64,000 bases of DNA from Natronolimnohabitans sp. A-GB9 (GTDB lineage Archaea > Halobacteriota > Halobacteria > Halobacteriales > Natrialbaceae), in contig NZ_JAVDDV010000010.1 of NCBI RefSeq assembly GCF_030848565.1, positions 62,001 to 126,000 of the forward strand, in the 5' to 3' direction. A program made the translations under genes and the position numbers. Shown here piece by piece: positions 1-64,000 of the stretch; position 1 is the stretch's first letter; each line of letters begins with the position of its first letter. The notes beneath the pieces are model-generated. The model had not been told where the DNA came from. It made no database searches and worked only from the letters and a program-made list of their open reading frames with translations.

Positions 1-1
1 T

Positions 2-139
2 GCCAGCCGTGCCCACCACATCGTCCACCACGGCGAGGGCGCCGACGAGGAACTCGAGGCCCAGGAACAGCGAATCATGGATCTGTTCGAAGAACGGTTC
101 GGCGTCACCTACGGCGAAGCGACCGGCCACCAGCACTAA
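2..139 (+). CDS. C-terminal fragment of an unrecognised protein
   Basis: An open frame enters from the left edge and ends at TAA 137-139, giving the last 45 residues of a protein. The fragment is rich in His and Glu (HHIVHHGEG near its start, GHQH at its end) and looks like a helical C-terminus. Its start lies outside the window and I do not recognise the family. High GC3 and acidic content match the rest of the window, so it is probably a real gene end. It runs convergently toward the large secreted protein that follows, with about 140 nt between. Confidence 0.55.
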   Translation, partial: ASRAHHIVHHGEGADEELEAQEQRIMDLFEERFGVTYGEATGHQH

Positions 140-279
140 CACTGCCGCCGGCACGCGATACCGTACTCGAGAACGACCGAACCCGGTCGTCGGCACCGAT
201 CTCGAGCGATCGTTTTCGACCGATCTGACCGGAGAGCGGCTGCAACGACCGCGTTTTGTTTTCGGCTTCCGATCGCCGG

Positions 280-3200
280 CTACGCTGCCGTTATCTCGGC
301 GGCTTCCGCGACGGAGCCGTCGGGAGTCGCCGGTTCGGGTTCGGGCTCAGGCTCGGGTTCGGGTTCAGGCTCTGGCTCAGGTTCAGGCTCGGGTTCGGGT
401 TCGGGCTCAGGTTCTGGTTCGGGCTCAGGTTCTGGTTCGGGCTCAGGTTCTGGTTCGGGCTCAGGATCTGGCTCGGGTTCCGGCACTTCGATCGTCACCG
501 ACATCGAATCATCAGCGGTCGCGACGGTGTGTTCCGAGTCGGTCTCAGGAAGCGTCGACGTAAACTCCACCGTCGTCGACGCGCCGGCCTCGAGGTCGAT
601 GTTCTCCGTGTCGATCTCCTGGCCGTCGACGTCGTAGCTCACCGTCTGCGTGCCGGCTGCGTCGCCAACGTTTTCGATCGTCGCACTCACCGTGACGTCC
701 TGTCCGGGTTCGCCAGTTGCGGGCGCATCGATATCGGTCACCGCGAACTCGGGTTCACCGGGTGCCTCGATCGTGACTGGCGTCTCGTCGCTATCATCTT
801 CACTCGAGACGGTGGCCGTGTAGTCGCCGGGTTCGAGGTCGCCGGTCTCGGCGCTGAGTGTCACCGACTCGGTGGCACCGGCCTCGAGCGTCACCGACGT
901 CGTCTCGACGGTATCGCCATCGACCGCGAGTTCGACGTCCTGCGTTCCCTCGGCGTCACCGACGTTCTCGACGTCGGCGTCGACCTCGAGCGTTTCGCCC
1001 TGTTCGACGGGTGCGTTCGTCTCGGTGATCTCGACTTCGAACTCGGGCTCGTCGGGTTCCGGTGGCGCGATCTCGCCGGCTGGTGCCGTCTCGGCGGTCA
1101 GGACCTCCTCGTAGTCGTAGAGGGTCATGTCGACCTCCCAGACGAGACGTTCGTCGTCGTCCGTCGGCGTCCACTCGACGGTAACGGACTGAGAGCCGGG
1201 CTGGAGTTCCGTGGGCGGTTCGTCGTCGGTCGTTCCCTCGACGAACTCACTGCCAACTAACAGTTCGGCGTCGTTCGGGTTGTCGTAGCCGAACGTGACT
1301 GCGATAGTGTCGTCGTCGATCGGTTCCGTCTCCTCAACGGTGAGGTCGGGCTGTTCGGGTCGGACGTCGTCGATGCACTCGCTGGCGTCGGGGTTCGGGT
1401 GGTCGATCGATCCCGGGGTCGCGTCGGGCGATGAGAAACCGGTGATCGCGGCGCCGAAGTCACCGTCGGGAACCGTCACGGCCGCTCCGTCCGGAGTCTC
1501 CTCGACGGTGAACTCGTCGCCGGTCTCGTAGGTTATCGTCCCCTCGAACGGCGCCTCGACGTCGTCGCCGACCGTAATCGCGTACTCACCCATCGTGTTC
1601 CCGAGGCCGCCCGACTCGTAGAAGGTGGTCGCTACGACGATCGTATCGCCGTCCTCGAACGAGCCAGTCACCTCGGCCTGCTGGCAGGTGACGAACTCGA
1701 CGTCGAACGGCTCCGGATCGGGATCGACCGTGTACGCGAGGGGTTCGCTCGCGAGTGCTGCGCCGTCCTCGTCGACGACGGCGATCTCGAGGGTCGTGTC
1801 CTCCTCGAGCGGTGGCTCGAGAGCGAGCGATTCGAATTCGGCGGTCTCGTCGGCTTCGAACACCTCGCTCTCGGCGCGTTGCTCGCCGGCCTCGTCGGTC
1901 GCGACGAGGCGGTACTCGACGTCGGCACTCGCCTCGTCGACGGTCACCGTCTCACCGTCACCCGTCTGATCGCTCACGTTCAGCGTCGCCTCCGGCTCTG
2001 GCTCCGCTTCGACGGTGTACTCGATCGTCTCTGTCTCGAGGACCTGCTCGTCGTCCTGATCGATCGAAACGACGGCGATCTCGAGGGTCGCATCATCCTC
2101 GAGCGGTGGCTCGAGAGCGATATCGATATCACTCACTGTCTCGTCGCTGCCGAACGGCCCGCTCACGCCGCGCTGTTCGCCGTCGGCGTCGGTTACGCTG
2201 ACCTCGTACTCGACGTCGGCGCTCGCCTCGTCGACGGTCACCGTCTCACCGTCGCCCGTCTGGTCGCTCACGTTCAGCGTCGCTTCCGGCTCTGGCTCCA
2301 CCTCGACGGTGTACGTGATCGACTCGCTTGCGAGTTCCGTGCCGTCCGCGTCGACGACGGCGACGTCGACCGTCGTGTCGCTTTCGAGGGGCGGTTCGAG
2401 CTCGAGTTCGAGCTCCGTTATCGTCTCGTCGGCTTCGAACACCTCGCTCTCGGCGCTCGTCTCCTCAGCCGTCGCGGTGACGGTGTATTCGGTGTCGGCG
2501 CTCGCCTCGTCGACGACGAGCGTCTCACCCTCGCCCTCCTGGTCGCTCACCTCGAGTGTCGCCTCGGGCTCCGGCTCGTCGATCGTCACGAACGCCGTAT
2601 CGAGGATCGGTGCCCCGGCGTCGGTGACGTACGGTTCGTCCTCGACGCCGTCGGTTTCGGCGTACTGGAACGTCTGATCGTCGGTCGTATCGTGGTGGAC
2701 CACCGCGACGAGCGGTTGATCGGACTCGATCGTCTCCTCGAGTTCGACCTCGACGTCCTCGTGCCCGCCGGGCTCGAGGTAGCCCGACGAGCCGAGCACG
2801 GCGGCCGGATCGGCGACGGCGTCGCCCTGATAGACCGCGACGAAGCCGCCTTCGGAGAGGTCGACGCTGTCGACGGTCACCGTCTCGCCGTCGCTGTCCT
2901 GGTCGGTGAACGCGATCGACGCCTCGCCCTCGAGTTCGTCGACCTCCTCGATGCGCTGTTCGATCTCGATCTCGACGTACTGGCTGATCTCGACGGCGTC
3001 GTCGATGCCCTCCGTGACCGCGTAGTCGGCGGCGTCGGCGGCGGTGTCGAAACTCAGCGTCTGTAACTGTGTGACGCTGATTCGCTGGTACTGGACTGCG
3101 CGGGCGGTCTCCTGACAGGCCCCGCGGGCAGCGAACTGGATCTGTTCGATCGTCGCCTCCTGGTGCTGGACCAGGGCTCCGCCCGCGCTGCCGGTCGCTA

Positions 3201-4635
3201 ACTGCTGGACTTGCGTGACGTCGACGACCTGTTTCTGGAGCACGGCGCCCTCACCGGCACCGAAGGAGGCTGCCTGGATCTGCTCGACCTCGACGACCTG
3301 CTCCTGGACGGCCGTGTCGACTGCGCCGTGGGCTGCCCCGACCGCGGCGTGTTGGATCTGCGTGATCGAGACCTCCTGTTGTTGGACGAGCGTTCCGCCC
3401 GCGGCCCCGTCGGCTGCGGCCTGGATCTGCTCGACGGTCGCCTCTTGGCTCTGGTAGATCGACCCCTTTGCGGCGCCAAAGGACGCCTCCTGAATTTGGG
3501 TTATCGAGACGCGTTGGACCTGCTCGACGTCGACGGTCTGGACCTGCTTCAGCGATCCCTTCCCCGCGCCGCGGGCTGCGACCTGGGTCTGTTCGACGGT
3601 CACTTCCTGGCGCTGGACGATCGCGCCCTTCGCAGCGCCCGTCGCGGCCTTCTGGATCTGCTTGACGTCGACGCGCTGTTGTTGCTCGACGTCGATGCGC
3701 TGGTCTTGCTCGAGGGCCGCTTCGGTACTGCCCTCGAGTGCGCCTGCCGATGCGCCGGCCGCCGCGTGCTGGACGTGCTCGAGCGTGACTTGCTGGCGCT
3801 GCTCGACGGTGATCGTCTGGTACTGCTCGAGGACGCCGTAGGCCGCACCCTGTGCGGCCTCCTGGATCTTCGGCTGGTCCTCGATCTCCTTGTCACCGGC
3901 CTCCTGGGCCGCACCTGCGGCGGCGCCCTGGGTCGCCACCTGTATCTGTTCGAGTTCGACGCGCTGTTCCTGGGCGAGCGCACCGTGGGTCGCACCCCAC
4001 GTCGCGCTTTGCATCTGGCTCGCGGTCACCGTCTGGTGTTGGGCGAGTGCGCCGTCGGTCGCGCCGCCGACCGCGACCTGAATCTGCTCGACGTCGACTT
4101 CCTGGGACTGCAACAGCGAGCCGTGGACGGCGCCTTTCGTCGCGTCCTGGATCTGTTCGACGTCGGCTTCTTGATGCTGAACGACCGACTCGCTGGCGCC
4201 CTCGATCGCGGCCGCGCGCTGTTCCTGGGTCACCTCGATGCCCTGTTCCTGGGCCAGTTCGATCCCGGCGTCGACGCCGTCCTCGACGGCATCGGACTGG
4301 TCCTGGGCGAGCGACGCCGTCGCGGCTGCAGCGTCGCTGTTGGCGTCGCCGGTCGAGTTCTGATTCGCCGACTCGGTCTCCGTATCGCCGTCAGCCGCCG
4401 TCGGCTCCATCGACACGAGCTCGAGGTTCTCGCCTGCACTGTCGGCGTCCGACCCGTCGGCGCCAGTATCGCCGTCGATACCGACTCCGGCCGTCTCTCC
4501 GTCTCCCTCGGCGGCTTCGGTACCGTCGCCGAACGGCGCGATTCCACCACCGAGCAACGGCAGCGCCAGGACGCTCGTTATCATCAAACCGGCGACGACG
4601 ATCGTCGCGACGGCCGAACCCACTCCCCTGTTCAT
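280..4635 (-). CDS. Large secreted or envelope-anchored repeat protein with Gln-rich repeats and Glu-Pro tail
   Basis: A 1451-residue protein. Residues about 7-30 form a hydrophobic signal or anchor segment, followed by an acidic Gly/Asp linker. Residues about 106-530 hold roughly 15 imperfect units of 24-30 residues with a core like VEQIQxAAxGAAxGAL preceded by QxQ. Residues about 570-690 resemble a haloarchaeal secreted domain (DUF7282-like, contains [12 protein letters not shown]). Three near-identical beta units of about 95 residues follow (each with a [13 protein letters not shown]-like segment), then one or two CARDB-like adhesion modules (residues about 1200-1380). The C-terminus is about 50 residues of alternating Glu-Pro and a short tail. 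I see no clear PGF-CTERM sorting motif, so attachment is uncertain. Function is unknown; an extracellular filament, adhesin or cell-wall spacer is an inference. It stands alone in its transcription unit. Confidence 0.8.
325..490. repeat. Hexanucleotide/18-bp tandem repeat encoding the Glu-Pro tail
   Basis: The DNA encoding the Glu-Pro tail is a microsatellite of GGNTCN hexamers. Within it an 18-bp unit (GGGCTCAGGTTCTGGTTC) is repeated exactly three times at 403-456, with a fourth diverged copy following. Exact copies suggest recent slippage, so the tail length is likely to vary between strains. Confidence 0.85.
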
Positions 4636-5018
4636 GAGCCTCGACTCCGATCACTGTCGATACTGCCGTTCGCGTCGGCTGTGAGGCGATCTCGACATCG
4701 GGTCCGTACGGATGGCATTTCCCATCACCGGGGCGAACCAGCGCATAAGGGGCGCCGGTCGTTTCGATCAGTACATGGACACAATGGCATATTACCCCGC
4801 TCGAGACCGGCGATTTCGTCCCTCGGACGTATAATCGTGTCAGCTACCAGGCCATCGCTCGAGTCAGCCGGCACTCGAGTAGTAGGTGAAGTGACACGAA
4901 TCACGCTGTTACAGCCGTTCTCACGGCGCTGGGGTACCTTCCAGGGGGCGGCAATCGAAGCGACCAGCCACACTCGGAAACCGAAGTGTTGAACAGGGTT
5001 TACGAGAGTGGGGGTGGT
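4636..5018. other. Intergenic region between divergent genes
   Basis: About 380 nt separate the start of the large secreted protein (minus) from bioY (plus). It should hold two divergent promoters. I see no convincing ORF, RNA gene or strong inverted repeat in it; the open frames on both strands are short and lack haloarchaeal codon character. Confidence 0.5.
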
Positions 5019-5606
5019 ATGGCAACACACGAAAGTACGGTCGACCTCGTCGAGGGCGACGTCGTCCGGCAGTTCGCACGCGCGGCGGTGCTCGCGGCGT
5101 TGATCGGCGTGCTAGGTGCGATCCAGATCCCGTATCCACTCTCGCCGGCGCCGATCACCCTGCAGGTACTGTTCGTCTTCCTCGCTGGCCTCGTGCTCGG
5201 TCCCGTCTGGGGGACCGCATCGATGTTACTGTATCTTGCCGCCGGCGCGGTCGGGGCGCCTGTGTTCTCCGGCTGGGAAGCTGGACTCGGACCGCTGCTC
5301 GGACAGACCGGCGGGTTCCTCTGGTCGTACCCCCTCGCCGCCGGGTTGATCGGCCTCGTCGTCCACCGGGGCACCGACCTCCGCGATCCCGCCTCGGTTC
5401 CGCTACCGATCGTCGTCGGGGCGCTCGTCGCGGGGACGGTCCTCGTCTACGCCATGGGGACGGGGTACGCAGCCTGGCTGCTGGCCCTCGAGCCATGGGA
5501 GGCGATCGCCGGCTTCGCGCTCCCGTTTATTCCGGCCGAACTACTGAAGATGGCCGCGGCGATCGCGATCGTTACAAGCGGTCGCATCGAACCGGTCCAG
5601 TCGTGA
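5019..5606 (+). CDS. bioY: BioY biotin ECF transporter substrate-binding (S) component
   Basis: A 195-residue membrane protein of the BioY family, the S component that binds biotin in ECF-type transporters. Five to six hydrophobic segments are visible, and the family-typical stretch PYPLSPAPITLQVLFVFLAG lies near residues 35-55. The ATG at 5019 sits after a G-rich stretch and gives the usual BioY length; the upstream in-frame start at 4986 would add 11 atypical residues. The ATPase and T component follow directly, so this is a complete bioYMN-type unit (28-nt gap to the next gene). It imports biotin across the cytoplasmic membrane. Confidence 0.93.
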   Translation: MATHESTVDLVEGDVVRQFARAAVLAALIGVLGAIQIPYPLSPAPITLQVLFVFLAGLVLGPVWGTASMLLYLAAGAVGAPVFSGWEAGLGPLLGQTGGFLWSYPLAAGLIGLVVHRGTDLRDPASVPLPIVVGALVAGTVLVYAMGTGYAAWLLALEPWEAIAGFALPFIPAELLKMAAAIAIVTSGRIEPVQS

Positions 5607-5634
5607 GCCGACGACGTTTCGCGATCGTCTCTCC

Positions 5635-6339
5635 ATGATCGAATTTCGCTCCGTCTCCTACGCCTTCGACGACGTCAACGTCCTCGAGGACGTCTCGCTG
5701 ACGATCGACGACGGCGAGTTCGTCCTCTTTGCGGGCGCCAACGGCAGCGGGAAGACGACCCTGCTGCGCCACTGCAACGGGCTGTTGACACCCGACTCGG
5801 GCGAGGTACTGGTCGACGAAACGCCCGTCTCGGAGAACCTCGTCGCCGCCCGGTCGAACGTCGGCATGGTCTTTCAACACCCCCGTGATCAGTTCGTCGC
5901 CGCGACGGTCGGCGCCGACGTCGCCTTCGGACCCGAGAACCTCGGCCTGTCGCGCCAGGAGATCGACCGCCGGGTCGACGCCGCCCTCGAGGCCGTCAAC
6001 ATGGCCGGACGAGAGGACGAGCGTATCGACGCGCTCTCGGGGGGCGAACAGTCCCGCGTGGCCATCGCAGGCGCGCTCGCGATGGAACCGACCCACCTCG
6101 TGCTCGACGAACCCTTTACCGGGCTCGATGACCCCGCCAAACGGTCCGTCCTCGAGCGCCTCGAGTCGCTGTCGGCCGACGGCACCGGCGTCTTGCTTGC
6201 GACCCACGATCTCCGGGACGTCCTCGCGCTTGCCGACCGCGTCGTCGCCATGCGCGACGGACACATCGTCGTCGACGAACCACCTGCTCGCGCACGCGAG
6301 GCGCTCTCGGGACTCGAGGTTCGCGTGCCGGAGGCCTGA
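5635..6339 (+). CDS. bioM: ECF transporter ATPase (BioM-like)
   Basis: A 234-residue ABC ATPase. It has Walker A GANGSGKTT near residue 33, a Q-loop, the signature LSGGEQSRVAIA and Walker B HLVLDEP followed by a D-loop and switch His (THDLRD). It resembles the CbiO/BioM ATPases that energise ECF vitamin importers. The gene lies between bioY and the T-component gene (9-nt gap downstream), so biotin is the expected cargo. In other organisms an ECF ATPase can be shared with other S components; only BioY is visible here. Confidence 0.9.
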   Translation: MIEFRSVSYAFDDVNVLEDVSLTIDDGEFVLFAGANGSGKTTLLRHCNGLLTPDSGEVLVDETPVSENLVAARSNVGMVFQHPRDQFVAATVGADVAFGPENLGLSRQEIDRRVDAALEAVNMAGREDERIDALSGGEQSRVAIAGALAMEPTHLVLDEPFTGLDDPAKRSVLERLESLSADGTGVLLATHDLRDVLALADRVVAMRDGHIVVDEPPARAREALSGLEVRVPEA

Positions 6340-6347
6340 CCGCCACG

Positions 6348-7052
6348 ATGCTCAGCTACGAACCCGACGGGACGCTCGCCCATCGCCTCGATCCCCGTTC
6401 GAAACTGGCGATCCAGATCGGGTTTGCGGCGACCGCGCTGGCCCACACCGGCCTGCGAGCCCTGGCTGCGCTGTCGGTCGTCGCCGCCGTCGTCTTACTC
6501 GTCGCTCGCGTCTCCGTGCTCGAGGCGCTGTACGCCTACCGGTACGCGCTGGTCTTTCTCACGCTTGCACCGCTTTTGGCGGCGGTCACGTTCGGCTCAC
6601 CGTGGATCGACCTCGAGGATGGGGCCACCTCCGCGCGAGCGAGCTACCGGGTACTGCTCATTCTGCTCGTTAGCGCGGCGTACGTTCGGTCGACTCCGGT
6701 TCGGGCCTCGCGGGCCGCGATCCAGCGGACGATCCCCGGGAAACCAGGCCAACTGCTCGGGATCGGCGTCGCACTCGTCTTCCGGTTTCTCCCCGTACTA
6801 CAGGCCGACCTCCGGACGATCCGCGACGCGATGGCGGCCCGTCTCGGGGACGAACGCAGCGCCGTCGACCGTGCCAGTACGATCGGGATTCTCGGCCTCT
6901 CACGGGCGTTCGACCGCGCGGACCGGCTCGCACTCGCCATGCAGGCGCGGTGTTTCGCGTGGAACCCCACGCTGCCGGCACTGTCGCTCTCGCGGCTCGA
7001 CTATCCGGCTTTCGCCGTCGCCGTCGTCCTTGCGCTCTCGGCGTTCCTGTAA
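6348..7052 (+). CDS. bioN: ECF transporter transmembrane (T) component (BioN-like)
   Basis: A 234-residue polytopic membrane protein of the CbiQ/EcfT family, which couples the ATPase to BioY. It opens with the typical segment containing HRLDPRSKLAIQ and has several hydrophobic helices. A C-terminal cytoplasmic part carries short Ala-Arg-rich motifs (AMAARLGDE, AMQARCF) like those that contact the ATPase. It ends the bioYMN operon and converges on the flavoprotein gene 15 nt away. Confidence 0.88.
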   Translation: MLSYEPDGTLAHRLDPRSKLAIQIGFAATALAHTGLRALAALSVVAAVVLLVARVSVLEALYAYRYALVFLTLAPLLAAVTFGSPWIDLEDGATSARASYRVLLILLVSAAYVRSTPVRASRAAIQRTIPGKPGQLLGIGVALVFRFLPVLQADLRTIRDAMAARLGDERSAVDRASTIGILGLSRAFDRADRLALAMQARCFAWNPTLPALSLSRLDYPAFAVAVVLALSAFL

Positions 7053-7067
7053 GCGCGGTCCCGTCGA

Positions 7068-8489
7068 TCAACGGAGTTTACCGCCGAGTACTTTCGCGGC
7101 GACGAGCACCGGATCCCACGTCGTGTTAAATGGCGGCGCGTAGGCGAGATCGTAGTTTTCGAGGTCGAAGACGGTGGCACCCTCCTCGAGCGCGCCGACG
7201 ATCGCGTGGCTGCGGTGGACGGCGCCTTCCCCGTACTCGCTGACGAGACACCCTCCGAGGACGCGACCCGTCTCGCGGTCGGCGGTCAGCGTGATCGTCA
7301 CGTCGCCGCCCGCCGGATAGTACCCCGCACGCGATTTCGCCGTGATCGTCTCGGTGACCGGATCGAAGCCGGCCTCGCGGGCCACCTCGTGGTCGAGAAC
7401 ACCGGTCCGGGCCGCCTCGACCTCGAAGGCTTTGAGGGCCGCCGTGCCGGCGATGCCGCCCCCATCCGTTGGTCGTCCGGTGACGGTCTGACCGACCGCG
7501 CGTCCGTGACGGTTCGCTGTCAGTGCCAGCGGGGCGTAGGTCGGCTCGTCCGTGACGACGTGTGTCGCTTCCGCACAGTCGCCAGCAGCGTAGACGTCGG
7601 GGACGTTCGTTTCGCGATCGGCGTCGGTTGCGATCGCACCCGTCGGCCCGAGTTCGACGCCCGCGTTCTCGGCGAGCGCCGTCCGCGGGGCGACGCCGGT
7701 ACCGAGTAACACCATCTCGACCGGGTATCGATCGTCGTCGGTGACGACGGCCGTCACGCTCTCGTCGTCTCCGCCGGCCAGTTCCCGGACCTCGCTGCCG
7801 AGATGGACGATTACGTCCTGCTCGCGGAGATGGGCTGCCACCTCCTCGCTCGTCGCCTCGCTGAACCCCGTCAGCACTCGATCGCCGCGCTGGAACAGGT
7901 GCACCTCGAAGCCGTTGGCCGTAAGCGCCTCGGCCATCTCGATGCCGATGTAGCCGCCGCCGACGACGCCGACGGGGCCAGTACAGTCCTCGAGGTACCG
8001 ACAGGCGGGGCCACGATCGGGTTGGTGGAAGGACTCGTCGCCGCGCGCTCGCGCGACGTACTCGCGGAGTTCCTTGCCGTCGCTCATCGAGCCGAGCGTG
8101 TAGACACCCTCCCGGTCGGTCCCCTCGATCGACGGCACGACCGCCTCGGCGCCGGTGGCGATCAGCAGGTGATCGTACGACTGGACGACGTCGCCGTCGT
8201 CGCTCTCGGCGGTGACCGTCCGAGCGTCGGGATCGATATCGACTACTTCGTGGCCCGTCCGCAGGTCGATGTCTCGCTTCTCGCGGAACTCCTCGGGCGT
8301 CACCGAGACGAGGTCCTCGAGCGACTGGATCTCGCCTTTCACGTAGTATGGCAGGCCACACGCACCGTATGACACCCACTCGCCTTTCTCGAAGACGACG
8401 ACCTCGAGATCGGGATCGTCCCGTTTCGCCTTGCTCGCCGCCGACATTCCCGCTGCGTCACCACCGACGATAACGAACGTCTCCGTCAT
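7068..8489 (-). CDS. FAD-dependent CoA-disulfide reductase-like oxidoreductase
   Basis: A 473-residue flavoprotein of the pyridine nucleotide-disulfide oxidoreductase class. The FAD-binding motif (VIVGGDAAGMSAA) is at the very N-terminus. The segment SYGACGLPYY near residue 40 carries the single redox Cys typical of CoA-disulfide reductase and NADH oxidase. A second Rossmann motif (VVGGGYIGIEMAEAL) binds NAD(P)H, AGDCAEATHV is the second FAD contact, and a dimerisation domain closes the protein. The ATG at 8489 is preferred over one three codons upstream because it places the Rossmann motif normally. In haloarchaea, which lack glutathione, such enzymes may recycle low-molecular-weight disulfides; the actual substrate is not shown by sequence. 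Confidence 0.88.
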   Translation of the reverse strand: MTETFVIVGGDAAGMSAASKAKRDDPDLEVVVFEKGEWVSYGACGLPYYVKGEIQSLEDLVSVTPEEFREKRDIDLRTGHEVVDIDPDARTVTAESDDGDVVQSYDHLLIATGAEAVVPSIEGTDREGVYTLGSMSDGKELREYVARARGDESFHQPDRGPACRYLEDCTGPVGVVGGGYIGIEMAEALTANGFEVHLFQRGDRVLTGFSEATSEEVAAHLREQDVIVHLGSEVRELAGGDDESVTAVVTDDDRYPVEMVLLGTGVAPRTALAENAGVELGPTGAIATDADRETNVPDVYAAGDCAEATHVVTDEPTYAPLALTANRHGRAVGQTVTGRPTDGGGIAGTAALKAFEVEAARTGVLDHEVAREAGFDPVTETITAKSRAGYYPAGGDVTITLTADRETGRVLGGCLVSEYGEGAVHRSHAIVGALEEGATVFDLENYDLAYAPPFNTTWDPVLVAAKVLGGKLR

Positions 8490-8639
8490 GGGCGACACCT
8501 CGTCGGGCGCCGTTGTAAGCGTACTCGAATCGTTCGCTCACGACACGGATCGTGCTACCGAGTCTCACTACTGGCGTCGAAACGGTTGGCCGAAAAATCG
8601 AACCTGCACCCCCACTGACGGGCCGCCGAAGAAATCGTG

Positions 8640-9440
8640 CTACAGATCGATACCGCCGTTGACGTCGATTACCTCGCCGGTGATGTACCCCGACTGTTCG
8701 TCGGCGAGATACCGGACGAGTCCAGCGACCTCCTCGACTGTCGCGAACCGATCGACCGGAATCTCCTCGAGCAGTTCCGCTTGGACCTCATCCGGGATAG
8801 ATTCGACCATCTCCGTCTCGGTGAAACCGGGTGCGATACAGTTGGCCGTCGTTCCCGTTCCCGCCAGTTCGAGCGCCAGCGAGCGAGTGAACCCGAAGAG
8901 ACCGCTTTTCGCTGCCGCGTAGTTGGCCTGTCCGACGTTACCCTGCTTGCCGATCACGCTCGAGATGTTGATGATCCGCCCGTCGTCGGCAGCCTTGAGA
9001 TCGTCGTAGAACGTCTTCGTGCAGTTGAACGCGCCGTGAAGCGACACGTCGAAGACCTGGTGCCAGTCCTCTGCGGTCATGTTCTCGAACGTCCGATCGA
9101 CGTTGATCCCCGCGTTGTTGACGAGAACGTCGATCTCACCGAACGTATCGTCGACGGCCTCGCGCATCGTCTCGATCTCGGCGCGGTCGGTCACGTCGGC
9201 CTGGACCGGATGTCCCGTCCCCTCGGTGTCGGCGTTGGTGATCTCGTCGGCGACCTCGTGGGCGGCGGCCTCCGAGGATCGGTAGTTGACGACGACGGTC
9301 GCTCCGTACCGACCGAGTTCGCGCGCGATTCCGCGTCCGATCCCGCGTGAGGCGCCGGTCACGAGACACGTCCGCCCTGCGAGTGGCTGTCGGGGCGGCT
9401 GTGTGACGTCGTGCGATCGCTTCTTTGTCTCGAGGCTCAT
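8640..9440 (-). CDS. Short-chain dehydrogenase, acetoacetyl-CoA / 3-oxoacyl reductase-like
   Basis: A 266-residue classical SDR. It has the cofactor motif [16 protein letters not shown], the catalytic Ser in NISSV, the YxxxK pair in NYAAAKSG, and the C-terminal segment [12 protein letters not shown] typical of FabG/PhaB enzymes. The start at 9440 overlaps the stop of the upstream gene by 4 nt (ATGA), which fixes it; a longer frame upstream is out of character. It is a clear paralogue of the SDR at 42.5-43.3 kb next to the PHA genes. It is probably an NADPH-dependent 3-ketoacyl-CoA reductase; the physiological substrate is inferred. Confidence 0.88.
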
Positions 9441-10045
9441 TGGTGACCCTCCAGAGCCGTCGGCCCGTCGTGTTGGCTCGTCCGTGCGGTAGCGCCGGGT
9501 CCGTCCGATTCGACGATCGAGAGCCATTCGTCGACGGTGTAGGTCCGCGAGCGGCCCGGTTCCGTCCGTTCCGTATACGGAACGACCCCCTGGAGCGACG
9601 TCGACTCGGCGTCAGTTTCGGGCGCACATTCGTCGCCGTCGGCCGCCGAGACCGCCAGTGCGATGACCGGGACACGCACGCGCTCGTTTTGATCGGTCTC
9701 GACACCGAACGACGTAGCTGGAACCTCGCGCCGACGGAACGCTGGCTCGAGCGAGTGGCCGTTCCGGGCGGCCCAGTGTTCGAACGCGGTGACGAGGTCG
9801 TCCCGCGTTGGCTCGTCGTCGGTCGCTTCCTCGATCGCCGGACACTCCGACGGCCAGTGGGTCACTCGATACGTCTCGATACGGTCGCGGTCACTGAGCC
9901 GCTGGAGCCGCTCGACGACGCTGTTGACCGTTTTCGTGACCGTCGGGGGCACGTCCGATCGAACGTAGCAGTCGATCCGAAGCGACGTCTCCGACTCGAG
10001 GTCGACGGCCGGTGCCTCTCCGAGGGTTGCGTTATCGGAGTGCAT
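9437..10045 (-). CDS. Haloarchaeal HTH-domain-type protein, function unknown
   Basis: A 202-residue protein. Residues about 15-150 fit a family often labelled HTH domain-containing protein in haloarchaea. It opens with [13 protein letters not shown], continues with a His-Trp segment (THWPSECP), an acidic helix followed by [20 protein letters not shown], and ends with [12 protein letters not shown] do not see a strong canonical helix-turn-helix by eye. The start follows a strong Shine-Dalgarno sequence (GGAGGAAGG) and overlaps the preceding small HTH gene by 14 nt, while its stop overlaps the SDR start by 4 nt. The three genes are therefore one operon, which suggests a regulatory or accessory role for the reductase. 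Confidence 0.72.
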
Positions 10046-10250
10046 ATCCTTCCTCCGTTCGCTGGGCGAGATCCGCCGACAGAAGCGACTCGAGAACGGA
10101 CAGCAGTGTGAGTTTCGAGAGTCCGAGGAGCTCGTTGAGCTCCGCCACGGTCGCTTCCTCCTTGACGAGTAGGGACAGATAGACGAGTTTCGTCTGCGGT
10201 GCTGCGATATCGCTCGGCAGCGCTAATTGTTGTTCGGTCGTGGACATCAT
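10032..10250 (-). CDS. Small winged-helix (MarR/TrmB-like) DNA-binding protein
   Basis: A 72-residue basic-helix protein, essentially one winged helix-turn-helix. TKLVYLSLL is the first helix, ATVAELNELLGLSKLTLLSVLESL is the HTH core, and [10 protein letters not shown] is the wing. Two adjacent ATG codons at 10250 and 10247 are possible starts; an N-terminal extension to 10313 would run through the promoter. A TATA box lies about 30 nt upstream. It leads an operon with an HTH-family protein and an SDR, so it is a candidate local regulator; its target is not shown. Confidence 0.75.
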   Translation of the reverse strand: MMSTTEQQLALPSDIAAPQTKLVYLSLLVKEEATVAELNELLGLSKLTLLSVLESLLSADLAQRTEEGYALR

Positions 10251-10275
10251 CCATAGATGACGCCAACGGACCGAC

Positions 10276-10283
10276 GTATAAAG
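10276..10283 (-). promoter_or_regulatory. TATA box of the HTH-HTH-SDR operon
   Basis: On the minus strand the sequence ACTTTATACG is centred about 30 nt upstream of the ATG at 10250/10247. That is the spacing expected for a haloarchaeal promoter with a very short leader. Confidence 0.5.
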
Positions 10284-11034
10284 TTGACTGAGGTATGAAA
10301 ACAAATACCACAAAGTCAGCCCCGTCGGGGGTATTCGCGACGACTATCATTCGGTCGTCGGAACCGATCCTGCCGGAGTTCATTGACAACAAGTAACAAG
10401 ATTTGGAGAGGTCGTCCCTGGCTCTCCGTTCCGGATGGGGAGAAGAACCGCTATTGGACGACCTTTCGACATGAACTTCGATGCCGTCCGTGGAGGAAAG
10501 TGGATGATGTCCACGAGTGACCGTTGCCGGCGGTCAGTCGTGTCTGGCGGGACCAGTATTCACGACTCTGGTATGCCCGCAGTTGACCATATGGTTCGAC
10601 GGGAAAAGATTTGGCCCCAACATGGTTTGGTACGTGTGAAGCCGACGGATAGCTGCCCCCCTCTCTGTGCTCGAGCGGCAGTGGCTGCGATCCGTTGCTG
10701 CCGACTGTTGGCCACTGTCTCCTCAGTCACCCTAATTCCATCCTTGATCAGTTTTTCATCTCCCTCTCAGCCGTACGTTGTCCTCCTTAACCCGAATCTA
10801 AATGCCGAATCTCTTTTTGAATAGCAAATCTGAGGCCATTCAATTTCTGTATCGAAATCAGCTGCAGTAGATTTATAAATTCCACGCCGATACGAACTGA
10901 TATACAGGTGGGCGGAACAGAGCCCGAGTCGATCCACAGCCGTCCACTACTCCAGTCGAGACGCGACAACCGCTCCGGGCTTACACACGATCTCATATGT
11001 GCAGTCTTAGTGAAAAGAAACGAGGGTGGTATCG
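10284..11034. other. Gene-poor, relatively AT-rich intergenic region
   Basis: About 750 nt between the divergent HTH operon and trkA, clearly richer in A+T than the flanks. Short open frames exist on both strands (for example 10435-10824 plus), but they lack haloarchaeal acidity and codon bias and resemble no family I know. A TATA-like TTTATAAATT near 10870 could serve trkA with a long leader. I see no RNA gene. The region may be an old insertion remnant or simply a long regulatory spacer. Confidence 0.4.
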
Positions 11035-12369
11035 ATGCGCGTGATTATCGTTGGTGCTGGTGACGTCGGCAGATCGATCGCCGAAAATCTCGAGACCGCA
11101 CACGATGTCGTCGTAATCGACCGCGACGATACCATCGTCGAGGATCTCACCTACTCGCTTGACGTCCTCGCGATCCACGGCGACGGAACCGAACTCGAGA
11201 CGCTTCGAGCGGCTGGCATCGATCAGGCCGGTCTCGTAATCGCCTGTACGGACAGCGACGAAACGAACGTCGTCGTCTGTGGGGCGGCGAAGACGGTTTC
11301 GGATACGTTTACGATCGCTCGCGTCCGGCGTCGAACTCTGCTCGAGACGTGGAACGACTCGGACGACGCGTTCGGCGTCGATTTCATGGTCTGTACCGAT
11401 CTGCTGGTCGCCCAGACGATCTTTCGGATCTGCGGACTGCCAGCGGCACAGGACGTCGACCTGTTCGCAAGTGGTCTCGTTCGGATGGCCGAGTTCGATA
11501 TCGACGAACACAGCCCCGTAGCCAACGAACCCGTCCACGAGGCCGATCGGTACGACTCCCTTACGTTCGCGGCGGTCTTCCGTGACGGGGAGATGATCGT
11601 CCCCAGCGGTGACACCGTTCTCCGACCGACCGACCGGGTAGTCGTGATCGGCAGCCACGAATCCGTCGCCGACTTCGGTACCGATATTGCGGTGGCGGGC
11701 GGCGATCGAGCGGACGAGATCGTCATCGTCGGGGCCAGCGAAATCGGATACCAGACCGCTCGCGAGTTCGAATCCCACGGCTATCGGCCACGACTCATCG
11801 AGCAAGACCCCGTCCGAGCTCGCGACGTCGCCGAAACACTCACCGACACGTTGGTACTCGAAAGCGATGCGACCGATATCGAGTTTCTCGATCGAGAGCA
11901 TATCGACGAGGCGGATATCGTCATTTCGGCCCTCGATGGTGACGAAAAGAACTTACTCGCCTCACTGCTTGCTCGCCGACTCGGCGTCGACCGCACCGTC
12001 GCAGTGATCGAAAATCTCGAGTACGCCGACCTCTTCGAAACGGTCGGTATCGACGTCGCCGTAAACCCTCGTGAGGAGACCGCCGAGGAGATCGTCCGCT
12101 TTACACGTGCCGATCACACGGAGAAACTCGCGATGCTCGAACACGATCGCGCGGAGGTTATCGAGTTCGAGGTCAGCGAAGACAGCGAACTCCTCGCCGG
12201 ACCGATTCAGGACGTGACCGATGAGCTCCCCGATGGGGTCGTCATCGGCGCTCTCTGCCGCGATGGCGAACACATCACACCCCGAGGGACGACCGTCATC
12301 CAACCCGGGGATCACGTCGTCGTCTTCGTCGACGCAGCCGTTCTCGACGAGATTCTGGAGGCGATCTGA
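11035..12369 (+). CDS. trkA: Trk potassium uptake system NAD-binding subunit TrkA
   Basis: A 444-residue cytosolic gating protein with two tandem RCK units. Each has a Rossmann NAD-binding half (MRVIIVGAGDVGRSIAENL at the start; EIVIVGASEIGYQTA near residue 220) followed by a TrkA-C domain (for example TPRGTTVIQPGDHVVVF near the end). It binds the membrane subunit TrkH and controls K+ entry, central to the salt-in strategy of haloarchaea. The ATG at 11035 follows GAGGGTGGT; a GTG three codons upstream is less likely. Its stop directly abuts the trkH start codon, so the two are co-translated. Confidence 0.93.
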   Translation: MRVIIVGAGDVGRSIAENLETAHDVVVIDRDDTIVEDLTYSLDVLAIHGDGTELETLRAAGIDQAGLVIACTDSDETNVVVCGAAKTVSDTFTIARVRRRTLLETWNDSDDAFGVDFMVCTDLLVAQTIFRICGLPAAQDVDLFASGLVRMAEFDIDEHSPVANEPVHEADRYDSLTFAAVFRDGEMIVPSGDTVLRPTDRVVVIGSHESVADFGTDIAVAGGDRADEIVIVGASEIGYQTAREFESHGYRPRLIEQDPVRARDVAETLTDTLVLESDATDIEFLDREHIDEADIVISALDGDEKNLLASLLARRLGVDRTVAVIENLEYADLFETVGIDVAVNPREETAEEIVRFTRADHTEKLAMLEHDRAEVIEFEVSEDSELLAGPIQDVTDELPDGVVIGALCRDGEHITPRGTTVIQPGDHVVVFVDAAVLDEILEAI

Positions 12370-13905
12370 ATGCGATGGACCCTCCACGTCGACTGGCGGG
12401 CCGGGTTGAGTCTCGTCGGGACGATCCTCGCGTTCGTCTCGCTCGCGTTTACGGTGCCGATCGTCGTCGCGCTTCTCTACGGCGGCGACGACCTGTGGGT
12501 GTTCGTCGTCTCGATGCTCCTCACCGCCGGATTCGGTCTTGGACTTCGCCAACTCGATCCCGACCCCGATCCGGGTGCGCGGGAGGCGTTTTTCATCGTC
12601 GCGATGGCGTGGTTGCTCGTCGCCGTCTTCGGTGCCGTCCCGTACGTCCTCGCGGGCAACGGGACCGTCTCACAGCCGGTAAACGCCCTGTTCGAGAGTA
12701 TGAGTGGATTCACGACGACTGGCGCGACGGTCATGGGCGACATCTCGTTCGACACCCACTCTCGAGCGATGTTGATGTGGCGCCAGCTTACCCAGTGGAT
12801 CGGCGGCATGGGGATCATCGTCCTCGCGGTCGCGATCCTCTCACAGCTGGCGGTCGGTGGAGCACAGTTGATGGAAGCCGAAACGCCCGGTCCGGGCGTC
12901 TCGAAGCTGACGCCACATATCGCTGAAACCGCTCGCGTCCTCTGGATCGCATACGTCGGTCTCACGGCCCTGTTCATCGCGTTGCTGTATGCGCTTCATC
13001 TGCTTGGCTACGCGCCGAATATGGATCTCTACAACGCGTTCGCTCACGGCTTCACGACGCTCCCGACCGGTGGCTTCTCGCCGGAAGCGCGGAGCATCGA
13101 AGCGTTCTCTCCCGCGGTTCAGTGGCTCGTCGTTCCGTTCATGTTCGTCGCGGGGGTCAACTTCGTGCTGTGGTGGCACGTCATCTCGGGCGACCCGTGG
13201 CGGCTCGTCCGCGACAACGAGTTCCGACTCTATCTCGGAGCAGTCTCGGGTCTCACGATCGTCGGGACGGCGATGCTCTTTCTCTCGGCACTCGAAACGC
13301 CCGCGACCGGCCAGATCGGCGGCAACCTCGAGCGATCGGCACGGTATGCCGCCTTCCAGATCGCTTCGCTGACGAACTCGACGGGGTATGCGAACATGGA
13401 CTTCGACGCGTGGAGCGGTCCCGCGAAGGGACTCTTGCTGTTTGCGATGTTCATCGGCGGCTCCACCGGGTCGACCGGCGGTGGGATCAAGGTGCTTCGC
13501 TGGCTGGTGATCCTCAAGACGCTTCGCCGCGAACTCTTCACGTCGGTTCATCCAGAAGCGGTCCGTCCCGTGCGAATGAACGGCCGTGCCCTCGACGAGG
13601 AAGCGATCCGTGGGATCTACGCCTTTACCCTGTTGTACATCGTGATCTTCTTCGTCGGCGTGGGTCTGTTCGCAGCCGACGCCGCCCGCGTCGGGTTCGA
13701 GGTTGAACTGCTAGACGTCATCAGCGCGTCGATCGCGACTCTCGGCAACATCGGCCCAGGACTTGGAACGGTTACCGGACCGATGGGCGGTTATCTCGAG
13801 TTCCCGACCTCTTCGAAACTCCTGATGATCCTCTACATGTGGATCGGCCGACTCGAGATCTTCCCAGTACTCGTGTTACTGACGAAAGCGTACTGGCAGT
13901 CCTGA
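12370..13905 (+). CDS. trkH: Trk potassium uptake channel TrkH
   Basis: A 511-residue membrane protein of the TrkH/KtrB superfamily. Four pore-loop regions of the type SGFTTTGAT (near residue 112), THGFTTLPTGGFS-like (near residue 225), TNSTGYANMDF (near residue 336) and TLGNIGPG (near residue 455) can be seen between hydrophobic helices, each with the expected Gly of the K+ filter. It follows trkA without a gap and forms the complete TrkAH importer. Its TGA stop coincides with the first base of a palindromic intergenic element. Confidence 0.94.
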   Translation: MRWTLHVDWRAGLSLVGTILAFVSLAFTVPIVVALLYGGDDLWVFVVSMLLTAGFGLGLRQLDPDPDPGAREAFFIVAMAWLLVAVFGAVPYVLAGNGTVSQPVNALFESMSGFTTTGATVMGDISFDTHSRAMLMWRQLTQWIGGMGIIVLAVAILSQLAVGGAQLMEAETPGPGVSKLTPHIAETARVLWIAYVGLTALFIALLYALHLLGYAPNMDLYNAFAHGFTTLPTGGFSPEARSIEAFSPAVQWLVVPFMFVAGVNFVLWWHVISGDPWRLVRDNEFRLYLGAVSGLTIVGTAMLFLSALETPATGQIGGNLERSARYAAFQIASLTNSTGYANMDFDAWSGPAKGLLLFAMFIGGSTGSTGGGIKVLRWLVILKTLRRELFTSVHPEAVRPVRMNGRALDEEAIRGIYAFTLLYIVIFFVGVGLFAADAARVGFEVELLDVISASIATLGNIGPGLGTVTGPMGGYLEFPTSSKLLMILYMWIGRLEIFPVLVLLTKAYWQS

Positions 13906-14014
13906 TACTGCCGGACAGAACGATTCACCGATCGGTCGCGCGACTGTGGCCGTCCCAACGGGTGACGGCCGCGCGTTCGCGACCGACGTGTTACTGACTG
14001 CTGTCCGGCAGTAT
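13905..14014. repeat. Palindromic intergenic element, 110 bp, stop-codon anchored
   Basis: The ends ATACTGCCGGACAG (13905-13918) and CTGTCCGGCAGTAT (14001-14014) are perfect 14-bp inverted repeats. The interior holds nested inverted repeats (GGCCGTC/GACGGCC; GGTCGCG/CGCGACC). The reverse complement of this element matches the element at 54255-54363 over its whole length. The left end shares its first base with the trkH stop codon. Confidence 0.85.
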
Positions 14015-14091
14015 GACCGACTCGCTCTCCTCGAGGCGACGACGCCGAACGAAATCGCGGACGTCTGGACAGTAGACATCGTAGAACACGG

Positions 14092-14203
14092 GCCGGTGGA
14101 GGGATTTGCCGCTCACGAGTTTGCTCGCGGCAAAAGTAAGCCGGTGGAGGGATTTGAACCACGGTCGGAGCAACCTCCTCCCTGATTCAAATCCCTCCAC
14201 GGC
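14092..14203. repeat. Partial duplicates of the tRNA-Thr 3' end
   Basis: The 3' terminal part of the neighbouring tRNA-Thr gene (on the plus strand GCCGGTGGAGGGATTT...) appears at 14092-14107, again as a 21-nt copy at 14140-14160, and once inverted at 14185-14203. None can fold as a full tRNA. Each direct copy is preceded by a related flank (TTGCTCG/TTCGTCG ... CAAAAG/CAGAAG). Confidence 0.8.
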
Positions 14204-14241
14204 TCGCTTCGCTCCTCACGTGATGTTCGTCGCAGAAGACA

Positions 14242-14315
14242 AGCCGGTGGAGGGATTTGAACCCTCGACCTAATCCTTACGAAGGATTCGCTCTGCCAGT
14301 CTGAGCTACACCGGC
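14242..14315 (-). tRNA. tRNA-Thr (anticodon CGT)
   Basis: The minus strand folds as a 74-nt tRNA. The acceptor pairs GCCGGTG with CACCGGC and the D-arm has GTAGCTCAGACTGGCAGAGC. The anticodon stem ATCC/GGAT encloses the loop TTCGTAA, giving anticodon CGT, and the T-arm contains GGTTCAAATCC. The discriminator is U, as in archaeal tRNA-Thr. CCA is not encoded and no intron is seen. Confidence 0.95.
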
Positions 14316-14411
14316 ACGCGTCGTGTCCACCTAATCGTAGGGGCGATACCAGCCATAAGGATTGCGAATCGTTCCGGTCGTGGGGATTGTTCGCGTGCGA
14401 CTCGAGTCAGG

Positions 14412-15443
14412 TCAGCGCTCGAGGCGGACGTCCAGACAGACGTTCAGTTCGTGTGGGGCATACGAGCGAACGACACGCTCGGTCTCGACTGTGACGTCGT
14501 ACTCGGGGTCGGCGGCCTCGCGGATCGCCTGCTCTCCGGGCCCGAAGGGGTCGTCTTCGTGTTGGATATCGTAGTAGTGGAGGGTACAGTCGTCGCCGGC
14601 GATGGTGACGGCCGACTCGAGGAACTCGTCGGCGCTGTGTGGGAGGTTCATCACGATGCGGTTGGCCCACCCCTCGTACTCGTCGGCGATCTCGGTCACG
14701 TCCGCACGAATCGCCGTGACGCGGTCTTCGACGCCGTTTCGACGGGCGTTTTCCCGCAGATACTCGATCGCGTCCGCGTTGACGTCGACACCGACACACT
14801 CCGCGCCGCGTTTCGCGAACGGGATGACGAAGGGACCGACGCCGGCGAACATGTCGAACGCCCGTTCGTTCGTCGTTTGTTGGTGCTGCCCGTTTGCGCG
14901 TTCCGAGGCGCGACGCGTCCCGCTTCCGATCTGCTCGGCGACTCGGTTCCGTTCGGTTGCCAGCCGCGGCGAGAAGTATACCTCGGCGAGATCTAACGCG
15001 AACTCACAGCCGTACTCGCGGTGGACGACCTCCGTGTCGTCGCCGGCCAGCAGGTCCCAGTCGCGGACCCGTGTCTCACCTTTGACCTTCGATTGCTTGT
15101 TCAGGACGGTCTCGAGGGGGAGATCCGACTCGAGGATCGCGTCGGCGATCTCGCGGGCGCGCTCGTCGTCGTCCTCGTCGAGTAAGGCCGCCCGCCCGAG
15201 TCGCTCGTAGGACGGCTCGTATCCGAGCAGGTCAGCAGGCGTGGTCTGGCTCTCGCGTTCCTCGAGCGGCCGGGAAGCGACCTCGAGGTCGTCGGGAACC
15301 GCTTCGGGGTCGGTGACGGGAATGTAGAGACTGCCGTCGTCGACCGTGAGCTCGTAGCCGTCGTCGATCAGGTCCGCGTCCGCGAGTCGCTGTCGCGTGG
15401 CTTCGCCCTCCTCGCGCGGGACGCGGACGCAGGGCACGTCCAT
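14412..15443 (-). CDS. trm5: tRNA (guanine37-N1)-methyltransferase Trm5
   Basis: A 343-residue class I SAM methyltransferase. The N-terminal archaeal Trm5 region (MDVPCVRVPREEGE start, DDLEVASRPL) precedes the D2 linker (TVLNKQSKVKG) and the catalytic domain. That domain has SAM motif FDMFAGVGPFVIPFAKRGA near residue 200 and the NLPHSADEFL motif that contacts guanosine. It makes m1G37, preventing frameshifting. The ATG at 15443 gives the family-typical N-terminus; the frame extends upstream as an implausible Ser/Arg-rich stretch. It lies just downstream of tRNA-Thr on the same strand and is divergent from the Rieske gene. Confidence 0.92.
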   Translation of the reverse strand: MDVPCVRVPREEGEATRQRLADADLIDDGYELTVDDGSLYIPVTDPEAVPDDLEVASRPLEERESQTTPADLLGYEPSYERLGRAALLDEDDDERAREIADAILESDLPLETVLNKQSKVKGETRVRDWDLLAGDDTEVVHREYGCEFALDLAEVYFSPRLATERNRVAEQIGSGTRRASERANGQHQQTTNERAFDMFAGVGPFVIPFAKRGAECVGVDVNADAIEYLRENARRNGVEDRVTAIRADVTEIADEYEGWANRIVMNLPHSADEFLESAVTIAGDDCTLHYYDIQHEDDPFGPGEQAIREAADPEYDVTVETERVVRSYAPHELNVCLDVRLER

Positions 15444-15567
15444 ACCCGGACGGAGCCGACGAGTCGCCGTAACGGTGACGTTTCGCGACGCTCCGGCGGT
15501 GGACCGCCCACGACCCGTCGACGTGCAGCGTGAACGGTTTTCCGGCGGCCGAACGCAAATAGGCGAT

Positions 15568-16032
15568 ATGCGGGAGCTCACGACCGTGGCGACAGTCCTC
15601 GAGGAGGGATCGTGGCTGTTTACGGTACGAGACCAGTACGGCGACTGCGAGGAGGCGATCCTCGTTCCTTGCGAGGATAGCGTGGAACACGATTCCACTG
15701 GCAGTCGGACTCCGGCCGACAACGACGTCGAGGCGTGGATCAACCGCTGTACGCACCAGGACCAGCGGTTCGACACCGGTGATGGCGTTCCGATGCGGGA
15801 AGGACAGCTCATCTGTCCGCGACACGGGTCGATGTTCGACGCCTGCTCGGGCTACTGTGACAACGGCGAGGCAGCCGACACGACGCTACCGTCGGTCGAG
15901 ATCAGCATCGGCGACGACGGCACGATCCGTCTCACCGACGACGAGTTGTCGTTCGTTGGCGAGGGTGGTATCGACGACAACGATACCGAAGACGAGGGTG
16001 GGCCGACGTCGACGTCACACATCTCCTTTTGA
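15568..16032 (+). CDS. Rieske [2Fe-2S] domain protein
   Basis: A 154-residue protein built on one Rieske fold. The cluster ligands are in CTHQDQRF and, about 20 residues later, CPRHGSMFD, giving the pattern CxH...CxxH. No transmembrane segment or signal is visible, so it is cytosolic like ferredoxin subunits of dioxygenases or assimilatory enzymes. It is followed by a short acidic tail ending in TSTSHISF. No oxygenase partner is adjacent, so its redox partner is unknown. The ATG at 15568 is used because it begins just before the conserved beta strand; the upstream in-frame region overlaps trm5 and looks non-coding. Confidence 0.85.
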   Translation: MRELTTVATVLEEGSWLFTVRDQYGDCEEAILVPCEDSVEHDSTGSRTPADNDVEAWINRCTHQDQRFDTGDGVPMREGQLICPRHGSMFDACSGYCDNGEAADTTLPSVEISIGDDGTIRLTDDELSFVGEGGIDDNDTEDEGGPTSTSHISF

Positions 16033-16091
16033 TCGGGATCGAACTCGTCTGACGAGTGACGACGATTGCTCTGGGGAACGTGACAAGGGAC

Positions 16092-16598
16092 AGGATCGTG
16101 TGAAATCGAGGGCAATGCACGAAACCGCTCGATTCTGTCCGACGAGAGTGGGACTGACCGTCCAAGAGGCACGATCACCTGGCGCTGCAGTGTTCCGGGG
16201 AGCCGGACCACGAGTCGATTCCACACTCCGGCTTTCCGGAGTGCAATCGTTGCTACGCCGAACGAACTATTAAAACTAGGGTAGGATAGATTTTGATTTA
16301 GTCTTATCAAACTCTCATTAGCTATGGGTGGACCAGACGATAGTCAGTTCGAGAAACACAACAGACACTAATCGACAAGGTTGAGATAGCATGGTCCGAG
16401 GGAAATGGACGAAACCGCTCGATTCTCGAGAGCGAGACTGACCACGAACGCTCTCGTCCCTTCTCGCAGGAGTTCACCTGGCATTGCAGTGATCCGGGAA
16501 GCCGGAACACGAGCCGATTCCACACTCCGGTCGTCCGGAGTGCAATCGTTGCTACGTCGAATGGGATATTAAAGCTAGGGTATAGAAATTATATTTTT
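16092..16598. repeat. Two diverged tandem copies (period 290 bp) with a conserved hairpin
   Basis: Segments at about 16092-16300 and 16384-16598 align with roughly 70-75% identity by eye. Both contain a perfect hairpin: CACTCCGG with loop CTTT at 16224-16243, and the same stem with loop TCGT at 16523-16542. An outer stem CGATT/AATCG is also kept in both (16216-16249 and 16515-16548). Each copy ends in an AT-rich stretch (CTATTAAAACTAGGG; ATATTAAAGCTAGGG). On the minus strand both copies also keep a short frame reading GVWNRLV-RLPG. Whether this is a structured RNA, decayed mobile DNA or a small peptide is not decided. The convergent genes on either side leave the region otherwise empty. Confidence 0.65.
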
Positions 16599-16610
16599 AG
16601 GCAGAGCTAA
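16597..16610. promoter_or_regulatory. Orphan DtxR/SirR-type operator
   Basis: TTAGGCAGAGCTAA has the same TTAG-N6-CTAA architecture as the two operators beside the transporter and repressor genes. It lies beyond the 3' end of the permease gene, where no start codon is evident, so it may serve an unrecognised small transcript or be a chance match. Confidence 0.4.
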
Positions 16611-16648
16611 TTCGGTCGTTAGTCATAGGTGTGGGACGACCGGTTGTC

Positions 16649-16727
16649 ATACTGTCGGACAGGAGTCCTGAAGCGGGGTCGCCGGACGGAAGCAGCGAAC
16701 TCTCACAATAGTTTTGTCCGGCAGGAG
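16649..16727. repeat. Palindromic intergenic element, 79 bp
   Basis: A diverged member of the 80-bp subfamily: left end ATACTGTCGGACAG, right end TTGTCCGGCAGGAG. Its interior (TCACAATAGTT before the right end) matches the elements at 21397 and 60972. It lies about 10 nt beyond the stop codon of the permease gene. Confidence 0.7.
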
Positions 16728-16736
16728 AAATCACTG

Positions 16737-17699
16737 CTAGCTACCGCGTGCGAGTGAGCCGAGGTAGATGACGATCGCGGTGATGATGATCATGGGACCG
16801 GTCGCGACACCCAGGTCGTACGAAAGGAGAATGCCGCCGATAACGGCGATCTGACCGAAAACGACCGAGAGGACGAGCCCGCGGTTGAAGCTGTTGGTGA
16901 TCTGCATCGCTGCGGCGACCGGAATGACGAGCATTCCAGCCACGAGGATCGCTCCGAGGATCTGCATGGCCGCGACGACGACCAGCGCCGTCAGGACGAT
17001 CAACAGCGTGTCGTAGAACCAGACGTTGATCCGTGCGAGCCGTGCTGCCTCACGGTCGAACGTGATGAACTTCAGCTGTTTGTGGGTCAACCCGATGGTG
17101 AGACCAACGAGCAACGCGAGTCCGACCATCAACTGGACGTTCTCGAAGGGAACGAACAGGATGTCGCCGAACAGGTAGCTCTCGACGGTCGCGCTGAAGA
17201 CGACGCCGTAAGAGATCACCGCGATCCCGACGGCGAACCCGCCAGTGAGCATGATCGCGATGGGAATGTCCGCATACCCGTCGGTTTTCACTGCGATGTA
17301 CTGCATTCCCAGCGCAGAGATGGCTGCAACGACCATCGCCCACGCGAGTGGGTAGTCCAACGCCGGGACGGACGCACCGACGAACAGTCCGATCGCGACA
17401 CCCCCGAACGCCGTGTGTGCGAGAGCTTCACCGATGAGAGCCATCTGACGGTTGACGAGGTACGCGCCGACGACCGGTGCAGTAACGCCGATGAGTACGC
17501 CCGCGGTGAACCCGTGCTGGATGAACGTACTCCTGACCAGCCAGTGGCCGTTGAATACCGTTTCCATTCCACCCCAGAACAGATCGAAGAGCGGCGGGAA
17601 AACCCAGACGATGAACGCGCCGAACGCGAGTAACACCAGCGGAATTCCGACCGCTAGAAGTCCGACGTCCCACCGCTGCCGGCCCTGCTCGACTGCCAC
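16737..17699 (-). CDS. Metal ABC transporter permease (ZnuB/MntB family)
   Basis: A 320-residue permease with about eight to nine hydrophobic segments, of the ABC-3 family that moves Zn2+ or Mn2+. A typical cytoplasmic loop segment with GEALAHTAFGGVAIG sits near residue 90, where the ATPase docks. The start is 2 nt downstream of the ATPase stop, so translation is coupled. It is the last gene of the substrate-binding protein-ATPase-permease operon. Cargo cannot be read from the permease; the neighbouring DtxR/SirR-type regulator favours manganese, as reported for the Halobacterium SirR-controlled system. Confidence 0.9.
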   Translation of the reverse strand: MAVEQGRQRWDVGLLAVGIPLVLLAFGAFIVWVFPPLFDLFWGGMETVFNGHWLVRSTFIQHGFTAGVLIGVTAPVVGAYLVNRQMALIGEALAHTAFGGVAIGLFVGASVPALDYPLAWAMVVAAISALGMQYIAVKTDGYADIPIAIMLTGGFAVGIAVISYGVVFSATVESYLFGDILFVPFENVQLMVGLALLVGLTIGLTHKQLKFITFDREAARLARINVWFYDTLLIVLTALVVVAAMQILGAILVAGMLVIPVAAAMQITNSFNRGLVLSVVFGQIAVIGGILLSYDLGVATGPMIIITAIVIYLGSLARGS

Positions 17700-17701
17700 C
17701 G

Positions 17702-18454
17702 TCAGTCACCCCCCGCGACCTGTCTCGAGCTGACTGCTCTGGCCGAGCTAAACGCCTGTTCTAACGCGCCGCTCTCGAGAAACGGCCCCGTCTCACAGTG
17801 TTCGTACAGCTCACCGTCGAGACAGGCCATCGTGTCTGCGTACTCGCTGACGGTGTTGATGTCGTGTTCGATCAGGACGATCGTGATCCCGTCTTCGTTG
17901 AGTTCGGTGAGGAGGTCGTAGAACTGTTCGACGACGTCGGCGTCGACGCCGACCGTCGGTTCGTCGAGCGCGAGCAGGTCGGCCTCCGACGCCAGCGCAC
18001 GGGCGATGTACGCTCGTTGTCGCTGTCCCCCCGAGAGGTTGCTGATCCGTCGGTCGGCGAACGGCTCCATTCCGACTTTCGCTATCGCCTCGTCGATGAT
18101 GGCGTGATCGTCCGAACTGAGTCGCCTGAGACCGGCGTGTGGATATCGCCCCATCTCGACGACCTCGCGGACGGTGACCGGCATCATCGAGTCGGCGTCC
18201 GTCGAGTGTTGCGAGACATATCCCAGTCGTGTGCCCTCGGTAAACTCCTCGACGGGTGTATCGAACAACTCGACGTGACCGGAGTCCGGCGACCGTAATC
18301 CGAGCATGATCTCTAGCAGGGTCGTCTTCCCCGACCCGTTGGGACCGACCAATCCCAGAAATTCCCCTTCCTCGATCGACATGGAGACGTCTCTCAGCAC
18401 CGGTTGGTTGCTGTAGGCGAAGCTGACGTTCTCGACGGAAATAGCAGATGTCAT
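17702..18454 (-). CDS. Metal ABC transporter ATP-binding protein (ZnuC/MntA-type)
   Basis: A 250-residue ABC ATPase with Walker A GPNGSGKTT near residue 38, signature LSGGQRQRAYIARAL, Walker B LLALDEPTVGVD and switch His in IEHDINTV. The C-terminal MACLDGELYEHCETGPFLE matches the metal-uptake branch. It sits between the substrate-binding protein (64 nt upstream) and the permease (2 nt downstream). Confidence 0.92.
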   Translation of the reverse strand: MTSAISVENVSFAYSNQPVLRDVSMSIEEGEFLGLVGPNGSGKTTLLEIMLGLRSPDSGHVELFDTPVEEFTEGTRLGYVSQHSTDADSMMPVTVREVVEMGRYPHAGLRRLSSDDHAIIDEAIAKVGMEPFADRRISNLSGGQRQRAYIARALASEADLLALDEPTVGVDADVVEQFYDLLTELNEDGITIVLIEHDINTVSEYADTMACLDGELYEHCETGPFLESGALEQAFSSARAVSSRQVAGGD

Positions 18455-18518
18455 TGTGGCTGTTTCGTCTTAGTGCGTATTTGGCGGCTATAAGGATAAA
18501 GTTGTGTCTCTCTAAACG

Positions 18519-19499
18519 TTACTCGGCCTGGAGGGCCGTTTCGAGCGACGGGAGGTTGATTTCGTAGAAGTGGTCCATGTAGCCCCAGTCCGGTTCCATC
18601 GTGATGCCGGTGTCGAGTTCCGGGGCTCCGTCGATCTGCGTTTCGATGGGGGAAAGCGGGAGGATCTCTGCACCCGTCTCCTCGGCCAGCGACTCGGCGA
18701 GCTTTGCCGGCTCGCCCACGTCGTAGAGGACGTGTTCGATGTCCCGTTCGTCCATGAGCTCTTCGATCTCCTCGACTTCGTCCGGACTCGCCGAGTCGTC
18801 CGGCGACGTCCCGACGGGTGACTCCACCCGGATGTCGTACTGTTGGTACCACCACTGGAAGGAGTCGTGCGTCGCGACGACAATCGAATCGAGTTCCGCC
18901 CGGTCGACGATGTCCTGCATGTCCTCGTGGAGTTCCTGGAGTTCGTCGTTGAACGCTGCCGCGTTGTCCCGGTAGTATTCTTCGTTGTCGGGATCCATCT
19001 CGACGAGTCCGTCGGCGATGTTGTCGACGCCATCCTGACAGTAGACGGGATCCATCCACCAGTGTTCGTCGTTGTCTTCGGCGGGACTGTCGAAAAACTC
19101 GATTCCCTCCGAGGCGTCGATCACGGTCGTGTCGTCGTCCGCCTCGAGCTGTTCGGCAGCGTCGTCCTGCCAGGAAGCGAAATCCCGCATATAGACGAAG
19201 CCGCCAGCGTGGTCGATGTCTTCGACCGTCGCCGGCTCGGGGTTCCAGTCGTGACCGTGTTTACCGACAGGGACGATGTCGAACGACTCGAGCGTGTCGT
19301 CGTCCTCTCCTACCACTTGCCGGGTAAAATCCCAGAGCGCTGGCATCGATGCAATGACGGTGTTCTCGTCGACGTCGAGTTCCGGATCGTCGTCGCCGCC
19401 GAGACAGCCTGCCAGTCCCGCGACGAGCGTCCCACCGCCCAGCAGCGTGAAATCTCTCCGCGACAGTGCGCCAGTGCGTTGGTTCGAGTTCTTTGTCAT
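18519..19499 (-). CDS. Metal ABC transporter substrate-binding lipoprotein (ZnuA/MntC-like)
   Basis: A 326-residue cluster A-I binding protein. The N-terminus has a Tat twin-Arg (SRRDFTLLGGG) followed by a lipobox (LAGCLGG), as usual for haloarchaeal lipoproteins on the outer face of the membrane. Candidate metal ligands are the His residues in GKHGHDWNP, DEHWWMDP and ATHDSFQWW plus an acidic residue near the C-terminus. The His-rich loop of many dedicated zinc binders is absent and the loops are acidic instead. It is the first gene of the operon, with a DtxR-type palindrome about 55 bp upstream. The ATG at 19499 is favoured over one three codons upstream. Confidence 0.9.
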   Translation of the reverse strand: MTKNSNQRTGALSRRDFTLLGGGTLVAGLAGCLGGDDDPELDVDENTVIASMPALWDFTRQVVGEDDDTLESFDIVPVGKHGHDWNPEPATVEDIDHAGGFVYMRDFASWQDDAAEQLEADDDTTVIDASEGIEFFDSPAEDNDEHWWMDPVYCQDGVDNIADGLVEMDPDNEEYYRDNAAAFNDELQELHEDMQDIVDRAELDSIVVATHDSFQWWYQQYDIRVESPVGTSPDDSASPDEVEEIEELMDERDIEHVLYDVGEPAKLAESLAEETGAEILPLSPIETQIDGAPELDTGITMEPDWGYMDHFYEINLPSLETALQAE

Positions 19500-19552
19500 C
19501 ACCACCACCTTCCGCCAACTAGTACAAGAGTTTTCCGAACAAAATAGATGAA

Positions 19553-19566
19553 TTAGCCTAGTCTAA
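19553..19566. promoter_or_regulatory. DtxR/SirR-type operator upstream of the metal transporter operon
   Basis: TTAGCCTAGTCTAA is an imperfect palindrome extended by AATT on both sides (AATTAG...CTAATT, 19551-19568). It shares TTAGnCnnGnCTAA with the site at 20347-20360 upstream of the regulator gene. Position and match suggest metal-dependent repression of the transporter by the adjacent DtxR-family protein. Confidence 0.75.
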
Positions 19567-19620
19567 TTCCGTTGTGTAATAGTACAGTCTGGGGTTCGCC
19601 AGACTGACTGGTCCGTCGTT

Positions 19621-20292
19621 CTACTTCGTGACGGCTCGAGCACCGATACGCCGGGCGACGTGGGTCGGCAACGCAACGGACGTATCTGTCGACGATGGAA
19701 CGACGGTCACCAGATCGATGGGCGACACCTCGTCGACGACGAGTCGCGTCCCCGGACCGATTCGATGTTGCGAGAGGTACTCGCGAACGTCCGGATCCCG
19801 GTGTGGCACCTGTTCGACGGTCACGTTGTCACCGGGTTCGTACTCGGTTAATGGGGTGTACGGCGACTCGTCGGGCATCCGCAGGTCTGCGTCCGGAATT
19901 GGATCACCGTGTGGGTCCGTCGCCGGTTCGCCGAGAAATCTTGCCAGCCGTCGCGTGAACTCGTCGCTGACGTGGTGCTCGAGGCGGTCGGCTTCGTCGT
20001 GGACCGTCGACCACGAGTAGTCGAGATACTCCATCAGAAACGTCTCCAACAGTCGGTGGTTCCTGACGAGCTGGAGGACGATCTCCTCACCACGGTCGGT
20101 CAACTCGACGCCCTGGTACGGGGTGTAGTCGACGAGTCCACGCTCGTCGAGCGAGTCGAGCATGCTCGTGACCGTCGGTGAGGTTACGTCGAGTTCCTCA
20201 CTGATCTCGGTCGTTCGAACCGAACGGCCGTACTCGTCCTCGAGATGGTAGATCGCTTTGAGATAGTCCTCTGCAACCGGACTGAGATCCAT
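19621..20292 (-). CDS. sirR: DtxR/SirR-family metal-dependent transcriptional regulator
   Basis: A 223-residue repressor. An N-terminal winged helix (MDLSPVAEDYLKAIYHLE; ISEELDVTSPTVTSMLDSL) is followed by a metal-binding dimerisation domain with ligands such as NHRLLETFLMEYLDY and HDEADRLEHHVSDEFTRRL. A C-terminal FeoA/SH3-like domain (GTRLVVDEVSP) completes the three-domain plan of DtxR/MntR/IdeR. It stands directly upstream of the metal transporter operon on the same strand but has its own promoter. A TATA-like AAATATAC and an operator precede it, indicating autoregulation. Mn2+ rather than Fe2+ is the likely co-repressor by analogy with Halobacterium SirR. Confidence 0.9.
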   Translation of the reverse strand: MDLSPVAEDYLKAIYHLEDEYGRSVRTTEISEELDVTSPTVTSMLDSLDERGLVDYTPYQGVELTDRGEEIVLQLVRNHRLLETFLMEYLDYSWSTVHDEADRLEHHVSDEFTRRLARFLGEPATDPHGDPIPDADLRMPDESPYTPLTEYEPGDNVTVEQVPHRDPDVREYLSQHRIGPGTRLVVDEVSPIDLVTVVPSSTDTSVALPTHVARRIGARAVTK

Positions 20293-20346
20293 TATCCTAA
20301 AGTTCGATTAGATGACTAAGTATATTTCCTAGCTCCAGAGATGGAT

Positions 20347-20360
20347 TTAGACCAGGCTAA
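20347..20360. promoter_or_regulatory. DtxR/SirR-type operator upstream of the regulator gene
   Basis: TTAGACCAGGCTAA matches the TTAGnCnnGnCTAA pattern of the transporter operator and lies 55 bp upstream of the repressor start. Autoregulation is inferred. Confidence 0.7.
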
Positions 20361-20496
20361 TTATTCTCCCGTGGGGACGAGACCCGTCTAGTTCCACCAC
20401 CGTAGCGATCGACACTGACGGCTGGGACGCCGCTCGAGGGACAGTACCGAATTGCCGACTCGAAACCTTATAACGCCGTCTCGAACTATCCCCTCC

Positions 20497-21285
20497 ATGC
20501 TCACGTTCATCGGGCTCGGACTCTACGACGAGCGCTCGATCACCGTCGAGGGCCAGGAAGCGCTACGAAATGCTGATCGGGCCTACGCCGAGTTCTACAC
20601 CAGCAAGCTGATCGGAACGTCCGTCGACGACCTCGAGTCCCACCACGGGATCGACATCGAGGTCCGGGACCGGGCGGGGGTCGAACAACACCCCGAAGAC
20701 ATCCTCGAGGCCGCCGAGACGGAGGATGTGGCCTTCCTGACCGCGGGCGATACGATGATCTCGACGACTCACGTCGATCTGCGGCTGCGGGCTCACGAAC
20801 GCGGCATCGAGACGCGGGTGATCCACGGCGTGACAGCCCAGACGGCAACCAGTTCGCTGACCGGACTCCAGAACTACCGCTTCGGAAAGGCGACGACGCT
20901 CCCCTTCCCCTACGCCCACGGGGCCGACGGGCTTCCCGCAAGCGTCACGGAGACGATCGACGCGAACCGCGAGGACGGTCTGCACACGGTCGTCTATCTC
21001 GACATTAAAGTCGGCCACGAACGAACCGAAGAGGACGAGTACATGACCGCAGACGTCGGTGCCGAACTCCTGGCCGAGGAGTATCCCGACCTCGTCGGCG
21101 TCGTCGTCGCCCGCGCGGGCAGCCCCGATCCGCTGGTCGAGGCCGGCACGATGACCGACCTCGCCGAGCGCGAGTTCGGTGATCCGCTGCACCTGCTCGT
21201 CGTCCCCGGGGAGTGTCACCTGCTCGAGGCCGACGCACTCGTCGAACTCGCGGGTGCAGACCGGGACGCGTTGGACGTCGTCTGA
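20497..21285 (+). CDS. dphB: Diphthine synthase DphB
   Basis: A 262-residue SAM-dependent methyltransferase of the tetrapyrrole methylase fold that methylates the modified His of elongation factor 2 during diphthamide synthesis. Recognisable elements are MLTFIGLGLYDERSITV at the start, the Gly-rich AFLTAGDTMISTTH segment near residue 87, and RVIHGVTAQTATSSLTGLQNYRFGK, all typical of DphB. The ATG at 20497 starts exactly at the conserved first strand. The TGA stop is immediately followed by a palindromic element. Confidence 0.95.
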   Translation: MLTFIGLGLYDERSITVEGQEALRNADRAYAEFYTSKLIGTSVDDLESHHGIDIEVRDRAGVEQHPEDILEAAETEDVAFLTAGDTMISTTHVDLRLRAHERGIETRVIHGVTAQTATSSLTGLQNYRFGKATTLPFPYAHGADGLPASVTETIDANREDGLHTVVYLDIKVGHERTEEDEYMTADVGAELLAEEYPDLVGVVVARAGSPDPLVEAGTMTDLAEREFGDPLHLLVVPGECHLLEADALVELAGADRDALDVV

Positions 21286-21366
21286 GACGGTCCCCTGTCG
21301 TCACGTCTTGCCGATCGCCGACCCCGCCCTGGGGATCGGCGGGACAGCGGGACAGAAGCCGGTATG
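21285..21366. repeat. Palindromic intergenic element (ACGG-type), stop-codon anchored
   Basis: It begins at the last base of the dphB stop (TGAGACGGTCCCCTGTCGTC). It contains the GCCGATCGCC...GGATCGGCGG inverted repeat and ends GACAGAAGCCGGTAT. It belongs to the same subfamily as the elements at 37225 and 50581. Confidence 0.7.
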
Positions 21367-21396
21367 AGATGCCGCGATTCGCGCTCGCCGCGACTC

Positions 21397-21476
21397 ATAC
21401 TGCCGGACAGCAGTCACTGAAACGTATTCGCCAGACGGGAGCGGCGACTGCGCACAGTAGTTCTGTCCGGCAGTAT
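21397..21476. repeat. Palindromic intergenic element, 80 bp, stop-codon anchored
   Basis: Perfect 14-bp ends ATACTGCCGGACAG/CTGTCCGGCAGTAT. It is identical to the element at 60972-61051 at about 71 of 80 positions, counted by eye. Its right end provides the last base of the TAA stop of the minus-strand hydrolase. Confidence 0.88.
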
Positions 21477-22561
21477 TACTCGAGGACGGCCTCGAGTTCC
21501 GCGAGGAAATCCCCTGGAACCTCGACGTGTGGCGTATGGCCGGTGTTCCCGAAAACGACCTCTTCGAACTCGCCGCCGGCGTCGGCGTACGCCTCGAGGA
21601 CGGCACGGGTCTGGTCGACCATCGGCTGTGGCGGGAAGACGTCCTCGCCGGGCCAGTCGGGGATCTCTCCCATCCGGCCGAGCGTTCCGATGTCGAAGAC
21701 GGACTCGTTGGAGACGATCTGGTCCGAGTCGCCACGGACCCACGTCACGGGCGGCTTGGCGTCGGGCTCGATCTCGGTGATCTCCTCGAGCGAGCAGTAC
21801 TTCGGCGAGATTGCGTTGTTGACGCCACGGTCGCCGGGTGCGACGCCGGGCCAGTTGTCACTCGGCGTCGAGTTGCCCGGATAGTTCTTCTCGCCCGTGA
21901 CAGTGTCGAGCATCCCCGTCAGGTACGACTCCTCTCGCTCCTCGTCGAAGACGTGACTCGGATCGACGTAGAAGGTCCGCAGGACCTTGCGCGGTGAGGA
22001 TTCGCCCTCTTCGCCGCGATCGCGCTCGGCCAGCCCCGCGACGAACTCGTCGTTGCCGAGCCCGCCGCCGGAGCCGGCGTAGTCGTCGAAACACGGCGTC
22101 CCCTCCTCGTCTTTCGTCCCGCCGAAGCCGTAGGGCGAGAGCGGGTTGACCAGGACGAGTTCGTCGACGGCCTCGGGGTTGTCGATCGCATACCGCATCG
22201 CGACGCCGCCACCGTTGGACCAGCCGACCAGCGTGACCGACTCCTCGTCTTCGAGGTCCAGTTCCGAGAACAGCGTTCGGAGATCGCCCGCGAAATCGCC
22301 GAGGCCATTTGTCGCGTCGACGGGTCTGGTCTCCGAGTCGCCGTACCCTCGCAGGTCGGGCGCGACGGCGCGATACCGATCCGGCAACTCGACCATGACG
22401 TCCTCGAAAAATCGCGAGGACGAGACGTTACCGTGAACGAAGACGACGGGGCCCTCGGTCTCGGCCGAATCGGCCCCGCCGGACTCGAGGAAGTGGGTCT
22501 CGAGGCGGTCGGTCTCGACGATTCGTGATTGTACGCCGGCGAGGGTATCGTCCCGGGTCAT
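21476..22561 (-). CDS. Alpha/beta-fold hydrolase
   Basis: A 361-residue hydrolase. Visible are an oxyanion segment PVVFVHGNVSSSRFFEDV near residue 35, DLRGYGDSETRP, the nucleophile elbow GWSNGGGVAMRYA (Ser near residue 120), an acidic residue in a late loop (WVRGDSDQIV) and the catalytic His in FGNTGHTPHVE near the C-terminus. No signal peptide is seen. At about 360 residues it is longer than the usual 260-300, the extra length being a cap region rich in Glu and Tyr. Substrate unknown; an esterase or epoxide-hydrolase-like enzyme would fit. Confidence 0.82.
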   Translation of the reverse strand: MTRDDTLAGVQSRIVETDRLETHFLESGGADSAETEGPVVFVHGNVSSSRFFEDVMVELPDRYRAVAPDLRGYGDSETRPVDATNGLGDFAGDLRTLFSELDLEDEESVTLVGWSNGGGVAMRYAIDNPEAVDELVLVNPLSPYGFGGTKDEEGTPCFDDYAGSGGGLGNDEFVAGLAERDRGEEGESSPRKVLRTFYVDPSHVFDEEREESYLTGMLDTVTGEKNYPGNSTPSDNWPGVAPGDRGVNNAISPKYCSLEEITEIEPDAKPPVTWVRGDSDQIVSNESVFDIGTLGRMGEIPDWPGEDVFPPQPMVDQTRAVLEAYADAGGEFEEVVFGNTGHTPHVEVPGDFLAELEAVLE

Positions 22562-22666
22562 AGGCCGCGGTACCACGCCCCCCGCAATAACTGTCAGCCC
22601 TGAGACTCGCGGTCCCGGCCTGCAGTCGGGCGTCCGTCGCCGGTGTCATCACTCCGGCAGTAAGTA

Positions 22667-23650
22667 TTACAGTCGCTCGATGATCGCCTGGGTGACGTCT
22701 TCGGTCGAGGCGTCACCGCCCAGGTCGGGCGTCCGCGGTCCGTTCTCGAGGGTGTCCTCGACCGCTTCGTGGACGGCCACGCTCTCCTCGTCGTAGCCGA
22801 GGTGCTCGAGCATCATGGCGGCGGAGATGATCGTTGCGGCCGGGTTGGCGACGCCCTCGCCGGCGATGTCTGGGGCGGTGCCGTGGACGGGTTCGAACAG
22901 CGCGCGCTCGGGACCGACGTTGGCGCTAGGAAGCAGGCCGAGCCCGCCGACGAGGCCGGCAGCGAGGTCCGAGAGCACGTCGCCCGCGAGGTTCGGGCAG
23001 ACGACGACGTCGAACTGTTCGGGATCGAGACAGACCCGCGTCGCGAACGCGTCCATCAACACTTCGTCGGTCTCGACACCGTTCTCGTCGGCTACGTCCT
23101 TGACGGTGTCGCGGAACAGGCCGTCGGTCTCGCGCATGACGTTTGCCTTGTGGACGATCGAGAATCCGTCGTGGTCGTCGGCCTCGGCGACGTAGTCACA
23201 GGCGAACTCGGCGAGCTGCTCGGAGGCCGACTCGGTGACGACCCGTGTCAGCGTCGACACGTCCTGGGTCAGTCGGTCCTCGTGGCCCGCGTAGACGCCT
23301 TCGGTGTTCTCCCGCAGGAAGACCAGATCCGTCTCGGGACGAACGGCGTCGATCCCCGGATACGCCTTCGCCGGCCGGATGTTGACGAACGAGTCGACGG
23401 CTTCCCGAAGTGGGAGGATGACGTCCGCGGCCGTCTCGCCGGCCGCGCCGAACAGCGTCGCGTCGGCCGACGCCGCCAGCTCGTAGGTCTCGGCTGGCAG
23501 CGCCTCGCCGGTCTCTTCCTTTACCGCGTCGCCCGCGTCGGCCTCGACGAACTCGAAGTCGATCTCGAGGGCCTCGAGGACGTCGACTGCGGCCGGCGTC
23601 ACTTCCTGCCCGATTCCGTCGCCCGGAATGACGGCGATTTCGTGAGTCAT
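22667..23650 (-). CDS. leuB: 3-isopropylmalate dehydrogenase
   Basis: A 327-residue beta-decarboxylating dehydrogenase that oxidises 3-isopropylmalate with NAD+ in leucine synthesis. It opens [14 protein letters not shown] and has the substrate-binding segment [16 protein letters not shown] segment typical of archaeal Leu[21 protein letters not shown], follows near residue 110. The metal ligands are in [29 protein letters not shown], and the cofactor loop is [18 protein letters not shown]. The ATG at 23650 is chosen over one two codons earlier. It is the last gene of the leu-ilv block, 126 nt after leuD, so it may have its own promoter. A homologous isocitrate or homoisocitrate role is excluded mainly by context. 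Confidence 0.92.
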
Positions 23651-23776
23651 ACCCAACCATCACGCCGGGTATGAAAAGAGGGTATCGATACGGTGATCGA
23701 GGCCGGAATCGATCTCGATTGGTGGCACCCGATATCAGTCGACGGTTGCGTCTGAGCGACGATCGGCTACGCTACA

Positions 23777-24508
23777 CTATTCGGCTTCCGGAATCGCTTC
23801 CTCGGGAACGTAGGGCAGTTCCTCGGCCAACTTCGTGACTTCGCCGGCGTTGGACTTCATCAGTGCCGTCGTGTCCCAGACACCCTCGACTAAGGCCTTG
23901 CGCTGGGCGTCGTCGACGGTGACGTCGATCGTCTTCCCGTCGTAGGTGACGGTTTCGGCGTCGACGTCGATCTCGATCTCCTCGTCGGGGTTTGCTTCGA
24001 CCCAGTCCTGTAGTTCCTGGATCGTTTCGCTGTCGGCGGTGACGGTCGGAATGCCGAGTGCCAGACAGTTACCCGCGAAGATCTCGGCGAAGCTCTCACC
24101 GATGATCGCGTCGATCCCCCAGCGCATCAGCGCCTGGGGTGCGTGCTCGCGCGAGGAGCCACAGCCGAAGTTACTGTTGACGACCATCACCGAGGAGTCC
24201 TGGTACTGCTCCTCGTTGAACGGGTGGTCTTTGGGGTCGTCGTTCTCGTCGAAGCGCAGGTCGAAGAAGGCGAACTCTCCTAACCCGTCGAAGGTGACGA
24301 CCTTCATAAACCGTGCGGGAATGATCTGGTCGGTGTCGATGTCGTTACCGCGGATCGGAACGCCCGAACCGGAGACGTGATCGACTTCGGGAATCTCGAC
24401 GTCGTCGCCGCCGTCAGTTCGAATCTCTCGAACCTCGGCGTCGATACTCGCGGGCGTTCGCCCACTCGCTCGTTCCGAGGCCTCGCGGTGCTCGTCCTCG
24501 TGACTCAT
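23777..24508 (-). CDS. leuD: 3-isopropylmalate dehydratase small subunit
   Basis: A 243-residue aconitase swivel-domain protein. The core starts with [24 protein letters not shown] near residue 47 and contains [32 protein letters not shown]. An N-terminal extension of about 45 acidic residues makes it longer than typical LeuD (about 200 residues or fewer). With LeuC it isomerises 2- to 3-isopropylmalate. It overlaps leuC by 4 nt (ATGA). Confidence 0.93.
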
Positions 24509-25926
24509 ACGGTAGTCACCTCCTTCAGTTCGCGCACGTCAGTTACCTCTCCGTTCAGTGCCGCGGCAGCGACCATCTGTGGGTTCATCAGAACGGTCCG
24601 GCCGTCCTTGCTGCCCTGGCGGCCGATGAAGTTTCGGTTCGAGGAGGAGGCACAGGCCTCGTCGCCCTCGAGTTGGTCTTCGTTCATCCCCAGACACATC
24701 GAACAGCCGGCGTTGCGCCACTCGAATCCGGCTTCCTCGAAGGTGTCTTTCAGGCCTTCTTCCTCGGCGGCCTCCTGGACCCGCTGGCTGCCGGGGACGA
24801 CCATCGCGCGGACGTCGTCGTGGACCTCACGGCCCTCGATGATGTTCGCCGCACGGCGCAGGTCTGGCAGTCGGGCGTTCGTACAGGACCCCAGGAAGGC
24901 GACGTCGATCTCGTAGCCTTCCATCGTCTCGCCGGGCTCGACGCGCATGTGCTCCTGTGCGCGTCGGGCCGTGTCCTGTTTGTCCTCGGGCAGCGCTTCG
25001 GGTTCCGGAATCGGATCGGTCACGCCGACGCCCTGTCCGGGCGTGGTGCCCCAGGTGACGACCGGCTCGAGCTCGCTCGCGTCGATGGTGACGACGTCGT
25101 CGTACTCGGCGTCGTCGTCGCTTGTGATCGACTCCCAGTAGGGTTTGAGCTCGTCGAACTTCTCGGGGTTGTCCTGGAAGTAGTCGGTCGCTTCGAGCCA
25201 CTCGTAGGTGGTCTCGTCGGGGTTGACATAGCCCGCACGGGCGCCGCCCTCGATCGACATGTTACAGATCGACATCCGACCTTCCATTCCGAGGTTCTCG
25301 ATGGCCTCGCCGGCGTACTCGTAGACGTAGCCGACGCCGCCTTCGGTACCGAGTCGGCGGATGATCTCGAGGATGATGTCTTTCGCTTCGACACCGTCGC
25401 CGAGTTCGCCGTCGACCTCGATCTTGCGGACCTGCTGTTTCTCCATGGCGACGGTGCCCGTCGCGAGCACGTCCCGGATCTGGCTGGTCCCGATCCCGAA
25501 GGCGAGTGCGCCGAAGGCGCCGTGAGTCGAGGTGTGGGAGTCCCCACAGACGATCGTCTTGCCGGGCTGGGTCAGCCCCTGCTCCGGTCCGATGACGTGG
25601 ACGATCCCCTGATCGCCCGTCGAGGGGTCCGAAAAGTCGATGCCCGCCTCACGGACGTTCTCCTCGAGTTCGGCCATCATCGTCTCGGCCGCGTCGTTCT
25701 CGTAGGGTCGGTCGCGGTTGGCCGTGGGGACGATGTGGTCGACCGTCGCGTGGGTCAGGTCGGGATAGGCGACCTCGAGGTCGCGCTCGCGGAGCATCCC
25801 GAACGCCTGCGGACTCGTGACCTCGTGGATGAGGTGGAGTCCGACGAACAGCTGGTCCTGTCCCGTCGGCAGCGTCGTTACTTTGTGTCGATCCCAAACC
25901 TTGTCGTACAGTGTGCGTTCGCTCAT
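24505..25926 (-). CDS. leuC: 3-isopropylmalate dehydratase large subunit
   Basis: A 473-residue aconitase-family protein carrying the [4Fe-4S] cluster. It starts with [12 protein letters not shown] and has [15 protein letters not shown]. The cluster Cys residues are in [14 protein letters not shown] and [14 protein letters not shown], with [22 protein letters not shown] near the end. It overlaps the 99-residue ORF upstream and leuD downstream by 4 nt each. Confidence 0.95.
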
Positions 25927-26222
25927 TCCTCGTCCTCTACAGGGTCTACAGTGTGATCTCGCCCGCGCTCGAAGACGCGGTTCGCGTCGTCTGCGTCGTG
26001 TGGCGGCGTGTGATCGACGTCCGCCATCGTCTCGGTCGGTCGCTCGGCTGTGCGTCCGTTCGAATCGGCCGCGGCCGCCTCGCCGCCCTCGGCCCGTCGC
26101 TGTCCGCCGTCGGCGGCGACGGTTGGGCCGCGCCTGAACAGCCGACCAGCCGTCTCCCCGGTGTAGGGGTTGGTGTGGCTGACGTCGGCCATCGTGTCGG
26201 TCGTCGGTTCGTTCTGGCTCAT
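25923..26222 (-). CDS. Small acidic protein with an internal duplication, between ilvC and leuC
   Basis: A 99-residue hydrophilic protein of unknown function. It contains two related blocks: [22 protein letters not shown] (about residues 11-32) and [22 protein letters not shown] (about residues 66-87), joined by an Ala/Glu-rich linker. There is no signal or membrane segment. The ATGA overlap with leuC and the 34-nt gap from ilvC place it firmly inside the branched-chain operon, so it is likely expressed and may be an accessory or assembly factor. Codon bias agrees with its neighbours. Confidence 0.78.
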
Positions 26223-26256
26223 TGTGGTAGTCGGTAGTCGATGGTCGTACTCGATT

Positions 26257-27309
26257 TCAGTCGTCGGCCTGGGCCTGGACCGGCTCGTCCTCGGCGTCCG
26301 ATTCCTCGTCGGCCCACGCGAACAGGTCGCGCAGTCGCTCGCCGACCTCTTCGATCTCGTGGTTCTGTTCGGCCTGGCGGAGCTGGCTGTAGGTCGGTCG
26401 TCCGGCCTGGTTCTCGAGGATCCACTCGCGGGCGAACTCGCCGTTCTGGACCTCTTCTAAGACCTCGTCCATGTTCTCGCGGACGTGCTCGTCGACGATG
26501 CGCTCACCGCGGGTGAGACCGCCGTACTCGGCCGTATCGGAGACGGAGTTCCACATCTCCATGTTCCCGCCCTCGTACATCAGGTCGACGATGAGTTTGA
26601 GCTCGTTCAGACACTCGAAGTAGGCGATCTCGGGCGAGTAGCCCGCGTCGACGAGCGCCTCGTAGCCGTGTTTGACGAGCGCGGTAACGCCGCCACACAG
26701 CACTGCCTGCTCGCCGAAGAGGTCGGACTCGACCTCTTCCTGGAACGTCGTCTCGATGACGCCGGCACGGGTACAACCGATTCCCTTCGCGTACGCGAGG
26801 GCCCGTTCTTCGGCGTCGCCCGTCGTGTCCTGGTAGATCGCCATCAGGCCGGGCGTTCCCTCGTCGTTCTCGTAGTTTCGTCGGACGAGGTGGCCCGGGC
26901 TCTTCGGCGCGACCATCGTCACGTCGACGTCCTCCGGTGGCTGGATCTGGTTGTAGTGGATGTTCAGCCCGTGGGCGAACTGGAGGGTGTCGCCGCTCTC
27001 GAGGTTCGGTTCGATCGCGTTCTCGTAGACGTCCGACTGGACGGTGTCGGGAACGAGTACGGAGACGTAACTCGCCTGTGCGACCGCCTCGGCGGGCGTC
27101 GCAACCTCAAGTCCGTCGGCTTCGGCGGCCGACCGCGAAGAGGAGCTCTCACGGAGGCCGACGACCACGTCCACGCCGCTGTCCGAGAGGTTCAGCGCGT
27201 GGGCGTGTCCCTGGCTCCCATAGCCCAGTACGGCTACGGTCTCGTCGTCGAGCGTCGATACGTCTGCGTCGTCGTCGTAGTAGATGTCGGTGGTGAATTC
27301 GTCAGTCAT
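26257..27309 (-). CDS. ilvC: Ketol-acid reductoisomerase
   Basis: A 350-residue class I KARI. The Rossmann segment [21 protein letters not shown] is near residue 26, followed by [11 protein letters not shown], whose Arg and Ser residues favour NADPH. LAPDTVQ-like [12 protein letters not shown] and [20 protein letters not shown] follow, and the metal Asp/Glu residues lie in [13 protein letters not shown] and [20 protein letters not shown]. It converts acetolactate to dihydroxyisovalerate. It overlaps ilvN by 8 nt and has an acidic C-terminal tail. Confidence 0.96.
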
Positions 27310-27961
27310 CGTCTGCTGGATACTCTTGTTGGGTCGATTGTTCGGTTGCCGATTCGGTTGCGCTGATAGGCGCCGCAGTCTCTTCGGTGCCGCGGGCGAG
27401 TGCCGTCGTGCCGGTTTGGGCGATCTCGCGGATCCCGAACTGGCTGAACGTCTCGATCGCAGCCTCGATCTTCTGGCGCGAGCCCGTGATCTGGAACGTC
27501 GCCGTCTCGGGACTCGAGTCGACGGTGGTCGCGTCGTACATCTCCGCGACGGCGCTGACCTGTGCGGGATCGTCGGCGTCGACTTTGATCAACGCAAGCT
27601 CTCGTTGCATCGCGTCGGGCTCGAGTTCCCGAACCGAGATCACCGGCACCAGCTTCCGCAGCTGCTTTTTGATCTGGTCGATGCCGGGATCTGGCTCCTC
27701 GACGACGACCGTGATCCGCGCACGTTCGTCGGTCTTCGTCGGTCCGACGGTCAGGCTTTCGATGTTGAACTGCCGTCTCGAGAACAGTGCCGAGACGTCC
27801 GACAGCACGCCGGGTTCGTGTTTGACCAGCGCCGAGATCACGGTCCGGCGTGGCTCGCGTTTCGCCTCGACCTCGGGGTCGATACGAATGCCCTGTTTGT
27901 TGCGTCGACCCTCGGGGGTCGGTCGTTCCTCCGGAGCCGGTCCCTCTAATCCTCGTTTCAT
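27302..27961 (-). CDS. ilvN: Acetolactate synthase small (regulatory) subunit
   Basis: A 219-residue protein with an N-terminal ACT domain ([35 protein letters not shown] at about residues 37-72) and a C-terminal IlvN domain ([34 protein letters not shown]). ACT domains bind the feedback inhibitor valine. Acidic or polar extensions at both ends are typical of haloarchaea. It overlaps ilvB by 4 nt and ilvC by 8 nt. Confidence 0.94.
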
Positions 27962-29778
27962 AGCTGATCCTCCGTGAGTGCGAACTGTCCGTTGTCGCCG
28001 CCGCTTGGCACCATCGGGAAGACGTTGGCCTGTGGATCGATGTGGACGTCGATCACCGAGGGGCCGTCGTAGTCGATCGCCGCCTCGATGGTGTCGGCGA
28101 CTTCGTCGTAGTCGTCGATTCGGAAGCCGGACGCGCCGAACGCCTCAGCGAGTTTGTCGAACTCCGGCATCCAGCCGTAGTCCGACGCCGAGTGACGGCC
28201 CTCGAAGAAGGCGTCTTGCCACTGGCGGACCATCCCGATGTACTCGTTGTTGAGCACGGCGACGGTGATATCGAGGTTCTCTCGGACCGCGACCGACAGC
28301 TCCTGCATCGTCATCAGGAACGAGCCGTCGCCGTCGATACAGACGACGTCCTGGTCGTCGTCGGCCGCCAGGCGGGCGCCGATCGCCGCCGGCAGGCCGT
28401 ATCCCATCGTACCCAGGCCGTGACTCGAGACCCACGTACGGGGCTCGGTGTACGTCCAGTACTGGCAGGCCCACATCTGGTGTTGGCCGACGCCGGTCGT
28501 CACGATGGTGTCGTCGTCGGTCGCCTCGTCTAAGGCCTCGACGACGAACTCCGGCTGGATCGGTTTGTCCTCGGGTGCGTCGTAGGCCATCGAGTAGTCG
28601 GATTTCCACTGCTGACACTGGGCGCGCCACTTCGTCGCCTGTGGCGACTGGGAGACCGCTTCCGAGAGCTGTTCGACGACCGTCGCTGCGTCGCCGACCA
28701 GCGGGTAGTCCGCGTGGATGTTCTTCGAGATCTCGGCCGGGTCGATGTCGACGTGGATGAGCTCCGCGTCGGGCGCGAAGGTCTCGATGCCGCCGGTCAG
28801 GCGGTCGTCGAACCGGGTCCCGATCCCGATCAGCGTATCACAGTGGGTGATCGCCATGTTGGCGTAGCCGGTGCCGTGCATGCCCGCCATCTCGAGGGAG
28901 AGTTCGTGGTCCTCGGGGAACGCACCGATGCCGGGCATCGTCGTGATGACCGGAATCTCGTGTTCGGTGGCGAACTCGCGACAGGCCTCGCTGGCATTGC
29001 CTTTGATGACGCCGCCGCCGAGTAGCATGACCGGTCGCTCGGCGTTTTCGATCCGTTCGGCTGCGGCCGCGACGATTTCGGGGTCGGCCCGTTCCTGGAC
29101 CTCGTAGGTGTCGGGCGTCTCCGGGGTATCGGGCTCGCGGTCGGTCTCGCCGTTGGTCACGTCTTTCGGCAGGTCGACCAGCGTCGGTCCGGGTCGACCC
29201 TCACTCGCGAGGGCAAACGCCTCGCTGACGTCGGAGCCGACACGATCCGAATCGGTCGCGAAGGTGTTGGCCTTCGTGACCGGCGTCGTGACGCCCGTGG
29301 TGTCGGTCTCCTGGAAGGCGTCGTTGCCGACGAACTCCGTCGGCACCTGGCCCGTCAGGGCGACCATCGGGTCCGAGTCCATGTCGGCGTCGGCCAGTCC
29401 CGTCACGAGGTTGGTCGCGCCGGGTCCCGACGTCGCCAGACAGATGCCCGGCTCGCCCGAGACGATGCCGTAGGCGTCGGCCGCGTGGGCCGCGCCCTGT
29501 TCGTGGGCCATCGTCACGTGCGTAATGTCGGAATCGTAAAGCGCGTCGTAGACGGGCATGATCGCTCCGCCTTGCACGCCGAAGGCGTACTCGACGCCCG
29601 CGTTCTCTAAGGCACGAACGACTGCGTCGGCGCCGTTGGTGACGGGCTCGGGCGTCGTCTCCGACTCTGTGTCGGCGTCGCCCTCGCGGGCTGTGTCCGG
29701 TGTTGCACTGTCGGTGAGGTGTTCGTCGTCCTGTTCGTCCGCGTCGGCTGGTGTGATCTTTGCTGCGCGTTCGCTCAT
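27958..29778 (-). CDS. ilvB: Acetolactate synthase large (catalytic) subunit
   Basis: A 606-residue ThDP enzyme. After an acidic linker of about 45 residues come the PYR domain (GVEYAFGVQGGAIMPVYDAL, with the catalytic Glu in HEQGAAHAADAYG), a central domain, and the PP domain (GDGSFLMTMQELSVAVRENLDI, then NNEYIGMVRQWQD). It condenses pyruvate to acetolactate. The gene follows a long structured leader that separates it from leuA. Confidence 0.96.
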   Translation of the reverse strand: MSERAAKITPADADEQDDEHLTDSATPDTAREGDADTESETTPEPVTNGADAVVRALENAGVEYAFGVQGGAIMPVYDALYDSDITHVTMAHEQGAAHAADAYGIVSGEPGICLATSGPGATNLVTGLADADMDSDPMVALTGQVPTEFVGNDAFQETDTTGVTTPVTKANTFATDSDRVGSDVSEAFALASEGRPGPTLVDLPKDVTNGETDREPDTPETPDTYEVQERADPEIVAAAAERIENAERPVMLLGGGVIKGNASEACREFATEHEIPVITTMPGIGAFPEDHELSLEMAGMHGTGYANMAITHCDTLIGIGTRFDDRLTGGIETFAPDAELIHVDIDPAEISKNIHADYPLVGDAATVVEQLSEAVSQSPQATKWRAQCQQWKSDYSMAYDAPEDKPIQPEFVVEALDEATDDDTIVTTGVGQHQMWACQYWTYTEPRTWVSSHGLGTMGYGLPAAIGARLAADDDQDVVCIDGDGSFLMTMQELSVAVRENLDITVAVLNNEYIGMVRQWQDAFFEGRHSASDYGWMPEFDKLAEAFGASGFRIDDYDEVADTIEAAIDYDGPSVIDVHIDPQANVFPMVPSGGDNGQFALTEDQL

Positions 29779-30149
29779 CGATTACCTCCCGCCGCGTGAC
29801 GGCGAGTGTGGATCGCTCCGGATGACGAAGACGTCGCCATCCGGTCGTGGTGGTGTCGCTGTGAAAACGGTGCGACGAGTTCGGATCCGAAGCTACGAGG
29901 TACTAGAAGTGGGGCGAAAGCGCCCCTACAATACGAATCGGAGCGAGCGCGCTGGTGTCGACCGTGCTGACACGAGCCGACAGGGAAGCGCGAACTGTCA
30001 TTATCGTTCTCGTAGGACCGTCGAGTACCATAACACTTGCGAGTCATGGCGATCCGAGACGAGCCCCTGGTTGGACGACTCGAGTGACTCGAGTCACTCG
30101 AGCGCGACAGCAGGGGCTCGCGGACGGTGGCAAACGGGGAGGACATCCG
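29779..30149 (-). promoter_or_regulatory. leuA-ilvB intergenic leader with a large perfect stem-loop
   Basis: This 371-nt gap interrupts an otherwise tightly packed operon. It carries a 24-bp perfect palindrome (CTCGAG TGACTCGAGTCA CTCGAG, 30079-30102) flanked by a 10-bp perfect inverted repeat (CGAGCCCCTG at 30060-30069, CAGGGGCTCG at 30111-30120), all within 61 nt. On the minus strand this lies about 30 nt after the leuA stop. It could be a terminator/attenuator hairpin, a processing site, or a symmetric regulator-binding site. An overlapping open frame (29775-30146) has poor codon character and is not called. Confidence 0.65.
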
Positions 30150-31389
30150 TTAAACGCGCACCTCCTCCTCCTCCGTTTCGGACTGGCGTTCGACGCCGGC
30201 CTCTTCGGCGAAGCGCTCTAGATCGTCGACGGTGACGCGACGCTTTTCGGCGCCGAAGTCCTTGACACGGCGGGTGACCGCTCGTACCTGCTCGTCGGTG
30301 GGTACGAAGCCCAGTTCGTCCAAGCGCTCGCGGACCGAGTGGGTGCCGGTGTGTTTGCCCAGGATCAGGCGGCGCTCGGCGCCGACCATCTCCGGGGTCA
30401 TCACGCCGGGTTCGAAGGTATCGGAGTTCTCGATGACGCCGGCGGCGTGGATACCGCTCTCGTGGGAGAAGGCGTTGTCGCCGACGACGGGCTTGTTACC
30501 CGGCGTCGCCATCCCGCTTTTCTCCTCGACGACGTTCGAGAGCTCGGTGATTCGCGTCGTGTCGATACCGGTATCGGTCTGGTAGAGCGACTCGACGGCC
30601 ATCACGAACTCCTCGTAGGCGGCGTTGCCGGCCCGCTCGCCGATCGAGTTGACCGACACCTGCGCCTGGTCTGCTCCCGCTTCGATACCGGCCAGGGCGT
30701 TTGCCGTGGCCAGTCCGAAGTCGTCGTGGGTGTGGACGTCGACCCGCGCGTCGGTGTGGGTACAGACCTTCTCGATCATGGCCCGGAACCGACCGGGGGT
30801 CGCGACGCCACAGGTGTCCGGAACGTTGATCCAGTCGACGCCGGCTTCGGTGACGGCCTCGATGATCTCGATGAGGAACTGCTCGTCGGTTCGCGTCGCG
30901 TCCATCGGCGAGAACATACAGGTAGTCCCCGTCTCAGTGACGCGTTCGACTGATTCGACTGCGCGTTCTACGACTTCGTCTCTGGTCGCGTGCATCGAAT
31001 CCTCGATCTGGACGTCGCTGGTGCTGACGAACGTATGCACCATCTCGACGCCCGAATCCAGTGCGGCCTCGATGTCCGCATCGACGACGCGGGCTAGCCC
31101 GCAGGTCGTCGTCTGGGTCGATGACGCGATATCACGAACGGCCTCGAACTCCGCGTCCGAGTTGACGGGGAACCCGGCCTCGATAACGTGGGTTCCCATG
31201 TCGTCCAGAATGGACGCGATCTGCCGTTTGTCGTCGTAGGAGAACGAAGTTCCGGGCGACTGTTCGCCGTCCCGGAGGGTCGTATCGAAGACACGTGCTG
31301 ACTCTATTTCGTCAGTGGAATCTAACGTGCCCTGGAAGAACTCGACCCCCCTGACTGGTGTCAGAGGACTGAGCGTCGTGTGAAGACAT
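30150..31389 (-). CDS. leuA: 2-isopropylmalate synthase-type enzyme, 5' end apparently frameshifted
   Basis: A HMGL-like TIM-barrel enzyme of the LeuA/CimA/homocitrate synthase group. Active-site elements include RVFDTTLRDGEQSP (upstream of the first in-frame ATG), HTHDDFGLATANALAGIEAGA, SVNSIGERAGNA and GKHTGTHSVRERL. At about 400 residues it lacks the C-terminal LeuA regulatory domain. In the main frame no ATG, GTG or TTG precedes the essential DTTLRDGEQ segment; the first ATG (31199) would delete it. An ATG at 31389, 32 nt downstream of a TATA box, reads into the right frame only if a run of six G (31346-31351) had five. So this is a sequencing error, a real frameshift, or a non-canonical start (CTG near 31364). 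Leucine synthesis is favoured by context. Confidence 0.85.
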
Positions 31390-31416
31390 TGTATCTGAAT
31401 TCGAGGGGCGACAACC

Positions 31417-31425
31417 TATATAAAA
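31417..31425 (-). promoter_or_regulatory. TATA box of the leu-ilv operon
   Basis: TTTTATATAGG on the minus strand is centred about 32 nt upstream of the ATG at 31389, consistent with an almost leaderless leuA transcript and supporting that ATG as the real start. Confidence 0.7.
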
Positions 31426-31764
31426 CTAACGCTGATGCGGCCGATCAGGGCCGTGATACTGACACCCACTCGCTCGCCGCTGGCGGGAAATCGCAAGACA
31501 CCAACGACCTAATACACACTATGTTCGATAATATCATATCACGGCTGATCCCACAGCTGTCGATTCGCCGCTCGAACGGCCCCGGTTACCGGTCGATCGA
31601 CGGACTCGAGCGCTGGCGCGCGCACCCCAGTGGACGTTTGCACGAAAACACGTCCTGAGTGCGCGATCGACTGTCTGGATATCGTCCTATATCGACTATC
31701 GGTGGCCGTTCATCCGAGAACAGCGCGTGTTCTCCGTCACTGTTCGGTTTCGAGGGCGGCTCGA
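31426..31764. other. Intergenic region between the Lrp gene end and the leuA promoter
   Basis: About 340 nt, with both neighbours on the minus strand. A short plus-strand frame at 31521-31658 would encode 45 residues beginning MFDNIISRLIPQLSIRR. It has no recognisable family and only weak coding character. No RNA gene or strong inverted repeat is seen. Confidence 0.35.
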
Positions 31765-32358
31765 TCACTCGAGGGCATCGCGGTGTGACTCGTACTCGGT
31801 GACGTACCGATCCTCACAGGACGGACAGCAAAACGTCTTCACCTCGTCGTCGATCGTCGCCGTGACGCCGTCACCGGTGACCGTCTTCCCGCAGACAACA
31901 CATTCGAGGGAGAACCCAGCCGCAGAGAGTCCGACGACCCGATCCGAGCGAGCAAGCAGCGTGACGTCGTAGCCGTCGAGTCGGTCGAAGTCGATCTCGG
32001 ACTCGAGCCACGACCGCGTCGCCGCGTCGGATACCGTCGCCCGGACGAGCACACGCCCGTCCATCCCTTCAGCGACCGTGTCGACGCCCGGAAGTTCGAT
32101 CGCGCTCGCGTAGACGTCGTCGACGGCGTCGGGCTCGGCCTCGAGTTCGACCAGAACGGAGACGTCGCCACGCAGTTTCTCCCGATCGATGTCGATCGTA
32201 AACCCCTGGATGATCCCCTGATCCTCGAGGCGTGCGATGCGGTCCGAGACGGCCGGCGGCGTCAAGCCGACTTGCTCTGCGATCTCCTTGTACGGCCGCC
32301 GGGCGTCTTCGGTGAGTAACTCGAGGATCTCGAGGTCAGTGTCGTCGAGGTCGCGCAT
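31765..32358 (-). CDS. Lrp/AsnC-family regulator with C-terminal TRASH metal-binding domain
   Basis: A 197-residue regulator. The N-terminal AsnC HTH (DLEILELLTEDARRPYKEIAEQVGLTPPAVSDRIARLE) is followed by an Lrp ligand-binding RAM-like domain. A C-terminal TRASH zinc-finger-like domain has Cys pairs in CVVCGK and FCCPSCEDRY. This architecture matches haloarchaeal metal-responsive Lrp proteins such as the Halobacterium copper regulator. No metal efflux pump is adjacent; the neighbours are the leu-ilv operon and a ferritin-like protein, so either copper or amino-acid control is possible. The ATG at 32358 precedes the conserved DLDDTDLE. Confidence 0.88.
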   Translation of the reverse strand: MRDLDDTDLEILELLTEDARRPYKEIAEQVGLTPPAVSDRIARLEDQGIIQGFTIDIDREKLRGDVSVLVELEAEPDAVDDVYASAIELPGVDTVAEGMDGRVLVRATVSDAATRSWLESEIDFDRLDGYDVTLLARSDRVVGLSAAGFSLECVVCGKTVTGDGVTATIDDEVKTFCCPSCEDRYVTEYESHRDALE

Positions 32359-32447
32359 GGAGTGTCGTTGGGCCGGAGCGGGCAAGAGTGTACGGAACAG
32401 GCACGCGCGGGTGATACAGTTTTTATCCTCCTCGTGGAAACGGGCCT

Positions 32448-32903
32448 ATGACGTCCGACGAGATCACCGACCTCCTCAAAGAGGCCTACGTCGACGAACT
32501 CGAGACCGTGATGAACTACCTGACGAACGCGATCGTTCTCGACGGGATCCACGCCGAGGAGGTCAAAGAGAGCCTCGAGGAGGACATCCAGGAGGAACTC
32601 GATCACGCGCGATTGCTCGGCGAGCGTCTGAAACAACTCGACGAGTCACCGCCCGGCTCCGAGGGGTTCGAGGCCAGCCAGCACAGTCTTCAGCCACCTG
32701 AAGACACGACCGACGTCCAGTCGGTCATCGAGGGCGTTCTCGAGGCCGAGGACGATGCGATCGAGACCTACCGCGCGCTCCACGAGGCTGCCTCGGAGGC
32801 GAACGACCCCGTCACCGAAGACGTCGCGGTAACCATTCTCGCCGACGAGGAGGCCCACCACACCGAGTTCCGTGGGTTCTTGAAGGAGTTTCCACAGGAC
32901 TGA
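32448..32903 (+). CDS. Ferritin-like (rubrerythrin/bacterioferritin fold) protein
   Basis: A 151-residue four-helix protein. Helix A has DELETVMNYLTNAIVLDG, helix B EELDHARLLGERLKQL, helix C EAEDDAIETYRALHEAA and helix D ILADEEAHHTEFRGFLKEF. The Glu and ExxH motifs (EELDH, EEAHH) form a plausible di-iron centre. It is likely an iron-binding or peroxide-protective protein in the cytosol. It is divergent from the Lrp-TRASH gene with about 90 nt between. The exact subfamily is not fixed. Confidence 0.82.
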   Translation: MTSDEITDLLKEAYVDELETVMNYLTNAIVLDGIHAEEVKESLEEDIQEELDHARLLGERLKQLDESPPGSEGFEASQHSLQPPEDTTDVQSVIEGVLEAEDDAIETYRALHEAASEANDPVTEDVAVTILADEEAHHTEFRGFLKEFPQD

Positions 32904-32926
32904 GACGGACCGCCGGCCAGCCGTCG

Positions 32927-33622
32927 TCAGCGGTCGGTTCGGCTCGCCGTCGGCCGGAACGTCCGGATCGTGTCTCGTTTGGTCGACTGGACGTCGACCT
33001 CGACGAATCCGCGATCGGTGAAAACCGCGCTCCAGTCGCGGTGATAGAGCGGAAAATCATCGTTGACGTAGTTCACGTTCGGCTCGCTCGAGGACGTATG
33101 ATCGTCCGCGTCCTCGCTCCCCGCGTCACCCTCGATTTCCGCAGTGACGAGTACCTCACCCGTAATCCGGGCCAGTTCGTCGAAGACCCATTCGGCGTCC
33201 GGATGGAGGTGCTGGAGCGTCTCCACCGAGTAGACCGCGTCGAACTGATCGTCCTCGAAATCGGCGACGATGTCTTCGATAGCGGTCAGATAGAACTCCC
33301 CCTCGGCTGCGAGCGCCGGGTAGACGTCTTCCATGACGTCGATGGCGTCGTCGTTGAGTTCGATCCCCGAAAGCGCCTCGAACCCGGCGTCGTAGAGATG
33401 TGAGAGGTGACGGCCCGAACTACAGCCCAGTTCCAGGACGGATGCGTCTCGCTCGAGATGCTGCTCGAACGTTCCGCGCAGAACGTCACTCGTTTCGTCC
33501 GGCCCGTAGTAGGCGTAGTACGCCGGCGAAAACTCCCCGGAACGGTCCGCCCACTGTCGTCGCACGTCGTTAGAATCCACAGCTAGTGACCGACGCGGAC
33601 GCGTAAAGTCCCTTGGAGTCAT
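32927..33622 (-). CDS. Class I SAM-dependent methyltransferase
   Basis: About 231 residues. The SAM motif ASVLELGCSSGRHLSHLYDAG is followed by LSGIELNDDAIDVM, a post-I region with DIVADFEDDQFDAVYSVETLQHLHPDAEWVF, and late strands with NYVNDDFPLYHRDWSAVF. This is the Methyltransf_11/25 type acting on a small or unknown substrate. The ATG at 33622 lies on the edge of a palindromic element. A GTG at 33580 (VDSNDVRRQWADRSGEFSP) gives a more natural N-terminus and may be the true start. Substrate unknown. Confidence 0.82.
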   Translation of the reverse strand: MTPRDFTRPRRSLAVDSNDVRRQWADRSGEFSPAYYAYYGPDETSDVLRGTFEQHLERDASVLELGCSSGRHLSHLYDAGFEALSGIELNDDAIDVMEDVYPALAAEGEFYLTAIEDIVADFEDDQFDAVYSVETLQHLHPDAEWVFDELARITGEVLVTAEIEGDAGSEDADDHTSSSEPNVNYVNDDFPLYHRDWSAVFTDRGFVEVDVQSTKRDTIRTFRPTASRTDR

Positions 33623-33702
33623 ACGGACTACTGTAAGTCGGTACCGGTGCAACCGCGACCCGGGCTGCGGTTGCGCCGGTACATCGTTACAGCAATCCGT
33701 AT
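33621..33702. repeat. Palindromic intergenic element (third interior type), 82 bp
   Basis: Ends ATACGGACTACTGTAA and TTACAGCAATCCGTAT. The interior is the inverted repeat GCAACCGC...GCGGTTGC around ACCCGGG. A shorter copy of this interior recurs at about 54207-54250. It abuts the possible start codon of the methyltransferase gene. Confidence 0.7.
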
Positions 33703-33715
33703 CAGGGCTACTGTA

Positions 33716-33785
33716 CCGATGTTCCGCCGATCGCCACACGGGGTCTGTGACCGCCAGGACGTGACGACAGGGGACCGTCTCACTG
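33716..33785. repeat. Inverted partial element (ACGG-type)
   Basis: Read on the minus strand this begins GAGACGGTCCCCTGTCGTCACG, the same left end as the element at 21285, and contains GGCGATCGGC. It lies directly beside the element at 33621-33702 in the opposite orientation. Confidence 0.6.
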
Positions 33786-33848
33786 TTCGGATCGCTGACC
33801 ACTCCACAGAGGCGAACGTTTTTCTCGTATCGGTTCGACCCACCCCGT

Positions 33849-34139
33849 ATGAGCGAATTCGACCTCGACCTCCGGACCGTCGAGGAGCACATCGACGACG
33901 AACTCGAGATCGAGGGCAGCATCGTTCTCGGCGTCCTCGACGGGACGACACCGGCCGAGGAGTGGTTCGAGGCGGTCTCGAAGGGTAACGTCTTGATACT
34001 CAACGTCGAAGGCGATGTCAACGATCTGGCCTCTGGCTTTGCCCGCGACGTCAAGGAGGCGGGCGGAAGCCTCGTTCACTTCCGTGGCTTTCTGCTCGTG
34101 ACGCCGCCCGGCGTCGACGTGAACACGGATCGACTCTAA
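33849..34139 (+). CDS. DUF5779-like small haloarchaeal protein
   Basis: A 96-residue acidic protein with an alpha/beta look: LRTVEEHIDDELE, then IEGSIVLGVLDGTTPAEEWFEAVSKGNVLILNVEGDVNDLASGFARDVKEAGGSLVHFRGFLLVTPPGVDV. I associate it with the haloarchaeal DUF5779 family, whose function is unknown. It stands alone, with a TATA-like stretch upstream. Confidence 0.75.
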   Translation: MSEFDLDLRTVEEHIDDELEIEGSIVLGVLDGTTPAEEWFEAVSKGNVLILNVEGDVNDLASGFARDVKEAGGSLVHFRGFLLVTPPGVDVNTDRL

Positions 34140-34217
34140 CTGTCCTCGAGCGCCGCGCTTGGCGTCGAACGGCGGTCAAACAGAAAAAGACACGTGGGTC
34201 TCGTGGCCGCGTCGACT

Positions 34218-34556
34218 TCAGTCCGAGGCCTCGAGCTCGCCGTAGTCGAACTGTTCGCCGTACTCCGAGAGGGTGTCGAGTTCGTCCTGTTCCTCCCGTA
34301 GCGTCTGCTCTAAGGTGTCGGCGACGTCGTCCATCCCGAGCTGGTCGGCCATCGGGATGAGGTTACCATAGGTGGCGATCTCGTAGTGTTCGGATTTCTG
34401 GCCGGCGGCGATGTTGAACCGGTCACAGGCCTCGTCGCTTGGGTCGTTGCTCATAAACTCCTCGAGTTCCTCGAGGGCGTCGACGAGGCGTTGTTCAGTG
34501 TAGTAGGCGTGTTTCAGTCCGGAGACGAAGAGGTCGTCGGTCGAGTCGATGCTCAT
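34218..34556 (-). CDS. Shortened DUF892 (YciE-type ferritin-like) protein
   Basis: A 112-residue protein. Its start (DLFVSGLKHAYYTEQRLVDALEEL) and its end (AAGQKSEHYEIATYGNLIPMADQLGMDDVADTLEQTLREEQDELDTL) are typical of DUF892 stress proteins. The middle, which in the family supplies about 45-50 residues including a helix with metal ligands, is replaced by MSNDPSDEACDRFNI. The frame is intact, so this is an internal in-frame deletion or a compact variant, and its di-iron site may be incomplete. Confidence 0.8.
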   Translation of the reverse strand: MSIDSTDDLFVSGLKHAYYTEQRLVDALEELEEFMSNDPSDEACDRFNIAAGQKSEHYEIATYGNLIPMADQLGMDDVADTLEQTLREEQDELDTLSEYGEQFDYGELEASD

Positions 34557-34652
34557 GGTGATCCATGAGAGTGGACAGCCCTGGCATCGATAAGCGGCGG
34601 GCTTGCACTCAGCAGGGTCGCTTGCGGGACGGACACACGATCGGTCGTGTCG

Positions 34653-35336
34653 TCAGATCGTAAACGTCAGGGCGTGGCCGTCCGGATCGCGGACGACGAC
34701 CCGCTCGTCGTCGACGGAATCGACCTGTCGGACATCGTCGGAGATCGCCTCGAGCGCTGCCGTCGGCTCGCTGGTCTCGAATCCGAGATCGACGTGGACG
34801 CCGCCGCGAGCGTCGGCGATTCCCAAGTGGGGCTCCCACAACTCCAGCGCCATCGGCCCGGCCATGCGAACGCGCTTGCGGTCGTCACCGACGTCGACCG
34901 TCTCGAATCCGAGTTCGGTGTAAAACGCCTCCGACCGGTCGAGATCCGCTACCTCGAGGACGACCTCGAAGATCCCGTCGATTCCTGGCCCGTCGACGTC
35001 TCGTTGACCGAGTTCGACACAGTTGCCGTCCGGATCGTAGCAGTACAGTGACCTGGCGGGGCCGAACTGCATCTCCTCGAGATCGTATTCTTCGCTCAAA
35101 CGGTCCCACCAGTCGTCGTACTCCGCTTCGGGGATCGAGAACGCGTAATGGGTGTGGAGCCCGCCCCGCGGAACGCCGTCGGGTCGTCGGCAGACGAGGT
35201 CGGTCTCGCCGGCGGCAAAGACGAGTTCGTCCTCGCGTTCGTCGGTGACGGTCATCGACAGCGTCTCTTCGTAGAACGACCGCGCGCGCTCGAGGTATTT
35301 GACCTCGAGAGCGAGCCAGGACAGCCCAGTGAGCAT
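34653..35336 (-). CDS. VOC-superfamily (glyoxalase/extradiol-dioxygenase-like) protein
   Basis: A 227-residue protein with two VOC modules: LSWLALEVKYLERARSFYEETL with HTHYAFSIPEAEYDDWWDRL, then GIDGIFEVVLEVADLDRSEAFYTELGFETVDV with GVHVDLGFETSEPTAALEAI and DPDGHALTF. Candidate metal ligands are His and Glu residues in the paired beta-alpha-beta units. The ATG at 35336 starts the first conserved strand; the frame continues upstream without coding character. Substrate unknown. Confidence 0.82.
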   Translation of the reverse strand: MLTGLSWLALEVKYLERARSFYEETLSMTVTDEREDELVFAAGETDLVCRRPDGVPRGGLHTHYAFSIPEAEYDDWWDRLSEEYDLEEMQFGPARSLYCYDPDGNCVELGQRDVDGPGIDGIFEVVLEVADLDRSEAFYTELGFETVDVGDDRKRVRMAGPMALELWEPHLGIADARGGVHVDLGFETSEPTAALEAISDDVRQVDSVDDERVVVRDPDGHALTFTI

Positions 35337-35438
35337 GGCCGAACGTACTCGGAGCAGGGACATAGAAGCGTCGCCGGCAGCGGCCCGCGGCCGTCTCGGC
35401 GACCCACGTTTATCACTACAGCAGCCGTAGCATCCGAC

Positions 35439-36122
35439 ATGACGTTTCGCGTCGACGAACGTGCGACCGAGTTCCGCGAGATCGACCGCTTCGACGGCGG
35501 CGTGGGGTGGATCGCCCACCCCGAGGAGACGATGCAGCGAGCGAGCCACGCCCTCGCGATCGACGGCGACGTCTGGCTCGTCGATCCCGTCGACGCCGCG
35601 GGTGTCGACGAGTTGGTCGCCGAGTTCGGCGACGTAACCGGGGTCGTCGTCCTACTCGATCGTCACACGCGCGACGCTGCAGCGATCGCGGACCGTCACA
35701 ACGTCCCCGTCTACCTCCCCGATATCTTCGACGGCGTCAGCGAGGACCTCGAGGCTCCCGTCGCGCGCTTTTCGGCCGAGCTTTCGGATAGCGGGCTCGA
35801 GGCCCACACGGTCGTCGACAACCGCCTCTGGAAGGAGGTCGCACTCTACAACCCTGACGATGGGACGCTCGTCGTTCCCGAATCCGTCGGCACCGCCGAC
35901 TACTTCCGCACCAGTAGCGAACGGCTCGGCGTCCACCCGATGCGCCGGCCGGTTCCGCCGCGGTCGGAACTCGGCGGCTTCGCTCCCGAACGGATCCTGG
36001 TCGGCCACGGCGAGGGTATCATGACGGACGCACCGACGGCCCTCGAGACGGCCCTCGAAAACGCGCTCCGCGGGGCGCCGGTGGTGTACGCGAAGGCGGT
36101 TCGACAGTTCCTGCCAGTGTGA
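35439..36122 (+). CDS. Conserved haloarchaeal protein, degenerate metallo-beta-lactamase-like
   Basis: A 227-residue protein. The layout hints at a metallo-beta-lactamase fold: an N-terminal beta sheet (DGDVWLVDPVDAAGVDELVAEFG), a segment where HxHxDH would be (LDRHTRDAAAIADRHNVPVYLP), a mid-region NRLWKEVALYNPDDGTLVVPESVG, and a late GHGE (RILVGHGEGIM). The full metal motif is missing, so hydrolase activity is doubtful. It is divergent from the VOC gene, 102 nt apart. The ATG at 35439 is preferred because the upstream frame overlaps the VOC gene. Confidence 0.7.
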   Translation: MTFRVDERATEFREIDRFDGGVGWIAHPEETMQRASHALAIDGDVWLVDPVDAAGVDELVAEFGDVTGVVVLLDRHTRDAAAIADRHNVPVYLPDIFDGVSEDLEAPVARFSAELSDSGLEAHTVVDNRLWKEVALYNPDDGTLVVPESVGTADYFRTSSERLGVHPMRRPVPPRSELGGFAPERILVGHGEGIMTDAPTALETALENALRGAPVVYAKAVRQFLPV

Positions 36123-36169
36123 ACCGAGTCGACGCTGCTGTGAATCGGGCATACAACTAACTACGATCG

Positions 36170-36628
36170 GTGTGTACGACGACTGTGGTCTACATCACGC
36201 GTGCCCTCGTCGACGTTCTGCTCGATCTGGCAAGCGACGCCGACCCCGACCGCGTGGCGACCGGCGTCTCGATTACGCCTGCAGACGACCTCGACGGCGC
36301 CGACGACCTGCCGCCGGAGACACCCGTCTTTACCGACTTTTATCTCCCCGATCCCGGCAACCCCGTCAACGCGGTCTTCGGCGTCGACCTCTCAACCCCC
36401 GCCCGTCAGGCACAGGGGCAGTTCGTTTCCCACCCGGTCCGGGAACTCGAGGTAACCAAACGCGACGACCTCGCGGAGGTGATCTTCGTCGCCGTTCCGC
36501 CGTGGGAACTCGGCGATCGCTCGTTCGCAGCCTTCGATCGGCACGGGGAGCGCCGCCCCCTCGAGGTCGTCGACGCGAAACCGCCTGACAAGTCGCTGTC
36601 GGACGTCGAGTGGAAACGCGGCGACTGA
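36170..36628 (+). CDS. Conserved haloarchaeal protein of unknown function
   Basis: A 152-residue protein starting at GTG 36170 (an internal GTG at 36185 is possible). It has the regular alternating pattern of an alpha/beta domain: VVYITRALVDVLLDLASDADPDRV, PVFTDFYLPDPGNPVNAVFGVDLSTP, DLAEVIFVAVPPWELGDRSFAAFDRHGER. The conserved Pro/Asp-rich FYLPDPG might be an active-site loop, but I do not recognise a family. It follows the preceding gene by 47 nt and is likely co-transcribed. Confidence 0.7.
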   Translation: MCTTTVVYITRALVDVLLDLASDADPDRVATGVSITPADDLDGADDLPPETPVFTDFYLPDPGNPVNAVFGVDLSTPARQAQGQFVSHPVRELEVTKRDDLAEVIFVAVPPWELGDRSFAAFDRHGERRPLEVVDAKPPDKSLSDVEWKRGD

Positions 36629-36745
36629 AGCGACGCGGTGGAGAACGCCGGCGAAATTGCTCGTCTCAGAACGAAACGCGTCGATACTCGAACACGATCG
36701 GGGCGAAACCACAACGCATACAACGGCCGTCGCGAACACACGGCC

Positions 36746-37225
36746 ATGCTCGACGTCGGCGACGAAGCACCCGAATTCGAACTGCCCAATCAGCACGGCG
36801 AGCCCGTCCGGCGCTCCGATTTCGAGGGCGAACGACTCGTGGTCTACTTCTATCCGCGGGCGAACACCGACGGCTGCACCACCGAAGCACGCGAGTTCGA
36901 GGACGCGAAGGCCGCGTTCGACGAGCACGACGTCTCCATCGTCGGCATCAGCGACGATCCAGTCGACGACCTCGAGACCTTCGCCGCGGACCACGACCTC
37001 ACGTTCGACCTGCTTTCCGACGAGTTCGGCGAGGTCGCGACGCTGTATGAGTCCTACGGCGAGAAACAGCTGTTCGGGAACACGTTCGACGGCGTCTTCC
37101 GTAACACCTACGTCGTCGGTCCGGACGGCGACGTCGAGGCCGCCTACAGTGGCGTCTCTCCCGAGGGTCACGCCGAGGAGGTACTCGCGGACCTTGAGGC
37201 GTCGACGCCCGAAGCCAGGCCCTGA
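36746..37225 (+). CDS. bcp: Peroxiredoxin (BCP/PrxQ type)
   Basis: A 159-residue AhpC/TSA-family protein. It has DVGDEAPEFELPNQHGEPV, then VVYFYPRANTDGCTTEAREFEDAKAAF with the peroxidatic Cys near residue 44, followed by FDLLSDEFGEVATLYESYG. The resolving Cys usually found five residues after the first (GCTTEAC) is Arg here, so this looks like a 1-Cys form needing an external thiol. It reduces peroxides in the cytosol. Its stop coincides with the start of a palindromic element. Confidence 0.9.
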   Translation: MLDVGDEAPEFELPNQHGEPVRRSDFEGERLVVYFYPRANTDGCTTEAREFEDAKAAFDEHDVSIVGISDDPVDDLETFAADHDLTFDLLSDEFGEVATLYESYGEKQLFGNTFDGVFRNTYVVGPDGDVEAAYSGVSPEGHAEEVLADLEASTPEARP

Positions 37226-37299
37226 TACGGTCCCCTGTCGTCGCGTCCCGCCGATCGCCACGCGGAGTCAGCGAGCGGCGAGACAGCGGTACAGCAGTC
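37225..37299. repeat. Palindromic intergenic element (ACGG-type), stop-codon anchored
   Basis: It starts TGATACGGTCCCCTGTCGTC, where TGA is the peroxiredoxin stop. It contains CCGCCGATCGCCACGCGG and ends near ACAGCAGTCGTC, so the right end is slightly diverged from the consensus ACAGCAGTCCGTAT. Confidence 0.65.
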
Positions 37300-37449
37300 G
37301 TCTGACGCGAGCGTTCGGCTTTCCTCGAGGACGTCTTCGAATCCCGGTCGGCCGGTGTGGACACGTCGTCGGCTCCTGCAAAACGTCGGCCTTTCCGAGC
37401 CGCTAAGTAGCCCGAACCGGACGGGCTAGTATCGACTGCCGAACTCGGA

Positions 37450-38721
37450 ATGACACTCGCTGACAACGACAGAGCGATTGCGACGTTTACGATGCTCGCA
37501 CACGGGATCGTCCACTGGTTCGAACTGGCGATTCCGATCCTGCTCGTAGTGTGGCTCGCCGTCTTCGACGTCAGCGTTGCACTGGTCGGCTTCGTCGTCG
37601 CATTGGGGTATGCGCCGTTCGGTCTGGGCGCGTTACCCGCGGGACTGCTGGTCGATCGGTACGGCCCGCGACGCCTCGTCTTGCTCTGTCTCGCCGGCAT
37701 GAGCCTCGCGTTTGCGACGCTTGCGCTTGCACCGTCGATCTACGCCGTCGCGGCCAGCCTGCTCGTCTGGGGGATCGTCGCTAGCATCTACCACCCAGCC
37801 GGGCTCGCGCTCATCAGCACCGGCGTCGAGGAACGGGGAACGGTCTTCGCCTGGCACGGCATCGCCGGCAACGTCGGTATCGCGCTTGGTCCCTTCGCGA
37901 CCGCGACGCTGTTGCTCGTCTTCGAGTGGCGTCTCGTCGCGGTCGCACTCGCCGTGCCCGGACTGCTCGCGGCCGTCTACGGCCTGCGACTCGAGTTCGA
38001 TCCGACTGCCGCGACCGACGACGACGGCGCCGACGCGACGGGCTCGCTGTCGGGGGCCGCGTTTCGCTCGAACACCCGCTCGCTGTTCGCGGGGTCGTTT
38101 CTGTTGGTCTTTGCAGTCGTCACGATCGTCGGCCTCTACTATCGGGGCGTGCTCACCTACCTGCCGGAGCTGCTCCACGGGCTCCCGGCGATGGAGGGGA
38201 TCGAACCGCCGGCCGGCCTCGAGGAGCTCTCGCTCGGCGATTACTTCTACGTCGGCCTGCTGGTCGCCGGGATGGCGGGCCAGTACGTCGGGGGGAAACT
38301 GACCAGTCGGGTGGCCGTCTCGCGCGGCCTGGTCGCCGTTTTCGTTGCCCTCGCCGTCCTCGCACCGGTGTTCGTCCCGATCTCGAATATGGGTCTCGTC
38401 GCCATCTTGCTGTACTGTGGCGTCCTTGGCTTCGCGCTGTTTGCGATCGAACCGTTCTACCAGGAGGCCGTCGCGGTCTACACGCCGCCGGACACACGCG
38501 GGCTCTCCTACGGCTACACCTACCTCGGGATGTTCGGCCTGGGTGCGATCAGTATCGCCATCGGCGGCTACCTACTCGATCACACGACGACGGCTGCGTT
38601 CTTCGGGGTGCTCTCCGTCATCGCACTGCTCGGAGCCGCGATTGCGCTCAAACTGCTGGTCCGTCCGTCGCCAAGCGACGGCCAGTCAGAACCACCGGAG
38701 ACTGCCGCTGCCGACGATTGA
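37450..38721 (+). CDS. MFS transporter
   Basis: A 423-residue carrier with about twelve hydrophobic segments. The loop-2 motif of the major facilitator superfamily appears as GLLVDRYGPRRLVLL near residue 65. A central acidic cytosolic loop (ATDDDGADATG) separates the halves, and a repeat of the loop motif with GQYVGGKLTSRVAVSRG opens the second half. Cargo cannot be named from sequence. It has its own promoter region after the element downstream of the peroxiredoxin gene. Confidence 0.88.
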   Translation: MTLADNDRAIATFTMLAHGIVHWFELAIPILLVVWLAVFDVSVALVGFVVALGYAPFGLGALPAGLLVDRYGPRRLVLLCLAGMSLAFATLALAPSIYAVAASLLVWGIVASIYHPAGLALISTGVEERGTVFAWHGIAGNVGIALGPFATATLLLVFEWRLVAVALAVPGLLAAVYGLRLEFDPTAATDDDGADATGSLSGAAFRSNTRSLFAGSFLLVFAVVTIVGLYYRGVLTYLPELLHGLPAMEGIEPPAGLEELSLGDYFYVGLLVAGMAGQYVGGKLTSRVAVSRGLVAVFVALAVLAPVFVPISNMGLVAILLYCGVLGFALFAIEPFYQEAVAVYTPPDTRGLSYGYTYLGMFGLGAISIAIGGYLLDHTTTAAFFGVLSVIALLGAAIALKLLVRPSPSDGQSEPPETAAADD

Positions 38722-38813
38722 TACGGACTGCTGTCCCGCCGATCGCCAGCACGAGGTCTGTGATCGACGGTCAGTGACGACGGGAGAGTCAGAATAGTTC
38801 TGTCCGGCAGTAT
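38721..38813. repeat. Chimeric palindromic element, stop-codon anchored
   Basis: The left end is ACGG-type (TGATACGGACTGCTGTCC, sharing the MFS stop codon) and the right end is ACTG-type (CTGTCCGGCAGTAT, 38800-38813). The two halves come from different subfamilies, indicating recombination between copies or a shared origin. Confidence 0.7.
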
Positions 38814-38842
38814 AAAACAGGACGATACGACCGAGGCGCGCC

Positions 38843-41107
38843 TTACTGGAAGGTGCGGCCGAGCTGGTCCTGTTCCTGGGCCGGTTCGGCGGTGTCGAAC
38901 TCCGCTTCGATCTCCTCGTAGCGCTCGCGAGTCTCGGCGGTCACGCTCGCGTTGACTTCCTCGAGTGCGTGCTCGAAGTGTTCCGTGCTGATGCGGACGT
39001 TGTCGATGGTGTCGTCCATCTCCTCGGGGTCGACCGAGTTGATGAACTCGCGGCTGGCGGCCATCGACGCCTCGCGACAGACCGCCTCGATGTCTGCGCC
39101 GACGTAGCCGTCGGTCTCCGCGGCGAGCCAGTCGAGATCGATCGCGTCGGCAAGCGGTTTGTTGCGAGTGTGGACGTCGAAGATCTTCTTGCGTGCGTCC
39201 TCGTCGGGGACGGGGACGTGGATGTGGCGGTCGAGTCGGCCGGGACGGAGCAGGGCCGAGTCGATCAGGTCCGGCCGGTTGGTCGTCGCGATGACGACGA
39301 CGTCCTCGAGTTCCTCAAGCCCGTCGAGTTCGGTTAGCAGCTGGGAGACGACGCGCTCACCGACGCCGGAATCGGTTTGCTGGCGGCCGCGTTCCCCGGC
39401 GATGGAGTCGATCTCGTCGAAGAAGATCACGGTCGGGGCGTTCGACCGCGCCTTCTCGAAGATCTCGCGAACGCCTTTCTCGGACTCGCCGACGTACTTG
39501 TTCAGCAGCTCGGGGCCCTTGATCGAGATGAAGTTCGACTGGGCCTCGTTGGCCACTGCTTTGGCGAGCAGCGTCTTGCCGGTCCCCGGCGGACCGTACA
39601 TGAGCACGCCCTTGGCAGCCTCCATATCCATCTGATCGAAGACCTCGGGATAGTCGAGTGGCCACTGGATCGTCTCGCGCAGCCGTTCTTTGGTGTCCCC
39701 GAGGCCACCGACGTCGTTCCAGGTGACGTCGGGGACCTCCACGAAGACCTCTCGCATCGCGGAGGGCTGAATGCCCTTGAGGGCCTCCTTGAAGTCATCC
39801 TCCGTGACCTGCAGCGACTCTAAGACCTCCGCGTCGATCTCGTCTTCCTCGAGGTCGAGGTCGGGACGGATCCGACGCAGGGCGTTCATCGCACCCTCAC
39901 GGGTCAGGCTCTCTAAGTCGGCGCCGACGAAGCCGTGGGTGTTCTCGGCGTAGCGCTCGAGGTCGATCTGCTCCTCTAAGGGCATCCCGCGGGTGTGGAC
40001 CTGCAGGATCTCCCGACGGCCGTCTTTGTCCGGGACGCCGATCTCGATCTCGCGGTCGAACCGACCGCCACGGCGGAGCGCAGGATCGATATCGTCGATG
40101 CGGTTCGTCGCGGCGATGACAGTGACGCGTCCGCGTTCCTCGAGACCGTCCATCAACGAGAGGAGCTGTGCGACCACGCGTCGCTCGACGTCGCCGCCGG
40201 CCTCCTCGCGCTTGGCGGCGATGGAGTCGAGTTCGTCGATGAAGATGATCGCGGGCGCGTTCTCCTCGGCCTCTTCGAAGACCTCTCGGAGCTGCTCTTC
40301 GCTCTCACCGTAGTACTTCGACATGATCTCCGGCCCGGAGATCGTCTCGAAGTGGGCGTCGATCTCGTTGGCGACGGCCTTCGCCATCAGGGTCTTCCCG
40401 GTGCCCGGCGGGCCGTGTAGCAGGACGCCTTTGGGCGGTTCGATGCCGAGTTGCTGGAACAGTTCGGGGTGGCGCATCGGCAGCTCGATCATCTCGCGGA
40501 CCTGATCGAGTTCGTTGTCTAAGCCGCCGATGTCCTCGTAGGTGACGTCCGGAACGCCCTCGGGCGAGGCGCCGCCGCCGGCACTGACCTGTTCGGCCGG
40601 CGTCTCGGAGATTTCGATGTTCGTCGAGTCCGTGATGACGACGGTTCCCGACGGCGAGGTGCTCGCGATCTTCAGCGGTACCGACTGGCCGGAGCTGGCC
40701 ATCGGGCCGAACGACAGCGAGAACGGGACCGTCTGTCCCTCGGCGACGGCCTGACCGGAGAGTTTGTCGCGAACGAGTGGGCCGATATCCCCGCGAATGC
40801 GGAGGTTCTGCGGGAGCGCGACCGTGACCGATTTGGCCGGGTTGACGTCCGCGGGTTCGATCTCGACGCGGTCGTCGATCCCGACGTCGGCCTCCTGGCG
40901 GAGCCGGCCGTCGATCCGGACGATCCCTCGTCCTTCGTCCTCGGGATAGCCGGGCCAGACGCGGGCGACGGCCTGACTATCGCCGCTGCCTCGGATGACG
41001 ATGTAGTCACCGTTCTCGAGTTCGAGTTCGCGCATCGAGACGCGATCGATCGCGGCCAGTCCACGCCCTGCGTCCTTCTGTTTCAGTGGTTTGACAGTAA
41101 GTTTCAT
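38843..41107 (-). CDS. cdc48: CDC48/p97-family AAA+ ATPase
   Basis: A 754-residue double-ring AAA protein. The N-domain ([30 protein letters not shown]) is followed by D1 and D2. Each ATPase has Walker A GPPGTGKT, Walker [12 protein letters not shown] or [15 protein letters not shown], and Arg fingers ([25 protein letters not shown]). It unfolds proteins, often feeding the archaeal proteasome. The start at 41107 overlaps the upstream Hsp20-like gene by 4 nt. The C-terminus ends DQLGRTFQ, near a possible hydrophobic/aromatic proteasome-docking tail. Confidence 0.95.
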
Positions 41108-41388
41108 AGATCGCCCTCCACTTCGATAGTGAGGACCCCGTTTTTCATAAACGTGTGCGCGTCGTCTGCGCCCTCGGGGAGCTCGAGTTCGTACTGCTCG
41201 TCGCCTTCGGGCGACCCGTCGTCCGAACGGTCCGTGCTCTCGACGACGACGATAACCGTGTCGTCGGCGACGTCGACCGAGGCCTCGGGGTGTTCGGCCC
41301 CGAAGTCGACGGCCAGTACCGAGCCATCGTCGTACTCGTACTGGCGTGCAACCACTCCTTCGTCGCGGGTGAATTGGTCGAGAGTCAT
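41104..41388 (-). CDS. Hsp20/GvpH-like small protein (DUF7127-type)
   Basis: A 94-residue acidic protein with an alpha-crystallin-like beta pattern: [39 protein letters not shown], then [26 protein letters not shown], the last part resembling the GVLTI motif of small heat-shock proteins. The ATGA overlap ties it to cdc48, suggesting a chaperone or adaptor that works with the unfoldase. A TATA-like TTTATATG lies about 35 nt upstream. Confidence 0.82.
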
Positions 41389-41659
41389 GATCCAACTAAC
41401 CCAAGGTAAGCACTACTAACATATAAATCTTTACTCGGATGGGTCGGGGACGGGAGCGCTTTCGAAGAAAGAACACTGTTCGTAGTTCACACCGAATCGG
41501 GGTCTCGAATGACCCCTCGAGAGAACGTGTTGCCATCGCCGCTATCCACGTGTCCCCGTCTGAATCGATTCGTCGTGGCAGCCGTCTGGTGACGAAGGCC
41601 AGTGAGCGAACCGCAAACTGCCTCGAGCGTTTAAGCCCATCCCCCTCGTTCGTAGACGT

Positions 41660-42451
41660 ATGGAGACTGTCTCACATCACGGCCGGGAGACGGCCTACGA
41701 GGTCGCCGATCGCGGCGGGAACGGTCCACCGATCTGTTTCGTCCACGGAAGCGGCGGTTCGCGTGACGTCTGGGCGTCCCAGCATCGCCTCGCTGATCGC
41801 AACCCCGTCATCACGCTCGACCTAAGCGGTCACGGCGACTCCGAAGACATCGACGCCGAGCCGGGGTACTCGACGCTATCGGCGTATGCCGACGACATCC
41901 TGTCCGTCGTCGAGGCCACCGACAGCCGCGTTCTGGTGGGCAATTCGCTCGGAGGGGCCGTCGTTATGCACATCCTGACCGAACGCGATCCCGACCTCGA
42001 CGCGGCGATCCTGACTGGGACGGGCGCTCGACTCGGCGTCCTTGAGGACCTCCTCGAGTGGCTCGAGAACGATTTCGAACGCGCGGTCGAGTTCCTCCAC
42101 GAACCGAAGCGGCTCTTCTACGACCCCGAGCCGGACCTATGCGAGGAGTCGAAAGCCCAGCTGTACGAGACGGGACAGGCAGTCACTTATCGGGACTTCC
42201 TGACCTGCCACCAGTTCGACGTCCGCGGCGAGCTCTCGGCGATCGACGTTCCCACGCTTGCAATCTACGGGGAACACGATCGATTGACGCCGCCACGGTA
42301 TCACGAGTCCCTCACAGAGGAGATCGACGACGCCTGGATCGCCGAACTCGAGGGCGCAGCCCACCTCGCGATGCTCGAGCAACCTCGGGCGTTCAACGCC
42401 GCCCTCGAGGAGTTTCTGGATATCGTCTACGAACGAGGCGGCGAGCAATAA
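41660..42451 (+). CDS. Alpha/beta-fold hydrolase
   Basis: A 263-residue hydrolase of ordinary length. It has FVHGSGGSRDVW, DLSGHGDSEDID, the nucleophile elbow VGNSLGGAVVMHI (Ser near residue 97), a late acidic residue in IYGEHDRLTPP, and His in LEGAAHLAMLEQP. Cytosolic, substrate unknown; the family includes 3-oxoadipate enol-lactonases and haloperoxidase-like esterases. Monocistronic. Confidence 0.86.
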   Translation: METVSHHGRETAYEVADRGGNGPPICFVHGSGGSRDVWASQHRLADRNPVITLDLSGHGDSEDIDAEPGYSTLSAYADDILSVVEATDSRVLVGNSLGGAVVMHILTERDPDLDAAILTGTGARLGVLEDLLEWLENDFERAVEFLHEPKRLFYDPEPDLCEESKAQLYETGQAVTYRDFLTCHQFDVRGELSAIDVPTLAIYGEHDRLTPPRYHESLTEEIDDAWIAELEGAAHLAMLEQPRAFNAALEEFLDIVYERGGEQ

Positions 42452-42494
42452 CGGCGAGGGAGAGCAGCTCGTGCTGATATGCAGCGAGCGCAGG

Positions 42495-42514
42495 CCCACA
42501 GCTTCAGCTGTGGG
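42495..42514. repeat. Solo hairpin resembling an IS200/IS605-type 3' end
   Basis: CCCACAGCTTCAGCTGTGGG forms a 9-bp perfect stem with a 2-nt loop, followed by AGACGGTCAAG. The form CCCACxGCTT(C/T)AGCxGTGGGAG is what I associate with the right end of IS200/IS605-group elements and the end of TnpB-linked guide RNAs. No TnpA or TnpB gene is present, so this would be a remnant. Confidence 0.5.
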
Positions 42515-42543
42515 AGACGGTCAAGAGCGGATATCCGGGACGG

Positions 42544-43287
42544 TCAGAGATCCATCCCGCCGTTGACGTCGATCACTTCGCCGGTGACGTACGACGACTC
42601 CTCGCTGGCGAGAAACCGCACGACTGCGGCGATGTCTTCGACTTCCGCGAGGCGCTCGAGTGGAATGCCGGCGACGATCCGCTCTAAGACCTCGTCCGGA
42701 ACGTTTTCGACCATGTCCGTACGCGTAAAGCCGGGTGCGACACAGTTGGCCGTCGAGCCGCCCTTGGCGAATTCGAGGGCGATCGTTCGCGTGAAACCGA
42801 ACATGCCGCTTTTCGCGGCGGCGTAGTTCGCCTGGCCGAAGTTGCCCTGTTTCCCGACGACGCTCGAGATGTTGATGAGGCGGCCTTCGTCGGCGTTCCA
42901 GATGTCGTCGAAGAACTCCTGGGTGCAGTTGAACATCCCGCCGAGGTTGACGTCCATAACCCGGTCCCACTCCTCGCGGGTCATCTCCGTGAACTGCTCG
43001 TCGGCGGTGATGCCGGCGTTGTTGACCAACACGTCGGCGGGACCGAACGCCTCGTGACAGACCTCGCGCATGTGTTCGACTTCCTCGCGGTTTGCGACGT
43101 CGGCTTGGGCAGCGACGGCGCTGCCGCCTGCAGTCTCGATCGCGTCGACGGCCTCCTCTGCCGCCGCCTCCGACGACCGATAGTTGACCACGACGTTTGC
43201 ACCTTCCTCTCCGAGGTACTCCGCGATACCCCGACCGATACCGCGCGCTGAACCAGTGATAACGCAGGTTCGCCCTTCCATGGACAT
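42544..43287 (-). CDS. phaB: Acetoacetyl-CoA reductase (PhaB-like SDR)
   Basis: A 247-residue SDR with [27 protein letters not shown], the catalytic [12 protein letters not shown] and a C-terminal [11 protein letters not shown]. It would reduce acetoacetyl-CoA to (R)-3-hydroxybutyryl-CoA for polyhydroxyalkanoate synthesis. It lies 121 nt downstream of phaC on the same strand. It is strongly similar to the SDR at 8640-9440, so the genome has at least two paralogues. Confidence 0.9.
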   Translation of the reverse strand: MSMEGRTCVITGSARGIGRGIAEYLGEEGANVVVNYRSSEAAAEEAVDAIETAGGSAVAAQADVANREEVEHMREVCHEAFGPADVLVNNAGITADEQFTEMTREEWDRVMDVNLGGMFNCTQEFFDDIWNADEGRLINISSVVGKQGNFGQANYAAAKSGMFGFTRTIALEFAKGGSTANCVAPGFTRTDMVENVPDEVLERIVAGIPLERLAEVEDIAAVVRFLASEESSYVTGEVIDVNGGMDL

Positions 43288-43408
43288 AGGTCGACCGTTC
43301 AACGTCCCGTGATAAATAACGTCCTGTTAGATATCAACACTCAATAAGGAACCGACAACGGTAGATCGGTGACGGGAGTCCGCCATCGGACGGATCCAGT
43401 CGTGCCCT

Positions 43409-44902
43409 CTACCGGTCGCTGGCCTGGTCGATCCAGTCCTCGAGTCGGTTGGGCGAGATCCCGGTCTCGGTAGCCAGGTCGGCGGCGTCGGCGTCGGCGA
43501 GTTCCTCGAACGTCTCGATGCCGGCGTCGGCCAGGTCGGTGGCGTAGGCCTCTCCGACACCGTTGAGATCGGTCAGATCGTCGGTCTCGTCGTCGGCCGC
43601 GACGTCGACGTCCTCGTCGGTGACCTCGTCGACGAAATCGTCGTCCAGTGTCATCTCGTCGGGTTCGGTCTCGGTCTCGGTCTCGAGGCCCGAACCGCCG
43701 TCGGTGAGGTCCGCGGGACCGGTCTCGTCGCCGGCGGTGTCCTCGACGAACGCTGCGTCTTGGGCGTCCGGATCGGGTGTCTCGGGTTCGCTCTCGACGT
43801 CTTCCGGTTCGTCTTCGACGGCCGAGCGCTCCTCGAACCACTCGCAGACGTCGGGCCAGAGTTCGTCGTGACTCCGCGAGGAGACCGACATTCCGATGTG
43901 GCCCGTCGCGAACTCCATGATCTCGGTGTCGTCGGAGGCGACGATCTCGTTGAACGGCTTGGAGGCTCCCGGTGGGATGAGGTGGTCGTACTCCGCGACG
44001 ATCTGGAGGACGGGCATGTCGATGTTCGTGATGTCGACGTGCTCGCCGTTCAGGTGGAGTTCGTTGTTGTAGAGTTTGTTCTCCTGGTAGATGTCGCGGA
44101 GGAACTCCTCGTAGGCCCTGCCGGCGACGTCGATCCCCTCGTCGAGCCAGCGTTCCATCCGGGCAAAGTTCTCGACGAAGTCCTCGTCATCGACGTTGTC
44201 GTAGAACCGGACGTACTTCGTTACGTTGTTCGCGACGGGGTCCATCAACGCGAAGCCGACGTCTAAAAACTCCGCAGGGACGTTGTCGAACGTCTCGGTG
44301 ACGGTATCGGGCTCGTAGTAGTCCTCGCTGCCCCAGAGTTCGAGGACGCCGCCCTCGCCGGCGAAACAGAGGCCAGCGGCCATCAGACCGAGGTTTCTGA
44401 TCTTCTCGGGGTACAGGGAGGCGTACATGGCCGACATCGTGCCGCCCATACAGTAGCCGAGGAGGTTGATCGCATCCTGGCCGGAGCGTTCGCGGACGAC
44501 GTCGACGCAGTTGTCGATGTAGCGATTGACGTAGTCGTCGAGCCCCAGCGTGCGATCGAGCTTCGAGGGCTCACCCCAGTCGATCAGGTAGACGTCGAAG
44601 CCGTTCTCGAGTAACGTCTGGACGACCGAGCGGTCGGGCTGTAGGTCGAGGATATACGGCTTGTTGATCAACGCGTACGTGATCAGAATCGGAACGTCGT
44701 ACTGTTCTTCCGTCAGCGGCTCGTAGTGGAGCAGTTCGAGCTTGTTCTCCTCGTAGACGACTTCACTCGGCGTCTGTCCGACCTCGACGTTCTCGAGGGT
44801 CTCGGTTCGCTCCGGCGCAACCGAACTCTTGTCGGCCAGGTTGGCGGTCGCCTCCCAGGCCTGCCGTTGCACGTTCAGAGCGGTGGCGAATGGATTGTTC
44901 AT
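43409..44902 (-). CDS. phaC: Class III poly(3-hydroxyalkanoate) synthase subunit PhaC with C-terminal HhH-type extension
   Basis: A 497-residue synthase. The nucleophile lies in [10 protein letters not shown] (Cys near residue 151), preceded by [11 protein letters not shown]. The catalytic Asp is in [13 protein letters not shown] and His in TGHIGMSVS. After the catalytic domain (ending near residue 365) comes an acidic linker and then a helix-hairpin-helix-like tail of about 60 residues ([20 protein letters not shown]...). Haloarchaeal PhaC proteins are known to have a longer C-terminus than bacterial class III enzymes. It overlaps phaE by 4 nt and needs PhaE for activity. Confidence 0.95.
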
Positions 44903-45447
44903 TGCTCGTCTTCGAGGTGTTCGAGAACGCGGTCGAGTTTCTGCTCGACGGCGTGCTGGCGGCGCTCGAGTTCCACCAGTCGGTCACCGACTTCGACGAC
45001 GTCCTCCTCGGTCGCGAAGCCGATCGACCGCAGGGTCTCCTGGGATGCCTCGTCGGCCTGCTGCTGGAGTTCGAGGACGTCGCCGACCGTCTCGCCGGTC
45101 ATCTTCGCGAAGGCGGTCGTCGACATGACGTCTTTGAACGCCTCGTTGGCCGTGTTGAGCCAGATGTCACGGAACTCATCAACGTCGACGTCCTCGCCTT
45201 CCAGACTGTCGTTTACCCGATCGACCATCTGCTGGGAGGCGTTCATCCACGTCTCGTAGGCCCGCGCATACCCCTCGACGCCGTCGGAGAGTTCGTTCTC
45301 CTCGGTGACCTCGCCGACGGCATCCGACCAGCTCTCGACGAACTGGGCCTGTGCTTCCATGTTCTCCTCGAGTGCCTCGAGGAACTGTTCGTTCCACTGT
45401 TCGACGACCGCGTTCCAGTTTTGCGCCTGGGGCTGTGAATCTGTCAT
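44899..45447 (-). CDS. phaE: PHA synthase subunit PhaE
   Basis: A 182-residue, almost wholly helical acidic protein. It starts [35 protein letters not shown], has the mid-segment [28 protein letters not shown] typical of haloarchaeal PhaE, and ends in a coiled-coil-like [22 protein letters not shown]. It forms the active synthase with PhaC. Haloarchaeal PhaE is shorter than the roughly 350-residue bacterial protein. The ATG at 45447 starts the conserved block; the longer frame upstream is antisense to phaP. Confidence 0.92.
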
Positions 45448-45496
45448 CGTGATAAAATCGAACGGCGCCTGTGAAAAGGCTGGGGTCGGTTGTAGT

Positions 45497-45982
45497 CTAT
45501 GCCGAGATGTCGATCTCTTCGGCGGCGCCCTCGACGTTTTCGGCGACGGAGGAGACGTTCTCCTCCATCTGTCCGTGTGCCTCGAGGAACGCGTCGAAGG
45601 AGGTGTCGACGACTTCGGCGTAGCTGGCGGCGAACTCGTCGTAGGCGGCTTCGGACTCCTCGATGGCGTCGACCATCGCCTCGAGCGACTGGGACTGGGC
45701 CTCGGTGGCCGACTCGAAGCCTTCGTCGACGAGTTCACGCAGTTCGTCGAACTCGGCGGCTTCCTCGGGCATCGTCGCCTCGAGGGCGTCGAAGTAGGCG
45801 TGGACGGCGCCTTTTGTCAGTTCGGCGTTGGACTCGGCGAGTGCGCCCGAGGATTCGACGGCGTCACCGAAGGCGCTCATCGAGACCTTCTGGGCCTCGA
45901 TGGCGTCGTGAGTGAGGCTCTGGGACTGTTCGAGTGCGGTGCGCTGAGCGTCGAAGACGGCGGTGAATGGGTTCTGAGTCAT
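45497..45982 (-). CDS. phaP: Phasin PhaP
   Basis: A 161-residue amphipathic helical protein (NPFTAVFDAQRTALEQSQSLTHDAIEAQ at the start, then long Glu/Ala helices). It fits the haloarchaeal phasin that coats PHA granules. It lies between phaR (4-nt overlap) and phaE (50-nt gap), the order known from Haloferax mediterranei phaRPEC. Confidence 0.9.
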   Translation of the reverse strand: MTQNPFTAVFDAQRTALEQSQSLTHDAIEAQKVSMSAFGDAVESSGALAESNAELTKGAVHAYFDALEATMPEEAAEFDELRELVDEGFESATEAQSQSLEAMVDAIEESEAAYDEFAASYAEVVDTSFDAFLEAHGQMEENVSSVAENVEGAAEEIDISA

Positions 45983-46299
45983 TGGTCTTTCTCGCGGTTT
46001 CGTTTGACTGGGACGACGATCGTCTGGACGATATCTCCCTCTTCGATGTCGAGGGCTTCCCGTTCCGGGCCGGGAATGCTGATCCGACCGCCGCTCTGGA
46101 CACGGGCTTTGAACGTCGCCGTACCCATGTTCATCGGTCCGAGGCTCGACCCGACATCGAAGGGGTTCGAACCGCCGGCCTGCATCAGCTGCTTCATCAG
46201 TTCCTGCTGGGATTCGGCGACCTGCTCGCCCGCCTCCTGCATCTGTTCGGTGAACATCGCAGGGGGGAACCAGAGCGATCGATCGGAGTCGTCCGTCAT
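45979..46299 (-). CDS. phaR: AbrB-family regulator PhaR
   Basis: A 106-residue protein. The N-terminal part is helical with QEAGEQVAESQQELMKQLMQ; the C-terminal part is a swapped-hairpin AbrB/SpoVT domain (ATFKARVQSGGRISIPGPEREALDIEEGDIVQTIVVPVKR). In Haloferax mediterranei the equivalent PhaR represses the phaRP promoter and associates with granules. A TATA box lies about 27 nt upstream of the ATG, implying a leaderless transcript. Confidence 0.9.
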   Translation of the reverse strand: MTDDSDRSLWFPPAMFTEQMQEAGEQVAESQQELMKQLMQAGGSNPFDVGSSLGPMNMGTATFKARVQSGGRISIPGPEREALDIEEGDIVQTIVVPVKRNREKDQ

Positions 46300-46322
46300 C
46301 ACACAAACCAACGTGCTCTCCA

Positions 46323-46330
46323 CATATAAG
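46323..46330 (-). promoter_or_regulatory. TATA box of the phaRPEC operon
   Basis: The minus-strand CCTTATATGTGG is centred about 27 nt upstream of the phaR ATG at 46299. PhaR autoregulation by binding near this promoter is known in Haloferax mediterranei and inferred here. Confidence 0.6.
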
Positions 46331-46565
46331 GTTTTCCGCTCTATACCATTGAATGGTTTCTGATGGCAACAGTTGTTCTCTAGCGACGGTCAATGAACTC
46401 AGATTCCGTACTCGAGCAGTTGCCGGCGATCGTGGCCGTTATCGCGTATTGTGGTAATTCAGGCTCGAGAGCCCCTCTAGTGATAAACTACTAGCGATGA
46501 GACTGAGTAACAGTGAACTGTGAAGCCAAAGAAGTCATAATGATGACTCACCTACCGATATGTAG

Positions 46566-47201
46566 ATGTCCCACCAGAACGCTGCGAAGCGCAACCTCGC
46601 TGCCATGACTGACGCGTGGACGGCGATGACACAGACGTTCCTCCAGAGCGCGACCGCTGCGAACCGGGCGGCCATGTCGGCGATGCTGGCGACGGATTCC
46701 TCGAACGGCACCGACGAGGAGGCGGTCGAGCCGCCGATCCCGTCGATCGACCACTCCTCGCTGGACTGGCAGTTCGACCGAACCGTCGACGAGGCCGACC
46801 AGATCTCCGTCGGTGACACCGTCACGTTCGAGAAGGAACTCAGCGAGGACGACGTCCGAGCCTTCGCTCACGTCAGCGGAGACACGAACCGACTCCACCT
46901 TGACGAGGCGTTCGCGTCCGAGACCCGCTTCGGCGAACGGATCGTCCACGGTACGCTCGTCTCCGGGCTCATCAGCGCCGCGCTGGCGCGACTGCCCGGG
47001 CTCACCATCTACCTCTCTCAGGATCTCGAGTTCAGCGGTCCGGTCGGTATCGGTGACCGCGTTTCCGCCCGCGTCGAGATCGTCGAGGAACTGGGCAACG
47101 GCCAGTACCGACTCGAGACGGTCATCCGGAACGAAGACGACGACGCGACGGTCATCAACGGCGAGGCCGTCGTCCTCATCGACGATCTCCCCGACGAATA
47201 G
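46566..47201 (+). CDS. phaJ: MaoC-family (R)-specific enoyl-CoA hydratase PhaJ with a phasin-like N-terminal extension
   Basis: A 211-residue protein. The hot-dog hydratase domain spans about residues 75-205, with the active-site pattern AFAHVSGDTNRLHLDEAFASETRFGERIVHGTLVSG holding the catalytic Asp and His. The first 60 residues form amphipathic helices (AAKRNLAAMTDAWTAMTQTFLQSATAANRAAM) resembling phasin segments and could tether the enzyme to PHA granules. It would supply (R)-3-hydroxyacyl-CoA from beta-oxidation. It is divergent from phaR, and its TAG stop abuts a palindromic element. Confidence 0.9.
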   Translation: MSHQNAAKRNLAAMTDAWTAMTQTFLQSATAANRAAMSAMLATDSSNGTDEEAVEPPIPSIDHSSLDWQFDRTVDEADQISVGDTVTFEKELSEDDVRAFAHVSGDTNRLHLDEAFASETRFGERIVHGTLVSGLISAALARLPGLTIYLSQDLEFSGPVGIGDRVSARVEIVEELGNGQYRLETVIRNEDDDATVINGEAVVLIDDLPDE

Positions 47202-47444
47202 TACTGTTCGACAGTATCCACACCGCACCACACGAGCGCCGTTTGACCGACCCGACGGGCAGGGACAGCTCCGGTCATCACTGGGCAGAACGACGGCGTA
47301 TCGACTGTCTTCCGTGTGCATCGATGTGACGGTTCGCAGCGACCGATTCCATCGGCGCCCTCCGTTCGAGAGTTCTCCCGCTCGAGTGCTGTCACCGTTA
47401 TCACTGCCGAACAACACCGTTGACTGACCGTTGTCCGGCAGTAT
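47201..47444. repeat. Expanded or decayed palindromic element between phaJ and glmM
   Basis: The left end GTACTGTTCGACAGTAT starts at the phaJ stop codon. The right end TGACTGACCGTTGTCCGGCAGTAT (47421-47444) matches the ACTG-type end. The 200 nt between are not recognisably repetitive. The right end runs straight into a TATA-like CAGTATAAGTAG. Confidence 0.5.
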
Positions 47445-47449
47445 AAGTA
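47441..47449 (+). promoter_or_regulatory. TATA-like box of the phosphohexomutase gene, formed by the element end
   Basis: GTATAAGTA lies about 27 nt upstream of the ATG at 47472, the spacing of a leaderless haloarchaeal promoter. Its first bases are the terminal GTAT of the palindromic element. Confidence 0.5.
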
Positions 47450-47471
47450 GTTGCTCGCGGAACGGCCCCAT

Positions 47472-48878
47472 ATGACGTTGTTCGGGACTGCAGGGATCCG
47501 CGGTCCAGTCGAGGAGATCACGCCGTCGCTGGCGCTCACTGTCGGGCAGGCCGCCGGCGAACCCGGCGCCGAGTTCGTCGTCGGCCGCGATGGACGAGAG
47601 ACCGGGCCGGCACTCGCCGCGGCGGTCGAGGCCGGCCTCGAGAGCGCCGGCGCGGACGTCGTCCGACTCGGCCAGGTGCCGACGCCGACGCTCGCCTTCG
47701 CCTCGCGTGGCCGCCAGGGTGTGATGCTCACGGCGAGTCACAACCCACCCGAAGACAACGGGATCAAACTCTTTGCCGACGGCGTCGAGTACGACCGCAC
47801 CGCCGAGCGGACCATCGAGGACCAGCTTGCGGCCGACAGCGACGCCACGCCGGCGCTTGCACGCTGGGACGAGTGGGGCCGATCGAACGACCTCGAGATA
47901 CTCGACCGATATCTCGATGCCGTCGTCTCCTACGTTCGGACGGCGTTCGGCGCCGACGTCGACGAGACGTCCGATTCGGACGCGACTGACCTTCTGGCTG
48001 ACCTCTCGATCGCCGTCGACTGCGGTAACGGAATGGGATCGCTCGCGACGCCACAGGTCTTAGAGCGTCTCGGTGCCGACGTCGTCGCAGCCAACGCCAA
48101 CGTCGATGGCCACTTCGTCGCCCGCGAGAGCAAGCCGACCCCGCAGACGCTGACCGACTTCGCCGCCTTCCTCGAGGCGAGTGCGTTCGATCTCGGGCTG
48201 GCCCACGACGGCGACGCCGACCGGCTGGTCGTCCTCGGCCCCGACGGTGAGGTGATCCACGAGGATACGATCCTTGCCGTCGTCGCCGAACGCTACACCG
48301 CCACCAGCGACGCGGACGACCCCGTCGTCGTGACGACGCCCAACGCTTCCGCCCGGATCGACGAACGGGTCCGCGAGGCCGGCGGGCGCGTCGAACGCGT
48401 CCGTCTCGGCGCGCTCCACGAGGGGATCGCTCGAGAGCGCAGTGCAGGCACCGACAGGACGGCGATCGTCTTCGCCGCCGAGCCCTGGAAACACATCCAC
48501 ACCCGCTTTGGCGGCTGGATCGACGGCGTCGTAAGTGCTGCCGTCGTCGCCGCGCTCGTCGCCGACGCCGGCGACACCGACACGCTGCGGGAACCGGTCA
48601 CCGAACGCCCCTACCGGAAAGTCAGTGTCGACTGTCCCGACGAGCGCAAGGCCGACGCGATGGCCGCTCTCGAAAACGACCTGCCTGCGACGTTCCCCGA
48701 CGCAGACGTCGACACCGATTACGGTGTCCGCCTCGAGTTCGAGGACGCCTCCTGGATCCTCGTCCGACCGAGCGGTACCGAACCCTACGTGCGCCTCTAC
48801 GCCGAAAGCGACGCCGTCGACGAACTGGTCGCCGACGCCCGCGAGGTCATCGAGACCGCGATCGTCGACGTCGAGTAA
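47472..48878 (+). CDS. glmM: Phosphohexomutase (phosphoglucosamine/phosphomanno-mutase family)
   Basis: A 468-residue alpha-D-phosphohexomutase. It starts MTLFGTAGIRG and has the phosphoserine loop MLTASHNPPEDNGIK near residue 90. The metal loop is HDGDADRLVV near residue 240, the sugar-binding part is FAAEPWKHIHTRFGGWIDGV, and the C-terminal phosphate site is LVRPSGTEPYVRLYAE. It interconverts hexose 1- and 6-phosphates for glycan and nucleotide-sugar synthesis. Substrate choice between glucosamine, glucose and mannose is not decided by eye. Confidence 0.9.
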   Translation: MTLFGTAGIRGPVEEITPSLALTVGQAAGEPGAEFVVGRDGRETGPALAAAVEAGLESAGADVVRLGQVPTPTLAFASRGRQGVMLTASHNPPEDNGIKLFADGVEYDRTAERTIEDQLAADSDATPALARWDEWGRSNDLEILDRYLDAVVSYVRTAFGADVDETSDSDATDLLADLSIAVDCGNGMGSLATPQVLERLGADVVAANANVDGHFVARESKPTPQTLTDFAAFLEASAFDLGLAHDGDADRLVVLGPDGEVIHEDTILAVVAERYTATSDADDPVVVTTPNASARIDERVREAGGRVERVRLGALHEGIARERSAGTDRTAIVFAAEPWKHIHTRFGGWIDGVVSAAVVAALVADAGDTDTLREPVTERPYRKVSVDCPDERKADAMAALENDLPATFPDADVDTDYGVRLEFEDASWILVRPSGTEPYVRLYAESDAVDELVADAREVIETAIVDVE

Positions 48879-48935
48879 CTCTCCCAGACTGTCAACTTCG
48901 GTACAATTTTAGGGATCGTCCGTGTCGACGAGCGT

Positions 48936-50081
48936 ATGCGACTCGATGACGTGCGCGTTCTCGATCTGACGCGCTTGCTGCCCGGGCCGTACGCAACCCA
49001 GTTGCTCGCAGACCTCGGAGCGGACGTGATCAAAATCGAAGATCCCGAGGTCGGCGACTACGCCAGAGAGCTCCCGCCGAAGACCGAGGACGGAACCGGT
49101 GCGGTCTTTGCGGCCGTCAATCGCGGGAAACGTAGCGTAACGCTCGATCTCAAACGCGACGGTGGGAAGGAGACGTTCTACCGATTGCTTGAGGACGCGG
49201 ACGTCCTCGTCGAGAGCTTCCGCCCCGGCGTCACAGAGCGGTTAGGAATCGGCTACGACAACGTCCGCGAGTACAACCCCGAACTGGTCTACTGTTCACT
49301 CTCGGGGTACGGCCAGGACGGCCCTTACCGCGATCGAGTCGGCCACGACCTGAACTACGTTGGTCTCGCGGGATTGCTCGATATGACCCGCGCAGATTCC
49401 GACGCCTCACCCGAGATCCCCGGCTACCCGATCGCGGACATGGTCGGCGGGATAACCGGAGCCTTTGCGATCGTCTCGGCGCTGCTCTCGCGGGAGTTAG
49501 GAGACGGATCCGGCACCGCTCTGGACCTCTCGCTGACCGACGCCGTCCTTTCGGCCTCCCAGGTCGTGACCCTGCCCGCGATCCTCGGCGACGACCCCCG
49601 GCCGGGTGAGACGCCCTTGACCGGCAAACTCCCATGGTACGACGTCTACGAGACCGCCGACGGGCGGTACGTCACGCTGGCCGCACTCGAGGAGAAGTTC
49701 TGGGCCGCGTTCTGCCGCGTCGCCGACCGGCCGGACCTCGAGTCGGTCCATGGCACCGACGACCCTGCCAAACAGGCTGCACTCCGGGAGGAACTCGAAG
49801 CGCTGTTCGCGAGCCGACCCCGCGAAGAGTGGGCCGCCATCGACGATCCAGACGTTCCGATCGAGCCCGTGTTAACACCGAGCGAGACCCTCGAGCATCC
49901 CCAGACCGAGGCGCGCGGGCTCGTCGACCGCGGGGCGACGCCGGGGATCAGATCGCCGGTCACGACTGACGGTTCTGCGGAAGGGCCGATCCCTGACCAC
50001 GGCGAACACACGGCCGAGGTGCTGGCCGAAGCCGGATTCACCGCCGAGGAGATCGAACGCGTACTTGCGGATGGCACGTAG
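48936..50081 (+). CDS. Class III (CaiB/BaiF) CoA transferase
   Basis: A 381-residue transferase. It opens DDVRVLDLTRLLPGPYATQLLADLGADVIKIEDP and has NRGKRSVTLDLKRDGGKETF. The catalytic Asp lies in GHDLNYVGLAGLLD near residue 140, and the C-terminal part carries PWYDVYETADGRYVTLAALEEKFW. The family includes alpha-methylacyl-CoA racemase, so either CoA transfer or racemisation is possible. It follows the mutase by 57 nt. Confidence 0.88.
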   Translation: MRLDDVRVLDLTRLLPGPYATQLLADLGADVIKIEDPEVGDYARELPPKTEDGTGAVFAAVNRGKRSVTLDLKRDGGKETFYRLLEDADVLVESFRPGVTERLGIGYDNVREYNPELVYCSLSGYGQDGPYRDRVGHDLNYVGLAGLLDMTRADSDASPEIPGYPIADMVGGITGAFAIVSALLSRELGDGSGTALDLSLTDAVLSASQVVTLPAILGDDPRPGETPLTGKLPWYDVYETADGRYVTLAALEEKFWAAFCRVADRPDLESVHGTDDPAKQAALREELEALFASRPREEWAAIDDPDVPIEPVLTPSETLEHPQTEARGLVDRGATPGIRSPVTTDGSAEGPIPDHGEHTAEVLAEAGFTAEEIERVLADGT

Positions 50082-50122
50082 TCGTCGGTGGCTTCTTGGC
50101 AGCTGTCGGTCTATCGGGGCCC

Positions 50123-50527
50123 ATGGACGAAGAGACCGAGGCGCTGATCGAGGCCGCACGCGAGATCCGATCGGCCGCCCACGTTCCGTACTCCGAGTAT
50201 CCCGTCGGCGCCGCCATCGAGACCACAGACGGCGAGGTCTTCGTCGGCTGCAATCTCGAGAACGCCAACTACAGCAACAGCCTCCACGCCGAGGAGGTCG
50301 CGATCAGTGACGCGGTCAAGAGGGGCCACCGCGACTTTACCCGGCTGGCGGTTAGCTCCGGCCGACAGGACGGCGTCACTCCCTGCGGAATGTGTCGTCA
50401 GACCCTCGCCGAGTTCTGTGACGACGACCTGCGCGTGATCTGTGACGAGGGCGCGGACGCCGAGCCGAGTGAGTACACGCTCGGCGAGCTCCTGCCGAAT
50501 ACGATCACTGAGGAGATGCTCGAGTAG
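50123..50527 (+). CDS. cdd: Cytidine deaminase
   Basis: A 134-residue tetrameric-type cytidine deaminase. It has SAAHVPYSEYPVGAAIET, the substrate loop GCNLENANYSNSLHAEEVAI with the Zn ligand/catalytic HAE, and the second zinc motif TPCGMCRQTLAEF. It converts cytidine or deoxycytidine to uridine in pyrimidine salvage. The nucleoside phosphorylase gene lies about 1.1 kb downstream. The ATG at 50123 gives the standard family length. Confidence 0.95.
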   Translation: MDEETEALIEAAREIRSAAHVPYSEYPVGAAIETTDGEVFVGCNLENANYSNSLHAEEVAISDAVKRGHRDFTRLAVSSGRQDGVTPCGMCRQTLAEFCDDDLRVICDEGADAEPSEYTLGELLPNTITEEMLE

Positions 50528-50580
50528 TACCCGCCGCCACGACGGCCTCTTGGCGTCTCGGATCGGTGTCGCCCGAACTC

Positions 50581-50660
50581 ATACGGTCTCCTGTCGTCAC
50601 TGGCCGCCGATCGCCACGCGGGGTCGGCGATCGGCGAGACGTCGGAACAGCAGTCCGTAT
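50581..50660. repeat. Palindromic intergenic element (ACGG-type), 80 bp
   Basis: Ends ATACGGTCTCCTGTCGTCAC and ACAGCAGTCCGTAT. The interior stem GCCGATCGCC/GGCGATCGGC is a perfect 10-bp inverted repeat. It sits between convergent cdd and flavin reductase genes; neither stop codon is overlapped here. Confidence 0.75.
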
Positions 50661-50672
50661 CACCGTGCCGTC

Positions 50673-51266
50673 TCAGAACTGCCGTTCGAACTCGACGGGC
50701 TCGGAGACCGTATAGTAGGGACCGCCGAGCCGACCGAGAGTGTCGAGGTCACGCATGTCGAGTTTTCCATCGGAGAGCAGGTCCTCGTCGACGTGGACGT
50801 ACTCGACGTCGCCGAGGATCATCAGCTTGTCGTGGACCTCGAGGGAGTCGTGTAGCGTACACTCCATCGAGATCGGTGCCGCCGCGACCCGTGGGGCCGA
50901 CACCGTCCGACAGTCGGCGCGCTCGACGTCGGCGAGGTCGAACTCGCTCTCCTCGGGCGGAAGCGACGCCGACGTGTGGTCCATCTCCTCGAGGAGGGGC
51001 TCGGTGGCGACGTTGACGACGAACTCGCCCGTATCGAGGGCGTTTCGTGCCGTATCCTTCAGTTCGTCGCGGTCTCCGTTGGGCGTGTTGAAAAGCACCG
51101 TCGGCTCCGTCAGCGAGACGTAGTTGTAGGAACTGAACGGGGCCAGGTTGTCGACGCCGTCGGCACTTTGCGTGCTGATCCAGGCGATCGGCCGCGGCGT
51201 GACGACGGTTTTGACGAACCGCGAGATCTCGTCGGCTGACCGCTCGTCGGGGTCGAATTCGTGCAC
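50673..51266 (-). CDS. Flavin reductase family (FMN-binding split barrel) protein
   Basis: A 197-residue protein starting at GTG 51266. The flavin-binding split-barrel motifs are visible: FVKTVVTPRPIAWISTQSADGVDNLAPFSSYNYVSLTEPTVLF and TARNALDTGEFVVNVATEPLLEEMDHTSASLP, with AAPISMECTLHDSLEV. Such proteins reduce flavin with NAD(P)H or act as flavoprotein oxygenase partners; the partner is not evident. Longer upstream frames overlap the DUF488 relic and lack conserved sequence. Confidence 0.85.
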   Translation of the reverse strand: MHEFDPDERSADEISRFVKTVVTPRPIAWISTQSADGVDNLAPFSSYNYVSLTEPTVLFNTPNGDRDELKDTARNALDTGEFVVNVATEPLLEEMDHTSASLPPEESEFDLADVERADCRTVSAPRVAAAPISMECTLHDSLEVHDKLMILGDVEYVHVDEDLLSDGKLDMRDLDTLGRLGGPYYTVSEPVEFERQF

Positions 51267-51292
51267 ACGGTGTGATAACCTGGCACCACGTA

Positions 51293-51575
51293 TCAGTTCG
51301 ACGGATTGCAGCCGCTCTCGGCGTCGCTCCCGGGACGCTGTTCCTCGATGATCTCCCGGAGAATCGTTCGGTGACACCGTTTCTGCTCGGTGTTTTCGTA
51401 ACAGACGAGCGCCAGCGATTCGCCGTCGGCGAGTCGGTCACGGAGCGCTTCGAGGGCTTCGGTTGCCGACGCGGGTAGCCGCCGCCGGCAGCTCCACGAG
51501 GTCGTGTTGGATGGCGGCGACGTAGGTGTCGGCGAGCACCCCACCACCTTCGCAGTCGTCGGTTCCGTGTGCCAT
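51293..51575 (-). pseudogene. DUF488-family relic with internal deletion and frameshift
   Basis: The start ATG at 51575 opens with LADTYVAAIQHDLVELPAAATRV, a typical haloarchaeal DUF488 N-terminus, but the frame stops at 51438. The C-terminal end of the same family, SLALVCYENTEQKRCHRTILREIIEEQ, appears in another frame and ends at 51293. About 80-100 residues that normally lie between are missing. The gene is therefore broken by a deletion that also changed the frame, at about 51460-51490. Confidence 0.82.
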
Positions 51576-51600
51576 AGGGGGTCGTACGCGGGCCCTGCAG

Positions 51601-51607
51601 TTATATA
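51601..51607 (+). promoter_or_regulatory. TATA box of the nucleoside phosphorylase gene
   Basis: AGTTATATACC is centred about 31 nt upstream of the ATG at 51636, fitting a near-leaderless transcript. Confidence 0.6.
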
Positions 51608-51635
51608 CCGTGCCGGCCCGAACCCATCCGGGCAC

Positions 51636-52466
51636 ATGACCGGCGACAGCGAAGATCCGAACGCCGACGTCCAGTACCACCTCGAGGTCGGCCCCGGCGA
51701 CGTCGCAGAGACCGTCCTCCTCCCCGGAAACCCGGAGCGACTCGAGAAGATCGTCGCCCACTGGGACGACCACGAGATGGTAGCCCACCACCGCGAGTAC
51801 CGAACGGCGACGGGGACCTCCGAGGGGACGCCGATCTCGGTCACCTCCACGGGGATCGGGAGCCCGTCGGCCGCCATCGCCGTCGAGGAGCTGGCCCGTG
51901 TCGGCTGTGAGACGTTCCTCCGGGTCGGCTCCTGTGGCGCGATCCAGCCCGAGATGGACGTCGGCGACCTCGTGATCACGACCGGTGCCGTCCGCCAGGA
52001 GGGGACCAGCGAGGAGTACGTCCGCGAGGACTACCCCGCCACTGCCGACCAGGAGGTCGTCTCGGCGTTGGTCGCCGCAGCCGAGCACCTGGGTTACGAC
52101 TACCACACTGGCGTTACGATGAGTGCCGACTCCTTCTACGCCGGCCAGGGTCGTCCAGGCTACGACGACTTCCAGGCCGCCGGCTCCGCGGAACTCGTCG
52201 ATCAGCTCAGGGAAGCGAACGTCAAGAACATCGAGATGGAGGCAAGCGCCATCATGACGCTCGCGAACGTCTACGGCCTCCGTGCCGGCGCGGTCTGTAC
52301 CGTCTACGCCAACCGCGAGACCGGCGAGTTCCGGACAGAAGGTGAGTCACGCGCCGCAGAGACCGCGACGCTCGCGACCCACCTGCTCGCGAAGATGGAC
52401 GCCGTCAAACGCGAGGTCGGTGCCGACCGCTGGCACGCTGGTCTCTCGCTGGATCTCGAGGAGTGA
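51636..52466 (+). CDS. udp: Nucleoside phosphorylase (uridine phosphorylase-like)
   Basis: A 276-residue PNP_UDP-family enzyme. It has ETVLLPGNPERLEKIVAHW with the phosphate-binding region, the ISVTSTGIGSPSAAIAVEEL segment, FLRVGSCGAIQPEMDVGDLVI, and the nucleoside-binding NIEMEASAIMTLANVYGLRAGAVCTVYANR. It cleaves a nucleoside with phosphate; similarity favours uridine, and cytidine deaminase nearby supports pyrimidine salvage. The TGA stop is followed by TACGGATTTCCGT, a short palindrome shared with the convergent mscS end. Confidence 0.92.
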   Translation: MTGDSEDPNADVQYHLEVGPGDVAETVLLPGNPERLEKIVAHWDDHEMVAHHREYRTATGTSEGTPISVTSTGIGSPSAAIAVEELARVGCETFLRVGSCGAIQPEMDVGDLVITTGAVRQEGTSEEYVREDYPATADQEVVSALVAAAEHLGYDYHTGVTMSADSFYAGQGRPGYDDFQAAGSAELVDQLREANVKNIEMEASAIMTLANVYGLRAGAVCTVYANRETGEFRTEGESRAAETATLATHLLAKMDAVKREVGADRWHAGLSLDLEE

Positions 52467-52484
52467 TACGGATTTCCGTGTCCG

Positions 52485-53252
52485 TTAGTCACGCATGCGG
52501 ACGATCCCGTCCTCGAGCACCTTCCGGTTCGGGACGATGTACTCCTCGGAGTCGTCTTCGATTTTCGTCACGAAGAGGTCGACCTCCTGGACGATCCCCG
52601 TCTGGTCGCCGATCCGGATCCGGTCGCCGATCCCGTAGGGCTGGTTCAACAGCAGGTAGATCCCGGCCGCACTCGAGATCAGGAAATCCTTGAAGGCGAC
52701 GGTGCCGACGATGACGATTCCGATGGCGTACACCGTCAGCAAGATGAGCAACGCGATGACGTGGACGCCGACCTGTCCAAGCGCGATGATGAGCGTCACG
52801 TAGAGAACGGAGTATTTGACGACTTTCGGAATCAACGACACTTCGGGGAGTTTGACGCCCCGAAGATACTCGCTGACGACCAGTTCCGCCTTGTCCGCGA
52901 TGATAAAGCCGAGAATGAGCACGAGCACGGCGATAAACAGCTGGGGGATAAAGCCCGTTACCCGCAGCCAGAACGCCTCCGTGTCGAGTAACTGCGCGAT
53001 GTGGATCGCCGTCAACACTGCGATCCCGTAGATGAACCACGAACTCAATCGGGCGACGATCTCGACCGTCGAGGTGCCGATCGACTGGGCGGTGCGCTCG
53101 AACGGCGTTCCCTCGACGGCCTCCGGAACCCCCGACGCAGTCAGCAGTTCCTCGTTGAGTCGTCCGACCAGATAGCCGACGATAATCCCCAGTGCCAACA
53201 CCGCCGCGGCGATAACGGCCGGCTCCTCGATGAGGGTCTGCCACTCTACCAT
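52485..53252 (-). CDS. MscS-family small-conductance mechanosensitive channel
   Basis: A 255-residue membrane protein. Four to five hydrophobic helices are followed by the MscS beta domain (VGTVAFKDFLISSAAGIYLLLNQPYGIGDRIRIGDQTGIVQEVDL and YIVPNRKVLEDGIVRM). The pore helix resembles the TM3 of MscS but is Gly/Ala-poor. It starts 1 nt after the dacZ stop, so it is co-translated with the c-di-AMP synthase gene. That pairing suggests osmotic control linked to c-di-AMP. The large C-terminal cytoplasmic cage of E. coli MscS is truncated. Confidence 0.88.
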   Translation of the reverse strand: MVEWQTLIEEPAVIAAAVLALGIIVGYLVGRLNEELLTASGVPEAVEGTPFERTAQSIGTSTVEIVARLSSWFIYGIAVLTAIHIAQLLDTEAFWLRVTGFIPQLFIAVLVLILGFIIADKAELVVSEYLRGVKLPEVSLIPKVVKYSVLYVTLIIALGQVGVHVIALLILLTVYAIGIVIVGTVAFKDFLISSAAGIYLLLNQPYGIGDRIRIGDQTGIVQEVDLFVTKIEDDSEEYIVPNRKVLEDGIVRMRD

Positions 53253-53253
53253 A

Positions 53254-54069
53254 TCAGTACGCCTCCGGGTCGACCTCCAGGATGAGCTCGCCACCCTTGA
53301 ACGCCCGGACGAGCCCGTCGCTCTCCGAGAGCACGATCGAAATCGCGTTCGTGTCGCGTGTGATCGCGCCCCCGGCCATATGCCGCGCACCCAACCCCTT
53401 CGGGATGTCGACGCCTTCCGCCGACGGCTCGAGGTAGCGATACGCCGAAACGATCTTGCCCGCATCGGAGATGACGAACGCGCCGTCGAGCCGCGAGAAC
53501 TCCTTTAGCATGACGTTGACGATCGGATCGCCGACGTGGACGTGGGACTTCTCGAAGGGGTTGTACGACAGCGGGCGCGATTTGTTCATCACCTTGCCCG
53601 CGTCGCCGACGACGAACAGCGCGCCGACGGGCTTTCCCTTCTGGCCTTTCTTACCGAGTTCGATCGCCAGCTCCAACACCGCCTTGATCACCTCCGGCTC
53701 CGCGCGGGACTTGACGAACAGATCGTAGATCCCCGTATGTGTCTCCGCGTCCGCCCGGACCCGAGAGACGGTGTCGACCCCGTCGGCGAACATGTTGGTC
53801 GCACACACCAGCTCGTCGCCGTCCTCGATCACGTCCTGCTCGATGGCGCCCTCGATCGCGAACTTGATCCGCTCTTTGACGTCGTCGAACGCGAGTGGCA
53901 GTTCGACGAACGTCTCGGCGCCAACGGTGTCTTCGGTTCCGACGACGACGAGGTCGAAGTCGCCGTCGACGTCGCTGAAACGCTCGTGGAACGATCCGCT
54001 CGGTGAAAAGAGGAGGACAGCATCCGCACTGGTAAAGAGATCTCCGAACACATCATCTAACCCGGCCAT
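53254..54069 (-). CDS. dacZ: Diadenylate cyclase DacZ (c-di-AMP synthase)
   Basis: A 271-residue protein with an N-terminal alpha/beta region and a C-terminal DAC (DisA_N) domain. The catalytic DGA sits in RLDGAFVISDAGK (residues about 195-197) and the RHxA-type ATP motif in LGARHMAGGAITRDT (residues about 227-234). It makes c-di-AMP from two ATP; in Haloferax DacZ is essential and its dosage is tightly controlled. Operonic with the mscS-like gene. The ATG at 54069 follows a TATA-like stretch. Confidence 0.95.
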   Translation of the reverse strand: MAGLDDVFGDLFTSADAVLLFSPSGSFHERFSDVDGDFDLVVVGTEDTVGAETFVELPLAFDDVKERIKFAIEGAIEQDVIEDGDELVCATNMFADGVDTVSRVRADAETHTGIYDLFVKSRAEPEVIKAVLELAIELGKKGQKGKPVGALFVVGDAGKVMNKSRPLSYNPFEKSHVHVGDPIVNVMLKEFSRLDGAFVISDAGKIVSAYRYLEPSAEGVDIPKGLGARHMAGGAITRDTNAISIVLSESDGLVRAFKGGELILEVDPEAY

Positions 54070-54195
54070 TGATCATACAAGCTGTTCCCGCGCGAATAAG
54101 CGTTTTGGGGTGTCTGACGCGTGTCTGTCGTTTTCCTCACAGTATCTGGCCGTAACAGCGGTATCTCGCCCGCTTGCCGACGACTTGTCTCATCT

Positions 54196-54503
54196 GGATT
54201 GTGGTACCGATGTACCAGCACAACCGCGACCCGGCTGCGGTTGCACCGGGCCTGATACTGTCGGACAGCAGTCAGTGAGACATCGGTCGCGAACTCGCGG
54301 CCGTCACCCACGGGACGGCCGCAGTCGCGCGACCGATCGTCGAATCGTGCTATCCAACAGTATGACGTCCGGGAGTCCGTATCAAGCGTCCTCATACTTC
54401 CGGACAAAAGTCAGTAAACACCCGATCGCGCCTCGACGCCTGTCGCGTTCCGCGACAGCGTCTCGAGTGCGATCGGTGTGTGCATCGTTTTGTCCGGTAG
54501 TAT
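54196..54503. repeat. Cluster of three palindromic elements
   Basis: About 54196-54250 is a partial copy of the 33621 element interior. 54255-54363 is a full 109-bp element (ends ATACTGTCGGACAG/CTATCCAACAGTAT) whose interior matches the reverse complement of 13905-14014. 54394-54503 is another 110-bp element (ends ATACTTCCGGACAA/TTGTCCGGTAGTAT) with a different interior stem (CTGTCGCG/CGCGACAG). The three follow one another between dacZ and the tRNA-Leu array. Confidence 0.75.
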
Positions 54504-54577
54504 CACTCGAGACAAACGGCGTCGACGGCCGTGACTCCTCGAGTTCGACCCGCTGAACGCAGTCTCCGCTCGAGACG

Positions 54578-54836
54578 TTGCTCGTCACAGAACCATGCGC
54601 GGGACCGGATTCGAACCGCGAGGACATCGCTTCGCTCGTCCTCTGGGCCGCGAATCCGCCCCGATCCGAACCTGCGACTCGCGGTATTGCTCGTCGCAGA
54701 ACCATGCGCGGGACCGGATTCGAACCGCGAGGACATCGCTTCGCTCGTCCTCTGGGCCGCGAATCCGCCCCGATCCGAACCTGCGACTCGCGGTATTGCT
54801 CGTCGCAGAACCATGCGCGGGACCGGATTCGAACCG
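54578..54836. repeat. 109-bp tandem array built on the tRNA-Leu 3' end
   Basis: Two nearly identical 109-bp units (54578-54686, 54687-54795) and a 41-bp partial third unit. Each contains CAGAACCATGCGCGGGACCGGATTCGAACCG, whose GCGCGGGACCGGATTCGAACC is the 3' end of the tRNA-Leu gene at 54934 read on the plus strand. The tRNA 3' end thus occurs four times at 54597, 54706, 54815 and 54935. No unit can fold as a full tRNA. Confidence 0.9.
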
Positions 54837-54933
54837 AAGCAAGACGATCACGCTCGCTACGCTCGAGTGCTGCGACTTGCAGGGTTCGAATCGGTCCTGC
54901 TCCCTCGCTCGTTCGCGAAGCTCACTCGCTCAG

Positions 54934-55018
54934 TGCGCGGGACCGGATTCGAACCGGCGGACCCCTACGGGACAGCGTCCTAAGCGCTGCGCCGTTGGCC
55001 TAGCTTGGCTACCCGCGC
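54934..55018 (-). tRNA. tRNA-Leu (anticodon TAG)
   Basis: The minus strand folds as an 85-nt class II tRNA. The acceptor pairs GCGCGGG with CCCGCGC and the D-arm begins TAGCCAAGC. The anticodon stem CAGCG/CGCTG encloses the loop CTTAGGA, giving anticodon TAG. The long variable arm is TCCCGTAGGGG and the T-arm contains GGTTCGAATCC. The discriminator is A as expected for Leu. CCA is not encoded. Confidence 0.95.
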
Positions 55019-55064
55019 TCACACCTACGTTTTCACGAATCGAGTAAGTAGTTGTCGATACGAA

Positions 55065-55238
55065 CTACTGCTGTTTCACTGGCTCCTCGGGCGACCAGTC
55101 CGGCGGCACGATAAACGTCACGTGCTCCGAATCGCGTAGCTGGTGGAGTTCCGCGGCTTGTTCGGCCAGCGATCGGTTCCGATACGGCATCTCGAGGCCG
55201 CAACCGGTACAGACGAGCTTGCAGGTTGGCTCTTTCAT
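55065..55238 (-). CDS. Small Cys-containing haloarchaeal protein
   Basis: A 57-residue protein with KLVCTGCGLEMPYRNRSLAEQAAELHQLRDSEHVTFIVPPDWSPEE. A CxxC pair and later His residues could bind one zinc. The pattern, one knuckle then a helix and an acidic tail, is common in haloarchaeal micro-proteins of unknown role. The ATG at 55238 is the natural start; the frame upstream is Arg-rich and non-coding in style. Confidence 0.6.
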   Translation of the reverse strand: MKEPTCKLVCTGCGLEMPYRNRSLAEQAAELHQLRDSEHVTFIVPPDWSPEEPVKQQ

Positions 55239-55492
55239 GTCGGGATAGCGTCCACCGAAACCGAACGGCGACTGTCTACCCAGCGGTTGGTGAACGCGGT
55301 GCTTTAGTAGTCGTATCCTAGTCCGCGATCCGGTAGTCGTCAATTATACTAGTCGTTCGTAGCTGAACGTTGTCCAGCGTAGCACCGGATTGGAGGGTTT
55401 GTTCACTGAATATTCGGTTCGAGAGGGTAAAACATATCTCCGACGTGACAACGGAGCGTAGCTTTATCCGCGCCGCCCCGTTACCCCGTCGT

Positions 55493-55801
55493 ATGCACAG
55501 TGCCCGGGACCGGATCGAATACGAACAGTGGCTCGAGGAACTCGAGCAGATTGCCGATCGGCTCGACCTCTCGAGTGACGCACGCACCTACGCAGCCGAC
55601 CTCTTTCTGATGGACGTCCCCGAAGCGGACCGTTCGAAACGGGCCGTACTCGCTGCGAGCGTCTACGCCGGCTCGCTCGTCGCCGGCGACGGACGAACGC
55701 AAAGCGACGTCGCCGACGCGGCGGACGTCTCACGGCTCTCGATCCAGTCGCGATGGAAGGAACTGCTCGAGCAAGCCGGACTCGAGCCGCCACGGTGGTA
55801 G
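55493..55801 (+). CDS. TFB-like single cyclin-repeat protein
   Basis: A 102-residue protein that resembles the second cyclin repeat of transcription factor B: ADRLDLSSDARTYAADLFL, then RAVLAASVYAGSLVAGDGRTQSDVADAADVSRLSIQSRWKELLEQAGL, with the last helix-turn-helix matching the BRE-contacting part. The Zn ribbon, B-finger and first repeat are absent. It could modulate TFB/promoter contacts, or be a domain that evolved to bind DNA alone. Its TAG stop begins a palindromic-element end. Confidence 0.78.
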   Translation: MHSARDRIEYEQWLEELEQIADRLDLSSDARTYAADLFLMDVPEADRSKRAVLAASVYAGSLVAGDGRTQSDVADAADVSRLSIQSRWKELLEQAGLEPPRW

Positions 55802-55824
55802 TACTGACTGCTGTCCGGCAGTAT
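55799..55824. repeat. Half palindromic element, stop-codon anchored
   Basis: TAGTACTGACTGCTGTCCGGCAGTAT. The TAG is the stop of the TFB-like gene and the rest equals the right end of the 13905 element. The other half is not found within 150 nt. Confidence 0.65.
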
Positions 55825-56061
55825 ACGTAGACTGGACCGACAGTTTCGATCGTTCCGGCCGAATAGTCGGTCACTGAGCCGTCGTAAGTGTACGATACGA
55901 GAACGAAACGGCCACACGCGACGTCGGATTTCCGTCGGCGGCAAGGTGGTGGTGGTGGTGGTGGAGCACCTGGGGTCGGTGTCGGTGTCTGCTCGGACGA
56001 CACGCTATCGTAGTACGACCGCGACCCGTTTCCGGGTGTCCCGAGACCGATGGCGATCCGG
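55825..56061. other. Intergenic region with a (GGT)6 microsatellite
   Basis: The spacer between the TFB-like gene and the convergent coaD gene contains six GGT triplets at 55945-55962. Open frames crossing it encode only homopolymers (His or Pro runs on the minus strand) and are not credible genes. Nothing else is seen. Confidence 0.6.
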
Positions 56062-56547
56062 TCAGTCGGTTACCGATTCCGCGTCGTCCTCGAGAACGTT
56101 TCCGTGTTCGTCGATCTCGCCTCGAACGATGCGGGTACTCGAGATGATATCGCCGTCGTCGGCGAGGACGTGTGGAACGACGACGACCTCGAGGGGGTCG
56201 TAGCCCCGTTCGCGACGGATGTCGTTGATCCGTTCCCCACCGTCTTTGGTCTCCGGCGAGACGACCAGGTAGTCGAACTGTGGTTCGGTCGCGATTCCGG
56301 TCGGTTCCTCGAGACACCGGACCTCGAACTCGCGATCGTACTCGGCCGCGAACGGTTCGAGCTCGGCCTCGAGAGCCTCCTTGCGCTCGTCGAACGACCT
56401 GACGGACCGCTCGACGTGTCGTGTCTTCGGTGCGAGGTCGTCACTCGTCAAACCGACAGTCACGTCCCCGAGTTCGAACGCCCGTTCGAACAGCCGTCGA
56501 TGGCCATCGTGGACGGGGTCGAACGTCCCACCAAGCGCAACGTCCAT
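56062..56547 (-). CDS. coaD: Phosphopantetheine adenylyltransferase
   Basis: A 161-residue nucleotidyltransferase of the archaeal/eukaryotic PPAT type. The N-terminal DVALGGTFDPVHDGHRRLFERAFELG contains the HxGH ATP motif (HDGH), and the C-terminal part has ISSTRIVRGEID (the ISSTR motif). It adenylates 4'-phosphopantetheine in CoA synthesis. The ATG at 56547 is preferred because conserved sequence begins at once. Confidence 0.92.
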   Translation of the reverse strand: MDVALGGTFDPVHDGHRRLFERAFELGDVTVGLTSDDLAPKTRHVERSVRSFDERKEALEAELEPFAAEYDREFEVRCLEEPTGIATEPQFDYLVVSPETKDGGERINDIRRERGYDPLEVVVVPHVLADDGDIISSTRIVRGEIDEHGNVLEDDAESVTD

Positions 56548-56698
56548 ACACCACCCCACTCGGTCAGTGTGTATAAAACGGTCGAAACCCCGAACGGACT
56601 GACGGCGCTCGCGTCACCGTTGTGCATCCGATGAACTTCGACAAATGTCGAATGTCACCTTCGCATTGTTTTTAGTAGTCCCCCGCAGTGGCACCTAT

Positions 56699-58954
56699 AT
56701 GGGATTAGATGAGGATGCACTGGAGTACCATCGGACCGATCCACCGGGAAAAATAGAGATTTCGACCACGAAACCGACCAATACACAGCGAGATCTCTCG
56801 CTTGCGTACTCGCCCGGCGTCGCCGCGCCGTGTACGGAGATCGACGAGGACGCAAACGACGCCTACACCTACACCGCGAAGGGGAACCTCGTCGGTGTCG
56901 TCTCGAACGGGTCGGCCGTCCTCGGACTGGGTGACATCGGCGCCCAGGCCTCCAAACCCGTCATGGAGGGGAAAGGCGTCCTGTTCAAGCGGTTCGCCGA
57001 CATCGACGTCTTCGACATCGAACTCGACGAGGACGACCCCGACAAACTCGTCGAGGCCGTCAAGATGATGGAGCCGACCTTCGGCGGGATCAACCTCGAG
57101 GACATCAAAGCTCCCGAGTGTTTCACTGTCGAGGAGCGCCTGCGCGAGGAGATCGACATTCCGGTCTTCCACGACGACCAGCACGGCACCGCGATCATCT
57201 CCGGTGCAGCGTTGCTCAACGCGGCCGATATCGCAGGCAAGAGCCTCGACGAACTCGAGGTCACCTTCTCCGGCGCGGGTGCGAGTGCTATCGCGACGGC
57301 ACGGTTCTACGTCTCGCTGGGCGTCCAGCGGGAGAACATCACGATGTGTGATTCGACGGGGATCATCACCGAAGAGCGCGCGAAAGCGGACGGCGTCAAC
57401 GAGTACAAACAGCAGTTCGCCCGTGACGTCCCCGAGGGCGACCTCGCGGACGCGATGGCAGGTGCCGACGTCTTCGTCGGTCTCTCCGCTGGCGGCATCG
57501 TCTCCCAGGAGATGGTGCAGTCGATGGCCGACAATCCGATCGTCTTCGCGATGGCCAACCCCGACCCCGAGATCGGCTACGAGGAAGCCAAGGCGGCCCG
57601 CGACGACTCCGTCATCATGGCGACCGGTCGCTCGGACTACCCAAACCAGGTCAACAACGTTCTCGGATTCCCCTTTATTTTCCGTGGTGCACTCGACGTG
57701 CGCGCGACGGAGATCAACGAAGAGATGAAAGTCGCCTGCGCCGAGGCACTGGCCGACCTCGCCCGTCAGGACGTCCCCGACGCGGTCGTCAAAGCCTACG
57801 GCGACGAGCCGATCCAGTATGGCCCCGACTACATCATTCCCAAGCCCGTCGATCCGCGCGTGCTGTTCCGCGTCGCGCCGGCGATCGCCGAGGCCGCGAT
57901 GGAATCGGGTGCCGCACGCACCGAACTCGACCTCGAGGCCTACGAGGAGGAACTCGAGGCCCGACTGGGGAAGTCCCGTGAGATGATGCGTGTCGTCCTC
58001 AACAAGGCCAAGAGCGACCCCAAGACGGTCGCACTCGCCGAGGGCGAAAACGAGAAGATGATCCGGGCGGCCTACCAGATCCAGGAGCAAGGGATTGCCC
58101 TCCCGATCCTGATCGGTGACGAGGGCGAGATCCGCCAGACTGCGGCGGACCTCGGACTCGACTTCGAGCCACAGGTCGCCGACCCCTCGGTCGGCGACTA
58201 CGAGGCGTACGCCGAACGACTCCACGAGCTGCGACAGCGCAAGGGGATCACGCGGACCGAAGCGGGCGAACTCATCGAGAACGACTCGAACTACTTCGGC
58301 AGCGTGATGGTCGAACAGGGTGATGCCGACGCCTTGCTGACCGGCCTCTCCCATCACTACCCATCGGCGCTGCGGCCGCCACTGCAGGTCATCGGCACCG
58401 CCGACGACGTCGACTACGCCGCGGGTGTCTACATGCTGACGTTCAAAAACCGCGTGGTCTTCGTCGCCGACGCGACGGTCAACCAGGCTCCCGACGAGGA
58501 GGTCCTCGCGGAGGTCACGAAACAGACCGGCAAACTCGCCCGCCGGTTCAACATCGAGCCCCGCGCGGCCCTGCTGTCGTACTCGAACTTCGGCAGTGTC
58601 GACAACGAGGGGACCCGCAAGCCCCGTCGCGCGGCACAGATGCTCCAAGACGATCCCGAAGTCGACTTCTCGGTCGACGGCGAGATGCAGGCCGACACCG
58701 CTGTCGTCGAGGACATCCTCGAGGGCACCTACGGCTTCTCCGAACTCGAGGACCCGGCGAACGTGCTCGTCTTCCCGAACCTCGAGTCGGGCAACATCGG
58801 GTACAAACTGCTCCAGCGGCTGGGCGGTGCCGACGCCATCGGCCCGATGCTGGTCGGGATGGACAAGCCGGTCCACGTCCTCCAGCGCGGTGACGAAGTC
58901 AAAGACATCGTGAACCTCGCGGGTGTGGCAGTCGTCGACGCCCAACAGGAGTAG
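56699..58954 (+). CDS. maeB: NADP-dependent malic enzyme fused to a phosphotransacetylase-like domain
   Basis: A 751-residue MaeB-type protein. Residues 1-160 are the malic N domain ([43 protein letters not shown]) with the catalytic part [13 protein letters not shown]. Residues about 165-400 form the NAD(P) domain ([17 protein letters not shown]). Residues about 425-745 are a phosphate acetyltransferase-like domain ([54 protein letters not shown]), thought to have a regulatory role in this family. It decarboxylates malate to pyruvate. The ATG at 56699 begins the conserved sequence. Confidence 0.94.
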
Positions 58955-59015
58955 CCTCGATCGTCCGCGACGAACCACCGGGATTTAGCTGGGTTCGGTG
59001 AGATTCACGAGAGCA

Positions 59016-60371
59016 ATGCGACTGCCGAACCGATCTTCCACGTCGGCGTCCGATCGAGACCCTTTTAGTCGACTCCCCCGCCGACGACTGCTCGGCGCAA
59101 GCGCCGCGACCGCGACAGCGGGACTCGCCGGCTGTGTCGACCTTCCGACGACGGTCGGTGGCTACTTCGACGACTCCGGCGACGTCTCGCTGTTTCAGGG
59201 CGGACTGCGTCGCCTCGGCTACTATCCCGACGAGACCGTTCCGGAGTCGGTGACCGTCAACTGGTCGTTCCCGATCAACTACGTCGGTCACACGGCGGCC
59301 AAATCCAGTCCCGTTCCGACCCACGACGGGAGGACGATCGTCTTCGCCGGCGACGACGGCTGGGTGTACGCCTACGCGCCGACGGGCGAACTGCAGTGGT
59401 CGACACAGACTGGTGCGACGGAGCTTGGCTTTCACGGCTCGGCGGCTATCGTCGGCAACACCGCCTTCATCGGCGGCTACGACGGCGACCTCTACGCGCT
59501 GGCGATCGACAGCGGCGAGATCGTCTGGCGAACGCGATCGAGTGAGTTAGACGGCGCGCTCGCAATCGGTTCGAGTCCGGCCTACCACGACGGGAACCTC
59601 TACGTCGTCTCCGAATACGGCTCGCCGTCCTCGGGCGCGCTCTGGGAGATCGATCCCGACACCGGCGAGCCGACCTGGAGCGACGACCGCATGTGGGGTC
59701 AACCCCACCCCTCGCCGACGATCGATCTCGAGACGGGCCGGATCTTCGCCGGCTCGAACGACGGTGTCGTCTACTGCTGGGAGTATCCCTCCCTCGAGTT
59801 CGCCTGGGCGTTCGAGGCCGACGCGGACGGCGAGGAGCGCGAGGGGGGCGCGTTTCGCGCCGGCGCCGAGATCAAGGGTACTACAGCAGCTTACGACGGC
59901 TACGGCTACGTCGGCAGCTGGGACGATACCTTCTACTGCATCGATCTCGAGGACGGCAGCGAGGAGTGGGCCTTCGAGACGGAGCGCTCGATCATGTCGA
60001 ACCCGGCCGTCGACGTCGACGAGGGAATCGTCTACATGGGCAACGACGCCGGCTCCGTCTTCGCGCTCGAAGCCGACTCCGGCGAGGAGCTGTGGTCGGC
60101 AGACGTCGGCGGGCGCGTCATCGGTGCACTTACCGTCACCGCGGAGACGGTACTGGCCGGCTCGTACGACAGCCACCTCTATGCACTCGACAAGACGACC
60201 GGCGACCGGCGGTGGCGCGTCCAGAACCGGGGTCGGGTCACTAGCGCGCCGGTGCCAGTCGACGGGCGGATCTACTACGCCGAGCGTGCCGTCTTCTCGA
60301 ACTACTACAGCGACGCGGAGACGGAACTCGAGGAACCCGGGCACGCGTACTGTCTGGTCGGCGAGGAGTGA
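59016..60371 (+). CDS. PQQ-like beta-propeller lipoprotein
   Basis: A 451-residue secreted protein. A Tat signal (RRRLLGASAATATAGLAGC) ends in a lipobox Cys near residue 41. The rest is a series of PQQ-type repeats, seen as GWVYAYAPTGELQWSTQTGA, DLYALAIDSGEIVWRTRSSELDG, GSVFALEADSGEELWSADVGG and HLYALDKTTGDRRWRVQNRG, forming a seven- or eight-bladed propeller. It may bind a partner or be a BamB-like scaffold; a quinone dehydrogenase role would need ligand residues I cannot confirm. A GTG at 58998 is an alternative start. Confidence 0.85.
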   Translation: MRLPNRSSTSASDRDPFSRLPRRRLLGASAATATAGLAGCVDLPTTVGGYFDDSGDVSLFQGGLRRLGYYPDETVPESVTVNWSFPINYVGHTAAKSSPVPTHDGRTIVFAGDDGWVYAYAPTGELQWSTQTGATELGFHGSAAIVGNTAFIGGYDGDLYALAIDSGEIVWRTRSSELDGALAIGSSPAYHDGNLYVVSEYGSPSSGALWEIDPDTGEPTWSDDRMWGQPHPSPTIDLETGRIFAGSNDGVVYCWEYPSLEFAWAFEADADGEEREGGAFRAGAEIKGTTAAYDGYGYVGSWDDTFYCIDLEDGSEEWAFETERSIMSNPAVDVDEGIVYMGNDAGSVFALEADSGEELWSADVGGRVIGALTVTAETVLAGSYDSHLYALDKTTGDRRWRVQNRGRVTSAPVPVDGRIYYAERAVFSNYYSDAETELEEPGHAYCLVGEE

Positions 60372-60415
60372 TACGGTCGGACGATAGTACGAGCGACGGG
60401 ACACGACTCGTTGCA

Positions 60416-60423
60416 TATAAATA
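60416..60423 (+). promoter_or_regulatory. TATA box of rps8e
   Basis: GCATATAAATATCC is centred about 26 nt upstream of the ATG at 60446, an almost ideal haloarchaeal promoter with a leaderless transcript. Confidence 0.75.
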
Positions 60424-60445
60424 TCCGCCGGGACTGGTTTCGGGT

Positions 60446-60817
60446 ATGCAAGACCAGGGACGCTCTACGCGCAAGCGAACCGGTGGCCGACTGAAGAACG
60501 TCCGCAAGCGCCGCAAAAACGAGCTCGGACGCCTGCCGACGGAGACGCAGGTCGGCGAGCAGCGGTTCCGAACCATCGACGTCCGCGGCAACGGGACGAA
60601 GACCCGAGCGCTGTCGACGGACGTCGCAAGCGTCAACAAGGGCGGCGAGACCGTCGCTGCGGAGATCGAGGACGTCGTCGAGAACGACGCCAATCCGAAC
60701 TACGTGCGCCGAAACATCATCACGAAGGGTGCCGTCATCGAGACCTCCGAGGGCCGTGCCCGCGTGACGTCCCGTCCCGGCCAGACCGGTCAGGTCAACG
60801 CCGTTCTCATCGAATAA
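60446..60817 (+). CDS. rps8e: 30S ribosomal protein S8e
   Basis: A 123-residue archaeal/eukaryotic S8e. The basic N-terminus has GRSTRKRTGGRLKNVRKRRKNELGRLPTETQVGE, followed by the core RTIDVRGNGTKTRALSTDVASV, then NPNYVRRNIITKGAVIETSEGRARVTSRPGQTGQVNAVL. It binds 16S rRNA. It has an independent strong promoter and is not in a ribosomal operon here. Confidence 0.97.
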   Translation: MQDQGRSTRKRTGGRLKNVRKRRKNELGRLPTETQVGEQRFRTIDVRGNGTKTRALSTDVASVNKGGETVAAEIEDVVENDANPNYVRRNIITKGAVIETSEGRARVTSRPGQTGQVNAVLIE

Positions 60818-60971
60818 CTGCGACTGCTCCTGCTTCGATCCGTCTCCGTTCGGAGACGGCGTTTTCTTCCGCCAGCGACGCCGTTCTCTTTCGGTCGGTT
60901 CGTCGTCGAATCGGTCGGACGGATTGTTGTCCGATAGTATCAGTGCCACTGGCCGAGAAACGGAGACAGTG

Positions 60972-61051
60972 ATACTGCCGGACAGAAGTCAATGAAGAGC
61001 ATTCGCCAGGCGGGAGCGGCGAATGCTCACAATAGTTCTGTCCGGCAGTAT
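60972..61051. repeat. Palindromic intergenic element, 80 bp
   Basis: Perfect ATACTGCCGGACAG/CTGTCCGGCAGTAT ends; 71 of 80 positions equal the element at 21397-21476, counted by eye. It lies between rps8e and the aldo/keto reductase gene. The reductase stop is followed on its strand by TGATACGGCTCATACTGCC, so the element begins 9 nt after that stop. Confidence 0.88.
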
Positions 61052-61059
61052 GAGCCGTA

Positions 61060-62043
61060 TCAGACGTCGCCGATCCCCGGGTTCCAGACTGGCGTGATCG
61101 GTTCCTCGAGGCGAGCGATCTCGTCGTCCGTGAGTGTGACCTCGAGTGCGTCGACGCTCTCCTCGAGGTGGGCGATCGTTCGCGGACCGACGATCGGCGC
61201 GTCGACGAGATCCTTGTGGAGCAACCACGCAAGCGAGAGCTGTGCCGGGGTAACGCCTTTTTCGTCGGCGAGCTCGCGGACGGTCTCGAGGACGGCCCAG
61301 TTCTCGTCGGTGAACCGTTTCCGTGTGAACTCGTCCGTCGCGGCGCGTCCCTCGCGTGGCTCTTCCTCGCGGTCGTACTTTCCGGTCAGGAAGCCGCCCG
61401 CAAGCGGCGACCACGGCAGGACGCCGATGCCGTGATCGGCACAGACCGGTAAGACGTTGGCCTCCTCGTGGCGGTCGACGAGGTTGTACTCACACTGCAT
61501 CGAGACGAACCGCTCGCGGTTGTCGAGATCAGCTTCGTAGAGCGCCTTCGTGAACTTCCAGGCGGGCATCGTGCTCGCGCCGATGTAGCGGACGCGTCCG
61601 TCGTCGATCAGTGAGTCGAGTGCCGAAAGCGTCTCCGTGATCGGGGTGTCGTCGTCCCAGCGGTGGATCTGGTAGAGGTCGATGTACTCGAGGCCGAGCC
61701 GGTCGAGGCTCGCTTCGGCCTGGTCGAGGATGTGCTTGCGGGACAGCCCCTGCCCGTTGGGACCGTCGTTCATTCGGTGATAGACCTTCGTCGCGACGGT
61801 CAGTTCCGACCGGTCGCGGTCCGTTTGCGCGAGCGCTTCCCCGAGGATTGCCTCGCTCTCGCCCTGTGAGTAGACGTTGGCGGTATCGAAGAACGTGATC
61901 CCGAGGTCGAGGGCGCGCTCGATCACCGCGAGGCTCTGCTGGCGGTCGTCGATCATCCACGGTTCGTCGCTCCCGAAGTTCATACAGCCGAGACACAGAC
62001 GGGAGACGTCGAGGCCGGTCTCGCCGAGGGTCGTGTACTCCAT
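61060..62043 (-). CDS. Aldo/keto reductase
   Basis: A 327-residue AKR of the yeast-Gcy/YajO-like group. It has MEYTTLGETGLDVSRLCLGCMNFG, the catalytic Asp/Tyr region FFDTANVYSQGESE, the Lys in ELTVATKVYHRMN, and the His in YIDLYQIHRWDDDTPI. The NADPH-binding C-terminal loop is IVGPRTIAHLEESVDALEV. It reduces aldehydes or ketones, substrate unknown. The ATG at 62043 is chosen because conserved residues start immediately. Confidence 0.9.
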   Translation of the reverse strand: MEYTTLGETGLDVSRLCLGCMNFGSDEPWMIDDRQQSLAVIERALDLGITFFDTANVYSQGESEAILGEALAQTDRDRSELTVATKVYHRMNDGPNGQGLSRKHILDQAEASLDRLGLEYIDLYQIHRWDDDTPITETLSALDSLIDDGRVRYIGASTMPAWKFTKALYEADLDNRERFVSMQCEYNLVDRHEEANVLPVCADHGIGVLPWSPLAGGFLTGKYDREEEPREGRAATDEFTRKRFTDENWAVLETVRELADEKGVTPAQLSLAWLLHKDLVDAPIVGPRTIAHLEESVDALEVTLTDDEIARLEEPITPVWNPGIGDV

Positions 62044-62121
62044 CCCACGGGGGTACAACGCCGATGCGTAAACGTTACTCGGTGGTGAGTGACTTTCAAT
62101 ACGCGTGGAACGAGCGGTGTG

Positions 62122-63117
62122 TCAGGGCCGTGGTGCGGCCTTCTGTAACGCGGTCTCGGCGATGTTCCCGCCGTAGTCGGCGCTCCGAGACAGCGAGTCG
62201 ACGATCAGCCCGAGCGACTGGGCCTGGACCGGATCCAGGTCACGCAGCATGTCGTCGATCGTCCGGGTGTGCTCGTCGATATCGAGGACGGCCTCGCGGG
62301 CGGCATGGCCCAGTCGGTTCGCCTCCTCCGTGTCCTCGGCGACGAGTGCGTCCATCGACTTCTCGAGGACGTCCGAGGCGTCGGCGTGAAGTGCGACCAG
62401 GGCGTCGGCGACGTCCTCCGGGATCGCCTCGAGTTTGAGCGCGAGGTTGCTGATCTTGGCGGCGTGGTCGGCGACGCGCTCGAGCTGTCGCGCACTGGAG
62501 TGGTAGTCGAAACAGTCTTCGCGGGGGACGCCCAGCTCCTCGGCGGCCCGTGGCGAACGCAGCGTCGCACGGAAGATCCGCGAGACGACCAGCCAGAGAC
62601 GGTCGACGTCGTCGTCGCGCTCGATGACGTCCCGGGCGATGTCGTCGTCGTTCTCGACGAGTGCGGTGACGGCGTCCTCGAGCATCGACCGGGCGATCAG
62701 GCGCATCCGCGAGACGGCGTTGACGATCGACAGCTCCGAGGAGTCGAGCAAGTCCTGGATGACGACGCTGTCGGTCGTCTCCTCTAGGACCTCGACGCCG
62801 ACGAGACTCTGGGTCGCACTCCGGATCGAACTCCGCTGGTCGGTCGTGATCCGGCCCGCCTCGAGACGGATGATGTCGAAGCCGCTGACGTACATCGTCA
62901 TCACGGCCCGGGTGAGACGCTCGCCCTCGAGGTCGGAGATGTCGAGCGTGCCCTCCTGGCGATCGCTTTCGCTCTGGGGCGTCAACAACAGGGAGTCTTT
63001 CTCGGGATAGAACTCGACGGTCGTCCCGGCGCTGACGTCGTTGTCGGTTGCCCACGACTTCGGCAACGAGACGGTATACGTCGAGCCGCCCGTCACCTGG
63101 ACCTTTCGCGTTTCCAT
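62122..63117 (-). CDS. AbrB-PhoU fusion, phosphate-response regulator
   Basis: A 331-residue protein. The N-terminal AbrB/SpoVT domain (RKVQVTGGSTYTVSLPKSWATDNDVSAGTTVEFYPEKDSLLLTP) can bind DNA. Two PhoU helical bundles follow (residues about 110-330, with metal-cluster Asp/Glu motifs such as ERDDDVDRLW and RQLERVADHAAKISN). This architecture is common in haloarchaeal phosphate regulation. It is divergent from the PstS gene with 201 nt between, suggesting it controls that promoter and/or the Pst transporter. Confidence 0.9.
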   Translation of the reverse strand: METRKVQVTGGSTYTVSLPKSWATDNDVSAGTTVEFYPEKDSLLLTPQSESDRQEGTLDISDLEGERLTRAVMTMYVSGFDIIRLEAGRITTDQRSSIRSATQSLVGVEVLEETTDSVVIQDLLDSSELSIVNAVSRMRLIARSMLEDAVTALVENDDDIARDVIERDDDVDRLWLVVSRIFRATLRSPRAAEELGVPREDCFDYHSSARQLERVADHAAKISNLALKLEAIPEDVADALVALHADASDVLEKSMDALVAEDTEEANRLGHAAREAVLDIDEHTRTIDDMLRDLDPVQAQSLGLIVDSLSRSADYGGNIAETALQKAAPRP

Positions 63118-63318
63118 GTCGGACGTTTCGCTGGAATACGTATAAATCCACCTTCCTCTATAGATGGACTATATCGACGACCCGTGCGTGGAACCACGTG
63201 CTATCGACACGCTCTGATCTTTTCGCTCTCACACCAGTATTGGTACCGCGTACCGAATATAGGGATATATAGATAACATAGTAGGGTATTTAGACCGGAC
63301 GTTCGCTAGAGCAACTCG

Positions 63319-64000
63319 ATGGGTACCGACCCGATATCCGGTGGAGACGGTGTCTCTCGCCGTCGTGTTTTACTCGGTGTCGCGGGATCGAGTTTGATGG
63401 GATTGTCAGGGTGTATCGTCCACGGTGAGGATAGCGGACTCGACGGCGAGATCGTTATCGATGGGTCGAACACGCTGTTGCCAAACAGCGCGCTCGTCGC
63501 CGAACTGTTCAACTGGCAGAACAACCAGGTAGAGATCCCGGTCAGGGGATCGGGAACCGGCGCTGGCTTCCAGCAGTTCTGTCGCGGCGAGACGGACCTG
63601 CAAAACGCAAGCCGGGAAATCGCCGACGACGAGCGTGAGTTGTGTGACAGCAACGGCGTCGACTGGATTCAACTCGAAGTCATCAGGGACGGTCTCGCGA
63701 TCATGAAACACCCGGACAACGACTGGTGTGACTGTCTGACGACCGACCAGCTCCGTGAGCTGTGGCAAAGCGGCTCCGACGTCGAGACGTGGCAGGACTT
63801 AGACGACGACTGGCCCGACGAGGAAATCTCGCTGTACGGTCGAGACACGGCGTCGGGGACGTTCGATTACTTCACGGAGACGATAAACGGGAACGTCGGA
63901 GACATTCGCAGCGACTACAGTGGAACACCGGATACGAACGCGATCGTCCGCGGTGTCAGGGGGAACAGACACGCGATCGGGTTCGGTGGCGCTGGCTACT
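63319..64000 (+). CDS. pstS: Phosphate ABC transporter substrate-binding lipoprotein PstS (partial, continues past the window)
   Basis: The frame from ATG 63319 stays open to the end (227 codons seen). A Tat-like start (SRRRVLLGVAG) with lipobox LSGC precedes a PstS fold: EIVIDGSNTLLPNSALVAELFNWQ, VEIPVRGSGTGAGFQQFCRGETDLQNASREI, and DTASGTFDYFTETI. The SGSGTG-like loop (RGSGTGAG) binds phosphate. AT-rich sequence between it and the PhoU gene holds TATA-like motifs (GGGATATATAG near 63265). Pst permeases presumably follow outside the window. Confidence 0.92.
   Translation, partial: MGTDPISGGDGVSRRRVLLGVAGSSLMGLSGCIVHGEDSGLDGEIVIDGSNTLLPNSALVAELFNWQNNQVEIPVRGSGTGAGFQQFCRGETDLQNASREIADDERELCDSNGVDWIQLEVIRDGLAIMKHPDNDWCDCLTTDQLRELWQSGSDVETWQDLDDDWPDEEISLYGRDTASGTFDYFTETINGNVGDIRSDYSGTPDTNAIVRGVRGNRHAIGFGGAGY

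Follow-up and report, generated by a model that had tools for sequence, protein, structure and literature searches.

The array behind tRNA-Leu(TAG) in our window, a 64,000-nucleotide stretch of the Natronolimnohabitans sp. A-GB9 genome, exemplifies a family of palindromic, tRNA-specific repeats that are tethered to tRNA 3' ends across the Halobacteriales. With a probability of about 0.52, we consider these units to be mainly DNA-level and self-perpetuating in origin, that is, a by-product at tRNA ends. We did not find a description of this unit family in open-licence papers or in the family libraries that were searched.

In the window, the final 22 nt of tRNA-Leu(TAG) (GGTTCGAATCCGGTCCCGCGCA) recur exactly in three further copies behind the gene, at spacings of 120, 109 and 109 bp, and each of the three units closes with such a copy (Table 1). 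The first-pass annotation had placed four copies of GCGCGGGACCGGATTCGAACC at 54597, 54706, 54815 and 54935 and had taken the last one as the true tRNA 3' end. A pattern search bore out these positions, and both ARAGORN and Rfam agree that the copy at 54935 is the genuine 3' end of tRNA-Leu(TAG). The description of the units as nearly identical 109-bp blocks holds for units 2 and 3, which are identical and are a recent tandem copy, but the tRNA-proximal unit 1 is 120 bp long and has a different sequence. TRF reported a repeat at 54578-54836 with a period of 109, 2.4 copies, 99% matches and a score of 511; beyond unit 3, we found only decayed sequence and then the flank. By searching the whole 4.3-Mb genome for the tail pattern with up to 2 mismatches, we recovered the four array sites and tRNA-Leu(GAG) only, while a control pattern gave no match, and thus a chance origin of the array copies is excluded. 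A coding repeat was rejected, the 109-bp unit not being divisible by three and the overlapping ORFs being antisense readings of the T-arm. The window ORFs lying antisense over the array (54531-54983, 54578-55003 and 54595-55047, plus strand) give RDRIRT/GTGFEP-like peptides, which are translated tRNA T-arms, and are likely spurious gene predictions. A plasmid or phage origin was rejected as well: there was no plasmid match, the matches in phages were trivial ones to the T-arm only, and the exact tail was not in viral contigs.

Table 1. Features of the tRNA-Leu(TAG) and tRNA-Thr(CGT) arrays in the window, and paired tip motifs elsewhere in the genomic data.
Feature	Position	Strand	Remarks
tRNA-Leu(TAG)	54933/54934-55018	minus	ARAGORN and Rfam
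Master copy of the 22-nt tail	54934-54955	minus	3' end of tRNA-Leu(TAG)
Unit 1, 120 bp	54814-54933	minus	adjoins tRNA-Leu(TAG); model R1, 81.3 bits, E 4.6e-14
Unit 1, inverted T-arm/acceptor arm GCAGGACC-GATTCGAACC	54883-54900	minus	complements the tail copy, one base missing
Unit 1, hairpin 2	54836-54882	minus	tip GAGC-GTA-GCGA: GNA triloop, tandem G-A
Unit 1, tail copy GGTTCGAATCCGGTCCCGCGCA	54814-54835	minus	exact
Unit 2, 109 bp	54705-54813	minus	model R1, 80.1 bits
Unit 2, hairpin 1, CTGCGAC-GAGCAATACCGCGA-GTCGCAG	54781-54808	minus	
Unit 2, degenerate inverted arm CGGGGCGGATTCGCGGCC	54755-54772	minus	
Unit 2, hairpin 2, GAGGAC-GAGCGAAGCGAT-GTCCTC	54726-54756	minus	
Unit 2, tail copy	54705-54726	minus	exact
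Unit 3, 109 bp	54596-54704	minus	identical to unit 2; tail copy 54596-54617
tRNA-Thr(CGT)	14242-14315	minus	sole other tRNA in the window; unit downstream
tRNA-Thr(CGT) unit	14139-14241	minus	exact own-tail copy at 14139-14158
tRNA-Thr(CGT), decayed second tail copy	about 14091-14110	minus	3 mismatches
YGARCGNAGYGAR pairs	G000 C3:8146/8232, C10:52979/53066, C17:25041/25128, C27:21575/21662, C28:2083/2170		

Each unit is a block with the tRNA's own tail (T-loop to discriminator) on both sides, in which hairpin 1, an inverted tRNA-specific T-arm, hairpin 2 and the tail copy follow one another. The inverted arm copies the T-arm, together with some of the acceptor, imperfectly. As this arm base-pairs with the tail, the second half of the unit folds into one long hairpin of arm, hairpin 2 and tail; in other words, one strand folds as an imperfect inverted repeat with a duplex core. 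The arms are specific to their tRNA, since an inverted-arm score of at least 20 was reached by 45 of 67 non-Leu units with their own tail versus 10 of 67 with the tail of another tRNA. Overall, the inverted arms bear 75 single-base deletions, located at several positions. Hairpin 1 covaries strongly across 18 Leu(TAG) units from different genera. Scored against the named structure, stem covariation amounted to 50 double-changed cells compared to 18 expected; none of 500 shuffles reached 50, and the signal collapsed when the partner was slid by 1-3 columns. Hairpin 2 has conserved internal mismatches (C-A at one position), and hairpins 2 of a given sequence type stand behind many kinds of tRNA, as many as 11 for a single type. 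Folding as RNA gave a z-score of -2.6, and folding of the window units with DNA parameters gave moderate z-scores of -1.2 to -2.8.

The hairpin tips share a motif, GARC-GNA-GYGA (flanked form YGARC-GNA-GYGAR), with 138 occurrences over 224 distinct units compared to 0.2 in shuffles. The N of the GNA triloop takes any base and the closing pair alternates (GC/GC 78, AC/GT 51). As DNA, minihairpins made of a GNA triloop and G-C pairs are known for their extraordinary stability (PMC4686876). The motif was rejected as a tRNA-only mark: it is enriched genome-wide, yet it is found elsewhere too (61 versus 34 in the control). Away from mapped tRNA genes, we noticed YGARCGNAGYGAR copies of the tip motif in opposite orientation, 86-87 bp apart every time (Table 1), which probably represent an IS or MITE family with the same hairpin tip.

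The units are not an oddity of tRNA-Leu(TAG) but stand behind many tRNAs. In a survey of nearly all tRNAs of three genomes, from which a neighbouring full tRNA-Asp gene was left out, copies of the gene's own 3' end (T-loop to discriminator) were found downstream of 18/42, 20/42 and 14/43 tRNA genes. The set of equipped tRNAs differs between the three genomes, and about half of the tRNAs are devoid of units. At a maximum of 1 mismatch in 18, an own-tail copy was present for 17 of 44 tRNA calls, a count that takes in one neighbouring full tRNA-Asp gene, versus 4 of 1858 cross-tRNA pairs. A covariance model (R1) built from the Leu(TAG) units gave about 27 matches below E 0.03 on the source genome, almost all of them directly behind tRNAs of many kinds. 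Behind each unit-bearing tRNA, the unit closes with that tRNA's own tail, and it is because of these own-tail ends that a model built on Leu(TAG) finds units behind so many tRNAs. By the criterion of the first-pass annotation, its reading would be refuted if this array were also conserved at unrelated places that lack a tRNA; the tail-bearing units stand at tRNA 3' ends.

The same arrangement extends over most of the order. By searching 60 relatives together with the source genome, we found the Leu(TAG) tail pattern in 54 genomes, many of which repeat it behind tRNA-Leu(TAG). Among 104 named Leu(TAG) loci, 66 had one to three extra copies and 30 had none, the other 8 being too short to judge. 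A comparison of the locus between sister strains had been proposed for array length and inserted islands: array length does vary between relatives and islands occur at some loci, but the islands are not the source of the units. The model detected units in all 11 sampled Halobacteriales and, being biased to haloarchaeal sequence so that more distant relatives could be missed, in 0 of 69 other genomes of the phylum. At E<=1e-6, 31 of 40 Halobacteriales had units (25 of 27 when good-quality genomes were considered). An own-tail search made without the model covered 26 tRNAs from three other members of the phylum and was negative for all of them. On these two negative results, the latter and that of the haloarchaea-biased model, a general archaeal feature was rejected.

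Then, we compared arrays between close relatives. Congeners whose upstream DNA is 91-97% identical differ in the number of units and in which hairpin 1 goes with which hairpin 2. The arrays of the Natronococcus loci L158 and L165 differ by exactly one unit period, and the joint lies inside a 10-nt TTCGAATCAG common to the two arms. In Natrialba (L100/L135) and in Haloarcula arrays, hairpin-1 and hairpin-2 partners were re-joined. None of the congener comparisons allowed us to reconstruct a template-switch event, or a clean empty/filled pair with the full history of a unit. Concerted evolution at Leu(TAG) is clear at one T-stem position, where 8 of 8 copies behind tRNAs with the variant match it, and mixed at a T-loop position (6 copies own, 11 majority), the latter counts carrying an ascertainment bias from the exact-match fetch.

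Directly beyond the array and on the same strand lies a diadenylate cyclase gene (DacZ: PF19294, PF02457; 53254-54069, minus strand). A similar gene starts after the Leu(TAG) arrays of several other Natrialbaceae, and the array-diadenylate cyclase locus looks syntenic. Palindromic MITE-like elements with ends ATACTGYCGGACAGCAGTCAGT / CTGTCCGGCAGTAT are also found nearby (54255-54370, 54390-54505 and 55800-55830), as well as at L044, L057 and L058, behind other tRNA units of the genome.

Several observations suggest that the units live and change at the DNA level. tRNA genes are highly transcribed, and strong transcription would expose single strand at these loci, where the arrays are probably transcribed together with the tRNA. 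Slippage or unequal recombination between tails and arms, serving as direct repeats, could add, remove and re-join units and keep the tails tRNA-like, while hairpins with ultra-stable DNA tips would promote template switching, by which arm complementarity could be restored. Such an explanation would cover the upkeep and change of units, not the first tail copy or inverted arm at a tRNA. Template switching in DNA replication is known to build stems and to repair them without passing through G-U intermediates (PMC8794818), and quasi-palindrome mutations are reported for highly transcribed yeast DNA (PMC3820800).

Selection on an RNA should make G-U more acceptable than A-C on the strand that is transcribed. 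Such a preference was seen in the control, the tRNA acceptor stems of the same loci (G-T 26, A-C 2), and was absent from the unit stems, with G-T 8 and A-C 10 in hairpin 1, G-T 7 and A-C 10 at the loop-closing pair and G-T 21 and A-C 49 in the arm-tail stem. Compared to the acceptor stems, Fisher tests gave P 4e-4 for hairpin 1 and P 3e-4 for the loop-closing pair, values that are optimistic since the units are related by descent. The mismatch counts themselves are modest. Mismatch counts in hairpin 2 were rejected for this purpose and left unused, being confounded by its conserved internal loops. We therefore favour a DNA-level process, because the stems have no G-U preference, template switching can repair them and the GNA tips are stable as DNA. 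Some observations point the other way. The conserved loops and the order-wide persistence suggest recognition or function rather than a pure by-product, the conserved mismatches of hairpin 2 look like a specific structure, and the DNA-parameter z-scores of the window units are just moderate.

The two alternatives listed by the first-pass annotation, that the 3' segment itself was amplified or that an RNA feature lies downstream, both stay live. In the latter case, the units would be part of the tRNA primary transcript and tRNase Z, an enzyme that recognises tRNA tails, would cut at each copy. The hairpin RNA released, 75-150 nt long and tRNA-like at its 3' end, might for example serve as a decoy or regulator in tRNA 3' processing or in starvation responses. 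We regard such an RtT-like RNA as the chief rival to the DNA-level reading, though less likely than the latter. It would be in line with the layout of E. coli tyrT/tyrV, where rttR closes with a tail copy, with the reported release of RtT RNA from tRNA operon transcripts and its link to amino-acid limitation (PMC4986893), with the conserved loops and strong covariation, and with the RNA fold. T4 runs are also displaced to behind the array: they occur within 60 nt past the last tail in 36 of 153 cases, compared to 11/153 at 100-160 nt further on and 15/153 in the first 60 nt behind the tRNA, although the enrichment outside Leu(TAG) is borderline (P 0.05-0.10). Rare inside units, these runs also fit a selected, co-transcribed RNA, and co-transcription of the units with the tRNA is plausible. 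However, the lack of a G-U preference, unlike in tRNA stems of the same genomes, the genome-to-genome variation in which tRNAs carry units, with about half carrying none, and the fact that hairpin 1 differs in kind between families all speak against an RNA product. A known RNA family was rejected too, for want of a gathering-threshold or convincing Rfam match: scanning 54000-55600 at E<=1 returned the tRNA and a sub-threshold P4 match only, and the RtT model (RF00391) had no match.

Another reading, which we find rather doubtful, is that these class-wide tRNA-tethered DNA palindromes, with tRNA-specific ends and at many tRNA kinds, are moved or maintained by a dedicated mechanism, either copying templated by the tRNA end or a recombinase that recognises the T-loop and works on folded single strands; they would then form a new repeat system keeping spare tRNA tails behind the genes. 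Unlikely, in our view, is that the folded single strand, with inverted T-arm and tail around hairpin 2, would be the substrate of a putative tyrosine recombinase cutting in the T-loop, the units then being gene-less cassettes inserted behind the tRNA, comparable to integron attC or CTXphi attP. The tail copy does start at the T-loop, the arm-tail duplex core often has one bulged base on the tail side (the single-base arm deletions), whole units are gained or lost and the joints fall within the T-loop box of the arms, one hairpin-2 type can be found at many tRNA kinds and the tips are d(GNA); but hairpin 2 was never noticed inverted, the position of the bulge varies, and slippage at short direct repeats explains the joints as well. 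Less probable still is the origin proposed by the first-pass annotation, in which elements that target the 3' end of the tRNA would integrate and excise imperfectly, each copy being an attR that they left behind. Haloarchaeal elements do target tRNA ends (PMC8371274, PMC3119063), integrases adjoin or sit within some arrays (L009, L032, L132, L156, L189), and a search for integrases at tRNA-Leu, also suggested there, revealed integrase-like genes directly behind tRNA-Leu(TAG) in several haloarchaea (by reading frame only). Yet the far end of the inserted stretches, where it was found, is a partial tRNA of about 60 nt that starts at the anticodon loop (CTTAGGACGC...), whereas the array copies run from the T-loop to the 3' end only and follow hairpin 2, in no case a partial tRNA. 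The units are independent of the Leu(TAG) att identity block, and where they accompany such a scar they generally lie beyond it, as host flank. Moreover, about 20 different tRNAs in a genome are followed by units of one common hairpin architecture, with the tail of the respective tRNA in each case, and the window units are 109-120 bp of hairpins without integrase remnant, as had been noted. The integration-scar reading is contradicted for Leu(TAG), and integrase scars were rejected as the source of the array, the true attR sites that were found being different from the array copies. As for a collapsed or expanded repeat or a misread tRNA, the assembly is a draft in 72 contigs and two of its 109-bp units are identical, but similar arrays are present in many independently sequenced genomes, some of them complete, so that misassembly is unlikely as the cause; we give an artefact practically no weight and regard it as refuted for the feature itself, the copy number given here being that of the 72-contig draft assembly.

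Elements between tail copies were found in only a few genomes, other than the source. Integrases lie inside the arrays of L009/L235 and L032/L236, and both in Haloarcula argentinensis and in the genome G036 the integrase comes after the first unit. At L235 (Haloarcula argentinensis, G055:C14), a remnant of a ~2.4-kb element with an integrase-like gene lies between two Leu(TAG) units. In Haloarcula japonica (L132/L196), the tRNA is directly followed by a left end of this kind, and a partial tRNA together with a unit is located at the far end. Units can be a landing place for elements or can separate them without being their product, and elements may use or become trapped among the tail copies.

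If our preferred reading, DNA-level upkeep, and the family itself hold true, most of an archaeal order has a repeat system at a third to half of its tRNA genes. The arrays would then offer a natural replicated experiment on compensatory changes in hairpins, opposing template switching to RNA selection. They would also bear on the concerted evolution of tRNA 3' ends, on tRNA ends as integration hot spots and on the unexplained E. coli tyrT/RtT arrays, and would explain why haloarchaeal annotation contains spurious ORFs and falsely called att sites.

Among known arrangements, the 178-bp repeats of E. coli tyrT/tyrV come closest: there, tandem units downstream of a tRNA each close with an exact copy of the tRNA 3' end, as do those of the window array. 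At tyrT, 19-nt tail copies lie at +159, +337 and +515; one 178-bp unit is annotated as the small RNA rttR (RttR, RtT RNA), and the locus also has tpr. Unlike the haloarchaeal units, these repeats are bacterial, occupy one tRNA locus, are 178 bp long and have a tail copy without the T-loop, and searching the tyrT repeats for an inverted arm complementary to the tail was negative. The haloarchaeal units are RtT-like in layout, while the Rfam model and the inverted arm place them outside RtT. Elements that target tRNAs, such as the SNJ2- and HF1-type haloarchaeal proviruses, likewise repeat the 3' part of a tRNA downstream of the intact gene, but they carry integrases, and the Leu(TAG) scar starts from the anticodon loop and has the units outside it. 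Integron attC and CTXphi attP are imperfect inverted repeats with bulged bases around a variable hairpin and form modular arrays behind a fixed site. The array units share with them, as a structural resemblance only, the imperfect inverted repeat and the modular layout; unlike them, they have no cassette genes and their core is a tRNA T-arm. Finally, REP/BIME and MITEs are also short, palindromic, non-coding units in many copies, whereas the array units are fixed at tRNA 3' ends and their own ends match the tRNA behind which they stand.
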